64,000 bases of DNA from Bacillus marasmi. GTDB taxonomy: Bacteria; Bacillota; Bacilli; Bacillales; Cytobacillaceae. How positions within the stretch are numbered: the first letter of the stretch is position 1; every line of letters starts with the position of its first letter. The position numbers were made by a program, and so were the translations under genes. The notes beneath the pieces are model-generated. The model did no database searches. It saw only the letters and a list, made by a program, of their open reading frames with translations, and was not told the DNA's origin. The DNA is taken from the NCBI RefSeq assembly GCF_902168435.1, contig NZ_LR656168.1:186001-250000 (forward strand), in the 5' to 3' direction. Shown piece by piece: positions 1-64,000 of this stretch.

Positions 1-110
1 CGATTGGCTTGCTCAGTTTTTTAGCCATTTTAAGCGCAGTTATCTTTTGGTTGATGTTTGCAATTTTTGAAAAAGAGAAGCAATCTAAGCGACTGAAGGG
101 GTCGGCATAA
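1..110 (+). CDS. C-terminal end of a membrane protein (partial)
   Basis: An open frame enters from the left edge and stops at TAA 108-110. Its visible 35 residues form one hydrophobic helix (LLSFLAILSAVIFWLMFAIF) followed by a short basic tail. This is typical of the last transmembrane segment of a transporter, for example an MFS protein, but too little is visible to name a family. It is followed by repeat copy A. Confidence 0.45.
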   Translation, partial: IGLLSFLAILSAVIFWLMFAIFEKEKQSKRLKGSA

Positions 111-149
111 AAGGGGACATCTTAATTTTTTTCAAAATTAATATTAAGA

Positions 150-621
150 AGCACTAAACTGTTCGTTATTAAAACCTTTTTATGTAGGACTATAATTAAA
201 GTTCAGTGTTGATTTTCATATAGGTATGAGAATCTAAATAAGAGTAGAATTTCCCCTTATTGTATGTAAGGGGGGCTAAATGAGCTGAAATAAGGGTAGA
301 TTTTCCGCTTAACTACTCCCCAAAAGACAAAATCAATTGATTTTTATGAAAAAACTCCCGTTATTCTAAGGGAAATATGGGTCATTTCCAAAATAAGCGT
401 AATTCCTCCGCTTATTTTCAAACACAAGGAAATCAACATTCGGATTTACAGACCTACAGGCAAAAAAAATTGCACTCAATGTGTGATCCACATTTATTTC
501 AGGGTAGTTCTATAGTAAATAGGAATAAGAAAATCGAACTATTAGGAAATTCAAAGTAGAATTTCGCATGATAGTTCGGTTTTTTGTTTAGCTGAAATAC
601 TTTTGTCCCAGCCTCCTTTTT
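150..621 (+). repeat. Dispersed ~440-bp repeat, copy A
   Basis: This stretch matches three other places in the window: 6694-7140 (copy B) and 33722-34165 (C) in inverse orientation, and 62516-62966 (D) in the same orientation. Shared blocks are AAAGTTCAGTGTTGATTTT, several AAGCGGA..TTCCGCTTA segments, and a hairpin pairing CGAACTAT with ATAGTTCG. The right end TTTTGTCCCAGCCTCC is the complement of the GAGGCTGGGACA end in copy B. No transposase is present. The short open frame inside it is not believable as a gene. Confidence 0.8.
534..586 (-). terminator. Terminator hairpin in repeat copy A
   Basis: Read on the minus strand, ACCGAACTAT pairs with ATAGTTCGAT around a longer inner loop and is followed by a T-rich stretch. 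It lies just past the stop of the small lipoprotein gene (622-855) and would end that transcript. Confidence 0.6.
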
Positions 622-855
622 TCATTGTCTGGAATTTTGTTGAATTCGAATATATTCACGCGGCAAAAAATTAATTGTTATTTGGTCAAACATTGAACCT
701 TGATTAATTTTTACATTTGATATATTCATGGTACCCTCTCGTCCCTCAGTAACCTGCATTTCCTCCGCGGTTCTCGCTTGCTTCTGATCTAAAAACCAAC
801 ACCCCGAGAATAACAAAAGAAAAATCCCTAATGCAACGCCAATTTTCCTTTTCAT
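622..855 (-). CDS. Small putative lipoprotein
   Basis: This 77-residue protein begins with a basic, strongly hydrophobic segment (MKRKIGVALGIFLLLFSGCW) ending in a Phe-Ser-Gly-Cys lipobox-like motif, so it is probably a secreted lipoprotein anchored through that cysteine. The rest is short, hydrophilic and has no motif I recognise. I chose ATG 855 because a GGTGG ribosome site lies just upstream; a longer frame to 939 has no comparable site. It is transcribed away from the mrp operon, sharing a 108-bp divergent region with it. The stop is followed at once by the terminator-bearing end of repeat A. Its function is unknown. Confidence 0.55.
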   Translation of the reverse strand: MKRKIGVALGIFLLLFSGCWFLDQKQARTAEEMQVTEGREGTMNISNVKINQGSMFDQITINFLPREYIRIQQNSRQ

Positions 856-963
856 TTTTTCACCACCCAAAATTAGGATGAGAAAAAAACGAACTAGGTA
901 TACTAAGGAAAATTGCCATTGAAACAATTGTTTTTGCAAAATGAGTAAGGAGGTTTTATCGTT

Positions 964-3366
964 TTGTCATTATTGCATGTAGCAATACTATCGCCATTAA
1001 TTTTCACAATTGTCGTACCAATTGTGTATAAATTTTTTCGCAACGTACATACAGGTTGGTTTATTTTGCCACTGCCGGTCCTCTTAACTAGTTACTTTAT
1101 AACATTTGTCTCTGTGACAAAAGACAATCGTTCAATCGGAGAGACACTATCATGGATCCCATCACTCGGTATTAATTTTACGGTGCGAGTTGATGGTCTT
1201 GGACTTTTATTTGCACTCCTCATTACAGGAATTGGTTCACTTGTTGTGCTTTACTCCATTTATTATTTAAATAAAAAAACAGAACAGTTAAACACCTTCT
1301 ATATTTATCTTTTATTATTTATGGGCGCCATGCTTGGAGTTGTTCTTTCAGATAACTTAGTTGTTCTCTATATGTTTTGGGAATTAACCAGCTTTTCTTC
1401 CTTCTTTTTAATTGGTTATTGGTATAAACGGGACAAATCACGTTTTGGAGCGCAAAAATCAATGATCATCACCGTATTAGGTGGATTGTGTATGCTTGGA
1501 GGAATTATTCTCCTGTATTTGATGACAGGCACCTTTAGCATCTCAGAAAGCATGGAATTTTTTTATCCTAATTACGTCAAGGATTCGTACTTTATACCAG
1601 CTTTAATTTTCATATTATTAGGAGCTTTTACAAAGTCTGCTCAATTTCCTTTTCATATTTGGCTTCCTGACGCCATGGAAGCTCCAACACCAGTTAGCGC
1701 CTACCTACATTCCGCTACGATGGTCAAAGCAGGAATTTATTTAGTTGCTAGATTTACTCCTTTTTTTGGAGAACATCCATTATGGTTTTGGCTCGTTTCG
1801 GGCATAGGACTACTGACACTTTTCTGGGGCTCCTTTAATGCAGTAAGACAAACTGACTTAAAGGGAATCCTCGCATATTCAACGATTAGTCAGCTAGGAA
1901 TGATCATGTCCTTACTTGGGGTAGGAGCTGCCGCTCTGAAATTTAGCGACACAAACGATAACTATTATCTCGTCGCTACAACTGCTGCAATTTTTCATTT
2001 AATTAATCATTCTACATTTAAAGGTAGTTTGTTTATGGTTGTCGGAATTGTCGACCATGAGACAGGTACACGGGATATTCGGAAACTAGGTGGTTTAATG
2101 ACGTTCATGCCAATCACTTTCACCCTTTCAATCATTGGTGCCTTTTCAATGGCAGGTTTACCTCCATTTAATGGATTTTTAAGTAAAGAGATGTTCTTTA
2201 CTGGCATGATTCGCATTCAAGATTTGCACCTTTATCATCTTCAGACATGGGGAATTTTATTTCCTAGCATTGCCTGGATTGCTAGTGTATTTACCTTTAT
2301 CTATAGCATGGTTCTTGTGTTTAAAACGTTTACTGGAAAATACCAACCTGAAAAACTGGATAAGAAGCCACATGAGGCTCCAATCGGCATGCTCATATCG
2401 CCCATTGTATTAGCTTCCTTAGTCATCATTATTTTCTTCTTTCCAGACTTATTATCCGATTCAATAATTGCTCCAGCTATTTCAGTTATTTTGCCAAATT
2501 TACTTACCGAAACCGAAGCATTTCAGGTACATATTTCTGCATGGCACGGCTTTACGGTTGAACTATTCATGACAATAGGTGTTTTATTATTAGGCACTTT
2601 TCTCTTCCTTACCAGGGAAAAATGGAAACATGTCTATACAATCTTTCCTGACAGATTTTTCAGTACCGTTTATGATGAGACATTAAAAATTGCGCAAAAT
2701 GGTTCAAAGAGACTAACAAAACTTTATATGAACGGCTCCATCCGTTCCTACCTACTCTATATTTTTGCCTTTTTTATTGCTATTTTGGCTGCAACAATGG
2801 TAGTAAAGGAAGGCTTTAAGCTAGAGTTAGATAATTTAGCGGAGATTGGAATTTGGGAAGTGATTCTTTCTATAATCATTGTCATCGGAAGCATCACCGC
2901 TCTATTTGTTAAATCTCGGATGACTTCAATTATTTTATTAGGTGCCGTCGGGTATACTGTGTCACTGTTTTATGTACTTTTCCGCGCTCCTGATCTGGCC
3001 TTAACACAACTTGTAATTGAAACAGTGTCCGTAGCTTTATTTTTACTTTGCTTTTACCATTTACCTAAAAAGAAGAATGAGGAAAGAATTCGTTTTAAAA
3101 TACCAAATTTAGTGATTTCAATTGGTGTTGGAGTTATTGTCACACTGATAGCAATTTCGGCACATAGCACGAAACTCTATGATTCAATAGCTCATTATTA
3201 TGTTGAAAATACCTATATCGAAGCGGCCGGAAAAAACATGGTTAACGTAATTCTTGTTGATTTTCGAGGATTTGATACGATGTTTGAAATTACTGTGCTT
3301 GCGATTGCGGCAATTGGTATCTTCACCATGATTAAGCTTCGCCTTTCGGGGAGGGAAGAACATTGA
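964..3366 (+). CDS. mrpA: Mrp Na+/H+ antiporter subunit A
   Basis: Large subunit of the multi-subunit Mrp (Sha/Mnh) cation/proton antiporter, which exports Na+ in exchange for H+ and supports alkaline pH and salt tolerance. The 800-residue protein is almost wholly transmembrane. The proton-channel domain related to complex I NuoL carries FPFHIWLPDAMEAPTP followed by SAYLHSATMVKAG near residues 230-260. The C-terminal quarter holds the extra MrpA/MbhD-like domain (FRAPDLALTQLVIETVS). The start is TTG, supported by TAAGGAGG at 947-954. It is the first gene of a complete seven-gene operon and overlaps mrpB by 4 bp. Family assignment is firm. Confidence 0.96.
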   Translation: MSLLHVAILSPLIFTIVVPIVYKFFRNVHTGWFILPLPVLLTSYFITFVSVTKDNRSIGETLSWIPSLGINFTVRVDGLGLLFALLITGIGSLVVLYSIYYLNKKTEQLNTFYIYLLLFMGAMLGVVLSDNLVVLYMFWELTSFSSFFLIGYWYKRDKSRFGAQKSMIITVLGGLCMLGGIILLYLMTGTFSISESMEFFYPNYVKDSYFIPALIFILLGAFTKSAQFPFHIWLPDAMEAPTPVSAYLHSATMVKAGIYLVARFTPFFGEHPLWFWLVSGIGLLTLFWGSFNAVRQTDLKGILAYSTISQLGMIMSLLGVGAAALKFSDTNDNYYLVATTAAIFHLINHSTFKGSLFMVVGIVDHETGTRDIRKLGGLMTFMPITFTLSIIGAFSMAGLPPFNGFLSKEMFFTGMIRIQDLHLYHLQTWGILFPSIAWIASVFTFIYSMVLVFKTFTGKYQPEKLDKKPHEAPIGMLISPIVLASLVIIIFFFPDLLSDSIIAPAISVILPNLLTETEAFQVHISAWHGFTVELFMTIGVLLLGTFLFLTREKWKHVYTIFPDRFFSTVYDETLKIAQNGSKRLTKLYMNGSIRSYLLYIFAFFIAILAATMVVKEGFKLELDNLAEIGIWEVILSIIIVIGSITALFVKSRMTSIILLGAVGYTVSLFYVLFRAPDLALTQLVIETVSVALFLLCFYHLPKKKNEERIRFKIPNLVISIGVGVIVTLIAISAHSTKLYDSIAHYYVENTYIEAAGKNMVNVILVDFRGFDTMFEITVLAIAAIGIFTMIKLRLSGREEH

Positions 3367-3791
3367 GCACACAAGAAAACGATATGATCCTGCAAGTCTG
3401 TACAAAGGTTTGCTTGTTTATTATTATTTTATTTTCAGTTCATTCTTTCTTCGCTGGACATTACGAACCTGGTGGAGGCTTTATTGGTGGTCTTATGACA
3501 TCAGGAGCTCTCGTGTTGCTATTAATTGCTTACGATATGAAAACACTTAAAAATATTTTACCGATCGATTTTAAATACCTTATTGCAGTAGGTTTATTAT
3601 TCGCAGTAGGAACGGCTGCAGCTTCGTTATTTTTTAACGTCCCGTTTTTAACCCATGCATTTGGTGATGTTCAAATACCAATTTTAGGAGAAACAGCACT
3701 GCATACTGCCACATTATTTGATTTAGGAGTTTATTTGGTTGTTATCGGTGTAACGATGACCATTATTCAAACGATAGGGGAGGACGAATAA
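3363..3791 (+). CDS. mrpB: Mrp antiporter subunit B
   Basis: A 142-residue membrane protein with four predicted helices, matching MrpB in length and in the motif HSFFAGHYEPGGGFIGGL near the N-terminus. It is a required part of the Mrp Na+/H+ antiporter complex, probably packing against the C-terminal region of MrpA. The start is TTG, overlapping the end of mrpA (translational coupling), with GGGGAGGGAAGA inside mrpA as the ribosome site. Its stop overlaps the ATG of mrpC by one base. Confidence 0.95.
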   Translation: MSTQENDMILQVCTKVCLFIIILFSVHSFFAGHYEPGGGFIGGLMTSGALVLLLIAYDMKTLKNILPIDFKYLIAVGLLFAVGTAAASLFFNVPFLTHAFGDVQIPILGETALHTATLFDLGVYLVVIGVTMTIIQTIGEDE

Positions 3792-4132
3792 TGGAAATAT
3801 TAATGGCATTTGTCATTGGAATGTTATTTATGTCAGCAACCTATTTAATGCTTTCTAAAAGCCTACTTCGAATCATCGTTGGTACAGGACTTTTAAGCCA
3901 TGGAGCCCACTTATTAATTTTAACAATGGGAAAAGTAAAACGAGGAGCTGCTCCTTTACTCGGTGAAAAAGCTTCTTCTTACTCTGATCCAATACCTCAA
4001 GCATTAATCTTAACAGCCATTGTGATTAGCTTTGGGGTAACGGCCTTTTTCCTTGTTCTTGCCTACCGAACCTATCAAGAGCTTGGGACTGATAATACTG
4101 AGAAATTGAGAGGAACAGAAGGAAATGATTAA
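3791..4132 (+). CDS. mrpC: Mrp antiporter subunit C
   Basis: A 113-residue protein with three hydrophobic helices, homologous to NuoK of complex I and MrpC of the Mrp antiporter. The motifs SHGAHLLIL and DPIPQALILTAIVI are characteristic of this family. It belongs to the Mrp complex in the cytoplasmic membrane. It starts one base before the mrpB stop and overlaps mrpD by 8 bp, so translation is tightly coupled. Confidence 0.95.
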   Translation: MEILMAFVIGMLFMSATYLMLSKSLLRIIVGTGLLSHGAHLLILTMGKVKRGAAPLLGEKASSYSDPIPQALILTAIVISFGVTAFFLVLAYRTYQELGTDNTEKLRGTEGND

Positions 4133-5606
4133 TTTTTTAATTCTGCCAATACTTGTCCCAATCTTAACGGGAATCCTTTTGCTCTTTCTACCGCGTCATA
4201 TATATTTACAGCGTTGGATTTCCGCCATATCTACCTTTGGAACCGTTATGGTTGCAGCTAGTCTAGTCCAAAAAGTTTATCAAGACGGAATTCAAACACT
4301 TGATGTTAGCAGCTGGGAGGCTCCTTTTGGAATCACACTTGTCTCTGACATGCTGTCTGCGACACTTGTATTAACTACAAGCATCATTGCTTTTTTATGT
4401 ATTCTCTACTCATGCTTCAGCATTGGGGAAGCACGTGAAAGATTTTACTATTATCCTATCGTTCAATTTTTAGTCGTTGGGGTCAATGGGGCTTTCACAA
4501 CAGGAGACATTTTTAACCTATTCGTTTTCTTTGAAGTCATGCTCATGTCTTCCTACGTTTTACTTGTACACGGCGGTACAAAAATACAATTACGAGAATC
4601 GATTAAATATATTCTTGTTAATGTTATTTCATCCGCTCTCTTCGTGATTACTGTTGCTTATTTATATTCAGTTGTTGGTTCACTAAATATGGCCCATATA
4701 TCTGAACGAATCAGTGAGGTTGAACAAAATGGCATTTTAACCGTCATTGCCATTCTATTTTTGATTGTGTTTGGATTAAAGGGAGCAATTTTCCCTTTGT
4801 ATTTCTGGCTTCCAGGCTCCTATTATGCACCACCAACCCCAATTATGGCATTATTTGGAGCTCTGCTAACCAAAGTTGGCGTGTATTCTATTATGAGAAC
4901 CTACAGTCTCTTCTTTTACCATGACTATGAATATACATATGGAATACTAATTTTCCTTTCACTGTTGACAATTATATTAGGAGTTATTGGTGCAATTGCC
5001 TATATGGATTTAAAGAAGATTATCATTTATAACATAATCGCAGCTATTGGTGTAATATTATTTGGCTTTGCTGTTATGTCATTGGATTCTGTTGCTGGAA
5101 GTGTATATTATATCGTTCACGATATGATAATCAAAGCCGCGTTGTTTCTAATAATCGGGATCATGATAAAGATTACGGGTACAAGCAATTTAAAGAAGAT
5201 GAGCGGTTTAATTAAACGTTATCCAGGACTAGCTTGGACATTTTTCCTCGCAGCCGTATCTCTAGCAGGAATACCACCCCTTAGTGGCTTCTTCGGTAAA
5301 CTGTTGATTATTAGAGGGGGTTTTACTGAAGGGTTCAATGTTGGGGCTGAAATTGTTCTTTTTTCCAGCTTATTAATCCTATTTAGTGTTATGAAAATTT
5401 TTATTTATGGTTTTTGGGGTGAGCCTCGCAGCTATCCTGAAGATGAAAAAACTCCTGTCAAATCCCTGTTAATAGCTCCTGTTATATTAGTAATTATATC
5501 TATTTTGATGGGAGTTGGGTCTGAAGCCATTTTTCCGTATATTTCATTGGCTGTGGAAACATTATTAAATCCTGACATCTATATTGATGCCGTGTTAAAG
5601 GAGTAG
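4125..5606 (+). CDS. mrpD: Mrp antiporter subunit D
   Basis: A 493-residue polytopic protein of the NuoM/NuoN/MrpD proton-channel family. It shows the conserved FPLYFWLPGSYYAPPTPIMA block and the following LLTKVGVYSIMR, which carries the family's key lysine. With MrpA it is thought to form the ion-translocating path of the antiporter. ATG 4125 lies within the end of mrpC, and mrpE starts 5 bp after its stop. Confidence 0.95.
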   Translation: MINFLILPILVPILTGILLLFLPRHIYLQRWISAISTFGTVMVAASLVQKVYQDGIQTLDVSSWEAPFGITLVSDMLSATLVLTTSIIAFLCILYSCFSIGEARERFYYYPIVQFLVVGVNGAFTTGDIFNLFVFFEVMLMSSYVLLVHGGTKIQLRESIKYILVNVISSALFVITVAYLYSVVGSLNMAHISERISEVEQNGILTVIAILFLIVFGLKGAIFPLYFWLPGSYYAPPTPIMALFGALLTKVGVYSIMRTYSLFFYHDYEYTYGILIFLSLLTIILGVIGAIAYMDLKKIIIYNIIAAIGVILFGFAVMSLDSVAGSVYYIVHDMIIKAALFLIIGIMIKITGTSNLKKMSGLIKRYPGLAWTFFLAAVSLAGIPPLSGFFGKLLIIRGGFTEGFNVGAEIVLFSSLLILFSVMKIFIYGFWGEPRSYPEDEKTPVKSLLIAPVILVIISILMGVGSEAIFPYISLAVETLLNPDIYIDAVLKE

Positions 5607-5611
5607 TGTAG

Positions 5612-6088
5612 ATGGCATTTCAAATATTATTGAACCTATGTATGGCTATTATTTGGATGTTGTTTAAAAATTCCTATCAGCCTATGGATTTTTTTGTTGG
5701 TTATATGACAGGGTTGATCATAATATTTATTTTTAGACGTTTTTTTGATTCTCGATTTTACATATACAGAATTTTAGCGATTGTTCACCTACTACTAGTT
5801 TTTATAAGAGAGGTATTGCTCTCCAATATCGCTGTGCTAAAAATTGTCTTAGCTCCTAAGCTTGATATGAAACCAGGAATTTTCGCCCTACCAATTGGAA
5901 TAACAAAAGATTGGGAAATCTACATTTTATCCTGTTTGATTACATTAACACCTGGGACGCTTGTTATGAAGGTGTCAAACGATCAAAAGACCTTATATAT
6001 TCACGCTATGGATATTCCGGATATCGAGGAGTCCATTAACGGAATTAAAAACGGATTTGAAAGACTAATTAGGGATGTGAGCCGATAA
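5612..6088 (+). CDS. mrpE: Mrp antiporter subunit E
   Basis: A 158-residue protein with about three N-terminal helices followed by a cytoplasmic domain. It shows the MrpE features LNLCMAIIWMLF, PGIFALPIGI and ITLTPGTL. MrpE is needed for assembly or full activity of the Mrp complex, although it is not part of the complex I-like core. The ribosome site GGAG overlaps the end of mrpD, and its stop overlaps the start of mrpF. Confidence 0.94.
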   Translation: MAFQILLNLCMAIIWMLFKNSYQPMDFFVGYMTGLIIIFIFRRFFDSRFYIYRILAIVHLLLVFIREVLLSNIAVLKIVLAPKLDMKPGIFALPIGITKDWEIYILSCLITLTPGTLVMKVSNDQKTLYIHAMDIPDIEESINGIKNGFERLIRDVSR

Positions 6089-6369
6089 TGCTAGAAAATA
6101 TAGTCGTGATTACGCTATTCACCATTGCTTGTTCTATGGTCTTACTAATCTACAGGGTAATAAAAGGACCAAGCACACCAGATCGAGTCATAGCTTTAGA
6201 TGCAATTGGTATTAATCTTGTTGCATTTATCGCTCTAATATCAATCGAATTAAAAACAAGCGCCTTTCTAGACATTACGTTATTAATTGGAATTCTTGCT
6301 TTTATTGGCACAGTTACCTTTGCAAAATATCTTGAAAAAGGGGTAATCATAGACCATGACAGAGATTAG
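6088..6369 (+). CDS. mrpF: Mrp antiporter subunit F
   Basis: A 93-residue protein with three transmembrane helices. The pattern RVIKGPSTPDRVIALDAIGIN is typical of MrpF, and the conserved aspartates within or beside the helices are thought to matter for ion movement. It overlaps mrpE by 1 bp and mrpG by 14 bp. Confidence 0.94.
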   Translation: MLENIVVITLFTIACSMVLLIYRVIKGPSTPDRVIALDAIGINLVAFIALISIELKTSAFLDITLLIGILAFIGTVTFAKYLEKGVIIDHDRD

Positions 6370-6709
6370 CCATTCTATCATCATCCTTTTCATTATTATC
6401 GGAGCCTTTTTAAACCTTGCTGCCGCTTACGGGGTTGTGAGACTTCCTGATGTCTATACTCGCAACCACGCTGCGTCAAAAGCAACAACCCTTGGAGTGG
6501 TGTTCCTATTATTAGCGACATTTTTATTCTTTTACATTGAAATGAACCTATTTCAATCAAGGTTAATCCTAACCATTGTATTTATTTTTCTAACCTCACC
6601 TGTCTCAGGTCATCTCATAAACAGAGCTGCATATAATTCCGGAGTAAAACTCTGGGACAAAAGTGTTCGGGATGATCTTGATGTAACAAAAAAAGAGGCT
6701 GGGACATAA
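6356..6709 (+). CDS. mrpG: Mrp antiporter subunit G
   Basis: A 117-residue protein with three helices and the MrpG signature RLPDVYTRNHAASKATTLGV. It completes the Mrp operon. An oddity visible in the DNA is that the last codons (KKEAGT and stop) are spelled by AAAAAAGAGGCTGGGACATAA, the end sequence of dispersed repeat B. The repeat therefore provides the natural C-terminus and stop codon. The operon terminator lies inside that repeat. Confidence 0.94.
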   Translation: MTEISHSIIILFIIIGAFLNLAAAYGVVRLPDVYTRNHAASKATTLGVVFLLLATFLFFYIEMNLFQSRLILTIVFIFLTSPVSGHLINRAAYNSGVKLWDKSVRDDLDVTKKEAGT

Positions 6710-7140
6710 GTTTTTCAGCTAAACAAAAAACCGAACTATCATGTGAAATTCTCACTTAGAATTTCCTAATAGTTCGGTTTTTTTAAATAGGCACTACCTT
6801 GAAATAACTGTGTGCTAATTTTTTTGCACGTGAGTCTGTTAATCCAAATGTTGATTTACTTGTGTTTAAAAATAAGCGGAAGAATTCCGCTTATTATGGG
6901 AAATACCCATATTTCCCTATAAATAACAGGAGTTTTTCCCCTTATTTCATAAAAATCACTGTATTTTGTCTTTTTGAGAGCAGTTAAGCGGAATTTCTCC
7001 TCTTATTTCAGATCAATTAGCCGCCCTAACATACAATAACGGGAAATTCTCCGCTTATTTTTTCTCATACCTTCATGAAAATCACCAATGAACTTTAATA
7101 TTGTCTTCCATAAAATCATTTAGTTCTGTCCCGGCTCCTT
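6694..7140 (-). repeat. Dispersed ~440-bp repeat, copy B
   Basis: Same family as copies A, C and D, in inverse orientation to A and D. Its ends GAGGCTGGGACA and TGTCCCGGCTCC are near-perfect terminal inverted repeats, which suggests a non-autonomous, MITE-like element. The interior holds repeated AAGCGGA/TTCCGCTT blocks. No gene is visible in 6710-7194. Confidence 0.82.
6727..6787 (+). terminator. Terminator of the mrp operon, within repeat B
   Basis: AACCGAACTATC pairs with the TAATAGTTCGGTT arm around an AT-rich inner stem (AAATTC/GAATTT) and is followed by a run of T. It lies 20 bp after the mrpG stop in the orientation needed to end the mrp transcript. Confidence 0.75.
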
Positions 7141-7194
7141 TTTGATTATTTAATACGGGACAATGTCTAGTCAAAAACCTAAACGTAAGCAACA

Positions 7195-8364
7195 CTACAT
7201 TGATAGACTCTGACTATTATCAACTTGCCCCTTTTTCCTGGTTCCAAAAAATACTTTTAATAACGGAGGAGTGACAAGCGTCGTAACGATGACGACAATT
7301 ATCATTGCCGTGAAATATTCCGTCGGCAACAGTCCGCTTTCTAAGCCCATCGCAGCTAATATTAATGCAACCTCTCCCCTTGAAATCATTCCGGCCCCAA
7401 TACCCATTGATGATTTTGTATTAAATCCGGAAATCCGGGCACCAATTCCAGAGCCAATAAACTTAGATAAGATGGCGAGAACTGAGAAAATTGTAATAAA
7501 TCCTACCTGGTTACCTATTCCCTCAAAAGACACAGCTAACCCAATACTTACGAAGAAGAAGGGTACAAAAACCCCATTGGCAATAGGCTCAATTTTATGC
7601 TCAATTTCTTCTTTAAATTTCGTTTGAGCAATGGCGATACCTGCAACGAACGTACCAATGATTCCAGCAACACCGAATGACTCTGCAAAATACGCAAACC
7701 CAAAACATACTATTAATGCTGCACTTAATATAGTCTCGGTAACTTTAAACCTAGAAAACAATTGGATAAATCTAGGTACTAACCATTTTGAAGCTAAAAT
7801 AATAATAACAAAGAACAATATTTTCTTTCCTATGAGCAAAGCAAGATTCGTATCAGATCCAGCGAATAAACTCATCGCAATCGCAATTAAAATGACAACA
7901 ATAATATCATCAAGCACGGCTGCACCTAATAATGCAGAACCTTCTTTACTATTTAACCAACCAAGTTCCCTTAAGGTTTGAACCGAGATGCTAACCGAAG
8001 TTGCCGATAATAATAAGCCGATAAAAATCGCTTCTTGGTTCGATAAGTCATAAATTTGTGCACCAAAATAACCTAATACGATAGGTGCAATAATCCCACC
8101 GACAGCAACAAGAATAGCTGCATTTTTGTTCTGATTTAAATCCTTCATGTTTGTTTCTAACCCTGCTAAAAACATTAACAGTAACACACCAATTTCACTA
8201 AAAACATCAAGAACTTCTGTATCATGCACCCATCCAAGAAGTGCAGGGCCCAACAAAATCCCAACGATAATTTTACCTAATACCGATGGCTGCCCGAGTC
8301 GAATACTTAACTGACCCGCAATTTTCGTCGCAAGTAAAATAATTACTATTTGTAAAATAAACAT
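7195..8364 (-). CDS. CPA2-family cation/proton antiporter
   Basis: A 389-residue membrane protein of the monovalent cation:proton antiporter-2 family (KefB/GerN/NapA type). It has about 12 helices, the N-terminal SIRLGQPSVLGKIIVGILLGP block, the AGLETN segment and a central LLGAAVLDDIIVVI carrying the Asp-Asp pair expected at the ion site. It lacks a C-terminal TrkA-N domain, so it resembles GerN-type proteins more than full-length Kef channels. It probably exchanges Na+ or K+ for protons across the cytoplasmic membrane. ATG 8364 has TTGGAGGT upstream. The leader contains a strong terminator-like hairpin (8389-8446), suggesting attenuation. Confidence 0.88.
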   Translation of the reverse strand: MFILQIVIILLATKIAGQLSIRLGQPSVLGKIIVGILLGPALLGWVHDTEVLDVFSEIGVLLLMFLAGLETNMKDLNQNKNAAILVAVGGIIAPIVLGYFGAQIYDLSNQEAIFIGLLLSATSVSISVQTLRELGWLNSKEGSALLGAAVLDDIIVVILIAIAMSLFAGSDTNLALLIGKKILFFVIIILASKWLVPRFIQLFSRFKVTETILSAALIVCFGFAYFAESFGVAGIIGTFVAGIAIAQTKFKEEIEHKIEPIANGVFVPFFFVSIGLAVSFEGIGNQVGFITIFSVLAILSKFIGSGIGARISGFNTKSSMGIGAGMISRGEVALILAAMGLESGLLPTEYFTAMIIVVIVTTLVTPPLLKVFFGTRKKGQVDNSQSLSM

Positions 8365-8388
8365 CGATTACCTCCAAATAAATTGTTT

Positions 8389-8446
8389 AAAAAATACAAA
8401 AGGAGCCCGTCACCAAGGGCATACTTCCCCCTTGGTGACAGGCTCC
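8389..8446 (-). terminator. Leader terminator/attenuator upstream of the antiporter
   Basis: On the minus strand GGAGCC-T-GTCACCAAGGG pairs with CCCTTGGTGAC-G-GGCTCC, an 18-bp stem with one mismatch, followed by TTTTGTATTTTTT. It ends about 25 nt before the antiporter start codon and starts about 35 nt after a likely transcription start. No gene on this strand lies upstream that it could serve, so I read it as a regulatory attenuator in the 5' leader. Confidence 0.6.
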
Positions 8447-8486
8447 TCCAAAAAAACTGTATTTAATTTTATAGTCATTAATAATA

Positions 8487-8492
8487 ATTATA
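8487..8492 (-). promoter_or_regulatory. Possible -10 element for the antiporter leader
   Basis: TATAAT on the minus strand, preceded by an AT-rich stretch with only a weak -35. Start of transcription near 8480 would give a leader of about 115 nt containing the attenuator hairpin. Confidence 0.4.
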
Positions 8493-8623
8493 CAATAAAT
8501 TCTACGAAAAAGACAGGAAAAAAGGTTAATTGGTAAGAATTACTTATAGTAGTGCATTTAGTTTCTTTTTCTTTCGTGAACCGATAAGATTAAGAAGGAA
8601 CTTATGATAAAGGAGCGAATTCA

Positions 8624-9856
8624 ATGAATGATTTTCAAACAAACTTAGAAAAATATGCCGAACTTGCCGTGAAAGTCGGAGTGAATCTCCAACAAAATCA
8701 AACCTTGGTTATCACTGCAACGACTGAGTCCTTAGAATTAGCGAGATTAATCGTTAAAAAGGCATATGAAAATGGCGCAGCAAACGTTATTGTAAATTGG
8801 CATGATGATATTGTATCAAAGCTGAAATACGATTTAGCTCCAGATGAATCTTTTCATGAATATCCAAAATGGCGTGCGAAAGAAGCTGAGGAATTAGCTG
8901 AAAACGGCGCAGCGTTCATGTCAATCGTCTCCTCTAGCCCTGATTTATTAAAAGGAGTGAATCCTGAGCGAATTGCTAATTTCCAAAAGGCAACAGGAAA
9001 AGCTCTGAAAGAATACCGTAAATACATCCTAACCGATAAAGTAAGCTGGACAGTAATTGCCGGCGCATCCGATGCTTGGGCAGCAAAGGTATTTCCAGAT
9101 GAACCAGCTGAAACAAGAGTTCAAAAGCTATGGGATGCCATATTTAAAGCCACTCGCGTGGATAATGCTGATCCAGTTGAAGCCTGGAAACAACATGATG
9201 CGAACCTTCACGAAAAAGTTGCTTATTTAAATGGTAAACGCTATAAAAAGCTCCATTATAAAGCGCCTGGTACAGATTTAACTATTGAGTTAAACGACAA
9301 GCACCTATGGGTTGGTGCTGGCAGCATCAATGTTAAAGGTCATGAATTCATGGCTAATATGCCAACCGAAGAAGTTTTTACGGTACCATTAAAAAATGGA
9401 GTAAATGGTGTCGTCTCTAGTACTAAGCCATTAAGCTATGGTGGCAACATTATCGATAACTTTACAATCAAATTTGAGAATGGCCGGATTGTCGATTACA
9501 AAGCTGAGGAAGGCGAAGAAATACTCAAACGTCTAGTTGAAACTGATGAAGGCTCACATTATTTAGGTGAGGTAGCCCTAGTTCCTTATCATTCTCCGAT
9601 ATCCCAATCAAATATTTTATTTTACAACACTTTATTTGATGAGAACGCTTCCAATCATTTAGCAATCGGTAGCGCTTATTCCTTCTGTATCGAAGGCGGC
9701 AAAAATATGTCACCAGAAGAATTAGCAGAAAACGGCTTGAACGAAAGCCTAACTCATGTTGATTTTATGATTGGTTCAAGTGAGATGGATATTGACGGAA
9801 TTACGGCTGACGGAAAAATAGAACCTGTTTTCCGCAACGGAAATTGGGCGTTTTAG
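8624..9856 (+). CDS. ampS: Aminopeptidase, M29 family (AmpS/PepS)
   Basis: A 410-residue metallo-aminopeptidase that releases N-terminal amino acids from peptides in the cytosol using a two-metal centre. The length equals that of the Bacillus AmpS family. The metal-ligand motifs of M29 enzymes are visible in order in the C-terminal half: MPTEEVFTVP, EVALVPYHSPIS, NASNHLAIGSAY and HVDFMIG, supplying Glu, Glu, His, Tyr, His and Asp. AAAGGAG precedes the ATG. It appears to be a single-gene unit. Confidence 0.93.
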   Translation: MNDFQTNLEKYAELAVKVGVNLQQNQTLVITATTESLELARLIVKKAYENGAANVIVNWHDDIVSKLKYDLAPDESFHEYPKWRAKEAEELAENGAAFMSIVSSSPDLLKGVNPERIANFQKATGKALKEYRKYILTDKVSWTVIAGASDAWAAKVFPDEPAETRVQKLWDAIFKATRVDNADPVEAWKQHDANLHEKVAYLNGKRYKKLHYKAPGTDLTIELNDKHLWVGAGSINVKGHEFMANMPTEEVFTVPLKNGVNGVVSSTKPLSYGGNIIDNFTIKFENGRIVDYKAEEGEEILKRLVETDEGSHYLGEVALVPYHSPISQSNILFYNTLFDENASNHLAIGSAYSFCIEGGKNMSPEELAENGLNESLTHVDFMIGSSEMDIDGITADGKIEPVFRNGNWAF

Positions 9857-10000
9857 TGACATCTTGCATTTAGTTTAGTATGATAGGGTTAATGAATCTA
9901 TTGTAATAGAACTTAGCGAGTGAAATCATCCACCACTAAGTCAGATAAATAAACAAGCTTCTTAGAATGATCAGCGTAGATTAACCGGAGGGAATTAACA

Positions 10001-10273
10001 TTGAAGCAAATCCATCTAACTGTTTTTGGTAGAGTTCAAGGTGTGGGATTTCGATATTTTTCACAAATGAAGGCCATTCAACATGGCATCCATGGTTGGG
10101 TTCGCAATTGTGATGACGGATCTGTCGAAATAATTGCTGAGGGAACAGGGGAAAACCTACAGTTATTTTTAGAAGATGTTCGAAGAGGAAATCCTTTTTC
10201 CACAGTGGACGATATTGCCATTAAAGAAATGGATAAAACAGACGGGTATCATTCTTTCAAGATAAAATATTAA
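10001..10273 (+). CDS. acyP: Acylphosphatase
   Basis: A 90-residue cytosolic enzyme that hydrolyses carboxyl-phosphate bonds of acylphosphates. The signature GRVQGVGFRYF contains the phosphate-binding loop and catalytic Arg. The second motif GWVRNCDDGSVEI includes the catalytic Asn. The start is TTG with CCGGAGGG upstream. It is followed by a strong terminator, so it is monocistronic. Confidence 0.94.
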   Translation: MKQIHLTVFGRVQGVGFRYFSQMKAIQHGIHGWVRNCDDGSVEIIAEGTGENLQLFLEDVRRGNPFSTVDDIAIKEMDKTDGYHSFKIKY

Positions 10274-10274
10274 T

Positions 10275-10299
10275 GGCAGCCAAGATGGCTGCCTTTTTT
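10275..10299 (+). terminator. Terminator of the acylphosphatase gene
   Basis: GGCAGCC-AAGAT-GGCTGCC followed by six T residues: a perfect 7-bp stem with a 5-nt loop. Confidence 0.9.
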
Positions 10300-10334
10300 C
10301 TAGTTGATATATTCATTCTGAACATAGTTTAGTG

Positions 10335-10709
10335 TCTAGCTACGGCGGTTAGTGGCTCGGGGTCACAAGCCAATCCGTCCAAATGGTCAAAGAACGACCT
10401 TTTGACCGGCTCGTCTTAAGCTTGTCGGGGCTGACCGAACCGCCTTCGCTTTTCTATCATCTAGCTGCGGCGGCTAACCCCTCGAGGTCTTAAGCCAATC
10501 CGTCCAAAAGGGTCAAAGAACAACCTTCTGACCGGCTCGTCTTAAGCTTGTCGGGGCTGACCGAGCCGCCTTCGCTTTTCTATCATCTAGCTGCGGCGGC
10601 TAACCCCTCGAGGTCTTAAGCCAATCCGTCCAAAAGGTCAAAGAACAACCTTCTGACCGGCTCGTCTTAAGCTTGTCGGGGCTGACCGAGCCGCCTTCGC
10701 TTTTCTATC
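10335..10709 (-). repeat. Three tandem copies of a GC-rich palindromic repeat (~126 bp)
   Basis: Copies start at 10335, 10460 and 10586. Each runs from TCTAGCTGCGGCGGCTA to GCCGCCTTCGCTTTTCTAT and contains paired arms such as GGCGGCT/AGCCGCC and GACCTTTTGG-like segments, so each could fold into a long hairpin. The two right-hand copies are nearly identical. Single copies of the family lie at 52774-52930 and 57249-57374. On the minus strand the array begins with TAGAAAAGCG, and that TAG is the stop codon of queF. Confidence 0.85.
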
Positions 10710-11202
10710 GGTTATCAATTTTTTCTGGGTACAAATCATGATTCATTAAGCGATAATCGGCCATTTCTACATACTTTGTTCCTGGCTTACCGTAATTGAC
10801 GTATGGATCAATTGAAATTCCACCTCTTGGGGTAAATTTCCCCCATACCTCAATGTATTTAGGATCCATTAATGCAACCAAGTCATTTAGGATAATATTC
10901 ATGCAATCCTCATGGAAATCTCCGTGGTTGCGGAAACTAAATAGGTATAGCTTTAGCGATTTACTTTCTACCATTTTCGGTCCAGGAATATAGCTAATAT
11001 AAATCGTCGCAAAATCAGGTTGACCAGTCTTTGGACACAGACTTGTGAATTCTGGGCAATTAAATTTAACAAAATAATCCCTGTTTGGATGTTTATTATC
11101 AAATACCTCAAGTATATCTGGAGAGTATTCAAATAAATATTTCGTACCTTGATTACCAAGTAAAGTAATCTCGGTTAGCTCTTCATCTTTTCTACCTGCC
11201 AT
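10705..11202 (-). CDS. queF: NADPH-dependent 7-cyano-7-deazaguanine reductase (preQ1 synthase)
   Basis: QueF reduces preQ0 to preQ1 in queuosine tRNA modification. The 165-residue length is that of the short, single-domain Bacillus type. The catalytic region is [13 protein letters not shown], with the nucleophilic Cys and the conserved Asp. The NADPH-binding QueF motif [20 protein letters not shown] follows. ATG 11202 has AAGGAGG. The gene stands alone here, without queCDE. Its TAG stop codon lies at the edge of the GC-rich repeat array. Confidence 0.96.
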
Positions 11203-11318
11203 AAAAAAATCCTCCTTATTAAGCGGAATTCCAACCCATACTATAGGGGAAAAATAGTAAGGCTGTCAACGGACAATTATGGTAACACTAAAGGACATAA
11301 ATTCTCAAGAATCTTGTT

Positions 11319-11477
11319 GAGTACTTGGTTTGGGCGGTGACTTGTTAATTATGTACTCAATCACCCTTATTGACTGCTTGGTTTGAGCGATGGATTGTAA
11401 ATTAAGTACTCAATCACCCTTATTGACTGCTTGGTTTCGGCGATGGATTGAAAATTAAGTACTCAATGACCCTTATT
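11319..11477. repeat. Tandem array, three 53-bp units
   Basis: Three consecutive 53-bp units (11319, 11372, 11425) built around TTGGTTTGAGCGATGGATTG and GTACTCAATCACCCTTATT. Each unit has an imperfect inverted repeat of the type GGTGA-TTG ... CAAT-CACC. The array lies in the divergent region between queF and mscL. Confidence 0.85.
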
Positions 11478-11542
11478 GGGTGCATATTTTTGGAATCGCA
11501 TTAAAAATAAGAATAGAATCTATTATAAAAGGAGGCTTTATT

Positions 11543-11938
11543 GTGTTTCAGGAATTTAAGAAATTTGCGTTAAAAGGAAATGTTGTTGACCTTGCCATTG
11601 GGGTCATTATTGGTGGTGCATTCGGAAAAATTGTAACTTCACTTGTTAATGACTTAATTATGCCACTAATTGGTCTATTGGTAGGTGGGGTTGATTTCAG
11701 TAAGCTTTCCTTTAAGGTTGTTGATGCAGAGGTTAAATATGGTGCCTTTCTCCAAACTGTTGTTGATTTTCTTATAATTGCTTTTACCATCTTTATGGTC
11801 ATTAGAATGTTTAATCGCTTTAAAAAGAAGCAGGAAGAACAACCGGTTACTGTCGCTAATCCTGATAAAAAGGAACAACTGCTCACTGAGATCCGTGATC
11901 TCCTGAAGCAAAATGCTTCGTCCAAGCAAAATCCTTAA
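11543..11938 (+). CDS. mscL: Large-conductance mechanosensitive channel
   Basis: MscL opens on membrane tension and protects against hypo-osmotic shock. The 131-residue protein shows the N-terminal amphipathic helix [20 protein letters not shown], the pore-lining first transmembrane helix, a second helix ([19 protein letters not shown]) and the C-terminal bundle helix [10 protein letters not shown] chose GTG 11543, preceded by AAAGGAGG. A longer in-frame start at 11480 would add 21 residues not found in the family. Confidence 0.95.
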
Positions 11939-12013
11939 ATAATTTAAAAAAGATGAAACTAACTCGTACAATTATCGTATGATTAAAATATATCAATCTA
12001 CGAGGTGAACTAA

Positions 12014-12649
12014 ATGTACGCACATTCACAAACTCAATATTTACCATCAGTACTACGGACTTTTGCGCTTTCACTGGCAATATCCGTTATCGGTATGGCC
12101 GCAGGTGTGTTTGTTCCACCAGCACTATTTTTACCGCTAATTATCCTAGAGTTCGTTCTACTTATTAGTGCCTTTTTCTTTAGAAAGAGAAAAGCAATCG
12201 GGTATACTTTCGTATATTTCTTTACCTTTATATCAGGAATCACCACCTATCCGATTATTGCTCATTATCTTTCCATTATTGGCGCTAATGCCGTGTTTAT
12301 GGCATTTGGAACGACAGCAGTTGTCTTTACTGGACTTGCAGTTTATGCATCAACAACAAAGCGTGATTTATCATTTTTAGGCGGGATGCTATTTGCAGCA
12401 TTACTTGCGCTTGTTGCGATTAGTATTTTCAACTTAATATGGCCATTAAGCTCAACTGGAATGCTTGCATTTTCATTCATCGGCGTTTTAGTATTTAGCG
12501 GATATGTTCTGTTTGATTTTAACCGTATGAAGCACTATGGTGTGAGCGCTGAGGAAGTTCCATTAATGGCTCTCAACCTATATCTTGATTTCATCAATCT
12601 ATTCATAAACATCCTCCGTATCTTTGGGATTTTGGGTAGTGATGATTAA
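12014..12649 (+). CDS. yetJ: BAX inhibitor-1-like membrane protein (YetJ family)
   Basis: A 211-residue protein with seven predicted helices, belonging to the TMBIM/BI-1 family. B. subtilis YetJ is a pH-sensitive calcium-leak channel, and the final helices here carry the conserved DFNRMKHYG and LYLDFINLFINILRI segments with the paired aspartates typical of the family. GAGGTGA precedes the ATG, and a terminator follows directly, so it is a single-gene unit. Confidence 0.9.
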   Translation: MYAHSQTQYLPSVLRTFALSLAISVIGMAAGVFVPPALFLPLIILEFVLLISAFFFRKRKAIGYTFVYFFTFISGITTYPIIAHYLSIIGANAVFMAFGTTAVVFTGLAVYASTTKRDLSFLGGMLFAALLALVAISIFNLIWPLSSTGMLAFSFIGVLVFSGYVLFDFNRMKHYGVSAEEVPLMALNLYLDFINLFINILRIFGILGSDD

Positions 12650-12708
12650 GCCAGTAAGTACTAGCGCTTTTATACGTATTACTAATTATTAATGATTACT
12701 TAAATAAA

Positions 12709-12748
12709 GAAAGTGGAGTAAAATAGCATTCTCCACTTTCTTTTTTTT
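12709..12748 (+). terminator. Terminator of yetJ
   Basis: GAAAGTGGAG ... CTCCACTTTC with a 12-nt loop, followed by eight T residues. Confidence 0.88.
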
Positions 12749-12826
12749 ATGAAATCTTGGTGATATAGGCGTTGGGCACTGTTGTGTTGACTTCATTTTT
12801 CTTTTCCTTGTATCTAATATGTATTG

Positions 12827-12976
12827 TTTCATTGAGACCCCCAATGACACACTTTCCCCATTTTCTCCTTGAGTTTTGTTTCATTGAGACCCCCAATGAT
12901 ACACTTCCCGCATTTTCTCCTTTGGTTTTGTTTCATTGAGACCTCCAATGATACTTTCTACACATTTTCTTCGTAT
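12827..12976. repeat. Tandem array, about three 52-bp units
   Basis: Units at 12827, 12879 and 12931 (the last incomplete) start TTTCATTGAGACCCCCAATG and end CATTTTCTCCTT..GTTTTG. Each has a small hairpin CATTG-AGACCCC-CAATG. The array lies between two convergent genes. Confidence 0.82.
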
Positions 12977-12980
12977 AAAC

Positions 12981-13026
12981 AAAAAATAAGGCAGCCCATA
13001 ATTAAAACTTTCGGACTGCCTTTTTT
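12981..13026 (-). terminator. Terminator of the SpoVB-family gene
   Basis: On the minus strand AGGCAGTCC pairs with GGGCTGCCT and is followed by TATTTTTTG. A T run on the other side would also allow plus-strand use. Confidence 0.75.
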
Positions 13027-13031
13027 GCTGC

Positions 13032-14372
13032 TTATACTCTTCTTTCGTATGGATCGTCGAAGCTCGTTTTGGATCGGAAGGTGATGCCGATTTTTTTACA
13101 AATCGTTAAATAATGCATCAGTGTCAGCAAAACAATCCCACCATTCATGCCGATAATAATTCCTCCCATATGGAACTGATACGAGGATCCAAGGAAATAC
13201 ATGAGCGAAAAAGAAAACAGCGTGGACCAGACGGTATGAATAAACGCATCCTTCACCAGTCCAAGACCGATTAAATAGGCTTGCATTGGAATGACGAAAT
13301 AATGGAACAGGAAAAATGGCCAAAGCATTTGTAAATACCAGGCAGCCGCCTTTGAATCGAAAAATAAAGAGGTTAACGGCTCTGCAAAGATGTAAAAAAT
13401 CGAAACCGCCACACTACCATAGGCGAGTGTTGCCAGCATTACATTTCGGAGGAGCTTCCGCAATCTAGCGAAATCATAATCTGCATACGCTTTTGACACA
13501 GTTGGAATTAACATAATTAAAAAGGAATGAGCAATGAACGCCGGGAAAAAGCCGATGGACATCGCTACACCAGCTAGTAAGCCAAATTGCTCAGTAGCCA
13601 CTGCGGCAGTTAAACCTGATTTGACTAAAGCAAACTTAATCAAGAATGGCTCAATTGCATTTGTTAAAGCATTAAATAGTCTAAGGCCTGTAGTAGGCAC
13701 CGAAACCGCCATCAAGCTTTTCTGGACCTCTCTCCGTGAAATATGCTTAATTGGCTGTTGTTTAAGCTGCTGAAATTGAATAAAAAACATGTGGACTAAG
13801 TAAATAAATACAACTAATTCACTACCAACCAAAGCACAAAGCGCAATCAAAACAGATGTCTCAATCTTAAAATCAAACAGTTGGAATAATAAAACTAATA
13901 AACCCAATTGCAATAGCTTTCTTAAGAAATTAGCAACCGCAATCTTCCCCATTTGGTGCTTACCCATAAAAAAACCTCTCGCAATCGAAGAAAACGCCAC
14001 AATTGGAATCAAAATTACGACAAGCCACCGTATCCGCGGGTCATATGCATCAAACACCGGAACGAACGGCAAGATTAACATCGCTGCAATAAACAGTACG
14101 CACGTTAAGATTATCGCCAGTCGAAGTGCATGTTGTAGCATACTGTGGTGATATTTATTCTCTCTTTCTGCAACGAATTTTGAAATAGAAACGGGCATCT
14201 CAAAGCTTGACAGGAGAAAGATAAGGAACACAGTTGGCAAAATCGTCATATACAGCCCCATGCCCCGTTCTCCTAATTCTCTCGCAAGAACCATGTTAAC
14301 CAGGAATTCAACACATTCACTTATGAAGGCTGCTCCAATTAGCAGCATCGTTCCGCGTAATATCGTATTCAT
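13032..14372 (-). CDS. SpoVB/YkvU-family polysaccharide flippase
   Basis: A 446-residue membrane protein with about 12-14 helices, belonging to the MOP superfamily (polysaccharide transporter/MurJ-like), which flips lipid-linked sugars across the membrane. It opens with LRGTMLLIGAAFISECVEF and has RGFFMGKHQMGKIAVANFLRK in the middle, as in SpoVB and its paralogues. The length fits YkvU better than the longer SpoVB or YtgP, so a sporulation role is likely but not proven. I chose ATG 14372 with TAAGGAG upstream; a 34-residue upstream extension looks non-coding. Confidence 0.85.
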   Translation of the reverse strand: MNTILRGTMLLIGAAFISECVEFLVNMVLARELGERGMGLYMTILPTVFLIFLLSSFEMPVSISKFVAERENKYHHSMLQHALRLAIILTCVLFIAAMLILPFVPVFDAYDPRIRWLVVILIPIVAFSSIARGFFMGKHQMGKIAVANFLRKLLQLGLLVLLFQLFDFKIETSVLIALCALVGSELVVFIYLVHMFFIQFQQLKQQPIKHISRREVQKSLMAVSVPTTGLRLFNALTNAIEPFLIKFALVKSGLTAAVATEQFGLLAGVAMSIGFFPAFIAHSFLIMLIPTVSKAYADYDFARLRKLLRNVMLATLAYGSVAVSIFYIFAEPLTSLFFDSKAAAWYLQMLWPFFLFHYFVIPMQAYLIGLGLVKDAFIHTVWSTLFSFSLMYFLGSSYQFHMGGIIIGMNGGIVLLTLMHYLTICKKIGITFRSKTSFDDPYERRV

Positions 14373-14463
14373 GCGATTCTCCTTACAGTTTGTCTTTCCT
14401 TTTACTAAACTTATGTGACAAGCTAGGATATTATTTACAAAAATTTCGAAAAGGAAAAAAACA

Positions 14464-14492
14464 CTGACAGTCATGAATAGTTATGTTAAAAT
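14464..14492 (+). promoter_or_regulatory. Sigma-A-type promoter of the cobalamin riboswitch transcript
   Basis: CTGACA, 17-bp spacer, TAAAAT. Transcription would start near 14499, just before the riboswitch. Confidence 0.65.
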
Positions 14493-14520
14493 ACAGAAAA
14501 TAACAAATAATTCTAAAATA

Positions 14521-14700
14521 GGTGCTAATACATTTCACTATGTATATTTAGCTTAAAAGGGAAGTTCGGTGAAAATCCGACACGGTTCCCGCCACTGTAA
14601 TTCGGAGCAAGCTGCAAGAAGTCACTGCTATCATAGCGGGAAGGCGCAGCGAGCAAGGAAGTTAAGTCAGGAGACCTGCCTATTTTGAGACATAATTTAC
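14521..14700 (+). ncRNA. Cobalamin riboswitch
   Basis: The conserved core of a B12-sensing leader is visible in order: AAAAGGGAAGTTCGGTGAAA, TCCGACACGGTTCCCGCCAC, GGAGCAAGC, and the B12-box region AAGTCAGGAGACCTGCC. It lies upstream of cobalt transport genes. A terminator hairpin follows at 14775-14812, so bound cobalamin would be expected to stop transcription of cbiMNQO. Confidence 0.95.
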
Positions 14701-14774
14701 CTACGGGAGATAGGAGAGATGTGTTACGAGCAAAAGGTTTTTCAATCTTTTTTATACTTGTAATCGTTTTTCTG

Positions 14775-14812
14775 AAGCATTTAAACTCTCTGGGTTTAAA
14801 TGCTTTTTTATT
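14775..14812 (+). terminator. Expression-platform terminator of the riboswitch
   Basis: GCATTTAAAC ... GTTTAAATGC followed by TTTTTTA, between the riboswitch and cbiM. Confidence 0.85.
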
Positions 14813-14843
14813 TTGCGCAAATTGAAGTAAGGGAGATTTTGTA

Positions 14844-15602
14844 ATGAGGAAAAAATCATTGTCATCTTGGATAATGTTAATGCTAGGATTGACTGTTTAC
14901 TTTTGGGTTAATTCTTCGGTTGAAGCTTTCGCTATGCATATCATGGAAGGTTTTTTGCCAGTTGGTTGGGCTCTTTTTTGGTGGGCTTTAACACTACCAT
15001 TTATCATGATTGGCTTAAAGTCTATTCGAAAAAAGCTTAAGGAAAACCCTGAATTAAAAACATTGCTTGGTTTATCTGGAGCTTTTGCGTTTATATTATC
15101 AGCATTAAAAATTCCTTCGGTAACTGGTAGCAGCTCTCACCCAACTGGAGTTGGACTAGGAGCCATCATATTTGGACCTACTGCAATGAGTGTTTTAGGC
15201 ACAATCGTTCTATTATTTCAGTCACTATTACTTGCCCATGGCGGAATCACAACATTAGGTGCAAATGCATTTTCGATGGCGGTTGTCGGTCCGATGCTAG
15301 CTTATGGTACTTTCAGATTCGGACGTAAACTAAACCTACCTTTTGCACTTACAGTATTTCTGGCTGCCACTTTAGGCGATTTAGGCACATATATTGTTAC
15401 TTCCGTTCAATTAGCGCTTGCGTTCCCAGCTGAAGTTGGTGGTTTTTTAGCTTCATTCATAAAATTTTCCAGCATATTTGGCTTAACACAAATTCCATTA
15501 GCCATTAGCGAAGGTTTATTAACTGTCATCGTCATGAATTTATTGCAAAAATACAATATGCCGGAGCTTAGTAAACTACAAATTCTAAAGGGGGCGAACT
15601 AA
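14844..15602 (+). CDS. cbiM: Cobalt ECF transporter, substrate-binding S component CbiM
   Basis: A 252-residue membrane protein with an N-terminal signal-like segment followed by the CbiM hallmark [17 protein letters not shown], whose processed N-terminus takes part in metal binding. [12 protein letters not shown] and [19 protein letters not shown], both conserved in CbiM/NikM, are present. It captures Co2+ for the CbiMNQO transporter. The riboswitch upstream indicates cobalt rather than nickel. The gene is followed 1 bp later by cbiN. Confidence 0.95.
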
Positions 15603-15603
15603 C

Positions 15604-15882
15604 GTGAAAAATTTCATTCTACTACTATTTGTCATTTTGTTAGCGATTGTTCCGCTATTTCTTCTACAAGGTGCAGAATTCGACGGAGCTGATGGACAGG
15701 CAGAAGAAGCCATTGCAGAAATTGCACCTGATTACGAGCCGTGGTTCAGTTCTTTTTGGCAGCCTCCAAGTGGCGAAATTGAAAGTTTACTATTTTCATT
15801 GCAAGCGGCAATCGGAGCCATCATCATTGGCTATGTGATGGGTTTTAGCTCAGCACGAAAAAAGTATTCCACAAAAGAATGA
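15604..15882 (+). CDS. cbiN: Cobalt transporter accessory protein CbiN
   Basis: A 92-residue protein with one helix near each end and an extracytoplasmic middle part containing FDGADGQAEEAI and the YEPWFSSFWQPPSGEIESL block typical of CbiN. It helps CbiM load metal. The start is GTG with GGGGGCG upstream. It lies between cbiM and cbiQ in the operon. Confidence 0.93.
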   Translation: MKNFILLLFVILLAIVPLFLLQGAEFDGADGQAEEAIAEIAPDYEPWFSSFWQPPSGEIESLLFSLQAAIGAIIIGYVMGFSSARKKYSTKE

Positions 15883-15896
15883 GTATAAGATAAACG

Positions 15897-16673
15897 ATGT
15901 TGAACATTGACCATTACGCATATACAAACGGATTAAAAGATGTTCACCCGATTGAAAAGGTAAGTTTTACTTTTATTTATTTGTTTTTTTCGATTATCAC
16001 AAAAAACATATGGATAACAGGTTTAACCTTTATCATCATGACCTTGAGTGTTGTGTTAGCAGCCAAAATCCCTTTCAGGCAATTCGTAAAGCTATTACTT
16101 TTGCCTAGCCTTTTCTTATTAACTAGTATCATCTCAATACTATTTTCTATTGCTCCGATTGATACAAACAACCTTGAGCCCCTGTGGAAACTTGAAATCG
16201 GAGTTTGGCAATTTTACATTAGTTCACGTTCTGCTAATCAGGCTATTCATCTGTTTGCAACGGTTTTAGCAAGTATTAGTAGCTTGTACTTTCTTATTTT
16301 AACTACTCCATTACATCAGCTAATGTGGGTGCTGCAAAAAGTAAAACTACCCACTCTTTTTATTGAATTAGTGGGCTTAACCTACCGATTCATTTTCGTT
16401 CTTTTTGATAAGATGAGCGAAATTCACCTCGCGCAGTCTAGTAGATTAGGTTACCAAAATTATAAAACCTGGTTCTCGTCGATTGCGCAGCTTACGGTTA
16501 GTTTATTTATCAAATCGATTCAGTCCTCCAGAGAGTTACAATATTCAATCGATAGTCGTGGTGGTGATGATGGCTTGTATGAAGTAGATATGAGACTAAA
16601 ATACAATCGTTTGAATATCGTAGCTATCGTTGTCTCGATGGTTGTTCTTTTCATAATAATGATTTTTACTTAG
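15897..16673 (+). CDS. cbiQ: ECF transporter transmembrane component CbiQ
   Basis: The T component that couples the cobalt S component to the ATPase. The 258-residue protein has about five helices and the coupling-helix motif ELQYSIDSRGGDDG near the C-terminus, matching the Ala-Arg-Gly type motif of EcfT proteins. It starts 14 bp after cbiN and is followed 21 bp later by cbiO. Confidence 0.92.
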   Translation: MLNIDHYAYTNGLKDVHPIEKVSFTFIYLFFSIITKNIWITGLTFIIMTLSVVLAAKIPFRQFVKLLLLPSLFLLTSIISILFSIAPIDTNNLEPLWKLEIGVWQFYISSRSANQAIHLFATVLASISSLYFLILTTPLHQLMWVLQKVKLPTLFIELVGLTYRFIFVLFDKMSEIHLAQSSRLGYQNYKTWFSSIAQLTVSLFIKSIQSSRELQYSIDSRGGDDGLYEVDMRLKYNRLNIVAIVVSMVVLFIIMIFT

Positions 16674-16694
16674 ATAAAAAAGAGGTAGTTTGAA

Positions 16695-17540
16695 ATGATG
16701 TCACCTATTCTTTCTTTAAAAAATATTACGTATCAATATCCCGACGGAACCATTGCTCTAAACGATATTTCTTTGTCATTAGATCCTGGAAAAAAGATTG
16801 CCTTAATCGGTAATAATGGTGCTGGAAAATCAACACTCTTCTTGCTTCTGAACGGAATATTAAAACCGACAAGCGGTAATTTAATATTTAATGGCGAAAA
16901 ATTAACCTATAAACGCAAGGAAATTAAGCTACTACGAAAGCTTGTGGGGATTGTTTTTCAAAACCCGGAAACTCAATTATTTTCCTCGAGCATCTATGAG
17001 GATATCAAATTTGGACCTAAAAATTTAGGATTGTCCCAATTGGAACTTGAAAAAGTCGTCCAAGATGCGATGGTGCTAACAGAAACTGAAGCATTAAAAG
17101 ATAAACCGCCTCATTTTTTAAGTATCGGACAGAAAAAGCGCGTTGCGATTGCTGGCATTATTGCCATGAATCCAAGGCTTATGATCTTGGATGAGCCCAC
17201 TGCTGGGCTAGACCCTTATTATTCAAAAAAAATCATGAGTCTATTAGAAGACATTCACAATAAAAACCGGACAATTATTCTTTCGACACACAATGTTGAT
17301 CTTGCCTATGAATGGGCTGATGAAATTATCGTTTTACATGATGGAAAAATTATCGAACAAGGTGCACCTTGCGAAGTGTTTCAAAATGAAGCAGCAATCA
17401 AACTTAGTCATTTAGAAAAACCCTGGGTTATCGAGGTTTTCGAAAAATTACAGGATGGATTGGGGCCCCAAAATCAACAATATCCAAAATCAAAACAAGA
17501 GTTATTTAAAATGCTAAAAACACAAAAAACCTTATGCTGA
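16695..17540 (+). CDS. cbiO: Cobalt ECF transporter ATPase CbiO
   Basis: The 281-residue ATP-binding subunit powers cobalt uptake. Walker A is GNNGAGKST, the Q-loop lies in GIVFQNPETQLFSSSIYEDI (an ECF-type signature), the ABC signature is LSIGQKKRVAIAG, Walker B is LMILDEPTAGLDP and the switch His is in STHNVD. GAGGTAG precedes the start; ATG 16698 is an equally possible start. It is the last gene of the operon. Confidence 0.95.
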   Translation: MMSPILSLKNITYQYPDGTIALNDISLSLDPGKKIALIGNNGAGKSTLFLLLNGILKPTSGNLIFNGEKLTYKRKEIKLLRKLVGIVFQNPETQLFSSSIYEDIKFGPKNLGLSQLELEKVVQDAMVLTETEALKDKPPHFLSIGQKKRVAIAGIIAMNPRLMILDEPTAGLDPYYSKKIMSLLEDIHNKNRTIILSTHNVDLAYEWADEIIVLHDGKIIEQGAPCEVFQNEAAIKLSHLEKPWVIEVFEKLQDGLGPQNQQYPKSKQELFKMLKTQKTLC

Positions 17541-17570
17541 TTAACTTTCTTAGTTCAGCATAAGGTTTTA
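17526..17570. terminator. Bidirectional terminator between cbiO and liaR
   Basis: AAAACCTTATGCTGA pairs with TCAGCATAAGGTTTT around a 14-nt loop. T runs flank both sides, serving cbiO on plus and liaR on minus. Confidence 0.85.
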
Positions 17571-17607
17571 TTTTTACAGAGTATGCTCATAATCTCATCA
17601 TTGCTAC

Positions 17608-18240
17608 CTACTGCACAAGCGCATGCTTGAACGCATAAATGACCGCTTGAGTTCGGTCTTGTACACCTAATTTACTTAAAATATTGCTCACATGGGTCTT
17701 GACGGTTTTTAAAGCAATAAATAGCTCGTCGGCAATTTCCTGGTTTGTTTTACCTTCTGCCATTAATAGCAATATTTCCATTTCTCTCGTCGTTAACTCC
17801 TCATGAGGAAGTAAAGTTTGCTTTTGGCGCATTTTCAGCATCATTTTTCCGGTTACTTCAGGCTCAAGCACCGATTGACCATGGTATGTATCACGAACTG
17901 CATTGGCAATTTCACTTGCCTTTGAGGTTTTCAGCATATAGCTTGTTGCACCTGCTTCAAGCGCTGGATATACCTTCTCATCATCTAAAAAGCTCGTCAC
18001 AATGATGATTTTTGCCTCTGGCCAGCTTTCGATGATTCGCCTTGTTGCCTCAATACCATCCATTTCCTTCATAACTAAATCCATCAAAATGATGTCCGGA
18101 CGCAAGGAAAGGGCAAGCTCCACGCCTGTTTTGCCATTATCCGCTTCACCGACGACCTCGATGTCAGGCTGAGCTGATAAATAAGAGCACACTCCAATTC
18201 TGACCATTTCATGATCATCCACAAACACGACTTTAATCAT
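17608..18240 (-). CDS. liaR: Response regulator LiaR
   Basis: A 210-residue NarL/LuxR-type response regulator. The receiver domain has the acidic pair in [10 protein letters not shown], the phospho-acceptor Asp in DIILMDLVM and the conserved Lys in [10 protein letters not shown]. The C-terminal domain is a LuxR helix-turn-helix ([20 protein letters not shown]). It is the regulator of the Lia (VraSR-like) envelope-stress response. It overlaps the end of liaS by 8 bp and is the last gene of the liaF-liaS-liaR set. Confidence 0.93.
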
Positions 18241-19279
18241 TGCTTTCCTCTCCTTTCAACATCCGAGGTATTTTAACTTCTAAACGAGTACCCTTATTAG
18301 GCAGACTGATGATTTTTACCGATCCGCCAATTTCAAGAGCACGTTCATATATATTTTGCAGCCCATATGAGCCAGCCTTTCGATTTTCAACATCAAAACC
18401 AATCCCATCATCAGCTACACGCAAAATAATAAAGTCATCTCTTTCAATTAATAAAACATCAAGCTTAGAAGCTTTAGCATGCCTTAGTGTATTCGAAACC
18501 GACTCTTGCAATATCCGAAATAAATGATCTTCTACGCCTTTATCTAAAGTGAGCTCCTCGATTTTCCAGGTAATCGCCATGGAAACCTTTTGTGCTAATT
18601 CATTTAATAGCTCCTTCATGCCTTCTTTCAGCGATTTCCCTTTAAGAGCAACGGGGCGTAAATGAAGTAGCAGTGCGCGCATTTCCAATTGCGACTGATG
18701 AATCATTTCCTCGACTAATTTCAATTGTTTAGTCTCTCGGGTCTCAGTATCAGTTTTATTTTCATTAATGGCTGACATCATCATCGAGGCTGCAAATAAT
18801 TGCTGACTTACTGAATCGTGGAGCTCGCGAGCTAGCCGATTTCGTTCCTGCGAGATGATTTCCTGGATTTGGCTTTCCTGCCCCTCCACCTTTTCAGTAG
18901 CGAGCTTTTGCGATAGCTTAACTTGTTCACTCATCTGCTTTTGAAGCTTTTCTATTCGTTTGCCGATAGATTCTAATTCGATAAACCCATTTTGAAGTTG
19001 CACTTCAACCGGTCGACCTTCCTCTAGCTCATGCAGCAACTGATCAACGGTTCTTAACTGCTTACGCCAATTTAAGCCAGCAATGATACCAAAAATAATC
19101 CCAATGGCTATACTAACGCTTGGAACAGAGATGATAAAAGGGATATCCAATACCTCCCTTTTCCAAAGCTCACTCCAATCATCAAGCGGAAACGCGATTA
19201 AGTACCCTGCTGAAATCAGTAAAAACAAAATGAGCGAGATGAATACTCCCATGATTACTTGTCTTTGAACCATGCTCAT
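18233..19279 (-). CDS. liaS: Sensor histidine kinase LiaS
   Basis: A 348-residue intramembrane-sensing kinase with two N-terminal helices and almost no extracytoplasmic part, a HAMP-like linker, a HisKA_3 domain with the phospho-accepting His in [18 protein letters not shown], and an ATPase domain ([12 protein letters not shown]). It responds to cell-wall antibiotic stress, normally restrained by LiaF. GAGGTGAGAAG precedes ATG 19279, which overlaps the liaF stop by 4 bp. Confidence 0.93.
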
Positions 19280-20010
19280 ATTCTTCTCACCTCAATATCA
19301 CCAATTAACAATGAGGTAACTATTTTAATTTTTTGTTTCTGTTGGTCATAGTCCGCGGTCTGGACATGAACGTTTTGATTGAACATCTTATCGCCATGGA
19401 AATGGAGAATATCAACATTCCCTACGATAACGGAATGATGCACACTTACCTCAATATCATATGGTACGAGAATCTGAACCTTCCCAATCACATTTCGAAT
19501 AAAGATTACTATCTCTGCTTCTGGAAGTACCGTATAACTTAAGTCGATTACAGTATCCCCAACCCATGTTTGGATATTGATATCATCCCATTCATAGGTA
19601 TGCTCTGGTGTTTTTTGATCCCCGAACATGACATTCTTAAACAACGGTTCACGGGTGATGAGCTCCTCCCCAGCAGGTTGAGCGGCTGGTTCCTTCACGA
19701 TAGGCATAATTAAATTCGGCTTTTTCTTAGTTTGGGCAAATTGGATTAATAAATAGATGAAGACAGCTAGCACAAGAAAGCGAAATGTAATCATCCCTAA
19801 GATGCTGACAGCTAAAAAGAGAATACCAACCCAGAACAGGAATTTTCCTTTTTTCTTTTCCAGACGATTTCTACCAATATAAACCATTCCAGCAGCCACT
19901 AGAAGTGAGAAGATTAGGCCTTTATTAAAAAACAAAACCTCTAACAATAGGAGTATTAGACTCATTAATAACAACCAACTGAAATAGTCATTTTTCATTT
20001 TTCCTAGCAT
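19276..20010 (-). CDS. liaF: Lia system inhibitor LiaF
   Basis: LiaF is the membrane inhibitor of the LiaRS system. The protein (244 residues) has several N-terminal helices and a C-terminal cytoplasmic domain with IRNVIGKVQILVPYDIEVSV and NVDILHFHGDKMF, as in the LiaF/YvqF family. AGGGAGG lies 7 nt before ATG 20010, favouring this over TTG 20016. Relative to B. subtilis liaIHGFSR no liaG is seen; liaF follows pspA directly, separated by a terminator. Confidence 0.9.
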   Translation of the reverse strand: MLGKMKNDYFSWLLLMSLILLLLEVLFFNKGLIFSLLVAAGMVYIGRNRLEKKKGKFLFWVGILFLAVSILGMITFRFLVLAVFIYLLIQFAQTKKKPNLIMPIVKEPAAQPAGEELITREPLFKNVMFGDQKTPEHTYEWDDINIQTWVGDTVIDLSYTVLPEAEIVIFIRNVIGKVQILVPYDIEVSVHHSVIVGNVDILHFHGDKMFNQNVHVQTADYDQQKQKIKIVTSLLIGDIEVRRI

Positions 20011-20131
20011 GGCCAAACCTCCCTTCTTCGAAAAGCGTAAGCGGCATGTAATCTTGTAACTCGAGGCCTTAGTCGCTTTCGCTAAACATCATCATCGTGA
20101 CTGCTAGTAAATAATATGTTTCAAGTGTGGT

Positions 20132-20166
20132 GCAAAAGGCGTAGAAAAAACTCCTACGCCCTTTTA
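20132..20166 (-). terminator. Terminator after pspA
   Basis: On minus, GGCGTAG-GAGTTTTTT-CTACGCC followed by TTTT. It separates the effector genes from liaFSR and may allow partial read-through. Confidence 0.75.
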
Positions 20167-20184
20167 GAATATCAGTTTTAGTGA

Positions 20185-20829
20185 TTAGATAGAAATATTT
20201 TCATCATTTTTCGCTTGTTTTTCCAATTGTGCTATCTTTGCATCAATCGTATTGCGGTAGTAAGCGCTATTTACCTGCTGCTCCAGGCGATCAAGATATG
20301 ATTCGATTTCATTAAATTTTGAGAAAGAGTGATTAGAGTAGCTAGGGTTTTCTAATACTTGATTAATTTTGTTGTGTGCTCTTGTTACATTTTCGCGACC
20401 CATTAATTCCATGCGGCGAATGTGCATGTCTTTTAATTTATGCTTCATTTCTTCATATTTTTGCTCCAACTCTGTTAGCTGACTAAGCACCGTTTGTAGT
20501 GATTCCTTTAAATGTAATGCGCGCTCTTCATATTGAAGCTTCTCGTTTAATGCAAATTGGTGAAGCTCAGTTTCTCCGGCTTGCGCAGCGATTTCTGCCT
20601 GACGGCTTCGTTTAGTCGCTAATTCAAGTGCTTGCTGATATTCACGGCCAAATTGATCCTTCAAAGTATATTGACGTTCAAGAAGCTTACGTACCTTTTC
20701 AGTTTCTGCTTCACTTTCGCGTAAATACTGGTTTAATAAAGCGATAGGATTTTTCTGCTCCTTTTTGTCAATTACCTCATTCAAATCTGCTAATACCACA
20801 TTTTTAATACGAGTAAATAAGTTTGCCAT
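20185..20829 (-). CDS. pspA: PspA/IM30 family protein (LiaH-like)
   Basis: A 214-residue, almost wholly helical coiled-coil protein of the PspA/IM30/Vipp1 family, which forms large oligomers protecting the cell membrane under stress. It starts NLFTRIKNVVLADLNEVIDK and continues in long charged helices (LRESEAETEKVRKLLERQ). I chose ATG 20829, 9 nt after AGGAGAG; the longer frame overlaps the previous gene. Together with the upstream membrane protein gene it parallels liaI-liaH of B. subtilis. Confidence 0.92.
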   Translation of the reverse strand: MANLFTRIKNVVLADLNEVIDKKEQKNPIALLNQYLRESEAETEKVRKLLERQYTLKDQFGREYQQALELATKRSRQAEIAAQAGETELHQFALNEKLQYEERALHLKESLQTVLSQLTELEQKYEEMKHKLKDMHIRRMELMGRENVTRAHNKINQVLENPSYSNHSFSKFNEIESYLDRLEQQVNSAYYRNTIDAKIAQLEKQAKNDENISI

Positions 20830-20849
20830 TTGATCATCTCTCCTAATCA

Positions 20850-21200
20850 TTAATTTTTGTTAAGCTCAGACCATTGTTTTTCAAAGTTCGTAAACGGATC
20901 ATTATCTTCAACGATCACTGAACTGTTGCCCACTTTATTCCAATTTTTATATACAAGGTAAAGAATATAAGCTGCAGCAACTGCTAAAATTGCAGGAGCA
21001 TTAGCCGCAGAAGCCATCAACATCGCTACCCCAATTAGACCCCAACAGATTTTTGCAAACAGCTTATCTGCCTTCAAAAACTTTTTAAATACGAAGTATA
21101 AAATAAACAAGCTAATTGCTAAACCTACCACTGATCCTAAGTTTGATAACAACACGATTGCTGCAATTCCACCTGCTAGTAATAAACCAAATTTTTTCAT
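20850..21200 (-). CDS. Small membrane protein next to pspA (LiaI-like)
   Basis: A 116-residue protein with about four hydrophobic helices (MKKFGLLLAGGIAAIVLLS; VGLAISLFILYFVFKKFL; two more from residue 50) and an acidic cytoplasmic tail ending FEKQWSELNKN. It resembles a family found beside PspA homologues in Listeria and Bacillus and probably tethers PspA to the membrane, as LiaI does for LiaH. GGAGGAAG precedes the ATG. Its stop lies just upstream of the pspA ribosome site. Confidence 0.7.
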   Translation of the reverse strand: MKKFGLLLAGGIAAIVLLSNLGSVVGLAISLFILYFVFKKFLKADKLFAKICWGLIGVAMLMASAANAPAILAVAAAYILYLVYKNWNKVGNSSVIVEDNDPFTNFEKQWSELNKN

Positions 21201-21281
21201 GTTTGACTTCCTCCTTTCATGTATTCATCTTACCTTTTTACCCAATTTCTCATAACGTGCCTAAGCTTGATTTTCATCTCG

Positions 21282-21297
21282 GACTTAAGGCTTAGTC
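21282..21297 (-). promoter_or_regulatory. Possible LiaR operator
   Basis: GACTTAAGGCTTAGTC is an almost symmetrical inverted repeat of the ACT...AGT type reported for LiaR/VraR sites. It lies about 85 bp upstream of the liaI-like gene. The match is suggestive only. Confidence 0.3.
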
Positions 21298-21386
21298 GGG
21301 ATAAGACCGTCGTTGGAAGTGTTACATAATCAGGATTTTTAGTGGTGAAACTAAAGGAAAATGCCGTTCAATAAGGGGACTTTTAC

Positions 21387-21755
21387 ATGAAAAATATCAC
21401 CTGGATGACCTATATCATGCTAATTTTAGCGAGCTACCGTCTAACCCATTTGATTGTTTTTGATAAAATTACTGAGTTTTTGCGCAAGCCGTTTATGAAG
21501 AAAATCGAGGTACAAACCGGGCACGGTCCGAAGAAAAAGGATGTTCCCCGAAACCTGTTCGGCTATTTATTGAATTGTTATTGGTGTGCAGGGGTGTGGA
21601 GCGCAATATTTTTAGGAAGCTTTTATTTACTTTCCCCGAAATATGCCTTTGTTTTAATATTTATTTTATCCATTGCTGGGGCTCAAGCCATTATTGAAAC
21701 ATTTGTCGGCGTGAATATTAAGAAAGTGGATTATTATGCGAAGAAAGATGATTAG
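21387..21755 (+). CDS. DUF1360 membrane protein
   Basis: A 122-residue protein with an N-terminal helix (WMTYIMLILASYRLTHLIVFD), the conserved segment LLNCYWCAGVWSAIF containing a Cys-Tyr-Trp-Cys pair, and a second helical region. This is the DUF1360 family, which in Bacillus includes proteins expressed in sporulation (YjcA/YngL type). The biochemical role is unknown. AAGGGGAC precedes ATG. Confidence 0.8.
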   Translation: MKNITWMTYIMLILASYRLTHLIVFDKITEFLRKPFMKKIEVQTGHGPKKKDVPRNLFGYLLNCYWCAGVWSAIFLGSFYLLSPKYAFVLIFILSIAGAQAIIETFVGVNIKKVDYYAKKDD

Positions 21756-21775
21756 CATAGAGGTCGGTTGATATG

Positions 21776-21955
21776 TTATTTGCCATTTTCTCGATTTATT
21801 TGCCAAAATCGAGATTTATTTGCCATTTTTCTGATTTACTTGCCAAAATCCTAATTTACTTGCCAAAATCCTAATTTACTTGCCAAAATCCTGATTTACT
21901 TGCCAAAATCCTAATTTACTTGCCAAAATCCTAATTTACTTGCCAAAACCCTAAT
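21776..21955. repeat. Tandem array, nine 20-bp units
   Basis: Nine head-to-tail units with exactly 20-bp spacing; the last six are near-identical copies of TTTACTTGCCAAAATCCTAA. The first three vary (TTTATTTGCCATTTTTCTGA type). The array lies between two convergent genes. Confidence 0.92.
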
Positions 21956-21971
21956 TTTTTTACAAACTTAA

Positions 21972-22001
21972 AGAGCGCTCATTTCAAAAATGAGCGCCCT
22001 C
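21972..22001. terminator. Hairpin between DUF1360 and the 52-residue gene
   Basis: AGAGCGCTCATTT / AAATGAGCGCCCT forms a 12-bp stem with a 3-nt loop. T tracts are weak on both sides, so termination efficiency is uncertain. Confidence 0.5.
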
Positions 22002-22005
22002 GCTA

Positions 22006-22164
22006 TTAATCCTTAGATAAATCCATATCCTGATCCTTTATATCCGGCTGTCTGCTGCCTTTTTCACCTGTTGTGAATTCGACTAGCTCTTCACTAGTAC
22101 GATTGCCAAGCTTACTATTATTATTGCGGTTTGCATTTGCGTTCCCTAATTTTGTTCTGCCCAC
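22006..22164 (-). CDS. Small hydrophilic protein, 52 residues
   Basis: A short gene starting at GTG 22164 with AAAGGAG 8 nt upstream and a clean hairpin after the stop. The product begins MGRTKLGNANANRNNN, continues with SKLGNRTSEELVEFTTGEK and ends QDMDLSKD. It is highly charged, Asn-rich, lacks membrane segments and resembles minor small spore proteins in composition, but I cannot assign a family. Confidence 0.6.
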   Translation of the reverse strand: MGRTKLGNANANRNNNSKLGNRTSEELVEFTTGEKGSRQPDIKDQDMDLSKD

Positions 22165-22231
22165 ACTTTCAGCTCCTTTGTTCTATTGTCAAAGGTAGTA
22201 TGAGACAGATTCAAGAGGTTTATTCCGATTA

Positions 22232-23380
22232 TTATTTCAAAGCAGAAGCAATTGCCTGCTCAAATATCTCGATAACATCCTCTGCGTGCTCGATACCAAC
22301 TGAAATGCGAACCACTTCAAAGGTGATACCTAATGCATCTCTTGCCTCCTGCGGTAAAGCCCGATGGGAAGTAATCACCGGATGAGACACCGAGGTTTCA
22401 ACACCTGCTAATGTCGGTGCGATTTTTACCCAGGATAGATTTTTAAAGAATTCATTTACATCAACTGTATTGCCCAATTCAATCGTTACAATTGCACCGT
22501 ACCCATTCTCCCCTTGCTCAAATGGGTAATACACATTTTTAACAGCTGGATTTTTCACTAATGCATCTGCAAGTGCCCGCGCGTTTTTTGATTGACGCTC
22601 CATCCGCAAAGCGAGCGTTTTTAAACCACGTGTTGTTAACCATGCTTCAATCGGACTAACATTTGTACCTAGATTAACGACCTTTGCCCGAGCTTTCTCA
22701 ATCAAATCTGCTCTACCGACAAGCACACCTGCTGTTACATCACTATGTCCACCGATATACTTTGTCGCACTGTGAACAACTAAATCAACGCCTTTCGTAT
22801 AAGGCTGGCAATGATATGGAGTTGCAAACGTATTGTCCACAAGTGTGATAAGCTCATGCTTTTTAGCAATTTCCACAAATTCCTCGATATCTTGGACGCG
22901 CAAAAGTGGATTAGTAATTGATTCGGTGTAGAGTAATTTTGTATTTGGCTTGATGGCTGCCTCAACTTGCTCAAGCTCGTTGAAGGCAACAAACGTAACC
23001 TCAATACCGAACTGATTTAATTCTTCTTTTAATAGCTGGAAGCTACCTCCGTACAAATCCTCCGCTGCAACGATATGATCACCATTTTTCACGATTGCTA
23101 GTACTCCGGCCATGATAGCTGACAGACCTGAAGATGTTGTCACTCCTGCTGGTGCAGCTTCCAATCCAGCAACTGCTTCTGCCAACTCATCCGTATTTGG
23201 ATTGCCGACCCGAGAATATAAGTAATTTCCTTGTCCTTGATAGTAGCCCTCTAGTTCATCAAGGTCACTAAACGTAAATGCAGTCGTTTGGTAAATCGGC
23301 GTTACTTTGCTTTTGATTGGCAATTTACCTTTTTTTACATTATGTAATACTTCTGTTTCAAACCTGGCCAACCTGTTCAC
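22232..23380 (-). CDS. Cys/Met metabolism PLP-dependent enzyme
   Basis: A 382-residue enzyme of the transsulfuration family (cystathionine gamma-synthase, gamma/beta-lyase, methionine gamma-lyase). The PLP-binding Lys lies in VVHSATKYIGGHSD, and other family blocks are present: NYLYSRVGNPNTDELAEA, TSSGLSAIM, TESITNPLLRVQDI, DNTFATPYHCQP and TSVSHPVITSHRALP. The sequence cannot tell synthase from lyase with confidence. I see no S-box or T-box leader upstream. The start could be GTG 23380 or TTG 23371; both sit near AGAAGGTG. Confidence 0.88.
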   Translation of the reverse strand: MNRLARFETEVLHNVKKGKLPIKSKVTPIYQTTAFTFSDLDELEGYYQGQGNYLYSRVGNPNTDELAEAVAGLEAAPAGVTTSSGLSAIMAGVLAIVKNGDHIVAAEDLYGGSFQLLKEELNQFGIEVTFVAFNELEQVEAAIKPNTKLLYTESITNPLLRVQDIEEFVEIAKKHELITLVDNTFATPYHCQPYTKGVDLVVHSATKYIGGHSDVTAGVLVGRADLIEKARAKVVNLGTNVSPIEAWLTTRGLKTLALRMERQSKNARALADALVKNPAVKNVYYPFEQGENGYGAIVTIELGNTVDVNEFFKNLSWVKIAPTLAGVETSVSHPVITSHRALPQEARDALGITFEVVRISVGIEHAEDVIEIFEQAIASALK

Positions 23381-23524
23381 CTTCTTTTATGAATAAAAAA
23401 ACTTATCTGAAAATATACGATGAATATAACAATATCTCCGTAATTCGTCAATCCCGATTGGAAAAATCAACATTTAAAACCGCTTTCAATGCCGACTTTT
23501 CCATTACATAAATATCACCTACAA

Positions 23525-24658
23525 TTATTTCTCTGTAACGAGTTCGCCTTTGAAGAATACTTTTCTTTGCCCAGTTAAGCCAAGCTCACGGTAAAATTTC
23601 TTTAGCTCCCTTTCTTCGCGTTCAGTCACTATAGCAATAACCGTTCCGCTTGCTCCAAATCGTCCTGTTCGTCCTGAACGGTGGACATATTGATTGATTT
23701 CCTTTGGAAAATCAACATGAACAACATGGGTAATCCCCTTAATGTCTAAGCCACGAGCCGCAACATCAGTAGCGATTAGCATCGTTGACTCCCCATCGCG
23801 GAATTTTTTCAATGCTGATTGTCGTTCTAGCTTTTTCAAATCACTATGTAAAACTCCTGCAGATATCCCTTTGAAATTCATCTTTGAAACAGCCACACTT
23901 GCTGCCCCAATATCGTTCATAAAAGCAAGTGCCTTAATTCCATTGATCCGTGCTACCTTTTGCAATAGATCAATTTTATCCCGCTGTTCACAAACAAGAT
24001 AAACGTGCTCCACTTTCTCAGCCTTAATCGTTTCATCTCTTGTGATTTTTATTAATTCGGGATTGTTCGTTAAGCCCCTTGCCAAATCCTCGGTAACTGG
24101 TGGTAAAGTTGCAGAAAACACTAACACCTGGCGGTCAGCTAAAGGTGCGTTTACAATGTGACGTACCGTCGTTAGATGCTCCGGAATCAGCAATTGATCA
24201 CCTTCATCTAACACTACGGTTTTCACTTCATGCATCTTTAATTTTTTTTGCTTTATCAATTCAAGCACACGGCCAGGTGTACCAACGACGACTTGCGGTG
24301 ATTTTTTCAATTTTTCCAGCTGTCTCTTAGGGTTTGCTCCACCAATAAAGGAAGCACTACGAATTCCACTTCCTTCACCCCACTTTTGGATTTCGCCCAG
24401 TATTTGCATACAAAGTTCCTGTGATGAAGCCAAAATAACAGCCTGCACTCCACGGCGGTCTACATCAATTTTTTGCAGCACTGGAATTAAATAGCTCAAT
24501 GTTTTTCCTGTTCCAGTTGGTGACTCAGCGATTACGTCTTTGCCTTCAAGGATAAATGGAATAGTTTTCATTTGGACAGTTGTTAATTGCTCAAAGCCTG
24601 ATTTTTCCCAAGCAGCTTGTAAGAATGGTTTCAATTCAATATTAATGGTCTGTAGCAT
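23525..24658 (-). CDS. yfmL: DEAD-box RNA helicase, YfmL-like
   Basis: A 377-residue minimal DEAD-box helicase without C-terminal RNA-binding extension. Motifs in order are Q motif (TTVQMKTIP), I (ESPTGTGKT), Ia/GG, II as VLDEGD rather than DEAD, III (SATLP), IV-V (ATDVAARGLDIKG) and VI (HRSGRTGR). Length and layout match B. subtilis YfmL, which has a role in 50S ribosome assembly. I chose ATG 24658 with AAAGGAG just upstream. Confidence 0.9.
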   Translation of the reverse strand: MLQTINIELKPFLQAAWEKSGFEQLTTVQMKTIPFILEGKDVIAESPTGTGKTLSYLIPVLQKIDVDRRGVQAVILASSQELCMQILGEIQKWGEGSGIRSASFIGGANPKRQLEKLKKSPQVVVGTPGRVLELIKQKKLKMHEVKTVVLDEGDQLLIPEHLTTVRHIVNAPLADRQVLVFSATLPPVTEDLARGLTNNPELIKITRDETIKAEKVEHVYLVCEQRDKIDLLQKVARINGIKALAFMNDIGAASVAVSKMNFKGISAGVLHSDLKKLERQSALKKFRDGESTMLIATDVAARGLDIKGITHVVHVDFPKEINQYVHRSGRTGRFGASGTVIAIVTEREERELKKFYRELGLTGQRKVFFKGELVTEK

Positions 24659-24763
24659 AATTTCTCCTTTATACATACCCGATTTTATTCATACATGGTT
24701 TCATTTTAATATACCCTTGGCATTCTAGCAAAAATCGGTCTAGTAATGCTTTAAATAAAAACA

Positions 24764-24942
24764 GGCTCTGTTAAATTTGACGTTGATTTCCGCTCCAGAC
24801 ACGTGCGGTTCATGGGGCTAACTGGGAGCCTCCTCGGCGCTTTGCGCCTGTGGGGTCTCCCATGCCAGCTACTCCCATAGGAGTCTCCGTGTCTTCCTCT
24901 CCAATCAACGTGACAAAAATCAAAACTGTGCTTTAACAGAGC
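24764..24942. mobile_element. Palindromic MITE-like element (~180 bp)
   Basis: Outer inverted repeats GCTCTGTTAAA / TTTAACAGAGC enclose inner inverted repeats (ACGTTGATT / AATCAACGT and GGGAGCC..GGTCTCCC). The central GGCGCTTTGCGCC is a small hairpin. GC content is far above the flanks. No coding capacity. Similar palindromic elements are widespread in Bacillaceae genomes. Confidence 0.75.
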
Positions 24943-24963
24943 ATAAAAACAAAAAGAGCAGCG

Positions 24964-26160
24964 TCAGTGGCTACTCCATTTAAAAATAAACTTATATTTT
25001 TTTATCCAAGAATAAAGCAGTAGCCCTAAGCCCAAAGACAATTGCAATATTGTAAGGATGCCATCCCAAAAATGCATCGACCCGACCGGATGACTAATAC
25101 AATGTATTGTTTCTTTAAACACATATCCTAGCTGTGGAACGATATAAAAAACTAATAATGACAAGGTTATTGCCATACCTAGCAAGTAAAAAATACCATA
25201 TGTGATAACAATCTTTTTCTCGCCCTGAAACATTTCGTTAGTTGATTTTCCTTGCTTAGGGAATATCAGCCCTTTGAAGTAAGTTTGAGCATTTTCGATT
25301 AAATTATAGCAGCCGCTGCTATTTTCTAAAACGTAATATAAATCTGTTTTGAGATATACGCAGCATTGGTAAACAATCCGAATTAGAACATCAAAGACAA
25401 TTACACCGATGATTCCAATACTCACAGCTGAAAGATTTGGAAAAATCAACATCGAACTAAGTGCTATAAATAATACTAAATTATCAAAGCATAGCCCTGC
25501 TAAATAAAGTATATTTCTTTGCTTTCTTGGCAGTCTCCAAACTGATGACATATCAGTTTCTAACACAACCAAAAAGAGACGATGGCCAATTTCTAATTTG
25601 GTAGGTTGACCTACGGCCCGTATCGCTAAAATATGTCCCAGTTCATGGAACAAAATGAGTAGAAACGATAAACCCATATACAAAAGTATATTAAATATCA
25701 TTACGTCAAAAACGAATAAATCTTGATAATGAGGAACAAAGGTTGGATTAGTTAGTAGAAAAATAATATTAAGGCAAAAAAACAAGATATAACCGACAAG
25801 CATAAAACGATTAAAAAAGATATGTGCAAATTTCTCGGGAATCCAAAGGAAACCCTGTTTCTCAGGAATTGATTCTGTCTTAGTAATCGGTTGCCCATTA
25901 ATTTCCTGAACCAATTCCATTTCGAGTAGTTGTTCTGCAAATTCGATCATATTTATTTCTTCATGAGGATAAATAGCTTTAAGTTCTGTTTCAATTTCTA
26001 ATAAGCTTGCGCCAGTTTCAATCATTTCAATGGCATGAATACAAACATCGGGCATTTCAAAGAATTCACCCGTTACCGCGTCCTCGACAATGTAGTTCTT
26101 TTTATCTTCTCGGATGTGGACAGGATGCAATTGCATAGTTGTATTATAGGTAAATCTCAT
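24964..26160 (-). CDS. M50 (site-2-type) membrane metalloprotease with PqqD-like N-terminal domain
   Basis: A 398-residue protein. Residues 15-95 form a soluble domain resembling PqqD/RiPP recognition elements (YIVEDAVTGEFFEMPDVCIH, then a helical part). From about 115 there are several membrane helices. The zinc motif HELGH is at 172-176 within a helix, and a likely third ligand is the Asp in TDLYYVLEN (near 273). This layout is known for membrane peptidases of peptide-maturation systems such as YydH. It lies 55 bp after a 21-residue peptide gene on the same strand, so that peptide is the obvious candidate substrate. The ribosome site is a modest AAGGGTG. Confidence 0.8.
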   Translation of the reverse strand: MRFTYNTTMQLHPVHIREDKKNYIVEDAVTGEFFEMPDVCIHAIEMIETGASLLEIETELKAIYPHEEINMIEFAEQLLEMELVQEINGQPITKTESIPEKQGFLWIPEKFAHIFFNRFMLVGYILFFCLNIIFLLTNPTFVPHYQDLFVFDVMIFNILLYMGLSFLLILFHELGHILAIRAVGQPTKLEIGHRLFLVVLETDMSSVWRLPRKQRNILYLAGLCFDNLVLFIALSSMLIFPNLSAVSIGIIGVIVFDVLIRIVYQCCVYLKTDLYYVLENSSGCYNLIENAQTYFKGLIFPKQGKSTNEMFQGEKKIVITYGIFYLLGMAITLSLLVFYIVPQLGYVFKETIHCISHPVGSMHFWDGILTILQLSLGLGLLLYSWIKKYKFIFKWSSH

Positions 26161-26215
26161 TTAAAACACCCTTTTTCAATATTCCAGACAAAAATAAGTC
26201 TATCTTACCGTATTA

Positions 26216-26281
26216 TTAATATCCAATAATAATGCACCACCAGCAAGTTGTTTTTACTTTCTTAAGCTTACGAATCTTCAT
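26216..26281 (-). CDS. Tiny Cys-Trp-Trp-Cys peptide (putative modified or signalling peptide)
   Basis: A 22-codon frame starts at ATG 26281, preceded by AGGAGGTGA, a nine-base match to the 16S rRNA anti-Shine-Dalgarno sequence with ideal spacing. The product is a basic leader (MKIRKLKKVKTT) followed by CWWCIIIGY. It begins 24 bp after the HD-GYP gene stop and ends 55 bp before the M50 protease gene, all on one strand. A basic leader, a compact Cys/Trp/aliphatic core and an adjacent PqqD-M50 protease are what one expects of a ribosomally made peptide that is processed or exported. The function is inferred from context only. Confidence 0.7.
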   Translation of the reverse strand: MKIRKLKKVKTTCWWCIIIGY

Positions 26282-26305
26282 TTTTTGTCACCTCCTCTCA
26301 AGTAG

Positions 26306-27460
26306 TTATTTGAGTACCCATCGGTAATTCTGATGAAACTCCTTCCATTTTGGATAGGCTTTTTTAAACTCCTCAACTAGATTGGGGTCAAATTGTGTCC
26401 CTTGTCCCTCAACTATTCTTTGATACGCTACTTCTAAGGGCATAGCTTCTCGATATGAACGTGATGAAGTCATTGCATCAAATGCATCTGCTATCGAAGT
26501 AATTCTTGCAAGGAAAGGAATCTCCTCACCTGTTAATTGATTTGGATATCCTTTTCCATCCCAGCGTTCATGATGAAAATGAATAACCTGTATTCCATTT
26601 TTCAAGCCTTCTACCCCCTCAAGGGCTTTTGCTCCAAGGGCCGGATGTGTTTTTATGATTTCGTATTCTTCATCTGTTAATTTTTGTGGTTTCATTAAAA
26701 TATGGTCAGGAATATTAATCTTTCCAACATCATGAAGCAAGCAAGCATAATTAAACTCCTTGAGTTCCTTTTTAGAAAACTTGCCAATTTCCTTAGCTAA
26801 TATCAATGCATAAGAAGCAACACGTTCACTATGTCCACGAGTATATGGATCCTTTAATTCAAGCGTTGCAATCACACCTTTTACAATTCCTTGCAACTGC
26901 TTATCAAAGGAATCCTCAATTCCACGAACATAGCCAGAAAACCGATTTAAAAAAATGTAAGCAACAATCCCAAAAACCATCATTAATATAATTGGGGCAA
27001 AAACGTCTGTCGTACTTAAAATGACTCCCAAAATTAAATATTTAAATATTGTACCAACCAATACAACCAAATAAAAAGCTTTATTAATGAAAATAGGCGA
27101 AATTAGGATGAAAAAAAGCTCTACACCATTTCCAGATTTGTATTGCATTGATGAACCATAATAAGTAATGATATCTTGAACCAACACAATAATAGTATAA
27201 CTAATAAAATAAATGTATTTTACAATGTCTTTCCTACCTTGTTTAATAAGTCGCAATGCAATCGGTAATATCGCAAACAAGATAATATAAATCACATAAT
27301 TTATTAGTGTAAATTTAACTTCCATATTATATAACGTAGGAAATATTAAATAATAGCCTACATCATAACCAACCGTAATAATATAAAAAAGCCATATAAA
27401 CAATACTACTGAACGCTTTTCTTCAGTTGATAATATAGCTTCTTTTCCTTTTACACCCAT
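26306..27460 (-). CDS. Membrane-anchored HD-GYP domain protein
   Basis: A protein of 384 residues (from ATG 27460; TTG 27484 is an alternative) with an N-terminal five- to six-helix membrane domain (residues ~15-175) and a C-terminal HD-GYP phosphodiesterase domain. The HD pair is in LLHDVGKINIPDH and the GYP motif in HHERWDGKGYP, both intact, so c-di-GMP hydrolysis is plausible. The membrane domain is clearly related to that of the histidine kinase at 28880-30118: both share YD..YY.IFP-like, SPIFINK and GIV.YIFL.RF blocks. It is the first gene of a probable operon with the CWWC peptide and the M50 protease. Confidence 0.88.
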   Translation of the reverse strand: MGVKGKEAILSTEEKRSVVLFIWLFYIITVGYDVGYYLIFPTLYNMEVKFTLINYVIYIILFAILPIALRLIKQGRKDIVKYIYFISYTIIVLVQDIITYYGSSMQYKSGNGVELFFILISPIFINKAFYLVVLVGTIFKYLILGVILSTTDVFAPIILMMVFGIVAYIFLNRFSGYVRGIEDSFDKQLQGIVKGVIATLELKDPYTRGHSERVASYALILAKEIGKFSKKELKEFNYACLLHDVGKINIPDHILMKPQKLTDEEYEIIKTHPALGAKALEGVEGLKNGIQVIHFHHERWDGKGYPNQLTGEEIPFLARITSIADAFDAMTSSRSYREAMPLEVAYQRIVEGQGTQFDPNLVEEFKKAYPKWKEFHQNYRWVLK

Positions 27461-27697
27461 AAAATTTACCCCACATTTATGCAATAATCTTTGAGCCTAT
27501 TTAATGAGGCTATAGTCATTCGTCAATAATCGACATTTGACATAATTATATCCGAAAACAAAGCATAACAAAATAGTTACTAATATCCAATAAAGTACTT
27601 ATTGTTTAATTGTGCACAATCCGTCGAAATTATACCATTATTTGCATAAAAAAACATCGAACGACTTAAAAGTTCGATGCTTTTCAAAGGAACAAAA

Positions 27698-28717
27698 TTA
27701 ATGTCCGATGCTTTCAACTATAGATATTAAATATTTAAAATCCTCATAAGTTAGTATAGTTTCCCAATGTCCTGTAAGTCTAGCGGTAATATACACCAAC
27801 GCAAAAACTCCGAAGAAAGCAGCTGGTACGAACCATTTATTAACCTTTTTCCCAGCAACATTCACAGTTAATGTATCCTTTACTGGACATGCTTCCACGC
27901 AAAGCATACATGCAGAGCATTCTGGTGTTAATACAGCTTTCTTTTCGGAGACTTTAATTCGCTGCGGACAAACCCGTGTACATGCGTTGCAATCAATACA
28001 GGTGTCTTCATTTCGCTTGATTTTTGTAATGCCAAGCAAGGAACCTAGACCAATCAAAGCACCATATGGACATAAAAATCTACACCAAAAATTTTTAAAG
28101 AAAAGTGAGAGTACGAAAATTACTAAAATAAATTTTACAGCAAAGCTACTTATGTTTAGGAAGAACGTTAACATTTTAACATCTGAAATGACGTTGTACT
28201 GGCTAAACATGAAATCCAAGGCAGCTGCTGCAGGCATATCAAATAAAATATATTTTAAAAAGAAGGCTAATACTAAATATTTTATTGGAGATAATACCCA
28301 AGTTAACCATTTTGGTAGATCATAGGTTTTCTTTTTCATAATCATTTTACCTAACTTGCCGGTCCACTCACTCACAGTGCCAATCGGACAAATCCAGCTA
28401 CAGAACGACCTTCTAAACAACAGTCCGGAACCAACAATGAATGTGAGTAGAACTAACCCTGCAGGATGAATCGGATCAAAATCTCCAGTAGAAATCCACA
28501 CTTTAAAGCCAATCAAAGCACTGACTGGCAAAAAGCCTTCCACTGCTGGTGGTCTTTCTACAAAAGGAGCTTCACCAAAAGTAGCAAAATGATTATAAAA
28601 TAAATAAAAACGCAGTCCCACATAAAGAATAAAAAATAAGAATAAGAGCTGCACCGTCATTCTAGCGTATTCTATTGGTCTTTTCTTGATTTGTCTTTGC
28701 AACTTTTTTGTATTCAT
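27698..28717 (-). CDS. NapH/CcoG-like 4Fe-4S membrane protein
   Basis: A 339-residue membrane protein with four to five helices, two CxxxCP motifs at the ends of helices (CSWICPIG and CRFLCPYG), and two bacterial ferredoxin clusters near the C-terminus (CIDCNACTRVCP and CSACMLCVEACP). This arrangement defines the NapH/NosR/YccM family, which passes electrons from the quinol pool or cytoplasm to periplasmic partners. I chose ATG 28717 with AGAGGTGGG upstream. No nap or nos structural genes are present, so its partner is unknown. A CRP/FNR box and a -10 element precede it at the distance expected for oxygen-controlled activation. Confidence 0.85.
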   Translation of the reverse strand: MNTKKLQRQIKKRPIEYARMTVQLLFLFFILYVGLRFYLFYNHFATFGEAPFVERPPAVEGFLPVSALIGFKVWISTGDFDPIHPAGLVLLTFIVGSGLLFRRSFCSWICPIGTVSEWTGKLGKMIMKKKTYDLPKWLTWVLSPIKYLVLAFFLKYILFDMPAAAALDFMFSQYNVISDVKMLTFFLNISSFAVKFILVIFVLSLFFKNFWCRFLCPYGALIGLGSLLGITKIKRNEDTCIDCNACTRVCPQRIKVSEKKAVLTPECSACMLCVEACPVKDTLTVNVAGKKVNKWFVPAAFFGVFALVYITARLTGHWETILTYEDFKYLISIVESIGH

Positions 28718-28740
28718 GATGCCCACCTCTTTCTTTTTTA

Positions 28741-28783
28741 AATATAAAAAAAACAGGTGGTAATTTACGTGATTTTCTTCACA
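28741..28783 (-). promoter_or_regulatory. CRP/FNR-type box and -10 element of the NapH-like gene
   Basis: On minus TGTGA-AGAAAA-TCACG (28768-28783) differs by one base from the Bacillus Fnr consensus TGTGA-N6-TCACA. A -10 TATATT lies at 28741-28746. With a start near 28734 the box centre is at about -41.5, the standard activating position. Confidence 0.6.
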
Positions 28784-28879
28784 TGATAACTAGATAAACT
28801 ACGGAATTCATCATGTTGTCGAAAAAATGTCATAGCTCATAAATAAAGGAGCTGAAATTTTGACAGCTCCTCAAAGGAA

Positions 28880-30118
28880 TTACTTATTTTGCTTCATCGG
28901 AATGTTAATAGTTACTTTTGTCCCTTTATTTTCTTTACTTTCAAAGCGCAACTCACCATTATGGTCTTCAATGATTTTCTTCGTAATAAGTAAACCTAAA
29001 CCAGTACCTTCTGGTTTTGTTGTATAAAAAGGTTCTCCTAATTTCTGCAGTTTTTCCTTATCAATCCCACAGCCCTGATCTTGAACTTCAATATTGATTT
29101 TCCCAGAACCTTTTCTTACTAATTTCACCTCTACAGTGCCACCCGTAGGCATGGATTCGAGGGCATTTTTTATGATATTAATAAGTGCTTGCTTAATTTG
29201 CTTTTCATTACATTCAATTAATGACAATTTATCATTCGGTTCTACGACTATCCTTGAATTTGTGTTTTCGGCTAATTGACTTGTTACACTTGTTACATAG
29301 TCAACAATTTTATTCAGATCATGTTTTTCAAAATGATTCATTTTTGGTCTGCCCAAAATCATTAAGTCATCTACAATTGAATTAATTCGATCAATTTCCT
29401 GAATCATAATTGGATAAAACGAGTTTTCACTGTTATCGCGTTCCTGTTGTAATTGCGTAAATCCCTTTAAAGAAGATAAAGGATTACGGATTTCATGCCC
29501 AATTGATGTTGCCATCTGACCTAGAACAGCAAGCTTTTCATTTTGTCGTTGTCTTTCAAACATTGAAGTCAGCGTTTTAATATAAGATGTAAAACGTGCT
29601 AAAAAGATATATGAAACGATCCCAATTACCAAGATTATTACAACTGGAAACAGAAATTCTAGACTCTGAAAATACATCGTATAAAATAAATATTTTCCAG
29701 ACAAGATTGAAATTACAACCCAGTAATATCTTTTATTAATAAAAATTGGTGAAAATAACATAAGAAAAACTTCTACAACATTACCATCATGAATATAATT
29801 CGAGTTTTTAAGTGTAATCAAAATATAATTTATAACTTCTAATAAAATAAACCCTATAGAATAAATATACTTAATCACGAATGGATTTTTCTTCTTTAAG
29901 AAATATATTGATATTGGTAAAAATCCAAACATCAAAAAATAAAACCAATAACCTAAACCAAACTCAGGTAGACCCATTGATTTATTTTTCAATTTAGGAT
30001 AGATAAAATAATAAAACAAATCATATCCAATATAAATAATATAAAACATCAGCAAAAAAAGCTTAGTTGACTTTATTTCTTCACTGACTATGTTGTCTCC
30101 ATTCATATTTCCTGTCAT
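28880..30118 (-). CDS. Membrane histidine kinase (sporulation-kinase type), orphan
   Basis: A protein of 412 residues (ATG 30118; TTG 30136 possible). Residues ~15-190 form a multi-helix membrane sensor. A HisKA domain follows with the phospho-accepting His in QMATSIGHEIRNPLSSLKGF, the sequence type of the KinA-E/Spo0F-feeding kinases, then an ATPase domain (VQDQGCGIDKEKL, GTGLGLLITKKI). No cognate response regulator is adjacent; the next one upstream belongs to dctSR. The sensor domain is homologous to that of the HD-GYP protein encoded at 26306-27460, so both probably sense the same signal. Input to Spo0F is an inference from the HisKA sequence. Confidence 0.88.
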   Translation of the reverse strand: MTGNMNGDNIVSEEIKSTKLFLLMFYIIYIGYDLFYYFIYPKLKNKSMGLPEFGLGYWFYFLMFGFLPISIYFLKKKNPFVIKYIYSIGFILLEVINYILITLKNSNYIHDGNVVEVFLMLFSPIFINKRYYWVVISILSGKYLFYTMYFQSLEFLFPVVIILVIGIVSYIFLARFTSYIKTLTSMFERQRQNEKLAVLGQMATSIGHEIRNPLSSLKGFTQLQQERDNSENSFYPIMIQEIDRINSIVDDLMILGRPKMNHFEKHDLNKIVDYVTSVTSQLAENTNSRIVVEPNDKLSLIECNEKQIKQALINIIKNALESMPTGGTVEVKLVRKGSGKINIEVQDQGCGIDKEKLQKLGEPFYTTKPEGTGLGLLITKKIIEDHNGELRFESKENKGTKVTINIPMKQNK

Positions 30119-30303
30119 AAATCCTAATCCCCTCAAGATTAATAGTATCCATATATGATGTACATACCTTATACATATTTTAATCGACAGAGAGGCTTTT
30201 CTCTACCACAAAATGAAATTAATCGGCAAAATAATATAAAATTCGACAAAAATCGCATTTTTCAGTGGGTGTAAACTTCAAATTCAGCTGATTTTCACAT
30301 CTC

Positions 30304-30975
30304 CTATTTCTGGAAAATATAGCGATTAACCGGCCGTCCAATTCCTCCGTACTGTATATCGATAATGACTTTTCCGCACTTCTCCAGGTATTCTAAATAT
30401 CGGCGAGCTGTTACACGGGCAATTCCTACTCCTTCAGCCACTTCCTCCGCCGAAATAGGGAAATCATTGCTTGATAAATAGCTAATGACTTTTTTTAACG
30501 TTACAGCATTTAACCCCTTCGGTAAATCTGGTTGTTCATCTAATTCTTTTTGAAAAAGAATTCCATCTAACTCCTCTTGGGAAATATTTTGCTTCTTCCG
30601 AACCTGCAACCGGAACGAACGATAATTTTCCAGAGCCTTTTTCATTCTTTCAAACTTAAATGGCTTCATTATATAATCAAATGCACCTTGTTGCAGGAAA
30701 GTTCGCACCGTATCCATATCACTTGCAGCAGTAATAGCAATCACGTCTACCTCATATCCCTTTGCCCGGATCTGCTTTAAGGTTTCCAGACCATCTTGAT
30801 TCGGCATGAATACATCCACCAACACTAAATCGGGTTTTAGCTGTTCAATTAGCTCGATACCTTCCAATCCATTGCTTGCTGCTCCAAGCACTCTGAAGCC
30901 CTCGACTTGATCTACAAACATTCGATTAACCTCTTGTACCATAAGATCATCTTCAATCAAAATGACTTTGAACAA
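30304..30975 (-). CDS. dctR: Response regulator DctR (CitB/DcuR type)
   Basis: A cytoplasmic regulator of about 223 residues controlling dicarboxylate uptake. The receiver domain has VILIEDD, phospho-acceptor Asp in DLVLVDVFMP and conserved Lys in DYIMKPFKFERM. The C-terminal part is a helix-turn-helix (EEVAEGVGIARVTARRYLEY) of the DcuR/CitT family. The frame opens at GTG 30984, but AGGGGGTGG is correctly spaced for TTG 30975, giving a start MFKVILIEDD, which I prefer. It follows dctS by 12 bp or less. Confidence 0.9.
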   Translation of the reverse strand: MFKVILIEDDLMVQEVNRMFVDQVEGFRVLGAASNGLEGIELIEQLKPDLVLVDVFMPNQDGLETLKQIRAKGYEVDVIAITAASDMDTVRTFLQQGAFDYIMKPFKFERMKKALENYRSFRLQVRKKQNISQEELDGILFQKELDEQPDLPKGLNAVTLKKVISYLSSNDFPISAEEVAEGVGIARVTARRYLEYLEKCGKVIIDIQYGGIGRPVNRYIFQK

Positions 30976-30987
30976 ATCATCCACCCC

Positions 30988-32574
30988 CTAATTTGCTAGT
31001 TCATGTTCGAATGTGATTTGAAACGAAGTCCCCTCCCCCAAAATTGAATCGACATGAATGAAGCCTTTCCCCTTTTCGACGATTTGCTGAACTAAAAATA
31101 ATCCAATTCCCCTTCCAGGCCCCGATTTCGAGGAATAACCATAGCTAAAGATTGAAGCTAAATTCGCTTCAGGGATTCCACAGCCATTATCTTCTACTAA
31201 AATAGTTAATAGCTTGTCTGATTGCCTGATACTTACATAGATTTCCTTACAATCCGCATGAGACTGATGAAAGGAATCATACGCATTTTCAATTAGATTT
31301 CCTACCATTAGCACAAAATCATGATGATCAAGTAAATTTGGGAATTCCCGTAAATAACTATTCCGATCAATGATAACCTGTATCCCAAGCTCTTTGCCCC
31401 GACTTACTTTACTTAACAATAAACCAGATAAACTATCATCATGAATATTTTTGCTCAAAAAGCGTGTGAGTTCCTCTTGTTCCTCAGTTACCTGAAAAAC
31501 ATATTGTAACGCTTTATCCCGATTACCAAGTTGAATCAAGCCAGCGATTGTATGGAGCTTGTTAATATGCTCATGATTTTGAACCCGCAATGCGTTAACA
31601 AATGCTTTTACACCAGTTAACTCCTCGGCTAACTTTTTTACATTTGTTCGGTCCTGGAAAATCGCAATTGCTCCCACAATCTTATTGTCAACCTTAATCG
31701 GAACTCGATTACTGACAATCATCAAGTTATTAATATATAAATCTTTGTTATAAATCGGTTCCGCTATATGAAGAATTTCTGGCAAATAGGTTTCAGGTAA
31801 TACCTCAGTAATATCTCTTCCGATAACCTCTTCTTCAACTCCAAGAATCTCCTTTGCTCGATTGTTAAAAATTGTAATTTTCTCATGGCGATCGATGGCA
31901 ATAATTCCTTCATGCATCGCATTAAAAGCCTCGGTCCGTTCCACGACCAACCTCGCAATTTCATGTGGCTCCAACTGAAACATTTCCCGTTTAATGTGCC
32001 GAGCCAACACCCAGGCGCCCCAACCTCCAAATAGGAAAGCAATTCCTCCCGACAGCAAAATTTCCTTCTTCACATTCATCAAAGTATCAAATAGACTTGG
32101 AAGCTTATAGCCCACCATGATTACGCCAACCTGCTGATGATCTTCATCAATGACCGGTACAAACGCTCGAACCACTGAGCCAATTTCCCCGATTGCTTCT
32201 GATAGATAAGAGTGCTCAGCAAAGGCAGCACCTTCATCTAAGCCATCCGAAACCTTGCCGACCAACTCTTTATTTGGGTGAGTATGTCGTATTCTATTCA
32301 TATCCATGACAACGATATAGTCCGCATTATTAATCATGCGGATTTTCTCTACCGTTTTTTGTAGTACCTCTAACTCTTGGTTATCTTCTGAAAGGTGAAC
32401 TATTACTTCTGGAAGCTCAGAAACTGTTCGGGCAGTCAACATTGCTTTCTCCCGAATTTTGTTCTGTTCTTTATGGGTAAATTCGTTTATTAAAATAATT
32501 CCAAGGAAGATTAATGAAAATCCAAGAATAAACACAATTAGGCTAGTGATTTTCCATTGTATTGGTGTCCGCAT
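30988..32574 (-). CDS. dctS: Dicarboxylate sensor histidine kinase DctS
   Basis: A 528-residue kinase of the CitA/DcuS family. It has two membrane helices flanking an extracytoplasmic PDC/PAS-like sensor (residues ~35-175, with VVMDMNRIRHTHPNKELVG), a cytoplasmic PAS domain (~215-325, AFNAMHEGIIAIDRHEKI), a SpoOB-type dimerisation helix with the phospho-His in ALRVQNHEHINKLHTIAGL and a C-terminal ATPase (ILVEDNGCGIP). It senses C4-dicarboxylates and phosphorylates DctR. AAGGGGA precedes ATG. It is divergent from dctB. Confidence 0.92.
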   Translation of the reverse strand: MRTPIQWKITSLIVFILGFSLIFLGIILINEFTHKEQNKIREKAMLTARTVSELPEVIVHLSEDNQELEVLQKTVEKIRMINNADYIVVMDMNRIRHTHPNKELVGKVSDGLDEGAAFAEHSYLSEAIGEIGSVVRAFVPVIDEDHQQVGVIMVGYKLPSLFDTLMNVKKEILLSGGIAFLFGGWGAWVLARHIKREMFQLEPHEIARLVVERTEAFNAMHEGIIAIDRHEKITIFNNRAKEILGVEEEVIGRDITEVLPETYLPEILHIAEPIYNKDLYINNLMIVSNRVPIKVDNKIVGAIAIFQDRTNVKKLAEELTGVKAFVNALRVQNHEHINKLHTIAGLIQLGNRDKALQYVFQVTEEQEELTRFLSKNIHDDSLSGLLLSKVSRGKELGIQVIIDRNSYLREFPNLLDHHDFVLMVGNLIENAYDSFHQSHADCKEIYVSIRQSDKLLTILVEDNGCGIPEANLASIFSYGYSSKSGPGRGIGLFLVQQIVEKGKGFIHVDSILGEGTSFQITFEHELAN

Positions 32575-32678
32575 ACGTGAATTCCCCTTACATTTCTTGC
32601 TTCTATTTTAGCACGAAAAAAATGATATACTATTCTAATAAATGATATTATTTAAAAAACAACTATTTGAGGGTGGCT

Positions 32679-33713
32679 ATGAAAACATTTATTTCTATAA
32701 GCTTATTAACAATTGTTATGTTAATATCGTGGATTAGTACAGATACCTTAAATCACTCGAAAAATCGCGTACAAGACGACGAACAAACTGGCTTGCGTGA
32801 TCAAATTGTCATTCGCTTTAGTCATGTTGTCGCCGAAAATACACCAAAGGGGCTTGCTGCACAGAAGTTCGCCCAATTAGTAGAAAGCGAGTCTAATGGA
32901 AAAGTCAAAGTTGAAGTATATCCAAACAGCATTCTTTACTCTGACGGCGAAGAGGTGGACGCCCTTGTCAATGGGGATATTCAAATGATTGCCCCAACCT
33001 TTTCAAAAATGACCGAGTACGCTCCAAAATGGAAGGTCCTTGACCTACCGTTTTTGTTTGAAAATGATGAACACGTCGAGCGAGTTTTTAATGGGAAAAT
33101 AGGCAAAGACTTGCTCCAAAAATTAGATCATAAAAACATGCTTGGGTTGACGTTTTGGAGTAATGGTTTTAAGCAAATGACCAGTAATGAACGTCCATTG
33201 TTAAACCCTGAGGATTTTCAAGGGCTCCATTTCCGGGTAATGCCTGGCACTGTTATTCAAAGGCAGTTTGCCCTTTTAAATGCAAAAACCACGGCACAAC
33301 CATTCAATAATGTATACCGTTCATTGGAGCTTCATGAACTGGATGGGCAGGAAAATACCATTTCCAATATTTACTCAAAAGGACTTTACAAGGTTCAGAG
33401 CCATCTTACTTTAAGCAATCATGCCTACCTAGGTTATGCAGTCATTATCAACAAGCAATTTTGGGGAAAATTAACTCCTACACAACAAAATCAAATTAAT
33501 AGCGCACTATCAGAAACAACCAAATGGATACAGGAAGAAGCCAAGAAAATGAACGAACAGCAGTTTGAAGAAATCCAACAAAATTCATCTCTACAGCTTC
33601 ACACTTTGAATAAAGAACAACAGAAAGCTTGGAAAGACAGGTTTGCCCCACTTTACCAGGAATTAAAAGCAGAAATCGGATCAACACAAATTCAAAGTAT
33701 ACTTAACGAATAA
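32679..33713 (+). CDS. dctB: Dicarboxylate-binding protein DctB (TRAP-type)
   Basis: A 344-residue extracytoplasmic solute-binding protein of the TRAP DctP family. It has a signal/anchor segment (FISISLLTIVMLISWIS) and the conserved blocks HVVAENTPKGLAAQKFA, YPNSILYSDGEEVDAL, and GLTFWSNGFKQMTSNERPL. In B. subtilis the homologue is a co-sensor that works with DctS, not a subunit of a TRAP permease; no TRAP permease is encoded here, which fits that role. I chose ATG 32679 with GAGGGTGG upstream over TTG 32667. Confidence 0.88.
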   Translation: MKTFISISLLTIVMLISWISTDTLNHSKNRVQDDEQTGLRDQIVIRFSHVVAENTPKGLAAQKFAQLVESESNGKVKVEVYPNSILYSDGEEVDALVNGDIQMIAPTFSKMTEYAPKWKVLDLPFLFENDEHVERVFNGKIGKDLLQKLDHKNMLGLTFWSNGFKQMTSNERPLLNPEDFQGLHFRVMPGTVIQRQFALLNAKTTAQPFNNVYRSLELHELDGQENTISNIYSKGLYKVQSHLTLSNHAYLGYAVIINKQFWGKLTPTQQNQINSALSETTKWIQEEAKKMNEQQFEEIQQNSSLQLHTLNKEQQKAWKDRFAPLYQELKAEIGSTQIQSILNE

Positions 33714-33721
33714 CCATATAG

Positions 33722-34165
33722 TTTAAGTATTTCAGCTATACAAAAAATCGAACTATCATTCGAAATTCTAACTTAGAATTTCCTTATAGTTCGATTTTTT
33801 TACTTTTACAATAGGCATTACCCTGAAAAAATTGCGGTTACATTGCTGTGCAAAATTTTTTGCATCTGGCTCTGTTAACCCGATTGTTGATTTCCTTTTG
33901 TTTGAAAATAAGCGGAGGAATTCCGCTTATCTCAGGAAATACCTATATTTCCTTAAAAATAGCAGGAGTTTTTCCGCTTATCTCATAAAAATCACTAGAT
34001 TTTGTCCTTTTGGGAGTAGTTAAGTGGAAATTCTCCCCTTATTTCAGCTCAATTAGCCCCAACTACATACAATAACGGGAAATTCTCCTCTTATTTATTC
34101 TCATACCTACATAAAAATCATTCGGTTTTAATAACGGACAATTTAGTTCTGCCCTAGCTTCATTT
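33722..34165 (-). repeat. Dispersed ~440-bp repeat, copy C
   Basis: Same family and orientation as copy B. The left part carries the CGAACTAT/ATAGTTCG hairpin and the right end the degenerate TTCTGCCCTAGCTTC terminal repeat. Inner blocks AAGCGGAGGAATTCCGCTTA and TCTCATACCTAC match the other copies. No gene is visible. Confidence 0.8.
33746..33803 (+). terminator. Terminator after dctB, within repeat C
   Basis: AATCGAACTAT pairs with ATAGTTCGATT, with an inner AAATTCTAACTTAGAATTT stem, followed by a T run. Oriented to end the dctB transcript. Confidence 0.7.
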
Positions 34166-34195
34166 TATACACTAAAACTTTTTACAATTTTGTGA

Positions 34196-34216
34196 CCAAA
34201 AAGAACAAAAAGAACA
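34196..34216 (+). promoter_or_regulatory. Direct repeat upstream of dctP (possible DctR site)
   Basis: AAAAAGAACAAAAAGAAC is a perfect direct repeat of AAAAAGAAC about 110 bp before the dctP start. DctR-family regulators bind AT-rich direct repeats, so this is a candidate operator; no more can be said. Confidence 0.3.
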
Positions 34217-34276
34217 ATATCACCATAAATCTGGATTTTCTAAATTATCTGTTAATATTACATCATTCACACCAAT

Positions 34277-34290
34277 TGAAAACGCTAACA
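34277..34290 (+). promoter_or_regulatory. cre site (CcpA) upstream of dctP
   Basis: TGAAAACGCTAACA fits every position of the catabolite-responsive consensus TGWAANCGNTNWCA. It lies about 30 bp before the start codon, downstream of the likely promoter, a position expected for repression by CcpA. Confidence 0.8.
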
Positions 34291-34318
34291 TTTTTTTCAT
34301 ATACAAGGGGGATGAAAA

Positions 34319-35596
34319 ATGAAGATTAATTTCCGTAATTTAACTGTACAAGTAATCATCGGGATTTTTGTCGGGATTACAATTGGGTTTATGTTTCCTG
34401 AGTTCGGTGAAAAGCTTAAAGTATTAGCAGATGTATTCATCAAAATGATTAAAATGGTTATCGCACCTATTGTCTTTTTTACAGTCGTTATCGGTATCGG
34501 CAGCATGGGCGATCTCAAAAAAGTCGGGCGTATCGGGGGTAAAGCGCTCCTCTATTTTGAAATCGTAACGACGTTTGCTTTAGCAATCGGTATTATTGTT
34601 GTAAACTTTATTAAACCTGGTAAAGGCTTTAACACATCATCAGTTGAAGGCGGCGATGTTAGTCAATATACAGACGCCGCAAAAGAAACCAGTCACGGAG
34701 CAATTGATTTTATCGTAGGAATCATTCCAGATAATATCATTGCGGCAATGGCAAAGGGTGAATTGCTTCCTATCCTTTTCTTCGCTGTTTTGTTCGGGGT
34801 ATCATTAGCTGCAATGGGAGAAAAAGGAAAGCCAATCGTTTCATTGTTCGAAAAGCTTACTGATGTATTCTTCGGTGTCGTAAATATGATTATGAAGGTT
34901 TCACCAATCGCCGCTTCAGGAGCAATGGCTTATACTATCGGTAAATTTGGTCTCGGATCACTTATTTCATTAGGAAAATTAATGGGCTCTGTTTATATTA
35001 CGATGTTCCTTTTCGTAGTCTTTATTCTTGGGGCAATTGCTAAATTCTATCGCTTCAATATCTTTAAATTCATCGCATATATTAAAGAGGAAATACTACT
35101 TGTACTTGGAACTTCATCTTCTGAATCCGCTTTACCACGTATGATGGAACGCTTAGAAAAATACGGATGTTCTAAATCAGTGGTTGGATTAGTCGTTCCA
35201 ACAGGTTATTCATTCAATTTAGACGGTACTGCAATTTACTTATCAATGGCCGCAATTTTCATTGCACAGGCTTATGGCGTTGACCTAACTTTAGTGCAAG
35301 AAATTACACTTCTTGGAATTTTAATGCTAACATCAAAAGGCGCAGCAGGTGTAACAGGTTCTGGCTTTATCACATTAGCGGCAACTCTAGCAGCCTTCCC
35401 AATGATTCCGGTTGAAGGTATTGCATTACTTCTAGGTGTAGATCGTTTCATGTCTGAAGCAAGAGCGATTACTAATCTAATCGGTAATGGCGTGGCAACA
35501 GTTGTTGTATCAAAAATGGAAAATGAATTTAATCCACTCGAAGTTGCTCCAGAAAAACCTGAGACACTAGTAGCTACTAAAGAACAAGTTGTTTAA
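34319..35596 (+). CDS. dctP: C4-dicarboxylate:cation symporter DctP
   Basis: A 425-residue transporter of the DAACS (glutamate/dicarboxylate:proton or sodium symporter) family. The conserved elements are visible: [16 protein letters not shown], the serine-rich reentrant loop [13 protein letters not shown], the NLDGTAIY motif in helix 7 and the [14 protein letters not shown] loop. It brings in succinate, fumarate or malate. AGGGGGATG precedes ATG. A CcpA cre site and a direct repeat lie in its promoter region, and sensing genes dctSR and dctB lie upstream. Confidence 0.93.
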
Positions 35597-35603
35597 ACGA
35601 TTC

Positions 35604-35629
35604 GAACGGGCTAAGCCCGTTCTTTTTTT
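35604..35629 (+). terminator. Terminator of dctP
   Basis: GAACGGGC-TAA-GCCCGTTC followed by seven T residues. Confidence 0.9.
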
Positions 35630-35835
35630 ATTATTAAGAAGTTTGAATCCTTAATTTAGATTGTTTTATTAGTTAATATGTTTATGTAAAAATACTGAAA
35701 ATTTCGAAAAGATGACACAAAAGACCCTCAGAATTACTTTATCAATATAATATAATGTAACCAGATAATACAAAATTTTCATATTATTACAGCTGCCACT
35801 TACTGATTTGGGGGAACAGAAAGGGGTAGAATATT

Positions 35836-36561
35836 ATGCATTACGAAAGACCGCTTGTCACATTCTTTAACTTAACTTTTGATTTGTCACTTGTCCTCAC
35901 TAGTACTTTCACCGCAGTAACCGTCTTCCTTTTTGCAATTCTTGCATCTAGAAAACTTGTCAACTCTTCACCACAAAAATGGCAAAATGTTATGGAATGG
36001 CTCGTCGAGTTTATCCAAAACATCATGATGAACACTATTGGCATTAAGAATAATATGTTCATTTTAACAACAGGTGTCACACTTTTCCTATTTATTATTG
36101 TTTCAAATATGCTGGGAATTCCTTTTTCCTTCGTAGCCGGTACGGATACACAATTTTTATGGTGGAAATCTCCAACCTCTGATGCACATGTCACCTTGAC
36201 TTTGGCAATTATGATGATTGTCTACACACATTTCATTGATTTAAAGCTTCACGGCGTAAAAAAATACTTTTTAGGCTATTTCAAACCATTTAAGGCATTG
36301 TTTCTAATTAACTTATTAGAGCAATTTGCTACCACTTTAACGCTTGGATTGCGTTTATTTGGTAATGTTTATGCCGGAGAAGTGATGTTAGCACTTTTAG
36401 CCGGTGCAGTACATAACGGATTTTTCGCTGCATTTTTCGCTTCGATTCCTATGGTCATTTGGCAAGCCTTCTGTATTTTTATCGGAGCATTGCAGGCATA
36501 TATCTTCGTTACATTAACAATGGTTTATATCGGGCAAAGATTTTCTGCCCATGAAATGTGA
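35836..36561 (+). CDS. atpB: Orphan F0F1-ATP-synthase subunit a-like protein
   Basis: A 241-residue polytopic protein homologous to the Fo a subunit. It keeps the essential proton-path arginine in TLTLGLRLFGNVYAGE (Arg near 173) and the final GALQAYIFVTLTMVYI helix. In Bacillus the normal operon is atpIBEFHAGDC; here no c subunit, delta or F1 gene follows, only a shortened b-like gene and an AtpI-like gene. It is therefore probably a second, incomplete Fo set rather than the main ATP synthase. GAAAGGGG lies upstream. Confidence 0.85.
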   Translation: MHYERPLVTFFNLTFDLSLVLTSTFTAVTVFLFAILASRKLVNSSPQKWQNVMEWLVEFIQNIMMNTIGIKNNMFILTTGVTLFLFIIVSNMLGIPFSFVAGTDTQFLWWKSPTSDAHVTLTLAIMMIVYTHFIDLKLHGVKKYFLGYFKPFKALFLINLLEQFATTLTLGLRLFGNVYAGEVMLALLAGAVHNGFFAAFFASIPMVIWQAFCIFIGALQAYIFVTLTMVYIGQRFSAHEM

Positions 36562-36576
36562 AAGGAATGAATTCAA

Positions 36577-36948
36577 ATGGGGGATTTTACAATTTTCGGA
36601 ATGAACGTCGCATTAGGAACCATGATTTATCAAGCATTGCTTTTTACAGGGTTGTTTTTATTACTTAGAAAATATGTATTACCAAAGCTTGTCGCAGTCT
36701 TAGAAAACCGGAAATTGCATATTGAAAAACAACTGATGTTAGCAGAAAGTTTCAAGGCCGAAGGAGAACAGTATGCTAAAGAACAAGAAAACCTGCTGCG
36801 GGAAGCAAAAATAGAAGCAAAAGAAATCATTACTCGAAGTCAAAAAGAAGCCCTCATCATCATAAAACTGGCAAAAGAGGAAGCGAATATGATCCGAACA
36901 CAAGCATATAACAGCCTCCCAACCGATCGGCAGCGTGATGCCGGATGA
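36577..36948 (+). CDS. Shortened ATP synthase subunit b-like protein
   Basis: A 123-residue protein with the N-terminal membrane helix and charged helix of subunit b (LLRKYVLPKLVAVLENRKLHIEKQ, then EAKEIITRSQKEA). Usual Bacillus b subunits are about 160-175 residues; this one stops before the distal part that contacts the delta subunit. GAAAGGAATG lies upstream. Its TGA overlaps the ATG of the next gene, so it is read as part of one operon and not as an obvious frameshift. It may be a degenerate or specialised stalk protein. Confidence 0.65.
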   Translation: MGDFTIFGMNVALGTMIYQALLFTGLFLLLRKYVLPKLVAVLENRKLHIEKQLMLAESFKAEGEQYAKEQENLLREAKIEAKEIITRSQKEALIIIKLAKEEANMIRTQAYNSLPTDRQRDAG

Positions 36949-37502
36949 AACACGTATTCTCAAATACCTCTGAAGGGATATCTGAAAAGCTAGAATTGGA
37001 TATTGAGGAAAAGTGGATATACGTATATTACACAAACGGAAGCATCAAAAAGACTGCCTATATTTTAAAAAATGCTCAAAAATCAAATGCTCAATATATT
37101 AGTCATTTCCTTGAGGAAAATCATGTTTCAGATCTTCTAATTACTGATATCGAAAACTTTATTGCTAATGATAACTCAAAAAAGGAAACCGACTGGCAAA
37201 GATTCACCATTTTTCTTATTAAAATGTTATCCTTTAATGTGGTTATTTGTATTATGCTTGGCCTTACGATTTTTGGTGGCTACAAACTCGGAACCTTCGC
37301 CGATGACAAGTGGGGGTTTGAGACACTCTTTACTATTATTGGAGTACTTTCTGGACTTATTCTTGGTGGGACAATTGCTTATGTGATGATAATGAATTAC
37401 TTAAAAGCACATAACACGATTGAAAAAAAAATTTCCAGCCAAAAAATAATTGATTTAAAGACCATTAAAAATGATAAAAACAAAAATAAACATATAAATT
37501 AG
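36945..37502 (+). CDS. AtpI/AtpZ-like membrane protein with extra N-terminal domain
   Basis: A 185-residue protein. The first 85 residues are soluble with no firm match; a faint likeness to NifX-type small domains (SHFLEENHVSDLLITDI) is the most I can see. Residues ~95-155 form two helices with a short loop (FGGYKLGTFADDKWGFETLF), the pattern of AtpI/AtpZ proteins that help assemble the c ring or carry Mg2+/Ca2+. It overlaps the b-like gene by 4 bp, and a terminator follows. Confidence 0.55.
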   Translation: MKHVFSNTSEGISEKLELDIEEKWIYVYYTNGSIKKTAYILKNAQKSNAQYISHFLEENHVSDLLITDIENFIANDNSKKETDWQRFTIFLIKMLSFNVVICIMLGLTIFGGYKLGTFADDKWGFETLFTIIGVLSGLILGGTIAYVMIMNYLKAHNTIEKKISSQKIIDLKTIKNDKNKNKHIN

Positions 37503-37525
37503 TTTTTTCTATTGCACATATACTT

Positions 37526-37556
37526 ACATTACCCAGTTTTGGGTAATGTTTTTTTA
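37526..37556 (+). terminator. Terminator of the orphan Fo gene set
   Basis: ACATTACCC-AGTTTT-GGGTAATGT followed by TTTTTTA. Confidence 0.85.
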
Positions 37557-37571
37557 TTTCAAACAATTTGA

Positions 37572-37588
37572 TGTTAGATTTTCTGACA
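37572..37588 (+). promoter_or_regulatory. TnrA/GlnR box 1 upstream of amtB
   Basis: TGTTAGATTTTCTGACA fits TGTNA-N7-TNACA exactly. Confidence 0.75.
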
Positions 37589-37662
37589 TTAAATTTCAGA
37601 AATTTCAAAAATCCCATTGACTTTCATTCTTTATCCGTTAAAATAATAAACAAAGATACTCA

Positions 37663-37679
37663 TGTTATATTTTCTGACA
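37663..37679 (+). promoter_or_regulatory. TnrA/GlnR box 2 upstream of amtB
   Basis: TGTTATATTTTCTGACA fits TGTNA-N7-TNACA exactly. It lies 91 bp from box 1 and about 45 bp before the amtB start. Confidence 0.8.
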
Positions 37680-37722
37680 TATTACAGTAAAGAAATATAA
37701 CAATTGATAAGGAGGAAGAAAA

Positions 37723-38994
37723 ATGGATGTGACATTTTTAATGAACAGCTTATGGGTTATGTTGTCTGCAGTCTTAGTGATCTTCATGTTGGGTGGTTTT
37801 ATCCTGTTAGAGGCTGGTTCTACTCGAATGAAAAATGCCGGCCATATAGCTGGTAAAACAATTTTCACATTCGGTATCTCGTCATTAGTATTTTGGGCTG
37901 TTGGTTACGGATTTATCTTTGGCGATAACGCAAACTTCCTGGTCGGATTATCAGAATTCTTTTATTCAGGTACTCAGATTGAAGACGCCAGTCTCTCAAC
38001 TCCAGTTTTCTTTCTTTTCCAATTAGCATTCGCTGGAATCTCATTAACAATAGCTTTTGGTGGCTTTGCAGAAAGAGCGAAATTATCTGTCTACTTATTC
38101 TTCGCACTATTATTCTCAGCACTAGTATACCCCGTCATCGCTCACTGGATCTGGGGCGGAGGTTGGTTAGCAGAACACGGCAAGCAAGACTTCGCCGGTT
38201 CAACAGTTGTTCACTTAACTGGCGCAATGGCTGCACTTGCTGCAACCATCTTGTTAAAACCACGTATTGGCAAGTACAATAAAGATGGCTCTGCCAATAA
38301 CATTTACGGTCACAACCAAGTTTTCACAGCATTATCAGTGTTAATTTTATGGGTAGGCTGGTTTGGCTTCAATGCAGGTAGCACCGTTTCAGTTGATGGC
38401 GCATTCTTCGGATTTGTTGCCTTAAACACAAACCTCGCTGCCGGTTCTGGCGCAGTAGCTGCATTACTTATCTCTTGGATTGTTCTAGGAAAATCTGATG
38501 TTCCAACCATATTAAACGGTGCGTTAGCTGGGCTCGTTGCTATTACCGCATCGTGTGCATTTGTCGATACTTGGGCAGCAGTTGTAATTGGTTTCATCGC
38601 AGGAATCCTCGTATTCTATAGCGCTCGTTTCTTTGAAAAAATGAAAATCGATGATCCTATCTTCGCATTATCAGTACACGGTACAGCTGGCGTTTGGGGT
38701 ACATTATCAACCGGATTCTTCGCAACAAAAGAATTGGCAACTGTTGGTAAGCCCGGTTTATTTTACGGAGGTGGCTTCGAACAATTAGGCGTTCAAGCAT
38801 TAGGCATTGTAACTTCCGCAGCCTACGCCTTTATCGTATCTTTCATCATCTTAGCGATTGCCAAAAAAGTGCTTAACGGACTTCGCGTCACTGAAGAAGA
38901 AGAAATTATGGGTCTAGACATTAGCGAACACGGAAGCTATGGTTATCCCGAAGTATTTATGTCAGAAGAAAATAATAAAAACGTTAGCTCATAA
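37723..38994 (+). CDS. amtB: Ammonium transporter AmtB
   Basis: A 423-residue Amt/MEP/Rh channel with 11 helices. The twin pore histidines lie in VVHLTGAMAAL and SVHGTAGVWGTL, and the family block WFGFNAGST is present. It conducts ammonium when nitrogen is scarce. AAGGAGG precedes ATG. Two perfect TnrA/GlnR boxes upstream place it under nitrogen control. Unlike many amt loci there is no glnK partner; instead a DUF294 nucleotidyltransferase gene follows after a weak terminator. Confidence 0.95.
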   Translation: MDVTFLMNSLWVMLSAVLVIFMLGGFILLEAGSTRMKNAGHIAGKTIFTFGISSLVFWAVGYGFIFGDNANFLVGLSEFFYSGTQIEDASLSTPVFFLFQLAFAGISLTIAFGGFAERAKLSVYLFFALLFSALVYPVIAHWIWGGGWLAEHGKQDFAGSTVVHLTGAMAALAATILLKPRIGKYNKDGSANNIYGHNQVFTALSVLILWVGWFGFNAGSTVSVDGAFFGFVALNTNLAAGSGAVAALLISWIVLGKSDVPTILNGALAGLVAITASCAFVDTWAAVVIGFIAGILVFYSARFFEKMKIDDPIFALSVHGTAGVWGTLSTGFFATKELATVGKPGLFYGGGFEQLGVQALGIVTSAAYAFIVSFIILAIAKKVLNGLRVTEEEEIMGLDISEHGSYGYPEVFMSEENNKNVSS

Positions 38995-39000
38995 GTTTAA

Positions 39001-39033
39001 GAAAGCCTCTTATACAGAGGCTTTCACTTTTTC
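39001..39033 (+). terminator. Terminator after amtB
   Basis: GAAAGCCTCT-TATAC-AGAGGCTTTC, a 10-bp stem, followed by ACTTTTTC. The broken T tract may let part of the transcription continue into the next gene. Confidence 0.7.
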
Positions 39034-39054
39034 AATATTAAAGGATGTGTCGTC

Positions 39055-40035
39055 ATGACAATGGAATTTCAATCTTATCAGGCAATTAAAGATTGGAAGG
39101 ATCAACATATCTCCAAAAAACAAACCGATACTTATTCGCTAAACACCTTCCACGATGTGATTATGAAAAATGTATTTAAACTAGCATTAAAACTCTTGGA
39201 TATGGGTGCCCCTCCATGTCCATTTTCCTGGTTTATTACCGGCAGTGGCGGTAGATTCGAACAAGGCCTCATTAGCGACCAAGATCACGGAATCGTTTAT
39301 GAAAGAAATGACGATATCGCTAATGAATTCTTTAAGGCACTGGGCGAAGAGATTTCCTTCGGTTTAAATATAGTAGGCTACCCTTACTGTGAAGGAAACG
39401 TGATGAGCTCAAATTCCAAATGGCGCAAGCCTCTCGAGCTTTGGAAGATTCAATTGTTCGATTGGATGGACGAAGGCAGCTTCAAGAACATTCGCAATCT
39501 GCAAATATTCTTTGACGCGCGATTATTAATCGGTGATGAAATCTTGCTTAACTCATTAAAAAATGTGATTTTCAAATATCGTACCGAGCACCCAGCTTTA
39601 ATCCGTAGACTCATGGAGAATGTAAGTCATGTTAAAAACGCCATCGGTCCACTCGGACAAATAATTGTCGAAGAGAAAGGCATTCATGCAGGTGCAGTCG
39701 ATTTAAAATATGCGGCTTTCCTTCCCTATGTAAACGCAATTCGGTTGCTTGCAATTAAAGATGGAATTTCCCATACCTCAACACTTGATCGTCTAAATCA
39801 ATTAATGAATCTTAACGGTAATTACTACGAAGTGCTTTCGGGTTGTAAAAACAACTTCCTTCGGTTACTGGAACTAAGATTAACCCTTTTTAATCAAAGT
39901 GACTCTTACGATGACATTCATTATTTAAAAATCAACAAACTAACGCGTGAAGAAAAAAAAGAACTTAAGCAAATTTTGAAAGAGGGAAAGAAGCTACATC
40001 AATACGTCAACGCAATCATTGAAAAAGGGTGTTAG
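39055..40035 (+). CDS. DUF294 putative nucleotidyltransferase
   Basis: A 326-residue protein with a GlnD/GlnE-type nucleotidyltransferase core: GSGGRFEQGLISDQDHG carries the G-S and D-x-D metal-binding residues (about residues 60-80). It is followed by the helical DUF294 C-terminal substrate-binding domain. No CBS or cyclic-nucleotide domain precedes it. It probably transfers a nucleotide to a protein or small molecule. Its place between amtB and a DnaQ-like exonuclease suggests control of nitrogen or transport functions. AAAGGATG lies 8 nt before ATG. Confidence 0.8.
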   Translation: MTMEFQSYQAIKDWKDQHISKKQTDTYSLNTFHDVIMKNVFKLALKLLDMGAPPCPFSWFITGSGGRFEQGLISDQDHGIVYERNDDIANEFFKALGEEISFGLNIVGYPYCEGNVMSSNSKWRKPLELWKIQLFDWMDEGSFKNIRNLQIFFDARLLIGDEILLNSLKNVIFKYRTEHPALIRRLMENVSHVKNAIGPLGQIIVEEKGIHAGAVDLKYAAFLPYVNAIRLLAIKDGISHTSTLDRLNQLMNLNGNYYEVLSGCKNNFLRLLELRLTLFNQSDSYDDIHYLKINKLTREEKKELKQILKEGKKLHQYVNAIIEKGC

Positions 40036-40037
40036 CC

Positions 40038-40751
40038 ATGGCATTTGAACCAATAAATCAATTTATGCGCGGATTACAAGGAATCTTCGGGGGTGCCCAA
40101 ACTCAAAACGCCCAACACATTGCCTACATGCGTCAATTACAAAGAGAGCTCAATTCTGAAAACAAACTAAAAATTCCATTAGAGCAATTAAATGTAGTTG
40201 TATTTGATATTGAAACAACCGGCTTCAACCCGGAACACGGCGATGCTATCATCTCAATCGGGGCCATTCGAGTTTGCGGAAATAAAATTCAAGAGGAAGA
40301 TGTATTTTATTCTCTTGTTCAGTATGAAAAAACCTTGCCACCTAAAATCGTTGAGTTGACCGGAATAAGCGACGAAGACTTGCAGTTTGCTCCTCCCCTC
40401 TCCGAAACATTAATCAAATTTTTCAAATACGTAAAGGACGATACACTCGTCGCCCATCATGCAAGCCACGAAAAAAGCTTCATTCAGGATGCAAGCTGGA
40501 AATTGTTCCGCACAAACTTTAAACATCGCGTTGTCGACACCTCCTTCTTATATCGCGTTGCGGAACCAAACGCAAAGCTCGTCCGCTTAGAGGATTTTTG
40601 CGAATACAACAACATACCTGTTTTGGACCGACACCACGCACTCGGCGATGCCAAATTGACCGCTCAGCTTTGGTGCCATTACATCGAAAAACTCCAAAAG
40701 TCCGGCTACAAAAATTTAAAGGATGTTTACGAGCATGTGGCACGACTGTAA
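40038..40751 (+). CDS. DnaQ-like 3'-5' exonuclease
   Basis: A 237-residue DEDDh exonuclease. Exo I is VVFDIETTGF, Exo II VAHHASHEKSF, and Exo III HHALGDAKLT, giving the four acidic residues and the His. It has no polymerase or helicase domain. I chose ATG 40038 with AAAAAGGGTG upstream; GTG 40029 is possible. It starts 2 bp after the DUF294 gene stop. DUF294-exonuclease pairs occur in other bacteria beside transporters, so the two probably act together, perhaps as maker and remover of a nucleotide mark or messenger (inference). Confidence 0.88.
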   Translation: MAFEPINQFMRGLQGIFGGAQTQNAQHIAYMRQLQRELNSENKLKIPLEQLNVVVFDIETTGFNPEHGDAIISIGAIRVCGNKIQEEDVFYSLVQYEKTLPPKIVELTGISDEDLQFAPPLSETLIKFFKYVKDDTLVAHHASHEKSFIQDASWKLFRTNFKHRVVDTSFLYRVAEPNAKLVRLEDFCEYNNIPVLDRHHALGDAKLTAQLWCHYIEKLQKSGYKNLKDVYEHVARL

Positions 40752-40795
40752 ATTTTTTGCCCAACATTTTTACCTCCCCTCTATACCCTTCACCC

Positions 40796-40832
40796 AATCC
40801 GGATCGAGTATATCGCTTCGGATTTTTTTGAA
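40796..40832 (+). terminator. Terminator after the exonuclease gene
   Basis: AATCCG ... CGGATT with an inner GCGATATACTC-like arm (GAGTATATCGC), followed by TTTTTTG. Confidence 0.65.
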
Positions 40833-40891
40833 ATAGTTCTTCATCCTTCCGGGAAATCTAATTGTAAAATCTTATCCAGGGAGGTATGAGT

Positions 40892-41149
40892 ATGGCGCGG
40901 CGACGAAATAAAATATTAGTTCCAGAAGCGAGAGCTAGCTTAGACCAACTAAAAGCTCGATTACACAATCAAACTAATCCCGAAAATGTGAAATATGAAG
41001 TAGCCAAAGAGGTTGGTGTTCCACTCAAACACGGCTATAACGGTAATTTATCAACACAGGATGCAGGAAAAATCGGCGGAAAAATCGGTGGCAGCATGGT
41101 TCGAGAAATGGTCAAAATGGCTCAGCAAGCGATGACGAAAAAAGATTAA
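40892..41149 (+). CDS. Alpha/beta-type small acid-soluble spore protein
   Basis: An 85-residue SASP that coats and protects DNA in the spore. The second half carries the family signature (YEVAKEVGVPLKHGYNGNLS then DAGKIGGKIGGSMVREMVK). The germination-protease site normally present in Glu-Ile/Phe-Ala form near the middle is represented by KYEVAKE. I chose ATG 40892 with AGGGAGG at proper spacing, not ATG 40886. The N-terminal basic stretch ARRRNKILVPEAR is typical. Single gene with its own terminator. Confidence 0.93.
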   Translation: MARRRNKILVPEARASLDQLKARLHNQTNPENVKYEVAKEVGVPLKHGYNGNLSTQDAGKIGGKIGGSMVREMVKMAQQAMTKKD

Positions 41150-41166
41150 ATGATTTTACTGAGCAT

Positions 41167-41192
41167 AAACAGGGGGAATCCCTGTTTTTTTT
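41167..41192 (+). terminator. Terminator of the SASP gene
   Basis: AAACAGGG-GGAAT-CCCTGTTT followed by T residues. Confidence 0.88.
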
Positions 41193-41276
41193 GTGAAAAT
41201 CGCAATGATATTCCTTGTAAAAAAATCTTACTTTTTTGTAAAATTAATATATCAACAAAAAGATTGGAGATGACTT

Positions 41277-42185
41277 ATGGAACTAAAAACCCGCTGTGAA
41301 TCTGAAGAATTATTGAAGCTCCGGTATTTAAACAGGCGTATGACATTATCCGAAAATGACAAAACATACTACCTTGCAAAAGAAAAAGGATATGAGGGTG
41401 AGCTAATTTTCGACTCCCATATCAGCGGCTTAACTGACAATTTTATTACGCTGAATGATTTGCTTTTTGAAGTTAACAATCAACATATTCAAATCGACTC
41501 ATTAATGATTAAACAAAATACCATTTACCCTTTTGAAGTAAAAAACTTTGAGGGAGATTATTATATTGATAACGATAATTGGTATTCAATTTCAAGGACG
41601 CCAATAACAAACCCAATTCTACAAATGGAACGCAGCGAAACACTTCTCCGGCGTCTGCTTTACCAACTCGGCTATACTTCAGTTAATTCAAACTTAGTGT
41701 TCGTCAACTCAAAATTTCACCTGTATCACGCCCCCATGAACAAACAGATTATTTTCCCAACCCAGATCAATCGTTTTTTATGCTCCTTAGATAGGCAACC
41801 ATCCACATTAGATGATAGCCACTTTATCCTTGCAAATCGCTTACTCTCCCACCATATCAGCAAATCACCGTATACTAAAGTTCCTGAATATGAGTATGAG
41901 AAGGTTAGGAAGGGGAATTTATGTTCGAAATGTTTATCATTTAACTTAATCGTTGATAATTACATAGTGGTTTGTCTGGACTGCGGCTGTAAAGAAAGTG
42001 TATCTTCATCAATAATGCGGCATGTAAGGGAGTACATGTTGCTGTTTCCAGATAAGAAGATAACAACGTCGGGAATTTGGGAGTGGTGTGGAATTATTAA
42101 AAGTAAAAAAACTATCCAAGTTACTTTATCTAATAATTATAAACTCATACAAAAGGGACGTTCTTCCTTTTACATTCCTGAATAA
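41277..42185 (+). CDS. NERD-domain protein with C-terminal zinc ribbon
   Basis: A 302-residue protein. Residues ~38-130 are a NERD (nuclease-related) domain with the PD-(D/E)xK-like core QIDSLMI and YPFEVKNF. A C-terminal CSKCLSF ... CLDCGC four-cysteine motif (about 215-240) suggests a zinc ribbon. NERD proteins may act on DNA, but no function is established. TTGGAGATG precedes ATG. It is a single gene followed by the long tandem array. Confidence 0.82.
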   Translation: MELKTRCESEELLKLRYLNRRMTLSENDKTYYLAKEKGYEGELIFDSHISGLTDNFITLNDLLFEVNNQHIQIDSLMIKQNTIYPFEVKNFEGDYYIDNDNWYSISRTPITNPILQMERSETLLRRLLYQLGYTSVNSNLVFVNSKFHLYHAPMNKQIIFPTQINRFLCSLDRQPSTLDDSHFILANRLLSHHISKSPYTKVPEYEYEKVRKGNLCSKCLSFNLIVDNYIVVCLDCGCKESVSSSIMRHVREYMLLFPDKKITTSGIWEWCGIIKSKKTIQVTLSNNYKLIQKGRSSFYIPE

Positions 42186-42233
42186 TTCTAGATGCATTGA
42201 TTACCTTTTTTCACTTTTCCGATGTTTCACGGT

Positions 42234-43394
42234 CTAGATGGGGCGATTAGGTTCTATTCATTACTCTATTCTCTGATTTCTCCTTCTAGATGGTGCAATT
42301 AGGTTCTATTCATTACTCTATTCTCTGGTTTCTCCTTCTAGATGGTGCAATTAGGTTCTATTCATTACTCTATTCTCGGTTTTCTCCTTCTAGATGGGGC
42401 GATTAGGTTCTATTCATTACTCTATTCTCTGAATCCGCCATCTTGATGGGGCGATTAGACACTATTCATTACTCTATTCTCGGTTTTCGTCCTCTAGATG
42501 GGGCGATTAGGTTCTATTCATTACTCTATTCTCTGATTTCTCCTTCTAGATGGGGCGATTAGGTTCTATTCATTACTCTATTCTCGGTTTTCGTCCTCTA
42601 GATGGGGCGATTAGGTTCTATTCATTACTCTATTCTCTGAATCCGCCATCTAGATGGGGCGATTAGGTTCTATTCATTACTCTATTCTCGGTTTTCGTCC
42701 TCTAGATGGGGCGATTAGACACTATTCATTACTCTATTCTCTGAATCCACCATCTAGATGGGGCGATTAGTTTCTATTCATTACTCTATTCTCGGTTTTC
42801 GTCCTCTAGATGGGGCGATTAGACACTATTCATTACTCTATTCTCGGATTTCTCCTTCTAGATGGTGCAATTAGGTTCTATTCATTACTCTATTCTCGGT
42901 TTTCTCCTTCTAGATGGGGCGATTAGGTTCTATTCATTACTCTATTCTCGGTTTTCTCCTTCTAGATGGGGCGATTAGACTCTATTCATTACTCTATTCT
43001 CGATTTTCGTCCTCTAGATGGGGCGATTAGACTCTATTCATTACTCTATTCTCTGGTTTTCTCCTTCTAGATGGGGCGATTAGGTTCTACTCATTACTCT
43101 ATTCTCTGAATCCGCCATCTTGATGGGGCGATTAGACACTATTCATTACTCTATTCTCTGAATCCGCCATCTTGATGGGGCGATTAGACACTATTCATTA
43201 CTCTATTCTCGGTTTTCGTCCTCTAGATGGGGCGATTAGACACTATTCATTACTCTATTCTCGATTTTCGTCCTCTAGATGGGGCGATTAGACACTATTC
43301 ATTACTCTATTCTCGATTTTCGTCCTCTAGATGGGGCGATTAGACACTATTCATTACTCTATTCTCGGTTTTCGCCGTCTTGATGGGGCGATTA
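42234..43394. repeat. Long tandem array, about 22 units of 52 bp
   Basis: Some 22 head-to-tail units run from CTAGATGGGGCGATTAG through TCTATTCATTACTCTATTCTC to a variable tail. The period is 52 bp, with one unit of 53 near 43050. Variation is confined to three slots: GGGGCG or GGTGCA; GGTTC, GACAC or GACTC after the TTA; and tail types such as TGATTTCTCCTT, GGTTTTCGTCCT or TGAATCCGCCAT. A degenerate unit precedes it at 42188. There are no spacers and no coding frame. It fills the gap between two convergent genes. Confidence 0.93.
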
Positions 43395-43464
43395 TGACAA
43401 GAAACCACAAACCAAAAAGCACCACAACACACAAGCTAAACAGCCAGCAGTTACAGTGCTTCCC

Positions 43465-45423
43465 CTAGTTCACAACTTCACTCTTCAACTGACTCCCATA
43501 CAATCCATAATAAAACCCACGCGCAGCAAGCAGTTCATCGTGATTTCCGCGTTCAATCAAACGCCCTTGATCGAGCACCAAAATTTGATTTGCTCTTAAC
43601 ACCGTATTCAAACGGTGAGCAATCACAAAGCTCGTTCGGCCTGCCATTAGCCGCTGTAACGCCTCTTGAATCTTAACCTCGGTAATTGTATCAATATTAC
43701 TCGTTGCTTCATCCAAAATTAATATTACCGGGTCAATCAAAATTGCCCGCGCAATCGCCAATAGTTGCTTTTGCCCTTGGCTTATCCCGCTACCATCTTG
43801 CTTCAAAACCGTATCATAACCTTCTGGAAGTCTAGCAATAAAATCATGAGCATTAGCGAGGCGAGCAGCCTGCTCCACCTCTTCATTAGTAGCATCCAAG
43901 CGTCCATAACGAATGTTCTCCCGAATCGACGTCTCAAATAACACCGAATCCTGAAGCACAAACCCTAGTTTGCTGCGGAGCCAATCCCGCTTATAACTCT
44001 TAATACTACGATCATCAATCAAAATGCTGCCACCATCAATCTCATAAAACCTAGCGAGCAAATTTATAATTGTTGACTTACCTGCTCCAGTTGGCCCGAC
44101 CAAAGCAATCATCTCACCAACAGAAGCATGAAAACTTATATCAGAAACAGTATCGCCTTCTTTTTCATAGGAAAAAGAAACATTACGAAATTTTACATCA
44201 CCAGCAATCTGCCCTGCAAGCCCACTCGCCTTAGCCTTAGCATTTGCATTTGCATTAGCACTAGAACCATCAAAATCCAACTCTTCATCCGCAGCTTCGA
44301 CGCGTTCATCTAAAATTTCAAACACTCGCTCCGCACCTGCCACCGCCGATAACAGTGTGTTAAATTGATTTGCTAAATCATTCAAAGGTCGAGTAAACTG
44401 GCGAGAATACTCCACGAATACAACAATTACACCGATTGTAATCATTCCTTTTAACGCGAGAACCCCGCCGACTCCAGCGATAATCGCAAAGCTTAGATTA
44501 TTTAGTACATGCATTAACTTTGGAATAAAGCCTGAAATTGTCTGAGCCCAAAAGCCTGACTGCTTCAGCATCTCATTTCGCTCCATGAACTCACTGATCA
44601 CTTTTTTCTCTTGCGAAAAAGTCTTTACAATGCGTTGTCCAGAAATGGTTTCTTCAATAAATCCGTTCAGAGCACCTAAATTACGTTGCTGCTCTTTAAA
44701 TGCGCGCCCGGTACGATTGGTAATCCACTTCATCCCTGCAAACATTAACGGAACAATCACTAATGTAATAGCTGTTAATATCGGGCTTAACCAAAGCATG
44801 ACCGACACAGAGCCTATTAACATCAGAATACTGGTCGAAATTTGAATTACAGAGCTATTTAAGGTTGAACTAACATTTTCAATATCGTTGGTCACCCTAC
44901 TCATAATTTCCCCGTGCTGGCGCTTATCAAAATATCCAATCGGTAAGCGATGTAGCTGTTTGAATAAATCGACCCGCATGGAATAGACCGTCTTTTGAGC
45001 GATTCCGATCATCCAATAGTTCTGCAGAAAGCTGGTTGCTGCATATAAAACATAGACTACAACCAAGCTTAACAATAACGTCACGAACCCATCGGTTTCC
45101 CGAGTCACGATAAAATGGTCAATCGCTCGACCGACTAGTACCGGACCTAACAAACCGAGACCAGTCGAGACTACTACCATTAATAAAACTAAAACAAATA
45201 GCGCTTTTTTTCTAGATAAATAGGCCCATATCCGTTTAACGGTTGAAAACCAGTTTGCCGGTTTTGCACCTTTTGTCATTCCATGGTGCATACCGCCGCC
45301 ATGTGGATGCATTTTCGGTCCTTGGTTCGCCGCCCCCTGGTAACTCTGCGACACAACACGTTCATTCTTTTCTTCATTACTCCCCTTCGAATATTGAAAG
45401 GGCTTTTTCAGTTCATCGAACAT
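43465..45423 (-). CDS. ABC exporter half-transporter, catalytically canonical subunit
   Basis: A 652-residue type-I ABC exporter with six helices then a nucleotide-binding domain: Walker A VGPTGAGKST, signature ISQGQKQLLAIARAI, Walker B VILILDEATSNID with catalytic Glu, switch His in VIAHRLNT. Two low-complexity parts are unusual: a His/Gly/Met-rich N-terminal tail (MHPHGGGMHHGM) and an NANANAKAKA linker ahead of the ATPase domain. It overlaps the upstream half-transporter gene by 11 bp; together they form a YfiB/YfiC-like heterodimer, probably exporting drugs or lipids. Confidence 0.9.
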   Translation of the reverse strand: MFDELKKPFQYSKGSNEEKNERVVSQSYQGAANQGPKMHPHGGGMHHGMTKGAKPANWFSTVKRIWAYLSRKKALFVLVLLMVVVSTGLGLLGPVLVGRAIDHFIVTRETDGFVTLLLSLVVVYVLYAATSFLQNYWMIGIAQKTVYSMRVDLFKQLHRLPIGYFDKRQHGEIMSRVTNDIENVSSTLNSSVIQISTSILMLIGSVSVMLWLSPILTAITLVIVPLMFAGMKWITNRTGRAFKEQQRNLGALNGFIEETISGQRIVKTFSQEKKVISEFMERNEMLKQSGFWAQTISGFIPKLMHVLNNLSFAIIAGVGGVLALKGMITIGVIVVFVEYSRQFTRPLNDLANQFNTLLSAVAGAERVFEILDERVEAADEELDFDGSSANANANAKAKASGLAGQIAGDVKFRNVSFSYEKEGDTVSDISFHASVGEMIALVGPTGAGKSTIINLLARFYEIDGGSILIDDRSIKSYKRDWLRSKLGFVLQDSVLFETSIRENIRYGRLDATNEEVEQAARLANAHDFIARLPEGYDTVLKQDGSGISQGQKQLLAIARAILIDPVILILDEATSNIDTITEVKIQEALQRLMAGRTSFVIAHRLNTVLRANQILVLDQGRLIERGNHDELLAARGFYYGLYGSQLKSEVVN

Positions 45424-47191
45424 GCTTTACCCTCTCCTCTCCGAACTGGGATTGATAAATTTGCATGTAAAGCTTAGATTCCTCTAACAGCGAAGCATGA
45501 CTGCCGCTGGCAATTAACTTCCCGTCCTCCAGCAACAAAATCAAATCCGCTCCCATTGCGGTACTTATTTTTTGTGTAATAATAAACGTCGTGCAAGCAT
45601 ATTGCTTTATTTCCGCAAGCAATGCAGCTTCTGTCTTCAAATCCAAGGCGCTCGTGCTGTCATCAAATAAAAGGATTTTCGGTTTACGAATCAACGCCCT
45701 AGCGATGGACAGCCGTTGCTTTTGTCCACCAGACAAATTAACACCCTTTTGTCCGATAATCGCATCATATTGCTTAGGTAATTTCATAATCGTATCGTGA
45801 ATTTGAGCTGCCTTTGCCGCAACAATCATGTCCTCAAGCGTGGCATCTTCCTTGCCCCAGGCCAGGTTTTCTTTTATCGAACCAGTAAATAATAAAGATT
45901 CCTGTGGAACATATCCAATTTGCTTTCGTAAGAAATGGGGACTATATGTACGAATATCGCGATTATCCAAATAAATTACCCCTGCGCTCACATCATAAAG
46001 TCGCGGAATCAGCTGGAATAAGGAAGTTTTGCCAGAACCCGTAGCCCCTAACACTGCAATCGTCGCACCTGATTGTGCCTCAAACGAAATATCCTCTAGT
46101 ACAAGACGATTAGAGCTGGCGCCCGAGCGAGCATTATCGCCTGGGTACCGAAATGAAACCATATCAAATTTCACATGACCGCTTATCGAAGCAAGCTCAG
46201 GCTTCTCAGTCTCCGTCTCAGCACTAGTTCGAGCTAACGATTCTGTCATAAGTGCCGGGTCTAGTACCTCTAGGATACGCTGCCCTGATGCCTTTGCTTT
46301 GGAAAAAACAAGAATAATCATCGAAAACATTGATAGCGACGCTGCGATACGTGTACCGTAATTGACGACAGCGACCACCTCACCAACATTCGCACTACCC
46401 GCTTCAACTAGACTACTTCCAAACCACAAAACACCAAGAATACTAATGTTCATCACCATCAATAAAAACGGCATTGTAAAATCAATCAGCCGCAGCGCCG
46501 ACACCGTCCGCTTCATTAATTCATCATTAGCCTGTTGAAATCGCTTCGTCTCATGCGGTCCTCTCAACAACACTTTAATTAAGCGCATTCCGATAAGATT
46601 TTCCCGCATCACACCATTTACATGATCGAGTTTTCCCTGTGAAGCACGAAAAAGCTTACCAGCTCTCGTGAATGCCCATCTTAAAAATAATACCAGTAGC
46701 GGAACAACCGAAACGAGAATGAGAGCTAGCTTCGCATTAACGATAAAGGCCATTATCGTCCCCCCGATGACAAAGAGTGGAGCTCGCATCATGATTCGTA
46801 AACTCATAAATACTGTATTTTGGATTTGTGTCACGTCGTTCGTCAAACGTGTAATTAACGATGAGGCCGGGAAACGTTGGAAATTTTCAAAAGTCATAAA
46901 TTGAACACGTTCAAATAAGCTTTTCCGTAGGTCATACCCAAAACTTTGCCCGGCATGAGCCGCATAAAACGAATTAATAATTCCTGATGCAAAGGATAGA
47001 ATGGAAATCCCCACCATAATTCCGCTCCAGGTTAATACAACTGAAATGTCTTTTGTGACTATGCCCTCATCAATGATTTTGACCATAAAAAATGGTAAAG
47101 TCAGCTCGACTACAAGCTCGAACAGCATAAAAAAAAGCGCAACCGCTACCGCTACCTTGTATGGAAATAAATATGATAAAAGCTTTTTCAC
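45413..47191 (-). CDS. ABC exporter half-transporter, degenerate-site subunit
   Basis: A 592-residue type-I ABC exporter. Walker A LGATGSGKTS and signature LSGGQKQRLS are intact, but Walker B reads ILLFDDSTSALD, with Asp replacing the catalytic Glu, and the switch region reads IITQKISTA, lacking His. That is the classic degenerate site of a heterodimeric exporter whose partner is the gene at 43465-45423. The start is GTG with TTGGAGG upstream. Substrate unknown. Confidence 0.9.
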   Translation of the reverse strand: MKKLLSYLFPYKVAVAVALFFMLFELVVELTLPFFMVKIIDEGIVTKDISVVLTWSGIMVGISILSFASGIINSFYAAHAGQSFGYDLRKSLFERVQFMTFENFQRFPASSLITRLTNDVTQIQNTVFMSLRIMMRAPLFVIGGTIMAFIVNAKLALILVSVVPLLVLFLRWAFTRAGKLFRASQGKLDHVNGVMRENLIGMRLIKVLLRGPHETKRFQQANDELMKRTVSALRLIDFTMPFLLMVMNISILGVLWFGSSLVEAGSANVGEVVAVVNYGTRIAASLSMFSMIILVFSKAKASGQRILEVLDPALMTESLARTSAETETEKPELASISGHVKFDMVSFRYPGDNARSGASSNRLVLEDISFEAQSGATIAVLGATGSGKTSLFQLIPRLYDVSAGVIYLDNRDIRTYSPHFLRKQIGYVPQESLLFTGSIKENLAWGKEDATLEDMIVAAKAAQIHDTIMKLPKQYDAIIGQKGVNLSGGQKQRLSIARALIRKPKILLFDDSTSALDLKTEAALLAEIKQYACTTFIITQKISTAMGADLILLLEDGKLIASGSHASLLEESKLYMQIYQSQFGEERVKHVR

Positions 47192-47324
47192 GAAAAAACC
47201 TCCAAATGTACCTTATCGTTCCTTAAAAAAAGATATCTATTTTCCAATTATATGATTACAACAATACTCCTTTTCATGATATATCTTTTAAGATTTTTTT
47301 GAAAATGAATTGCCTGTATGGAAA

Positions 47325-47361
47325 AATAAAAAAACCAATAAGCCTAACGCCTATTGGTTTT
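47325..47361 (-). terminator. Terminator of yisL
   Basis: On minus AAAACCAATAG ... TTATTGGTTTT followed by a T run. Confidence 0.8.
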
Positions 47362-47365
47362 GTGA

Positions 47366-47716
47366 TTATAGATAATCCATTCCTAAAGGAAGCATCATTC
47401 CAAGCAATAATACTGCAACAAATGAAAGTACAAACGCAATCCACATCGGACCTGTCGGTTTTCCTTTTGCCTGCCAGCTAATCAACATTTCAAATACCCC
47501 AATTACGACAATACCGACGATTAGCTTTAGGATATAAAGAAAGGTAATTTCGTTTAATCCGAAGAAAATCATTATGCCAGTTGCAAAAATAAGTATATAT
47601 GAAGTTCTTAAGATCATTTGTAAAACCTTAGTATTCTTACCTTGAGATTGTAAAACAACAACTACAATAAACAATATTAATGCGAGTAACATTGAAGTTA
47701 AATGTGCGTGAATCAT
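47366..47716 (-). CDS. yisL: YisL-family membrane protein (UPF0344)
   Basis: A 116-residue protein with four helices, beginning MIHAHLTSMLLALILF and containing RTSYILIFATGIMIF, characteristic of the UPF0344/YisL family. The function is unknown. AGAGGGAAC precedes ATG. It lies 22 bp downstream of the response regulator gene and may be cotranscribed with it. Confidence 0.85.
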   Translation of the reverse strand: MIHAHLTSMLLALILFIVVVVLQSQGKNTKVLQMILRTSYILIFATGIMIFFGLNEITFLYILKLIVGIVVIGVFEMLISWQAKGKPTGPMWIAFVLSFVAVLLLGMMLPLGMDYL

Positions 47717-47737
47717 CTAGTTCCCTCTTTCTTATTC

Positions 47738-48430
47738 TTAATAATCAATGAAGCGGTACCCCGCGCCCCAAACTGTTTCAATATAAACTGGATTGGAGGG
47801 ATCCTGCTCAATTTTTTCACGGATTTTACGAATATGAACTGTTACGGTCGATACATCTCCCGCACTATCAAATCCCCAAATCCTTTCAAACAAATGGTCT
47901 TTACTAAAAACTTGATTCGGATGCATCGCCAAAAAGCTTAACACATCAAATTCTTTAGTTGTAAAAGTGACCTCTTTGTTATTAACGAATACCCGTCGTG
48001 AAGAAGCATCAATCGTCAAACCACGAATATACAGTTCATGAGATTCAGGCTTTTGCCTAGACATTAGACGCTCATACCGAGACAGATGCGCCTTCACTCG
48101 AGCAACCAATTCATTTGGACTGAACGGTTTGACCAAATAATCATCCGCACCAAGCCCAAGCCCACGTACCTTATCAATCTCTTCTTTTTTAGCTGTCACT
48201 AATATAATCGGGATATCCTTTACGCTACGAACTCGTTTACAAATTTCAAAACCATCAATAATCGGCAGCATGACATCTAGTAGGATTAAATCAAAATCAC
48301 CCGAGAGCGCCAATTGCAGTCCATGATCGCCTGAAAAAGCTGCTTCTACTTCAAACCCATTTATCTCCAAGTAATCACGCTCGAGCTCTGCGATACTTTT
48401 TTCATCCTCAACGATTAAGATTTTTTTCAT
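47738..48430 (-). CDS. OmpR-type response regulator
   Basis: A 230-residue regulator with a receiver domain (ILIVEDEKS, phospho-acceptor Asp in DLILLDVMLP, Lys in DDYLVKPFSPNEL) and a winged-helix DNA-binding domain (FTTKEFDVLSFLAMHPNQVF, VTVHIRKIREKIE). It overlaps the kinase gene by 4 bp, so they form one two-component system. Its position after an ABC transporter operon suggests that it controls that transporter or senses its substrate. Confidence 0.93.
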   Translation of the reverse strand: MKKILIVEDEKSIAELERDYLEINGFEVEAAFSGDHGLQLALSGDFDLILLDVMLPIIDGFEICKRVRSVKDIPIILVTAKKEEIDKVRGLGLGADDYLVKPFSPNELVARVKAHLSRYERLMSRQKPESHELYIRGLTIDASSRRVFVNNKEVTFTTKEFDVLSFLAMHPNQVFSKDHLFERIWGFDSAGDVSTVTVHIRKIREKIEQDPSNPVYIETVWGAGYRFIDY

Positions 48431-49899
48431 AAACTCACCTGCTTTGCTCCCGTTTCAGTTGGTAATGAAATTGTAATTTTTGTACCTAGCCCCTGTTTGC
48501 TTTCAGCTCGAATCGAGCCACCGTGCTCCTCAACAATCATTCTGGCAATCGATAAACCAAGTCCACTACCGCCGGTTAGCTTACTTCGCGAATGATCAGC
48601 ACGATAGAATTGGTCAAATATATACGGAAGAGATTCCCCGGAAATGCCTGGACCATTATCAGCAATACTGATTTCAAGCCGTGATGGTTTAGAACAAAGA
48701 GAAACTTTAAGCTCTTTTACATCCTTATCCATATATTTCACACTATTGGTTACAATATTCGCTAACACACGCTTAAATTTATCGCGGTCTATTTTCACTT
48801 GACTAGCCTGGTAATTATCACAATTAAAGTTAACATGTACGCCCTTTTCCTCTAAATCAAAGCTCAATTCTTCAATAAAATCAGACAAATAATTTTTTAT
48901 ATCAATCCTGTCAAATTCGAAAGGTAATTTCCCTAAGTCTAATTTTGAAAATAGAAATAGCTCGTCAATTAGTCGGTCCATGTCAACTGATTTTGCATAA
49001 ATAGTCTGGATATAACGGTCCTGTTTTTCAGGTGTATCAGCAATGCCATCTCGAATACCTTCAACATAACCTTTAATCGAAGTAATTGGCGTTTTTAAAT
49101 CATGAGAAATATGAGCAATTAATTCCTTGCGATTTTCCTCGTACTGCTTTTGAATGGCAAATGATTCATTTAAACGCTGCCTCATTTCCTCAAACGCCTG
49201 TGTTAATTCACCAATTTCATCATTCTTTTTAGGCGTAATCGAATGATCTAAATCACCATTTTTTATCGATTGCGCCGCAGCTTTTAGGCGGTCAATCGGT
49301 TTAATAATACTCCTAGATACAAAGTAAGCTAACAAGCCATTAGTAGCAACTAATATAAGCAGACACAGCATAATCAAAATCGGGAAAAATGTTTTCACAA
49401 AATGGTTCCACGGACTGGCATCCTTCATCACAAAGATTGATATTTCACCACCATCTTGTTCATAAAAATCATGCTGCTTTATCGCATAAGATCTATCTCC
49501 AACCTCTTCCAAATTGCGCATTGCAGTGGTTGTTCCAAACGTTGGTAAATCTGCTATTTTCAAAGCTTGGACATTTGCGGATGAAAACAGGATATCGTTA
49601 TTTTTTCGAATAATTAACCCTGCATTAAAGTCATGAAGTCGCTCGTCAACCGATGTTAGATAAGCTTCTGTCATTAAGCCCTCAGGATCTACTACTGATT
49701 TTTGCTTCAATTCATAGTAAATTTGTGTATCCTCCTGCATTACATTATCCCTGCTATGACTTTCCGGTAATAAAGTCGTAACTTCCTTAATATCCCCGAG
49801 AAATAGCACCGAAAGAATTCCTGCTGCAACACAAAACAGGATGCTCGGAACAATAATCATTGCAAGATTTGATAAAATAAGACGGAGCTTAATTGACAT
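48427..49899 (-). CDS. Sensor histidine kinase
   Basis: A 490-residue kinase with two helices flanking an extracytoplasmic sensor of about 130 residues, a HAMP domain (SRSIIKPIDRLKAAAQSI), HisKA with the phospho-His in ELIAHISHDLKTPITSIKGY, and an ATPase domain (ISIADNGPGI, GGSGLGLSIARMI). AAAGGTGAC precedes ATG. It follows the ABC permease gene by 17 bp. Signal unknown. Confidence 0.92.
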   Translation of the reverse strand: MSIKLRLILSNLAMIIVPSILFCVAAGILSVLFLGDIKEVTTLLPESHSRDNVMQEDTQIYYELKQKSVVDPEGLMTEAYLTSVDERLHDFNAGLIIRKNNDILFSSANVQALKIADLPTFGTTTAMRNLEEVGDRSYAIKQHDFYEQDGGEISIFVMKDASPWNHFVKTFFPILIMLCLLILVATNGLLAYFVSRSIIKPIDRLKAAAQSIKNGDLDHSITPKKNDEIGELTQAFEEMRQRLNESFAIQKQYEENRKELIAHISHDLKTPITSIKGYVEGIRDGIADTPEKQDRYIQTIYAKSVDMDRLIDELFLFSKLDLGKLPFEFDRIDIKNYLSDFIEELSFDLEEKGVHVNFNCDNYQASQVKIDRDKFKRVLANIVTNSVKYMDKDVKELKVSLCSKPSRLEISIADNGPGISGESLPYIFDQFYRADHSRSKLTGGSGLGLSIARMIVEEHGGSIRAESKQGLGTKITISLPTETGAKQVSL

Positions 49900-49916
49900 A
49901 AATAGTCACCTTTCCA

Positions 49917-50654
49917 TTATGCTTCTTTATTTTGAAAGATATGATAGCCGGTTGCTAAAAACAGAGTAGCAGCCGAAATTAAGTAAGTAATCGTCTGAAT
50001 AACCCATTTCATCGATACATCACCAATCCATTGCATATACCAATCAAGATAAGCGGAAGGCAATAGATATAAAATCCCCGGGAAAGCATATGGCACGAAA
50101 ATCATCGCTATATAAACAATGATTAATGTTGAAATGGCGACTACACTTGATTTCATCGGAAGTGCGAGTAATACAGCTAACGCCGTTAACACAAATAATG
50201 GTACCCACGAAACAAGAAATGCCGATAAGCTTAAGCCGATGTCTGCAAATCGGAAGCTTTGATCAAATATCATACTGCTAATCGCAACCGTTAGCCATGC
50301 TAGCAGTAATTGCACCAAAACCAGTAAACTGATTGCAGCAGTTTTCGAAATAAACAATTCAATTCGATTGATTGGACGAATCGGTAACAGCGTTCCTCTT
50401 TCGCCTTCTCCGGTAAATAGCTCAGCTGCCGCGATAAAAATAAACAAAGGCATGAGCACCTTAATGAGCAAATCAAGTATCATAAAATTAATATTTAAAG
50501 AAGGAAGGGCCATCCAGTCAGTAATAAACATTTTATTTACTAATAACTTAACGATAAAAGGCAGCAGTCCTGCCACTGCAAGGAATACCTTCGTAATTCG
50601 CTTCGCCAATAGCTTTTCCAGCTCATTCTTTATATTAGCTCCTACTGGATTCAT
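49917..50654 (-). CDS. ABC transporter permease
   Basis: A 245-residue ABC-2-like permease with six predicted helices (ABC2-type, with FTGEGERGTLLPIRPINRIEL after the second helix, a motif seen in such permeases). It overlaps the ATPase gene by 20 bp. It probably exports or removes a peptide, lipid or antibiotic together with the ATPase at 50635-51354. GGAGGAAGG precedes ATG. Confidence 0.85.
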   Translation of the reverse strand: MNPVGANIKNELEKLLAKRITKVFLAVAGLLPFIVKLLVNKMFITDWMALPSLNINFMILDLLIKVLMPLFIFIAAAELFTGEGERGTLLPIRPINRIELFISKTAAISLLVLVQLLLAWLTVAISSMIFDQSFRFADIGLSLSAFLVSWVPLFVLTALAVLLALPMKSSVVAISTLIIVYIAMIFVPYAFPGILYLLPSAYLDWYMQWIGDVSMKWVIQTITYLISAATLFLATGYHIFQNKEA

Positions 50655-51354
50655 GGGATCCTTCCTCCACCTTTTTAATATATAGCTCCTCTAATGATGG
50701 CTCATTTGAATCACTATGAGAGAGTTCACCATTGATTAAAAAGCAGAAACGGTTGCATAACCGCTCCATCTCAGAAATGTGATGACTTGAAATTAGAAAC
50801 GTCACATCAGATTCGCTTGCCAGCTGACTGATTGTTTTTCGAAATAATAGCAGACCATCTATATCAAGACCATTTGTTGGCTCATCGAGAATAATCAACT
50901 TCGGTTTAGAGATTAATGCCGTCGCAATCCCAAACCGCTGCTTCATACCCATAGAATAGGAAGAGATTTTTTCATATTTATATGGAGTAAGTCCGGTCAA
51001 TTCCAACACTTCGTCAATGGACGTCTCTGGAACGTCAGGATAAAAACGCAATGCCATTTTTAAATTTTGGAAGGCTGTCATGTTATCATACATCATGCCC
51101 TGGCCAATGCAGGCTCCTACATTGCGAATCGCCCGCTTATATTGCTCTTCAATATCGTGACCAAATAGCTCTATTTTCCCTTGGTCGGGTTTTATCAGGC
51201 CAGTCAAACATTTAAGCAATGTCGTTTTGCCCGCACCGTTCGGACCAAGTATTCCTACTACATCACCTTGTCGAACGGTAAGATTAATATTCTTAATTCC
51301 TCTTCCATTTGCGTATTGCTTGGTTACTCCAGTTAACTCGACTGTTTTTTCCAA
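50635..51354 (-). CDS. ABC transporter ATP-binding protein
   Basis: A 239-residue ATPase with Walker A GPNGAGKTT, signature SSYSMGMKQRFGIATAL, Walker B LIILDEPTNGLD and switch His in SSHHISEMER. The start is TTG with GGAGGTGATGAC upstream. It is the first gene of a four-gene transport and two-component operon (ATPase, permease, kinase, regulator). Confidence 0.92.
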   Translation of the reverse strand: MEKTVELTGVTKQYANGRGIKNINLTVRQGDVVGILGPNGAGKTTLLKCLTGLIKPDQGKIELFGHDIEEQYKRAIRNVGACIGQGMMYDNMTAFQNLKMALRFYPDVPETSIDEVLELTGLTPYKYEKISSYSMGMKQRFGIATALISKPKLIILDEPTNGLDIDGLLLFRKTISQLASESDVTFLISSHHISEMERLCNRFCFLINGELSHSDSNEPSLEELYIKKVEEGSHESSRS

Positions 51355-51469
51355 GTCATCACCTCCATTGCTTTTTTATATCAGTGGTAATTGGGTATTG
51401 GGTATTGCGTATGAGAGCCTTTATCAATAAGCGCTGTAAGTAGCCTAATTATTTTCTTTAGTGGAAAAT

Positions 51470-51795
51470 AGGTCACTTATGCAGCCTTTAAGTGCCCTCT
51501 TTTTCTGTCGTTCTCGAAATTAGGGCACTTATACCGTCTTTAAGCGCCCTCTTTTTCGGCTGTTCTCAAAATTAGGGCTCTTATACCGTCTTTAAGCGTC
51601 CTCTTTTTCTGTCGTTCTCGAAAATAGGTCACTTATGCAGCTTTTAAGCGCCCTCTTTTTCTGTCGTTCTCGAAAATAGGTCACTTATGCAGCCTTTAAG
51701 TGCCCTCTTTTTCTATCGTTCTCGAAATTAGGGCACTTATACCGTCTTTAAGCGCCCTCTTTTGATTCTCATTTCAAAAATAGGTCACTTATGGC
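51470..51795. repeat. Tandem array, 6.3 units of 52 bp
   Basis: Units at 51470, 51522, 51574, 51626, 51678, 51730 and a partial one at 51782, spaced exactly 52 bp. The unit starts AGGGCACTTATACCGTCTTT, goes on AAGCGCCCTCTTTTTCTGTC and ends GTTCTCGAAATT. Within each, AGGGC-CTTA can pair with TTAAG-GCCCT. Two unit types alternate (AGGTCACTTATGCAG and AGGGCACTTATACCG). Confidence 0.93.
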
Positions 51796-51817
51796 GATGA
51801 ACCCTATTATTAATAGC

Positions 51818-52675
51818 TTACATACCGTGGCCGCCATGTTTTACTTCAAGCATTTCGACTTTGTCTGCTGGAATTTCCACTGGTGAAACAGTTGTTTTAT
51901 TGTAATCTTTCACATCTAATTTCATATTTAAAGCTAATTCATGTGTTTTACCTTGCTTATCTTTTCCAGTTACAATTGCTTTTACTGTTTGCTTTTCAAT
52001 AATATTTTGTGCGTTAACTTCGGCAGTTAAATTAATTTGCTTAACCGTAATATCATGATCTAGAGCTGGAATAGTTGGTGTTAAATGGAACTGCGAACCA
52101 TCAGTTTCCATACGATCTTGAAGCATAACAGAGTGTTTAATCATTAAAGAGCTTAGAGCATTGGCAGCTAGCGGTATTTCTTTTCCTGTTAAATCTAATT
52201 CAACAATCTTAACACCCGCTTTTGTTTCGTCAACAGTGATTTGCTGCTGTAGGTTTTTGGTCAATACATCAACTAAATTTTCCATATCATCCTGAAGTTC
52301 AAGGCTTGCTTCACTGTGTGGATTTTTAGCTTCCATTTTATAAATAACATCTTCACCGGCTTTAGTAACAAACCAAGCTCCATCCTGCTTGTACATATTC
52401 ATCGTGCTTTTTTCGTTCTCATTAGCCGTTTCAGTTGTCATAGCGCTAACTTCTTTAGAGACATCTGTCTTGTATTGAGAATTCATGGAAAACAATGATG
52501 CTTCATTATCAAGAAGATTAAAGCTCATTTCCATCGTGGCACTATCCGCTTGATGTGTTTGTTTTAATGCTGATTTATAAAGCTCATACCCTGATGTGTT
52601 GGCAGAGATTGAATAAACACTTCCAAGTAAAATCGCACCGCTTAATCCGATTACACCCAAAGTTTTCTTTTTCAT
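51818..52675 (-). CDS. Secreted protein of unknown function
   Basis: A 285-residue protein with a clear signal peptide (MKKKTLGVIGLSGAILLGSV then YSISA) and no lipobox cysteine or further membrane segment. The rest is hydrophilic with alternating beta-strand-like stretches (VKIVELDLTGKEIPLAANAL, HDITVKQINLTAEVNAQNII) and ends GGHGM. I recognise no family; the fold could be LolA/LppX-like, but that is a guess. GGAGGAAGG precedes ATG. It lies upstream of the ABC/two-component operon on the same strand, separated by the tandem array. Confidence 0.75.
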   Translation of the reverse strand: MKKKTLGVIGLSGAILLGSVYSISANTSGYELYKSALKQTHQADSATMEMSFNLLDNEASLFSMNSQYKTDVSKEVSAMTTETANENEKSTMNMYKQDGAWFVTKAGEDVIYKMEAKNPHSEASLELQDDMENLVDVLTKNLQQQITVDETKAGVKIVELDLTGKEIPLAANALSSLMIKHSVMLQDRMETDGSQFHLTPTIPALDHDITVKQINLTAEVNAQNIIEKQTVKAIVTGKDKQGKTHELALNMKLDVKDYNKTTVSPVEIPADKVEMLEVKHGGHGM

Positions 52676-52773
52676 GCTTCCTTCCTCCGATCAATTATTT
52701 ATCTTACATATACAGACTACATCGGAGTTCTAAATGCTATATAAACATATTCTTAAATATTTCTTAAATCGAA

Positions 52774-52930
52774 AAGCGGAAGCGGCTTGGTCAGCCCCGA
52801 CAAGCTTAAGACGAGCTGGCCGAAAGGTCGTACTTTGACCTTTTGGACGGATTGGCTTAAGACTTCGAGGGGCTAGCCGCTGCAGCTAGACAAATCGAAA
52901 AGCGGAAGCGGCTTGGTCAGGGGCGACGGG
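52774..52930 (+). repeat. GC-rich palindromic repeat, one full copy and the start of a second
   Basis: GAAAAGCGGAAGCGGCTTGG to GCCGCTGCAGCTAGACA is the same element as the array at 10335-10709 in the opposite orientation, followed by the first 30 bp of another copy ending GGGGCGACGGG. Confidence 0.8.
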
Positions 52931-52952
52931 CGCATTTACAATTTATTAGACA

Positions 52953-52983
52953 ATAAAAAACAGGGAAGTTTTGTACTTCCCTG
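52953..52983 (-). terminator. Strong minus-strand terminator with no gene before it
   Basis: On minus CAGGGAAGT-ACAAA-ACTTCCCTG followed by TTTTTTATT: perfect 9-bp stem. No protein gene lies upstream on this strand, so it marks the 3' end of a non-coding transcript. Confidence 0.85.
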
Positions 52984-53346
52984 CATGAATGGTGTATGAA
53001 CTTAGGTGTTGTTTCATAATGGTTTTGTAAAGGTAGAGTGGGAATCATGAATCTTTAATTATGTTTTCATAGATGATTCTTGTTGTAGTTTCTTGCTGCT
53101 CTTCTGTTGATAATCTTGGTGTTTGCTTGTTGTAATCCTGCTGAATCTAGGTTGAATTCGTGATGCTAAATCATGGTGTATTCATGTTGTGTCATGATGC
53201 ATTCTTTTCTTAGTAGAATTTCTAGGATAGTTTGATGTTTCGTGATGTGTTATCAAAGAAGTATCTGTTGTATGTTACTTGTTGAATCTAGCTGTAATTC
53301 ATGGGATGTCTTTGCTTATGATGTAAATTGTTCTTATTCCCTCTAC
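52955..53346 (-). ncRNA. Candidate A/C-rich non-coding RNA (~390 nt)
   Basis: The minus strand here has a promoter-like element (53353-53381), about 350 nt very rich in A and C and poor in G (for example CAGCAGGATTACAACAAGCA), then a perfect terminator. Frames are broken by many stops, and no start has a ribosome site, so it is not coding. The low G content would leave it largely unstructured. An imperfect internal duplication begins CTAGATTCAACAAG and CTAGATTCAGCAGG. I know no matching Rfam family. Confidence 0.5.
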
Positions 53347-53352
53347 ACTCAC

Positions 53353-53381
53353 AATATACTATTTTAAAATACCTAAAACAA
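53353..53381 (-). promoter_or_regulatory. Possible promoter of the candidate RNA
   Basis: TTGTTT, 17-bp spacer, TATATT on the minus strand. The -10 is good and the -35 weak. Confidence 0.45.
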
Positions 53382-53612
53382 TGATTTTCACAGTTATTTC
53401 ACATTTCGATAGTAGTAATTATGAATAAGCTGTGAACAGGTAATTCCCACTCTTTGCCATTAATTTATATATCTCCCACTTTTAAAAAATGCTGTAAGGG
53501 AAAAGTCCTATTTTTATCCAAAAAGCGTCTTTTTCAACTATAATATTTTAATAACTTTGAATTTTCCGCTATAATACTCATTACTTATTAATATGATTAA
53601 GTGGGTGCCAAA

Positions 53613-54338
53613 ATGGAGTATCATTTGCAGATCATATCTGAACAGGCGATTTTGATTGATTGGGGAAATGAAATCCTTGAAGCTAAGCTCCATCATATTC
53701 AGTCGGTCGCTTCACAGCTTGAAAGCCATCCGTTTCCATGGATGATAGAATACGTTCCAGCCTATACGACGATTACTATATATTTTGATCCATTAAAAAT
53801 TTGGAAGCTTGCTCCTACTCATTTGCTACCAGCCCAATATGCGCTACAGCAAATTGATCAGTTCCTTAACACTATTGAGACAAATCAAGTAACTACGCCT
53901 AGAACTGTGATAATCCCAGTTTTTTATGGTGGAGAATTCGGACCTGATTTAGCGTTTGTCGCAAACCATAACGGCATAACCAGCGAAGAAGTCATTAATA
54001 TCCATACTAGCAACGATTACATCGTGCATATGGTTGGCTTCGCACCAGGCTTCCCTTATTTAGGTGGACTATCCGAAAAAATCTTTGCACCTAGAAGAAA
54101 TACACCACGCCTTAGTATTCCAGCAGGCTCTGTTGGAATAGCAGGTGGACAAACCGGTGTATACCCGATTGAGTCTCCAGGCGGCTGGCAAGTTATCGGA
54201 CAAACACCACTTAAACTATTTAGACCAACAAAGGAAATCCCTAGTCTTTTACAGATGGGGGACATCATAAAATTTAAGGCAATCAGCTATGATGATTTTA
54301 GAAATTGGGAGGATGACGCTCATGTTGACCATCCTTAA
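53613..54338 (+). CDS. pxpB: 5-oxoprolinase subunit PxpB (KipI-like)
   Basis: A 241-residue cytoplasmic protein of the KipI/PxpB family, forming with PxpC and PxpA the ATP-dependent enzyme that opens 5-oxoproline (pyroglutamate) to glutamate. The family blocks VGFAPGFPYLGGL, RRNTPRLSIPAGSVGIAGGQ and GVYPIESPGGWQVIGQTP are intact. I prefer ATG 53613, with GTGGGTG upstream, to GTG 53601. It overlaps pxpC by 17 bp. Confidence 0.93.
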   Translation: MEYHLQIISEQAILIDWGNEILEAKLHHIQSVASQLESHPFPWMIEYVPAYTTITIYFDPLKIWKLAPTHLLPAQYALQQIDQFLNTIETNQVTTPRTVIIPVFYGGEFGPDLAFVANHNGITSEEVINIHTSNDYIVHMVGFAPGFPYLGGLSEKIFAPRRNTPRLSIPAGSVGIAGGQTGVYPIESPGGWQVIGQTPLKLFRPTKEIPSLLQMGDIIKFKAISYDDFRNWEDDAHVDHP

Positions 54339-55323
54339 ACCTGGCTTGTTTACGAGTATTCAAGATTTAGGAAGATATGGGTTTCAAAAATATGGAGTGA
54401 TTGCAAGTGGCGCTATGGATCAAGTAGCTCATCGGATAGCCAATATATTAGTAGGAAACCCTGAGAATGCCTCCACTCTTGAAATCACCCTTATCGGTCC
54501 GAAAATAAAATTTAATCACGATTGCCTAATTTCTATTTGTGGCGGAGAGGCCGCACCAATAATTGATGGAAAGCGAGTCAAGCTATGGCGACCAGTTTTT
54601 GTTAAAGAAGGTAGTGTTCTTGAGTTCGGAGCGATTAAGCTTGGATGCCGTGCGTACATTGCTATTGCAGGAAGCTTTTGTATCCCAGTTGTACTAAATA
54701 GCAAATCCACCTATTTCCGAGCTAAACTCGGTGGCTATAAAGGTCGCAGCCTACAAGCTGGTGACAGAATCCCGATTGACTCGCCTAGTGAGCTTTCTCA
54801 ACGAATAATTGAAAGATTAACATATCGTAAGTCCAAGAATACTTTCCATGAGGCAAACTGGCTCATTAACTCAGCATTAATTCCAGCTTATCGAGAACAT
54901 CCTACACTTCGAGTGATGAAGGGGAGACAATTTCATCTTTTTGATAAAATTAGTCAATCTAGAATTTTTAATAGTAGTTTTTTGATTACTCCTCAGTCCG
55001 ACAGGATGGGTTACCGACTTAACGGTACCAGCTTAATGTTAAAAAAACCACAAGAAATGATTTCTGAAGCAGTCAGCTTTGGCACCATTCAAGTTCCAGC
55101 AGACGGAAATCCTATCATCCTATTAGCCGACCGGCAAACGACAGGAGGCTATCCTAAAATCGCCCAAATTGCGGCAGTTGATTTACCTTTAGTAGCTCAA
55201 GCCAAGCCTGGGTCAACCATCAGATTTATCGAAATATACCAAGCTCAAGCTCAGCTTCTCTACTTACAGCGAGAACGACAAATCGCTGAACTAAAACAAG
55301 GAATAAACTTGAAATATCGTTAA
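54322..55323 (+). CDS. pxpC: 5-oxoprolinase subunit PxpC (KipA-like)
   Basis: A 333-residue protein of the biotin-dependent carboxylase-like/KipA family. Diagnostic blocks are [20 protein letters not shown] at the start, [28 protein letters not shown] and [22 protein letters not shown] chose ATG 54322, which has TGGGAGGATG at correct spacing within the end of pxpB, over earlier in-frame ATGs at 54289 and 54313. It acts with PxpB and PxpA. Confidence 0.93.
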
Positions 55324-55337
55324 GGAGGTACCTTTCC

Positions 55338-56111
55338 ATGCATATGGTAGATATAAATTGTGATATGGGCGAAAGCTTTGGTGCTTATAAAATCGGAAAT
55401 GACGAAGAGATTCTTGATTTTATTACCTCCGCTAATATCGCCTGTGGGTTTCATGCTGGCGACCCTTCAACAATGCGAAAGACAGTCAAAATGGCACTAG
55501 CTAAAAACGTTGGCATTGGCGTCCATCCTGGCTTTCAGGATTTAGTTGGATTTGGAAGGAAGAATATCGACATCACACCGCAGGAAGCTTACGATTTAGT
55601 CGTCTATCAAATTGGCGCCCTTCATGCATTTGTTAAATCGGAAGGAAGTAAGCTTGATCATGTTAAACCACACGGTGCCCTTTACAATATGGCTGCGAAA
55701 AACAAGCAGTTGGCAGAGGCGATTGCCGAGGCTATATATAAGGTTGACCCTGAGCTTATATTATTTGGGTTAGCTGGAAGTGAGCTCATTAAAGCAGGAC
55801 AGCGAATCGGACTCCATACGGCTAATGAAGTTTTTTCTGATCGCACCTATCAGCTCGACGGCTCATTAACACCGCGCAGTCAAGAGAATGCCCTTATTAA
55901 AGATCATCAGGCTGCCATTAATCAAGTAGTTCGGATGATAAAAGACGGCCAGGTTGCGTCAATCCAAGGAAATGATATTCCGATTAAAGCTGATACAATC
56001 TGCATCCATGGCGATGGAGAACACGCTTTACATTATGCAAAATCAATCTCCACAGCACTACAAGAAGCCGGAATTGCTATGTCAAAAATTGGTAACTTCA
56101 TAAAAAAGTAA
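55338..56111 (+). CDS. pxpA: 5-oxoprolinase subunit PxpA (LamB/YcsF family)
   Basis: A 257-residue protein with the LamB/YcsF signatures [60 protein letters not shown] and [18 protein letters not shown]. It completes the PxpABC enzyme. AAGGAGG precedes ATG 55338; ATG 55344 is a close alternative. It starts 14 bp after pxpC, and a bidirectional terminator follows. Confidence 0.95.
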
Positions 56112-56137
56112 TGATCAGGCGTCATTATCACAAACCA

Positions 56138-56181
56138 AAAAAGCTGGCTTAGGTTTCAAACCGATAAGCCAGCTTTTTTAT
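56138..56181. terminator. Bidirectional terminator between pxpA and yclQ
   Basis: AAAAAAGCTGGCTTA / TAAGCCAGCTTTTTT with a 13-nt loop, A and T runs on both sides. Confidence 0.9.
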
Positions 56182-56184
56182 AAA

Positions 56185-57144
56185 CTATTTAATTGCTGCT
56201 TCTACTTCCTTCACCATTTCCGCAACAGATACTAGTCCGCCACCAGAGGTATACCAATAATTTGCATCTAGATAGATTACTTTTCCATTTTTAACAGCGT
56301 TCGTCTTTTTCACTAAGCTATTTTCAACAATTTGCTTCGCTGATGATTCTCCACCAACAACCACCGCCCCACGGTCTACAACAAACAAGTAATCAGGATT
56401 TTTTTCTGCAATGTATTCAAATGAGATACTTTGCCCGTGAGTTGATACTTCAATGCTTTCATCAACAGGGGAAATCCCAAATTCATCATGAATAATACCA
56501 AAGCGTGAATTTTTGCCGTACGCACTTACTTTTCCATCATTGGCTAAAATAATTAGCGCCTTTTTATTTAATTTAGACCCTTTTTCATTTAATGCAGCCA
56601 CTGACTTTTCAATTTTTTCTACTTCCGCTTTGACTTCATTCTCTTTATCAAAGATCTTACCTAGTGTTGTTACATTCTCTTTAAATGATTCCATATATTT
56701 TGTTGTATCAACGGCCATATACACTGTAGGAGCAATTTCTGCGAACTTATCATACAGTTCTTGTTGTCTACCAGCAATAATAATTAAATCAGGTTGTAAT
56801 TCGTTAATTTTCTCAAAATCTGGTTCTTTTGCTGCACCAAGATTCGCATATTTATCATCCTTGTATTTAGATAGATACGTAGGAACATAATCCTTTGGCA
56901 AACCTGCTACCTCAACACCTAATGCATCTAATGTATCTAATGTACCAAAGTCGAACACAACAACTTTTTCTGGGTTTTGTTTTACTTTTGTTTCTCCAAA
57001 TTGATGCTTCACAACGATTTCTTCTACTTTTTCTGTTTTTTTAGCATTGTCAGTGCTTGTCTCTTTTGATGTTTCATTAGAGCTGCATGCTGTAGCGATA
57101 AGTGCAATGATTGCGATAATTAATAATAATAGTTGACGTTTCAT
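56185..57144 (-). CDS. yclQ: Iron-siderophore-binding lipoprotein YclQ
   Basis: A 319-residue lipoprotein (signal with IALIATACSSN lipobox) of the iron-siderophore-binding family. The sequence resembles YclQ, the petrobactin-binding protein of B. subtilis (VVVFDFGTLDTLDALG, DLIIIAGRQQELY, NPDYLFVVDRGA). It delivers ferric siderophore to YclNO. It is the last gene of the locus but is separated from yclP by a GC-rich palindromic repeat, which is not usual for this operon. Confidence 0.9.
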   Translation of the reverse strand: MKRQLLLLIIAIIALIATACSSNETSKETSTDNAKKTEKVEEIVVKHQFGETKVKQNPEKVVVFDFGTLDTLDALGVEVAGLPKDYVPTYLSKYKDDKYANLGAAKEPDFEKINELQPDLIIIAGRQQELYDKFAEIAPTVYMAVDTTKYMESFKENVTTLGKIFDKENEVKAEVEKIEKSVAALNEKGSKLNKKALIILANDGKVSAYGKNSRFGIIHDEFGISPVDESIEVSTHGQSISFEYIAEKNPDYLFVVDRGAVVVGGESSAKQIVENSLVKKTNAVKNGKVIYLDANYWYTSGGGLVSVAEMVKEVEAAIK

Positions 57145-57248
57145 TTTTCCACCTCTAAAATTTTAAGTAGTAAGTTTTTTTGATTTACTTTTTTTGGCGC
57201 CATGCCCCCACAGCTGGCGCCATTTTTATTGCCATTTTTCGTTGAAAT

Positions 57249-57374
57249 TGTCCAGCTCCGGCGGCTAGGGGCTCGAGGTCATAAGCCATTCCGTCAAGAA
57301 GGTCAAAGAACGACCTTCTAGCCAGCTCGTCTTATGCTTGTCGCCCCTGAACGAGCCGCCTCCGCTTTTCTACG
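57249..57374 (-). repeat. GC-rich palindromic repeat between yclP and yclQ
   Basis: Same family as 10335-10709 and in the same orientation. On minus it opens with TAGAAAAGCGGAGGCGGC, whose TAG is the stop codon of yclP. It could fold as a large hairpin within the yclNOPQ message. Confidence 0.8.
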
Positions 57375-58128
57375 AGTAATAAACGGCAATTCGATTGTTG
57401 TTGATATTTTTAATATCAAAGTTCATATCATAAATTTCACTTAAAGCTTCAGGCGTGATAATCTCCTGGGCTTTTCCTTCCTTCACCACCTTTCCATCCT
57501 TAAGAGCTACAATATAGTCGGAATAACAAGACGCGAAATTAATATCGTGAATCACAATGACAATCGTCTTGCCTAATTCATCGACCATGCGGCGTAATAC
57601 TTTCATGATTTGCACAGAATGCTTCATATCTAAATTATTTAATGGTTCATCAAGTAAAATATATTCTGTGTCTTGAGCAAGGACCATCGCAATAAACGCT
57701 CGTTGCTTTTGACCCCCACTTAATTCATCAAGGTATTTATCTTGAATGTCCTGTAGCCCCATATACTGAATCGCTTCGTCTACAAACTTCCAGTCTTCCT
57801 TCGTTAACTTGCCTTGTGAGTATGGAAATCTCCCAAAAGACACTAGCTCTTTAATGGTGAGACGCAAGTTAATGACATTGGATTGCTTTAAGATTGATAG
57901 CTTTTTAGCCAGTTCACTGCTTTTTGTTTTACTTAGCTCTACATTATCAATCAGTATTTCACCTGTGTCTTTCGAAACTAAACGACTGACCATCGATAGC
58001 AAGGTACTCTTCCCTGCTCCATTCGGACCGATAAAGGTTGTAATCGTCCCTTTTTCAATTTTCACCGTCACATCATCAACGACTTTTTTATTTCCAAACA
58101 GCTTTGTAACTTTTTTTACATCTACCAT
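57370..58128 (-). CDS. yclP: Iron-siderophore ABC transporter ATPase YclP
   Basis: A 252-residue ATPase with Walker A GPNGAGKST, signature LDELSGGQKQRAFIAM, Walker B YILLDEPLNNLDM and switch His in VIHDINFA. It energises petrobactin-type siderophore import by YclNO. ATG 58128 overlaps yclO by 7 bp. The terminal TCG-TAG is shared with the border of the palindromic repeat. Confidence 0.94.
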   Translation of the reverse strand: MVDVKKVTKLFGNKKVVDDVTVKIEKGTITTFIGPNGAGKSTLLSMVSRLVSKDTGEILIDNVELSKTKSSELAKKLSILKQSNVINLRLTIKELVSFGRFPYSQGKLTKEDWKFVDEAIQYMGLQDIQDKYLDELSGGQKQRAFIAMVLAQDTEYILLDEPLNNLDMKHSVQIMKVLRRMVDELGKTIVIVIHDINFASCYSDYIVALKDGKVVKEGKAQEIITPEALSEIYDMNFDIKNINNNRIAVYYS

Positions 58129-59072
58129 TTTTTATTCTCCTTTAATAGAAGATAGATAAAGTACACTCCACCTATAAAGTTAATAATGACACTTAGCGTC
58201 GTTGAGAAAGTAAATACACGTTCAACGATTAGCTGGCCTCCAACTAAAGCAATAATACTTAGTAAAATCGTACCAATTATTAAATATGAATGTTTGTAAG
58301 TATTGAAAAATTGATATGCGACATTCACCACAAGCAATCCCAAAAATGTAATCGGTCCTACAAGGGCAGTGGAGATTGAAATTAATATTGCAATGACAAT
58401 CAATAATCGTTTTACAACATAATCATAGTCAACACCAAGATTAACAGCCTGTTCTTTGCCAAGTGACATAACATCCAAATATTTAAAAAAGCGATACCCA
58501 TAAATACACACTGCTACTATCAAAAATACTGATAAATAAAGGAGCTCTGTCTTGATGTTATTGAAGCTCGCAAACATCTTATCTTGAATCAGTAAAAATT
58601 CATTTGGGTCAATCATGACTTGCATAAATGAAGATAAACTTTGAAACAATGTCCCAAATATCAAACCAATTAAAAGCAGAAAATAAATATTGTTTCCTTC
58701 ACGCTTAAATAAAACCTTATAAAGAATACCTGAGAACATAACCATTAAAGCAATCGAAAGGATAAAATTAACATTTTTATTCATCAGCGTAAGATTACCT
58801 GAACCAAATACAAAAACTAGCAAAGTTTGAATGAGCATGTAAAGTGAATCAAGTCCAATGATGCTCGGAGTTAATATGCGATTGTTCGTAATTGTTTGGA
58901 ACACCAAAGTTGAAATACCAATCGCTGCACCAGTAAGGACAATCGCCAATATTTTTAATCCGCGTTTTGGTAAAACATAATCCCATTGAGTTCCTACATC
59001 TGTAAAAACAAAAACGGCAATCAGGGCAAGCGAGATTATTACAAGAATCGTAGTTTTTAATTTATTGTGCAT
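58122..59072 (-). CDS. yclO: Iron-siderophore ABC permease YclO
   Basis: A 316-residue FecCD-type permease with nine to ten helices. LTGAAIGISTLVFQTITNNRILTP followed by IIGLDS is the FecCD coupling block near residues 50-80, and GPITFLGLLVVNVAYQ follows later. With YclN it forms the membrane channel. It overlaps yclN and yclP at its ends. Confidence 0.93.
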   Translation of the reverse strand: MHNKLKTTILVIISLALIAVFVFTDVGTQWDYVLPKRGLKILAIVLTGAAIGISTLVFQTITNNRILTPSIIGLDSLYMLIQTLLVFVFGSGNLTLMNKNVNFILSIALMVMFSGILYKVLFKREGNNIYFLLLIGLIFGTLFQSLSSFMQVMIDPNEFLLIQDKMFASFNNIKTELLYLSVFLIVAVCIYGYRFFKYLDVMSLGKEQAVNLGVDYDYVVKRLLIVIAILISISTALVGPITFLGLLVVNVAYQFFNTYKHSYLIIGTILLSIIALVGGQLIVERVFTFSTTLSVIINFIGGVYFIYLLLKENKKW

Positions 59073-60015
59073 ATGCCCTTCTCCTCATTAACATGTAAAT
59101 AAAGATGCCGCTGCCAATGACTCCTACCGTTAGTCCAATTGGGATTTCAAACGGGAAGATAATCAAACGTCCGAGAACATCACAGGCTAGCAAGAACACA
59201 GCACCAAGTACCGCAGTATGAGTAAGGCTCTTTTTTAAATTATCTCCTTGATAAAGACTAACGATGTTCGGGACAACCAAACCAAGAAACGGAATCATAC
59301 CAACAGTTAAGATCACAACAGCGGTTACAAGAGCGACAATCATTAACCCGAGATTGACAATAAACTTATAGTTCAATCCCAGATTCACCGCAAATTCTTC
59401 TCCCATCCCAGCAACGGTAAACTTATTCGCATAAAGGTATGCAATAATTACTAGGGGAATACTTATGTAAATTAATTCATATTGACCGGCAATAATCATT
59501 GAAAAATCACCTTGCAGCCAGGATGAAATATTTTGAATCAAGTCATTTTTATAAGCGAAAAACGTCGTAATCGAATCGATGATGTTACCAAACATTAAGC
59601 CGACCAGCGGAATAAAGATAACATCCTTAAATTTGATTTTTTCTAATATTTTCATAAACAAAAAGGTTCCTAGAAGCGCAAATACAAATGCCACAAACAT
59701 TTTTTCTAGCGGACTAGCTGATGTGAATACTAACAGCGCCACGAGAATACCAAGCTTTGCAGAATCCTCTGTTCCAGCAGTTGTTGGTGATACAAATTTA
59801 TTCCGGCTCAATTGTTGCATAATCAAACCACTTATACTTATGCTCATACCCGCAATAATAATACTGACCAAGCGCGGAACCCTACTCACTAAAAATACTT
59901 GCGTCTCCTCTTCCTTAAAATGAATCAAATCTAGCGGTGAGATATTACTTACGCCAATAAAGAGTGATGCAAAGCTTAGTATGATTAATCCAATTAATAA
60001 AAACCTTAATTTCAA
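59062..60015 (-). CDS. yclN: Iron-siderophore ABC permease YclN
   Basis: A FecCD-type permease of 317 residues (LVSIIIAGMSISISGLIMQQ, NKFVSPTTAGTED, GMIPFLGLVVPNIVSLYQGD). I prefer TTG 60015, giving MKLRFLLIGL as in known YclN proteins and spaced 6 nt from AAAGGTGAGG, over GTG 60027. It is the first gene of the ycl operon. Two Fur-like boxes and a strong promoter lie upstream, so iron starvation should induce it. Confidence 0.93.
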   Translation of the reverse strand: MKLRFLLIGLIILSFASLFIGVSNISPLDLIHFKEEETQVFLVSRVPRLVSIIIAGMSISISGLIMQQLSRNKFVSPTTAGTEDSAKLGILVALLVFTSASPLEKMFVAFVFALLGTFLFMKILEKIKFKDVIFIPLVGLMFGNIIDSITTFFAYKNDLIQNISSWLQGDFSMIIAGQYELIYISIPLVIIAYLYANKFTVAGMGEEFAVNLGLNYKFIVNLGLMIVALVTAVVILTVGMIPFLGLVVPNIVSLYQGDNLKKSLTHTAVLGAVFLLACDVLGRLIIFPFEIPIGLTVGVIGSGIFIYMLMRRRAYAQ

Positions 60016-60060
60016 ATCGTTCCTCACCTTTCTGAAAATCAGAGGAGTCTTGTTTGTTAA

Positions 60061-60075
60061 TGAGATTGATTCTCA
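60061..60075 (-). promoter_or_regulatory. Fur-like box 1 upstream of yclN
   Basis: TGAGATTGATTCTCA matches 11 of the 14 defined positions of TGATAATNATTATCA and is itself almost symmetrical. Confidence 0.55.
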
Positions 60076-60121
60076 TTTGAACCTTTAAAAAAAGCATCAT
60101 TTCTGATGAGTTGTTCGGGAA

Positions 60122-60136
60122 TGAAATTCATTCTCA
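60122..60136 (-). promoter_or_regulatory. Fur-like box 2 upstream of yclN
   Basis: TGAAATTCATTCTCA matches 11 of the 14 defined positions of the Fur consensus. It lies 10-25 bp after the predicted transcription start, a repressing position. Confidence 0.6.
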
Positions 60137-60152
60137 TTTACATTACATTATT

Positions 60153-60181
60153 ACTATACATAGGATGTTTTGCGCTGTCAA
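60153..60181 (-). promoter_or_regulatory. Sigma-A promoter of yclNOPQ
   Basis: TTGACA, 17-bp spacer, TATAGT on the minus strand: near-consensus. Confidence 0.8.
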
Positions 60182-60200
60182 TGGAGTTTTTTGATTTTTA

Positions 60201-60244
60201 AAAAAAGAAGACACTAAAGACATTTTGGTCTTTAGTGTTTTTTC
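60201..60244. terminator. Terminator after the ThrE small subunit gene
   Basis: ACACTAAAGAC-ATTTTG-GTCTTTAGTGT, 11-bp stem with T-rich stretches on either side. It separates the exporter genes from the ycl promoter. Confidence 0.8.
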
Positions 60245-60253
60245 AAAATGGCA

Positions 60254-60697
60254 TTATCGATGAATGCTAAATTTTGTGTTGCGTATGGTCTGGTTCACCA
60301 CTTCAGAAAACACGAGCCCCATCCCAATCGCTCCTGACAGCATTGTCGCCTTTGCCGCAAGGGTAATCGCTGTATTGTAGTCGTTTTCAACAAAATGGCG
60401 CATAGTATCATAAGCCAAACCACCAGGAACAAGTGGAATAATACCTGCTACACTAAAGATAATCACTGGGCTTTTATAGCGTTTGGCAAAAATCTGGCTG
60501 ATGACAGCGACAAAAAAGGACGCTGCCAAGGTGGCCATAACAACATCTACGCCTTCTTTCACCAATATGACGTACATGATCCATCCCAACATTCCAACCA
60601 ACCCACATTTCAACAAGGTTTGTTTTGGAACATTAAACAATATTCCAAAGCCTGCTGTTGATATAAAACTAGTGAGGAGTTGTTCAATAATCATCAT
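60254..60697 (-). CDS. ThrE-type exporter, small subunit (DUF3815/YjjB-like)
   Basis: A 147-residue membrane protein with four to five helices; KSPVIIFSVAGIIPLVPGGLAYD is the typical ThrE_2 (DUF3815) block. With the larger partner it forms a two-component threonine/serine or organic acid exporter (YjjP/YjjB type). I chose ATG 60697 with AGGGGGAAG upstream; the ORF extends to 60724. It lies 29 bp after the large subunit gene. Confidence 0.85.
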   Translation of the reverse strand: MMIIEQLLTSFISTAGFGILFNVPKQTLLKCGLVGMLGWIMYVILVKEGVDVVMATLAASFFVAVISQIFAKRYKSPVIIFSVAGIIPLVPGGLAYDTMRHFVENDYNTAITLAAKATMLSGAIGMGLVFSEVVNQTIRNTKFSIHR

Positions 60698-60726
60698 GAA
60701 TGTAAACTTCCCCCTATTTATCATTT

Positions 60727-61488
60727 TTATAGAAAGGATAAGACAATTGCAATACCCGATCCAATTGCAAATGCAGTCAGCATCGCCTCTGCACCCTTGG
60801 ATAAACCTGAAACTAGGTGCCCTGCCATTAAATCACGTACCGCGTTAGTTAGTAAGAGCCCGGGAACTAATGGCATGACTGAGCCAATAATAATCTTATC
60901 GAGCTCAGACCCTATCCCTATTTTTACAAAAATAAAGGCAATTAGGCCTAACAGAAAGGATGCTGTAAATTCCGAGAAAAATTTGATCGGCACCAATTTA
61001 TGTAAATACACCGAGCTAAAATAGCCAACTCCTCCTGAAACCATTGCTGGAACAAAATCACTCCAACCACCTTTGAACATTATTAAAAAACAACCGCTGG
61101 CAACAGCAGCAGCTACCGTTCGCACAAACAATGAAAAGGAATGGGCATCAACTTCAATTTCCTTGAGTGATTGATGCGCATATTTAAACGTGATTTCACC
61201 GGCAGCAATTTGCCTAGATATATTATTAACTAAAGTAACTTTCCTTAAATCAGTTGTTCTGTCGGCAATCCGAATCAATCTCGTTTTTGTAGGTTCAGCA
61301 CCCTCTGCTGAAAAGAAGATTCCCGTTGGCGTTACATAGCTATGTGTTTCAGGTATGCCTAATGCTTTTGCCATTCGCATCATTGTGTCTTCAACCCGAT
61401 ACGTCTCTGCCCCATTTTGGAGCATTATTTTCCCAGCTAATAAGCATAGGTCCAGTATTTCATATGTTTGTTCGACATTTTCTTCCAC
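60727..61488 (-). CDS. ThrE-type exporter, large subunit (DUF1212/YjjP-like)
   Basis: A protein of about 253 residues. The N-terminal half is the soluble DUF1212 domain (LLAGKIMLQNGAETYRVEDT, HSYVTPTGIFFS) and the C-terminal half has five helices (IIGSVMPLVPGLLLTNAVRD). It belongs to the ThrE family of amino-acid or dicarboxylate exporters. I prefer GTG 61488, 6-7 nt after AAGGTG, to GTG 61497. Substrate unknown. Confidence 0.86.
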   Translation of the reverse strand: MEENVEQTYEILDLCLLAGKIMLQNGAETYRVEDTMMRMAKALGIPETHSYVTPTGIFFSAEGAEPTKTRLIRIADRTTDLRKVTLVNNISRQIAAGEITFKYAHQSLKEIEVDAHSFSLFVRTVAAAVASGCFLIMFKGGWSDFVPAMVSGGVGYFSSVYLHKLVPIKFFSEFTASFLLGLIAFIFVKIGIGSELDKIIIGSVMPLVPGLLLTNAVRDLMAGHLVSGLSKGAEAMLTAFAIGSGIAIVLSFL

Positions 61489-61662
61489 TATTTTCACCTT
61501 GACTTTTCTATATCACAATAATAGTAGTTTAACCTAAGTAAGGTTATTGAACAATGATGATTCGGAGAAATCGATTTTGTCTAGATTATTATAGAAAATT
61601 CATAGAATTGTCAGATTTGCAAATTATGATAATAATAACAAAACGAAAAGGTGGTATATAAA

Positions 61663-61746
61663 ATGGAAAGATTCAAATTTGTATTTTCAGGTATTACAGG
61701 AGTGGTGGCAACAGCTATGCTTGTGTTATTGGGTGGATTATTTTAG
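61663..61746 (+). CDS. 27-residue single-helix membrane peptide
   Basis: ATG 61663 has AAAAGGTGG upstream. The product starts MERFKFVFSGITG and continues VVATAMLVLLGGLF, a single hydrophobic helix with a short basic start. A strong terminator follows at 61809-61849. The size, ribosome site and terminator support a real gene. Such peptides often serve as subunits or regulators of membrane complexes, and the next gene encodes a candidate cytochrome, but no function can be assigned. Confidence 0.55.
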   Translation: MERFKFVFSGITGVVATAMLVLLGGLF

Positions 61747-61808
61747 TAAAACATTTTCCCCGCCACTCAATTTCCGAAAAATATAGACTCACTTTATCCC
61801 CTAACTGT

Positions 61809-61849
61809 TTAGCTAAGGAAAACATATTTTTCCTTAGCTATTTTTTTTT
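61809..61849 (+). terminator. Terminator after the 27-residue peptide gene
   Basis: TTAGCTAAGGAAAA / TTTTCCTTAGCTA with a 5-nt loop, then nine T residues. Confidence 0.92.
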
Positions 61850-61943
61850 GGAATTAAATTTGTTTACTGCCCCTTTTTTCAGACTTTTTTCATGTACAAG
61901 GAGTAATCTACAGACAACTAAGGTATACAGGGAGGCTTTTTTA

Positions 61944-62501
61944 ATGAAAACTTTGCAAATGGCGCTCTTGGCTTTGTTTTTTATGTTTGCTTTGAATTTT
62001 GGACTAACTGGAAGCAACGTTGTCTCTGCAGATGATGATGACTACGAGAAATATGAACAGTATGAAGAAGGCGAGGAACACGAAAAAGATGGTCCTTACG
62101 AGGAATTAGGAGAAACTATAGGTTGGGGAACAATTATTGCTATGGGAATTGCAGGCATCATTTTCCCGCTTAGAAGATCGATGAAAACAGTTACGACTAA
62201 TTTCCCAGAAGCAAAAAAAGGCTATATTTCACTTACGAAGTTTTTTGGGAAATTTCATATTCCAATTGGAATCATCGCTCTTGGCTTAAGTATTTTCCAC
62301 GGTATTACGATGTATGTTAGTGAGGGCGAACTAGAAGGTGACGGCATCATCGGACTTGGTTCTGTGGTATTAATGCTGATTGCTGGTCTCATTGGTGCTG
62401 TATTATTCAAAAATAAAAAAGCGAAAAGCCTTCGAACAACCCATACCATTTTAATCGTGTTTGCTATGTTTATAGGTGTTGTTCATATTTTTGCCTCTTA
62501 A
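61944..62501 (+). CDS. Candidate di-haem b-type membrane cytochrome
   Basis: A 185-residue protein with a signal peptide ending NVVSA, an extracytoplasmic acidic stretch (DDDDYEKYEQYEEGEEHEKD) and four helices. Two helices each carry a His pair 14 residues apart: His105-His119 (HIPIGIIALGLSIFH) and His167-His181 (HTILIVFAMFIGVVH). This HX13H pair in two helices is the arrangement by which b-type cytochromes bind two haems. I chose ATG 61944 with GGGAGG upstream; the frame extends to 61848, but that part overlaps the preceding terminator. No quinone- or flavin-binding partner is adjacent. A ferric or membrane electron carrier is possible but unproven. Confidence 0.65.
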   Translation: MKTLQMALLALFFMFALNFGLTGSNVVSADDDDYEKYEQYEEGEEHEKDGPYEELGETIGWGTIIAMGIAGIIFPLRRSMKTVTTNFPEAKKGYISLTKFFGKFHIPIGIIALGLSIFHGITMYVSEGELEGDGIIGLGSVVLMLIAGLIGAVLFKNKKAKSLRTTHTILIVFAMFIGVVHIFAS

Positions 62502-62515
62502 CTTATTATATTTTA

Positions 62516-62966
62516 AAGAAGCTAGGACAAAACTAAAATCGTATGATTAAAGTTCAGTGTTGATTTTACATGTAGGTATGAGAATAAGCGGAGAATTTCC
62601 CGTTATTGTACCTAAGGGGTGCCAATTGAGATGAAATAAGAGGAGAATTTCCGCTTAACTACTCCCCAAAAGGCAAAATCCAGTGATTTTTATGAAATAA
62701 GTGGAAAAACTCCCTTTATTCTTAGCAAAAATACCATATTTCTCAAAATAAGCGGAATTATTCCCTTTATTTTCATACACAAGGAAATCAACATTTGGGT
62801 TACCAGATCCACATGCAAAAAATTTTTCACATCAATGTTATCCACAGTTAGTTCAAGGTAGTGTCCATTGTAAATAGGAAAAAAAATCGAACTATCGGGA
62901 AATTCAAAGTTAAAATTTCGCACGATAGTTCGTTTTTTTTATTTAGTTGAAATACTTATGTCCCAA
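62516..62966 (+). repeat. Dispersed ~440-bp repeat, copy D
   Basis: Same family and orientation as copy A. AAAGTTCAGTGTTGATTTT, AACTACTCCCCAAAAG, ATTTTTATGAAATAAG and AAGGAAATCAACATT are shared almost word for word. It lies between the cytochrome gene and the CaiB gene; no gene is visible in 62502-63000. Confidence 0.85.
62884..62940 (-). terminator. Terminator of the CaiB-type gene, within repeat D
   Basis: On minus ACGAACTATCG pairs with CGATAGTTCGAT, followed by TTTTTTTTCC. It lies just downstream of the CoA-transferase gene. Confidence 0.7.
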
Positions 62967-63000
62967 ACTAATTGTTTTATTACGCGTTGTCTAGATAAAA

Positions 63001-64000
63001 TTATTTCAATAGCTTCGATATTTCACTCTTAAGGATTCCTTTTTTCTCCCATTCCTTAACTTGTTCTTCGGATTTATCGAGGAGCTTACTGACGATATCA
63101 ATGCTGTGCTCTCCAAGCTTCGGAGGCGGAGTTTGGTTCTTCTGCTTTAAATCACCATGCATCTTCACTTGCTCATCCCCCCACGCAGCAGTATAAACAT
63201 TTTGATTTCCATAACCTTTAAGTTCATTAATTTCGAGAATCGGAGTCAAACAGCAATCCACCCCACGACCGAACGCTGCCCATTCCTCCAATGTTTTTTG
63301 TAAAAATAAATCCTTGACCTCGAGGTAAACCGGATTACTTTCGTTTGCCTCTGTTCCATGAGCGCTAATCCATTCTGGACGATTGACTGCATGACAAAAG
63401 TTTTCCCAGAATTTAAATTCTAATGCACCAAAGCCCACAAACCGCCTATCCTTGGTTGGATAGATGGCATAAGAGATCATCGTTCCATTTAATACAGATA
63501 ACCCTTGTCCAAAGCCTGTTTCCTCTGCTACTACTGCGTGATTGACCATAATTGAGGTCATCACATCAGTTACTGAAATAGAATGATAGCTTCCCTTTCC
63601 TGTTTGTTGCTTTGAGATGATACCAGTAAGAATTCGTTCACTAGCAGCAAATGCTCCGATGTAATCCGCAAAAGTGATGGTCGGATGGATTGGCTCACCG
63701 TGACTATTTTTCATTTGTGACAGGACTCCGCTTAACGATAAAAAGTTTAGATCGTGACTTCCTAATTTGCTCAGATCCCCCTCTTGTCCATAGCCAGTAA
63801 TCGAGCAATAGACTATTTCTTGTTTAAGTTCTTTTACTGCTTCGTAACCTAGACCAAGCTTGTCCATTACACCAGGTCTGAAGCTTTCAACGATTACGTC
63901 TGATTTTTTTATCATTTGCTGAACAATTTCCTTGCCTTCTGCTGTTTTTAGGTTAACTGCTAGGCTTTTTTTGTTGCGATTCATTGCTCTGAATACAGGG
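63001..64000 (-). CDS. CaiB/BaiF-type CoA-transferase (5' end beyond the window)
   Basis: A class III CoA-transferase (family of alpha-methylacyl-CoA racemase, formyl-CoA transferase and carnitine CoA-transferase). The visible 333 residues include PVFRAMNRNKKSLAVNLKT, DVIVESFRPGVMDKLGLGYE and CSITGYGQEGD, all standard for the family. The catalytic Asp is expected in the segment TFADYIGAFAAS. The frame runs through the right window edge without a start, so about 60-70 N-terminal residues are missing. Substrate unknown. Confidence 0.9.
   Translation of the reverse strand, partial: PVFRAMNRNKKSLAVNLKTAEGKEIVQQMIKKSDVIVESFRPGVMDKLGLGYEAVKELKQEIVYCSITGYGQEGDLSKLGSHDLNFLSLSGVLSQMKNSHGEPIHPTITFADYIGAFAASERILTGIISKQQTGKGSYHSISVTDVMTSIMVNHAVVAEETGFGQGLSVLNGTMISYAIYPTKDRRFVGFGALEFKFWENFCHAVNRPEWISAHGTEANESNPVYLEVKDLFLQKTLEEWAAFGRGVDCCLTPILEINELKGYGNQNVYTAAWGDEQVKMHGDLKQKNQTPPPKLGEHSIDIVSKLLDKSEEQVKEWEKKGILKSEISKLLK

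Follow-up and report, generated by a model that had tools for sequence, protein, structure and literature searches.

A conserved peptide gene between an HD-GYP gene and a protease gene

The window analyzed here, a stretch of 64,000 nt from Bacillus marasmi, raises the question whether a 66-bp frame between the genes of a membrane HD-GYP protein and a membrane protease encodes a functional peptide and, if so, what this peptide does. The three genes are located on the minus strand and transcribed in the order MASE12-HD-GYP, peptide, RRE-M50. The HD-GYP gene (26306-27460) starts with the ATG at 27460, while its longest open reading frame begins at 27484. It is followed by the peptide gene (26216-26281, minus strand), which encodes the 21 amino acids MKIRKLKKVKTTCWWCIIIGY and has the Shine-Dalgarno sequence AGGAGGTGA at 26288-26296 of the same strand, 6 nt 5' of its ATG. 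The gene of the 398-aa RRE-M50 membrane metalloprotease (24964-26160, minus strand) comes last. The peptide frame lies 24 nt from the HD-GYP stop and 55 nt from the M50 ATG. An earlier sequence-only reading had described this frame with its ribosome site and proposed an operon; its coordinates and the operon-like spacing hold. At 24955-24977 (minus strand), a hairpin resembling a terminator overlaps the stop of the M50 gene. It is a consensus match only and weak by itself, since the window scan gave 5 such sites compared to 2.9 +/- 2.0 in shuffles. The promoter scan revealed 13 sites, with 17.1 expected.

The peptide adjoins the M50 gene at all 80 oriented loci of the window's M50 clade, at most 78 of which are independent because two records appear twice, as L031/L086 and L045/L098. 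This presence at 80 of 80 loci shows that the frame did not arise by chance. Its homologues follow the consensus MKIRKLxKxKxT, 0-4 further residues, C-W-[W/I/L]-C and a tail of 2-10 residues, which is variable and largely hydrophobic with Gly and Pro. Among the 77 distinct genes, C1, W2 and C4 of the core are fixed in all, the third core residue is W in 75, and the second tail residue is aromatic in 63. Synonymous variation is free in both leader and core, with six codons used for Leu6 and five for Arg4. Selection acts on leader and core as protein, not on the nucleotides. A Shine-Dalgarno-like string, loosely defined, precedes 77 of 77 distinct homologues, and in 29 of 77 the peptide frame overlaps the HD-GYP gene by 4 nt. 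The conservation of frame and CWWC core beside M50 homologues, which the sequence-only reading had made its test, was thus found.

The same picture was obtained in several samples. A first survey detected M50 relatives in 54 of 151 genomes, the window's own included. All 47 near-full-length relative loci (at least 39% identity and 282 bits) and the window have the peptide; the 8 weaker matches of this survey (at most 161 bits, two of them fragments) were without it. Named loci of Bacillus sp. and Neobacillus carry the peptide in 16 of 16 cases, three with CWIC or CWLC. Of 299 genomes sampled across the order, again including the window's own, 32 have the M50 clade (E below 1e-100), and an adjoining peptide was found in 32 of 32. 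A degenerate peptide pattern matched in 31 of the 299 genomes, and 30 of these matches adjoin the M50 gene. The match in the remaining genome (G321) is due to chance, there being no C-W-x-C in frame. The pattern missed two clade genomes, where the peptides are MKIKKLKKIKATCWWC and MKVKKLNKLRATDHCWWC, and a reversed-pattern control gave 0 matches in every genome among the matches listed. In a phylum-wide sample of 398 genomes, the system occurs in two, that of the window and another genome of the same family, at an E limit of 1e-20 and with a sampling that could miss distant relatives. Each CWWC locus has one peptide copy in the stretches scanned. The peptide matched no family in NCBIfam or Pfam at E 1 or better, a comparison of low power at 21 residues. 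The peptides are a genuine family, strictly conserved and without a counterpart in these two libraries.

The M50 protease and its predicted leader-binding domain

All 79 aligned M50 homologues share the motif HExGH (H172, E173, G175, H176) without change; L112, a locus at a contig end with no upstream gene, was left out of the protein alignments. In the window it reads HELGH (25633-25647, minus strand) and represents the zinc/catalytic motif. Such an HExxH motif in a membrane protein is characteristic of the M50 class. Pfam M50 matches 17 of 17 clade members at E<=1 (best 9.3e-05); the window protein gives E 0.0051, below the curated cut-off. The sequence-only reading had also assigned a PqqD-like domain to this protein. 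Since plain Pfam finds PqqD in only 1 of 17 clade members (E 0.044), this assignment rests on structure comparison. The AlphaFold model, built with 17 sequences, has a mean pLDDT of 65.6, the blocks of the first 90 residues ranging from 66 to 89, and its N-terminus consists of strands followed by three helices. The best Foldseek matches of the model are RREs in complex with leader peptides, namely TbiB1 (5v1u/5v1v) and 6jx3, the lowest E being 0.062. Lower matches are a sactipeptide enzyme (5why/5wgg) and TigE (8vpo). These RRE-bearing matches have probabilities of 0.84-1.00 at E 0.06-1, all above 0.001. A search of the M50 profile against the sequences of solved structures gave 0 matches at E 1. 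Model topology and Foldseek support a predicted leader-binding-type (RRE/PqqD-like) domain at the N-terminus, approximately residues 1-90 (25891-26160, minus strand).

Sister systems with ThiF/E1-like genes

More distant M50 proteins are encoded near ThiF/E1-like genes at 18 loci (L078-L083, L118-L129), here called sister systems, which the sequence-only reading did not contain. No CWWC peptide was found within 0.9-1.5 kb upstream of the M50 gene at these 18 loci, and no gene of the MASE12 cluster in L078-L083. A ThiF-family gene was identified by Pfam in all five sister loci examined (L078, L082, L118, L119, L123). Short peptides with a leader like that of the CWWC clade are present at 9 of the 18 sister loci and at L137 (MKIEVKKTEKLKPT, MKIVAKKVEKVKAT). 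Six of the nine loci have two to five peptide copies, and the cores differ from CWWC, being PYGG and the like. On a Streptomyces plasmid, an annotated ThiF gene is accompanied by MEIKVRKVEDVKATGLQV behind the M50 gene.

The likeness of the leaders was scored against a background of 3784 small ORFs, which excludes CWWC peptides near contig ends. None of the 3784 background ORFs attains a score of 34-36, as found for L079, L118, L125 and Streptomyces. A score of 28 (L078, L080, L119, L122) is attained by 5, three of which are sister peptides of L080 themselves. A score of 27 (L081) is reached by 7 of 3784 and 26 (L121) by 8 of 3784. These odds are flattered, because the sister peptides had been chosen with a filter that passes only peptides starting with MK[IV] and containing basic residues. 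HTH-TPR regulators were identified by Pfam near L078 and L123, and look-alikes near L119, L122 and L083. HTH-TPR is the build of the RRNPP pheromone receptors. We infer that the CWWC clade is probably part of an older family of M50 systems in which a leader guides the peptide, and that this clade would use sensors instead of the ThiF enzyme.

MASE12 proteins and other neighbors

The HD-GYP gene lies directly upstream of the peptide at 79 of 80 loci, and the remaining locus is cut by a contig end. The window protein matches the Pfam family MASE12 (PF20971) with E 2.2e-31 over residues 13-171 (26948-27424, minus strand), a membrane domain with six predicted helices, and Pfam finds MASE12 in 17 of 17 HD-GYP proteins scanned. 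Among the homologues, HDxGK and GYP are conserved in 79 of 79 and HHER in 78 of 79. The structure model shows six membrane-type helices and a typical HD-GYP domain (PDB 4mcw, E 5e-10); its convincing PDB matches are HD/HD-GYP domains, none of them to a MASE12 fold. By motifs and fold, the protein is predicted to be a c-di-GMP phosphodiesterase.

MASE12 is closely associated with the system. In the order-wide sample, Pfam detects it in 37 of 299 genomes, namely in 31 of 32 with the system compared to 6 of 267 without the M50 protein and peptide. In the one system genome without MASE12 (G154), the locus is interrupted by a contig end. A set of 14 control genomes, B. subtilis among the controls, had MASE12 in 0 of 14. 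Of 54 MASE12 domains in these genomes, 47 are encoded within 4 kb of the M50 gene and seven are stray. Three of the stray proteins were scanned and all three are kinases, so that no MASE12-HD-GYP protein was seen away from the cassette. At MASE12 loci away from M50 genes (L130-L136), no CWWC peptide was found.

A second MASE12 protein in the window, absent from the sequence-only reading, is a histidine kinase (28880-30136, minus strand; PF20971, E 1.3e-24). Its gene is two genes further upstream of the HD-GYP gene, and a NapH-like ferredoxin gene (27698-28726) lies between the two. By motif, a MASE12 kinase occurs at 58 of 80 loci. To these come the two copies of one record (L045/L098), where the box of the MASE12 kinase was unmatched by the motif. 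Of the 80 loci, at least four are bounded upstream by a contig end. The kinase gene may be upstream, divergent or downstream of the cassette. The MASE12 profile used for this count was built from the HD-GYP proteins of the same loci and is therefore an independent test for the kinases only, the HD-GYP proteins being tested by Pfam. When the genes of 56 loci were clustered by type, only MASE12 proteins and M50 exceeded 19 loci. No exporter, importer, immunity, transporter, cyclase or maturase gene is common to these 56 loci; a molybdopterin oxidoreductase gene is found near 16 of them.

Co-divergence of the peptide tail with MASE12

The divergence of the peptide tail was compared with that of its neighbors at 74 of 79 loci, after loci with M50 proteins at least 90% identical had been dropped. 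Tail distance correlates with that of the HD-GYP MASE12 domain, corrected for the HD-GYP catalytic part and M50, with a partial r of 0.195 (0 of 2000 permutations), which is a weak effect in a Mantel-type test that leaves some relatedness. Against M50, the partial r is -0.02, reached in 1378 of 2000 permutations at the 74 loci. The tail also correlates with the HD-GYP catalytic part (r 0.143; 0 of 2000 free permutations, 74 loci). When shuffled within clades, the tail-MASE12 value was reached in 0 of 1000 cases in all six settings, and the value for the catalytic part in 3 to 257 of 1000.

For the kinase, 54 of the 74 loci were used; L049 and L050, with short kinase ORFs, and the loci without a kinase by motif were dropped. 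The tail shows no co-divergence with the kinase MASE12 domain (partial r 0.014; 739 of 2000), compared to 0.223 (0 of 2000) with the HD-GYP MASE12 domain at the same 54 loci. A role of the kinase as cognate receptor of the tail is thus not supported. The two MASE12 domains co-diverge weakly with each other (partial r 0.118; 7 of 2000), but this is unspecific, since the HD-GYP MASE12 domain co-diverges with the kinase domain too (0.088; 20 of 2000). Because the tail tracks the MASE12 domain of the HD-GYP protein and not that of the kinase, the weak correlation points to the HD-GYP protein as the putative partner of the peptide.

Proposed function and alternative explanations

We slightly favor the view that the locus is an undescribed peptide signaling cassette, in which MASE12 would perceive a CWWC peptide matured by the RRE-M50 protein and pass the signal on to c-di-GMP. 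Of the functions considered, peptide signaling to c-di-GMP is the most likely one. Concerning leader binding, cleavage, release, sensing and the direction of the effect, we infer the following course. The precursor would consist of the basic leader MKIRKLKKVKTT and a C-terminal CW[W/I/L]C with 2-10 variable residues. The RRE domain may bind the leader, and the M50 domain would clip the precursor in the membrane near the leader-core border. CWWCIIIGY or a similar product could be released to the membrane or to the outside, perhaps with a CxxC disulfide. The proposed receptor, the HD-GYP protein (26306-27460), would sense it through its six-helix MASE12 domain and change its c-di-GMP phosphodiesterase output. 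The histidine kinase is a possible second reader in many species, and the tail may set the specificity between species. If this is true, the peptide would be a proposed ligand for MASE12, a ribosomal peptide would be linked directly to c-di-GMP in Bacillus-like bacteria, and an RRE would be used by a lone membrane protease. Our trust falls short of even for the further-reaching idea of a new class of cell-cell signals, CWWC pheromones matured by RRE-M50 and read directly by a MASE12 phosphodiesterase, with the kinase possibly feeding into the sporulation phosphorelay. The earlier interpretation stands in part. The selected peptide, the operon-like spacing and the leader-binding-type domain support it, and its link between peptide and HD-GYP sensor gains from conservation, co-occurrence and co-divergence with MASE12. 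Its suggestion of crosslinking through Cys or Trp finds no support in the neighborhoods, where only MASE12 proteins and M50 occur in more than 19 of 56 loci. A crosslinked RiPP is not claimed, because no maturase is common to these loci.

The main rival to a secreted signal is a membrane microprotein that stays in the same cell, bound to MASE12 in the neighboring HD-GYP protein, with M50 removing or trimming it in site-2 fashion. We consider this rather unlikely, although the tail-MASE12 co-divergence fits it equally well. The 4-nt overlap of peptide and HD-GYP genes in 29 of 77 cases, the basic N-terminus and hydrophobic C-terminus of the peptide and the lack of an exporter common to the 56 clustered loci speak for it as well. 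However, the RRE-like domain and the resemblance of the leader to the sister ThiF/E1 peptides point to maturation rather than disposal, and nearly all tails differ between loci, which would be more typical of pheromones. It is very unlikely that the frame serves solely to control M50 expression as a translated attenuator leader. Its small size, its strong ribosome site and its position just 5' of M50 would suit such a role, but amino acids and not nucleotides are conserved, and it is MASE12, not M50, with which the tail co-diverges.

The invariance of both Cys residues in 77 of 77 genes, the NapH-like ferredoxin in the window cassette and the molybdopterin oxidoreductase gene found near 16 of the 56 clustered loci are consistent with a peptide that senses redox state or metals. 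Its CxxC pair would respond to the redox state and change the output of the HD-GYP protein or the kinase. This appears improbable, as redox neighbors occur in a minority of loci and a redox sensor would presumably need neither a leader-binding protease nor a variable tail. We give similarly little credit to an antimicrobial or kin-killing peptide resembling the epipeptide EPE, with the sensors reporting self or envelope stress. It recalls the M50 protease EpeP, which takes part in EpeX production in B. subtilis according to the text available from PMC10885120, but the 56 clustered loci share no immunity or transporter gene, the CWWC loci have one peptide copy in the stretches scanned, and PADLOC gave no defense match for M50 or the kinase. 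A defense system was rejected at a PADLOC limit of E 0.01, the HD-GYP protein giving generic Cas3/Cas10 HD matches only.

Comparison with known peptide systems

In streptococci, SHP pheromones arise from a short precursor with a hydrophobic active C-terminus, and the M50 site-2 protease Eep contributes to the signal, as stated in the accessible part of PMC3150281. The CWWC cassette resembles SHP/Eep/Rgg in its short precursor, the hydrophobic C-terminal part and the membrane M50 protease. In contrast to Eep, its protease has an RRE-like domain and its gene adjoins the peptide gene, and the core is CWWC. Whereas Rgg is cytoplasmic, the candidate receptor here is a membrane HD-GYP protein, and no import system is common to the 56 clustered loci. 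The direct neighbors are MASE12 proteins and M50, not a cytoplasmic Rgg/RRNPP receptor. In the EpeX system, peptide production involves the M50 intramembrane protease EpeP (YydH) (PMC10885120). EPE is first modified by a radical SAM epimerase (PMC7026026). Both systems combine a Bacillus peptide with an M50 protease, but no radical SAM gene cluster is common to the 56 CWWC loci, where MASE12 sensors are found instead. By these gene clusters, the epimerase gene that marks epipeptides is not seen beside the precursor.

The pearlin proteases TglG and TmoG are membrane M50 proteins which, according to the same excerpt of PMC10885120, act on RiPP scaffold peptides and release a single C-terminal residue. 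Unlike their substrates, CWWC peptides keep an internal core and vary at the C-terminus. Fused RRE-leader peptidases of lasso peptides are named in the available portions of PMC10885120 and PMC7470986, and one of the best Foldseek structures of the M50 model is titled lasso peptide synthetase B1. The cassette shares with them an RRE joined to a peptidase. However, lasso peptidases are C96 cysteine proteases acting with macrolactam formation, and here the peptidase is M50 with no cyclase common to the 56 loci. The sister ThiF/E1-M50 loci have a homologous M50 protein and a similar leader and differ by the ThiF/E1-like gene, the often multiple peptide copies and other cores. With regard to RiPPs in general, the cassette has a short precursor with a conserved leader and a distinct core, and beside it an RRE domain predicted from model topology and Foldseek (Pfam PqqD in 1 of 17). 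No modification enzyme was found in the cluster, as no further gene type occurs in more than 19 of 56 loci. The cassette is therefore called RiPP-like and not filed as a RiPP; the sister loci do have ThiF. The term M50 has 0 occurrences in two RRE papers (PMC12710340, PMC7470986). Among the papers listed by the literature searches, judged by title and the start of the abstract, with preprints and most subscription papers outside their scope, none describes a CWWC/RRE-M50/MASE12 system; the one paper naming MASE12 deals with image processing. The CWWC peptide gene escapes family-based annotation. The distant M50 relatives on plasmids are, where annotated, mostly labelled hypothetical protein.

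MASE12 genes and their neighbours

The NapH-like ferredoxin gene of the window (27698-28726) is located between two genes encoding the membrane sensor domain MASE12. The same arrangement was found in three relatives belonging to the same genus (L031-L033) and is absent from all other loci among the 56 whose neighbour genes were clustered. At L071, two MASE12-HD-GYP genes occur in tandem, and this stretch is devoid of a MASE12 kinase gene.

MASE12 also occurs away from any M50 gene. In genome G012 (L130), a histidine kinase with MASE12 adjoins a molybdopterin oxidoreductase cluster, the same one which follows the cassette in relatives. Between the kinase and this cluster, the HD-GYP, peptide and M50 genes are all absent, and the locus looks like the remnant of a deletion which left a lone sensor. 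Four further MASE12 proteins (L131-L134), all from a single genus, are encoded in a different conserved gene context containing neither the CWWC peptide nor an M50 gene. The L131 protein, the only one of the four scanned, is a histidine kinase.

Behind the operon, a dispersed repeat element is located at 24750-24950. It has 48 reported matches across the genome, many of them partial, with identities of 68-100%.

Sister M50 loci

Peptides were also observed beside ThiF/E1-like and M50 genes at nine more distantly related loci (L078, L079, L080, L081, L118, L119, L121, L122 and L125). These peptides either end in PYGG or similar, e.g., MKIEVKKTEKLKPT, with five copies each in L078 and L119, or have an end which carries Cys, as in L079 and L118. 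A GG peptide end adjoining an E1-like enzyme recalls ubiquitin-like activation. HTH-TPR regulators are encoded close to some of these sister loci.
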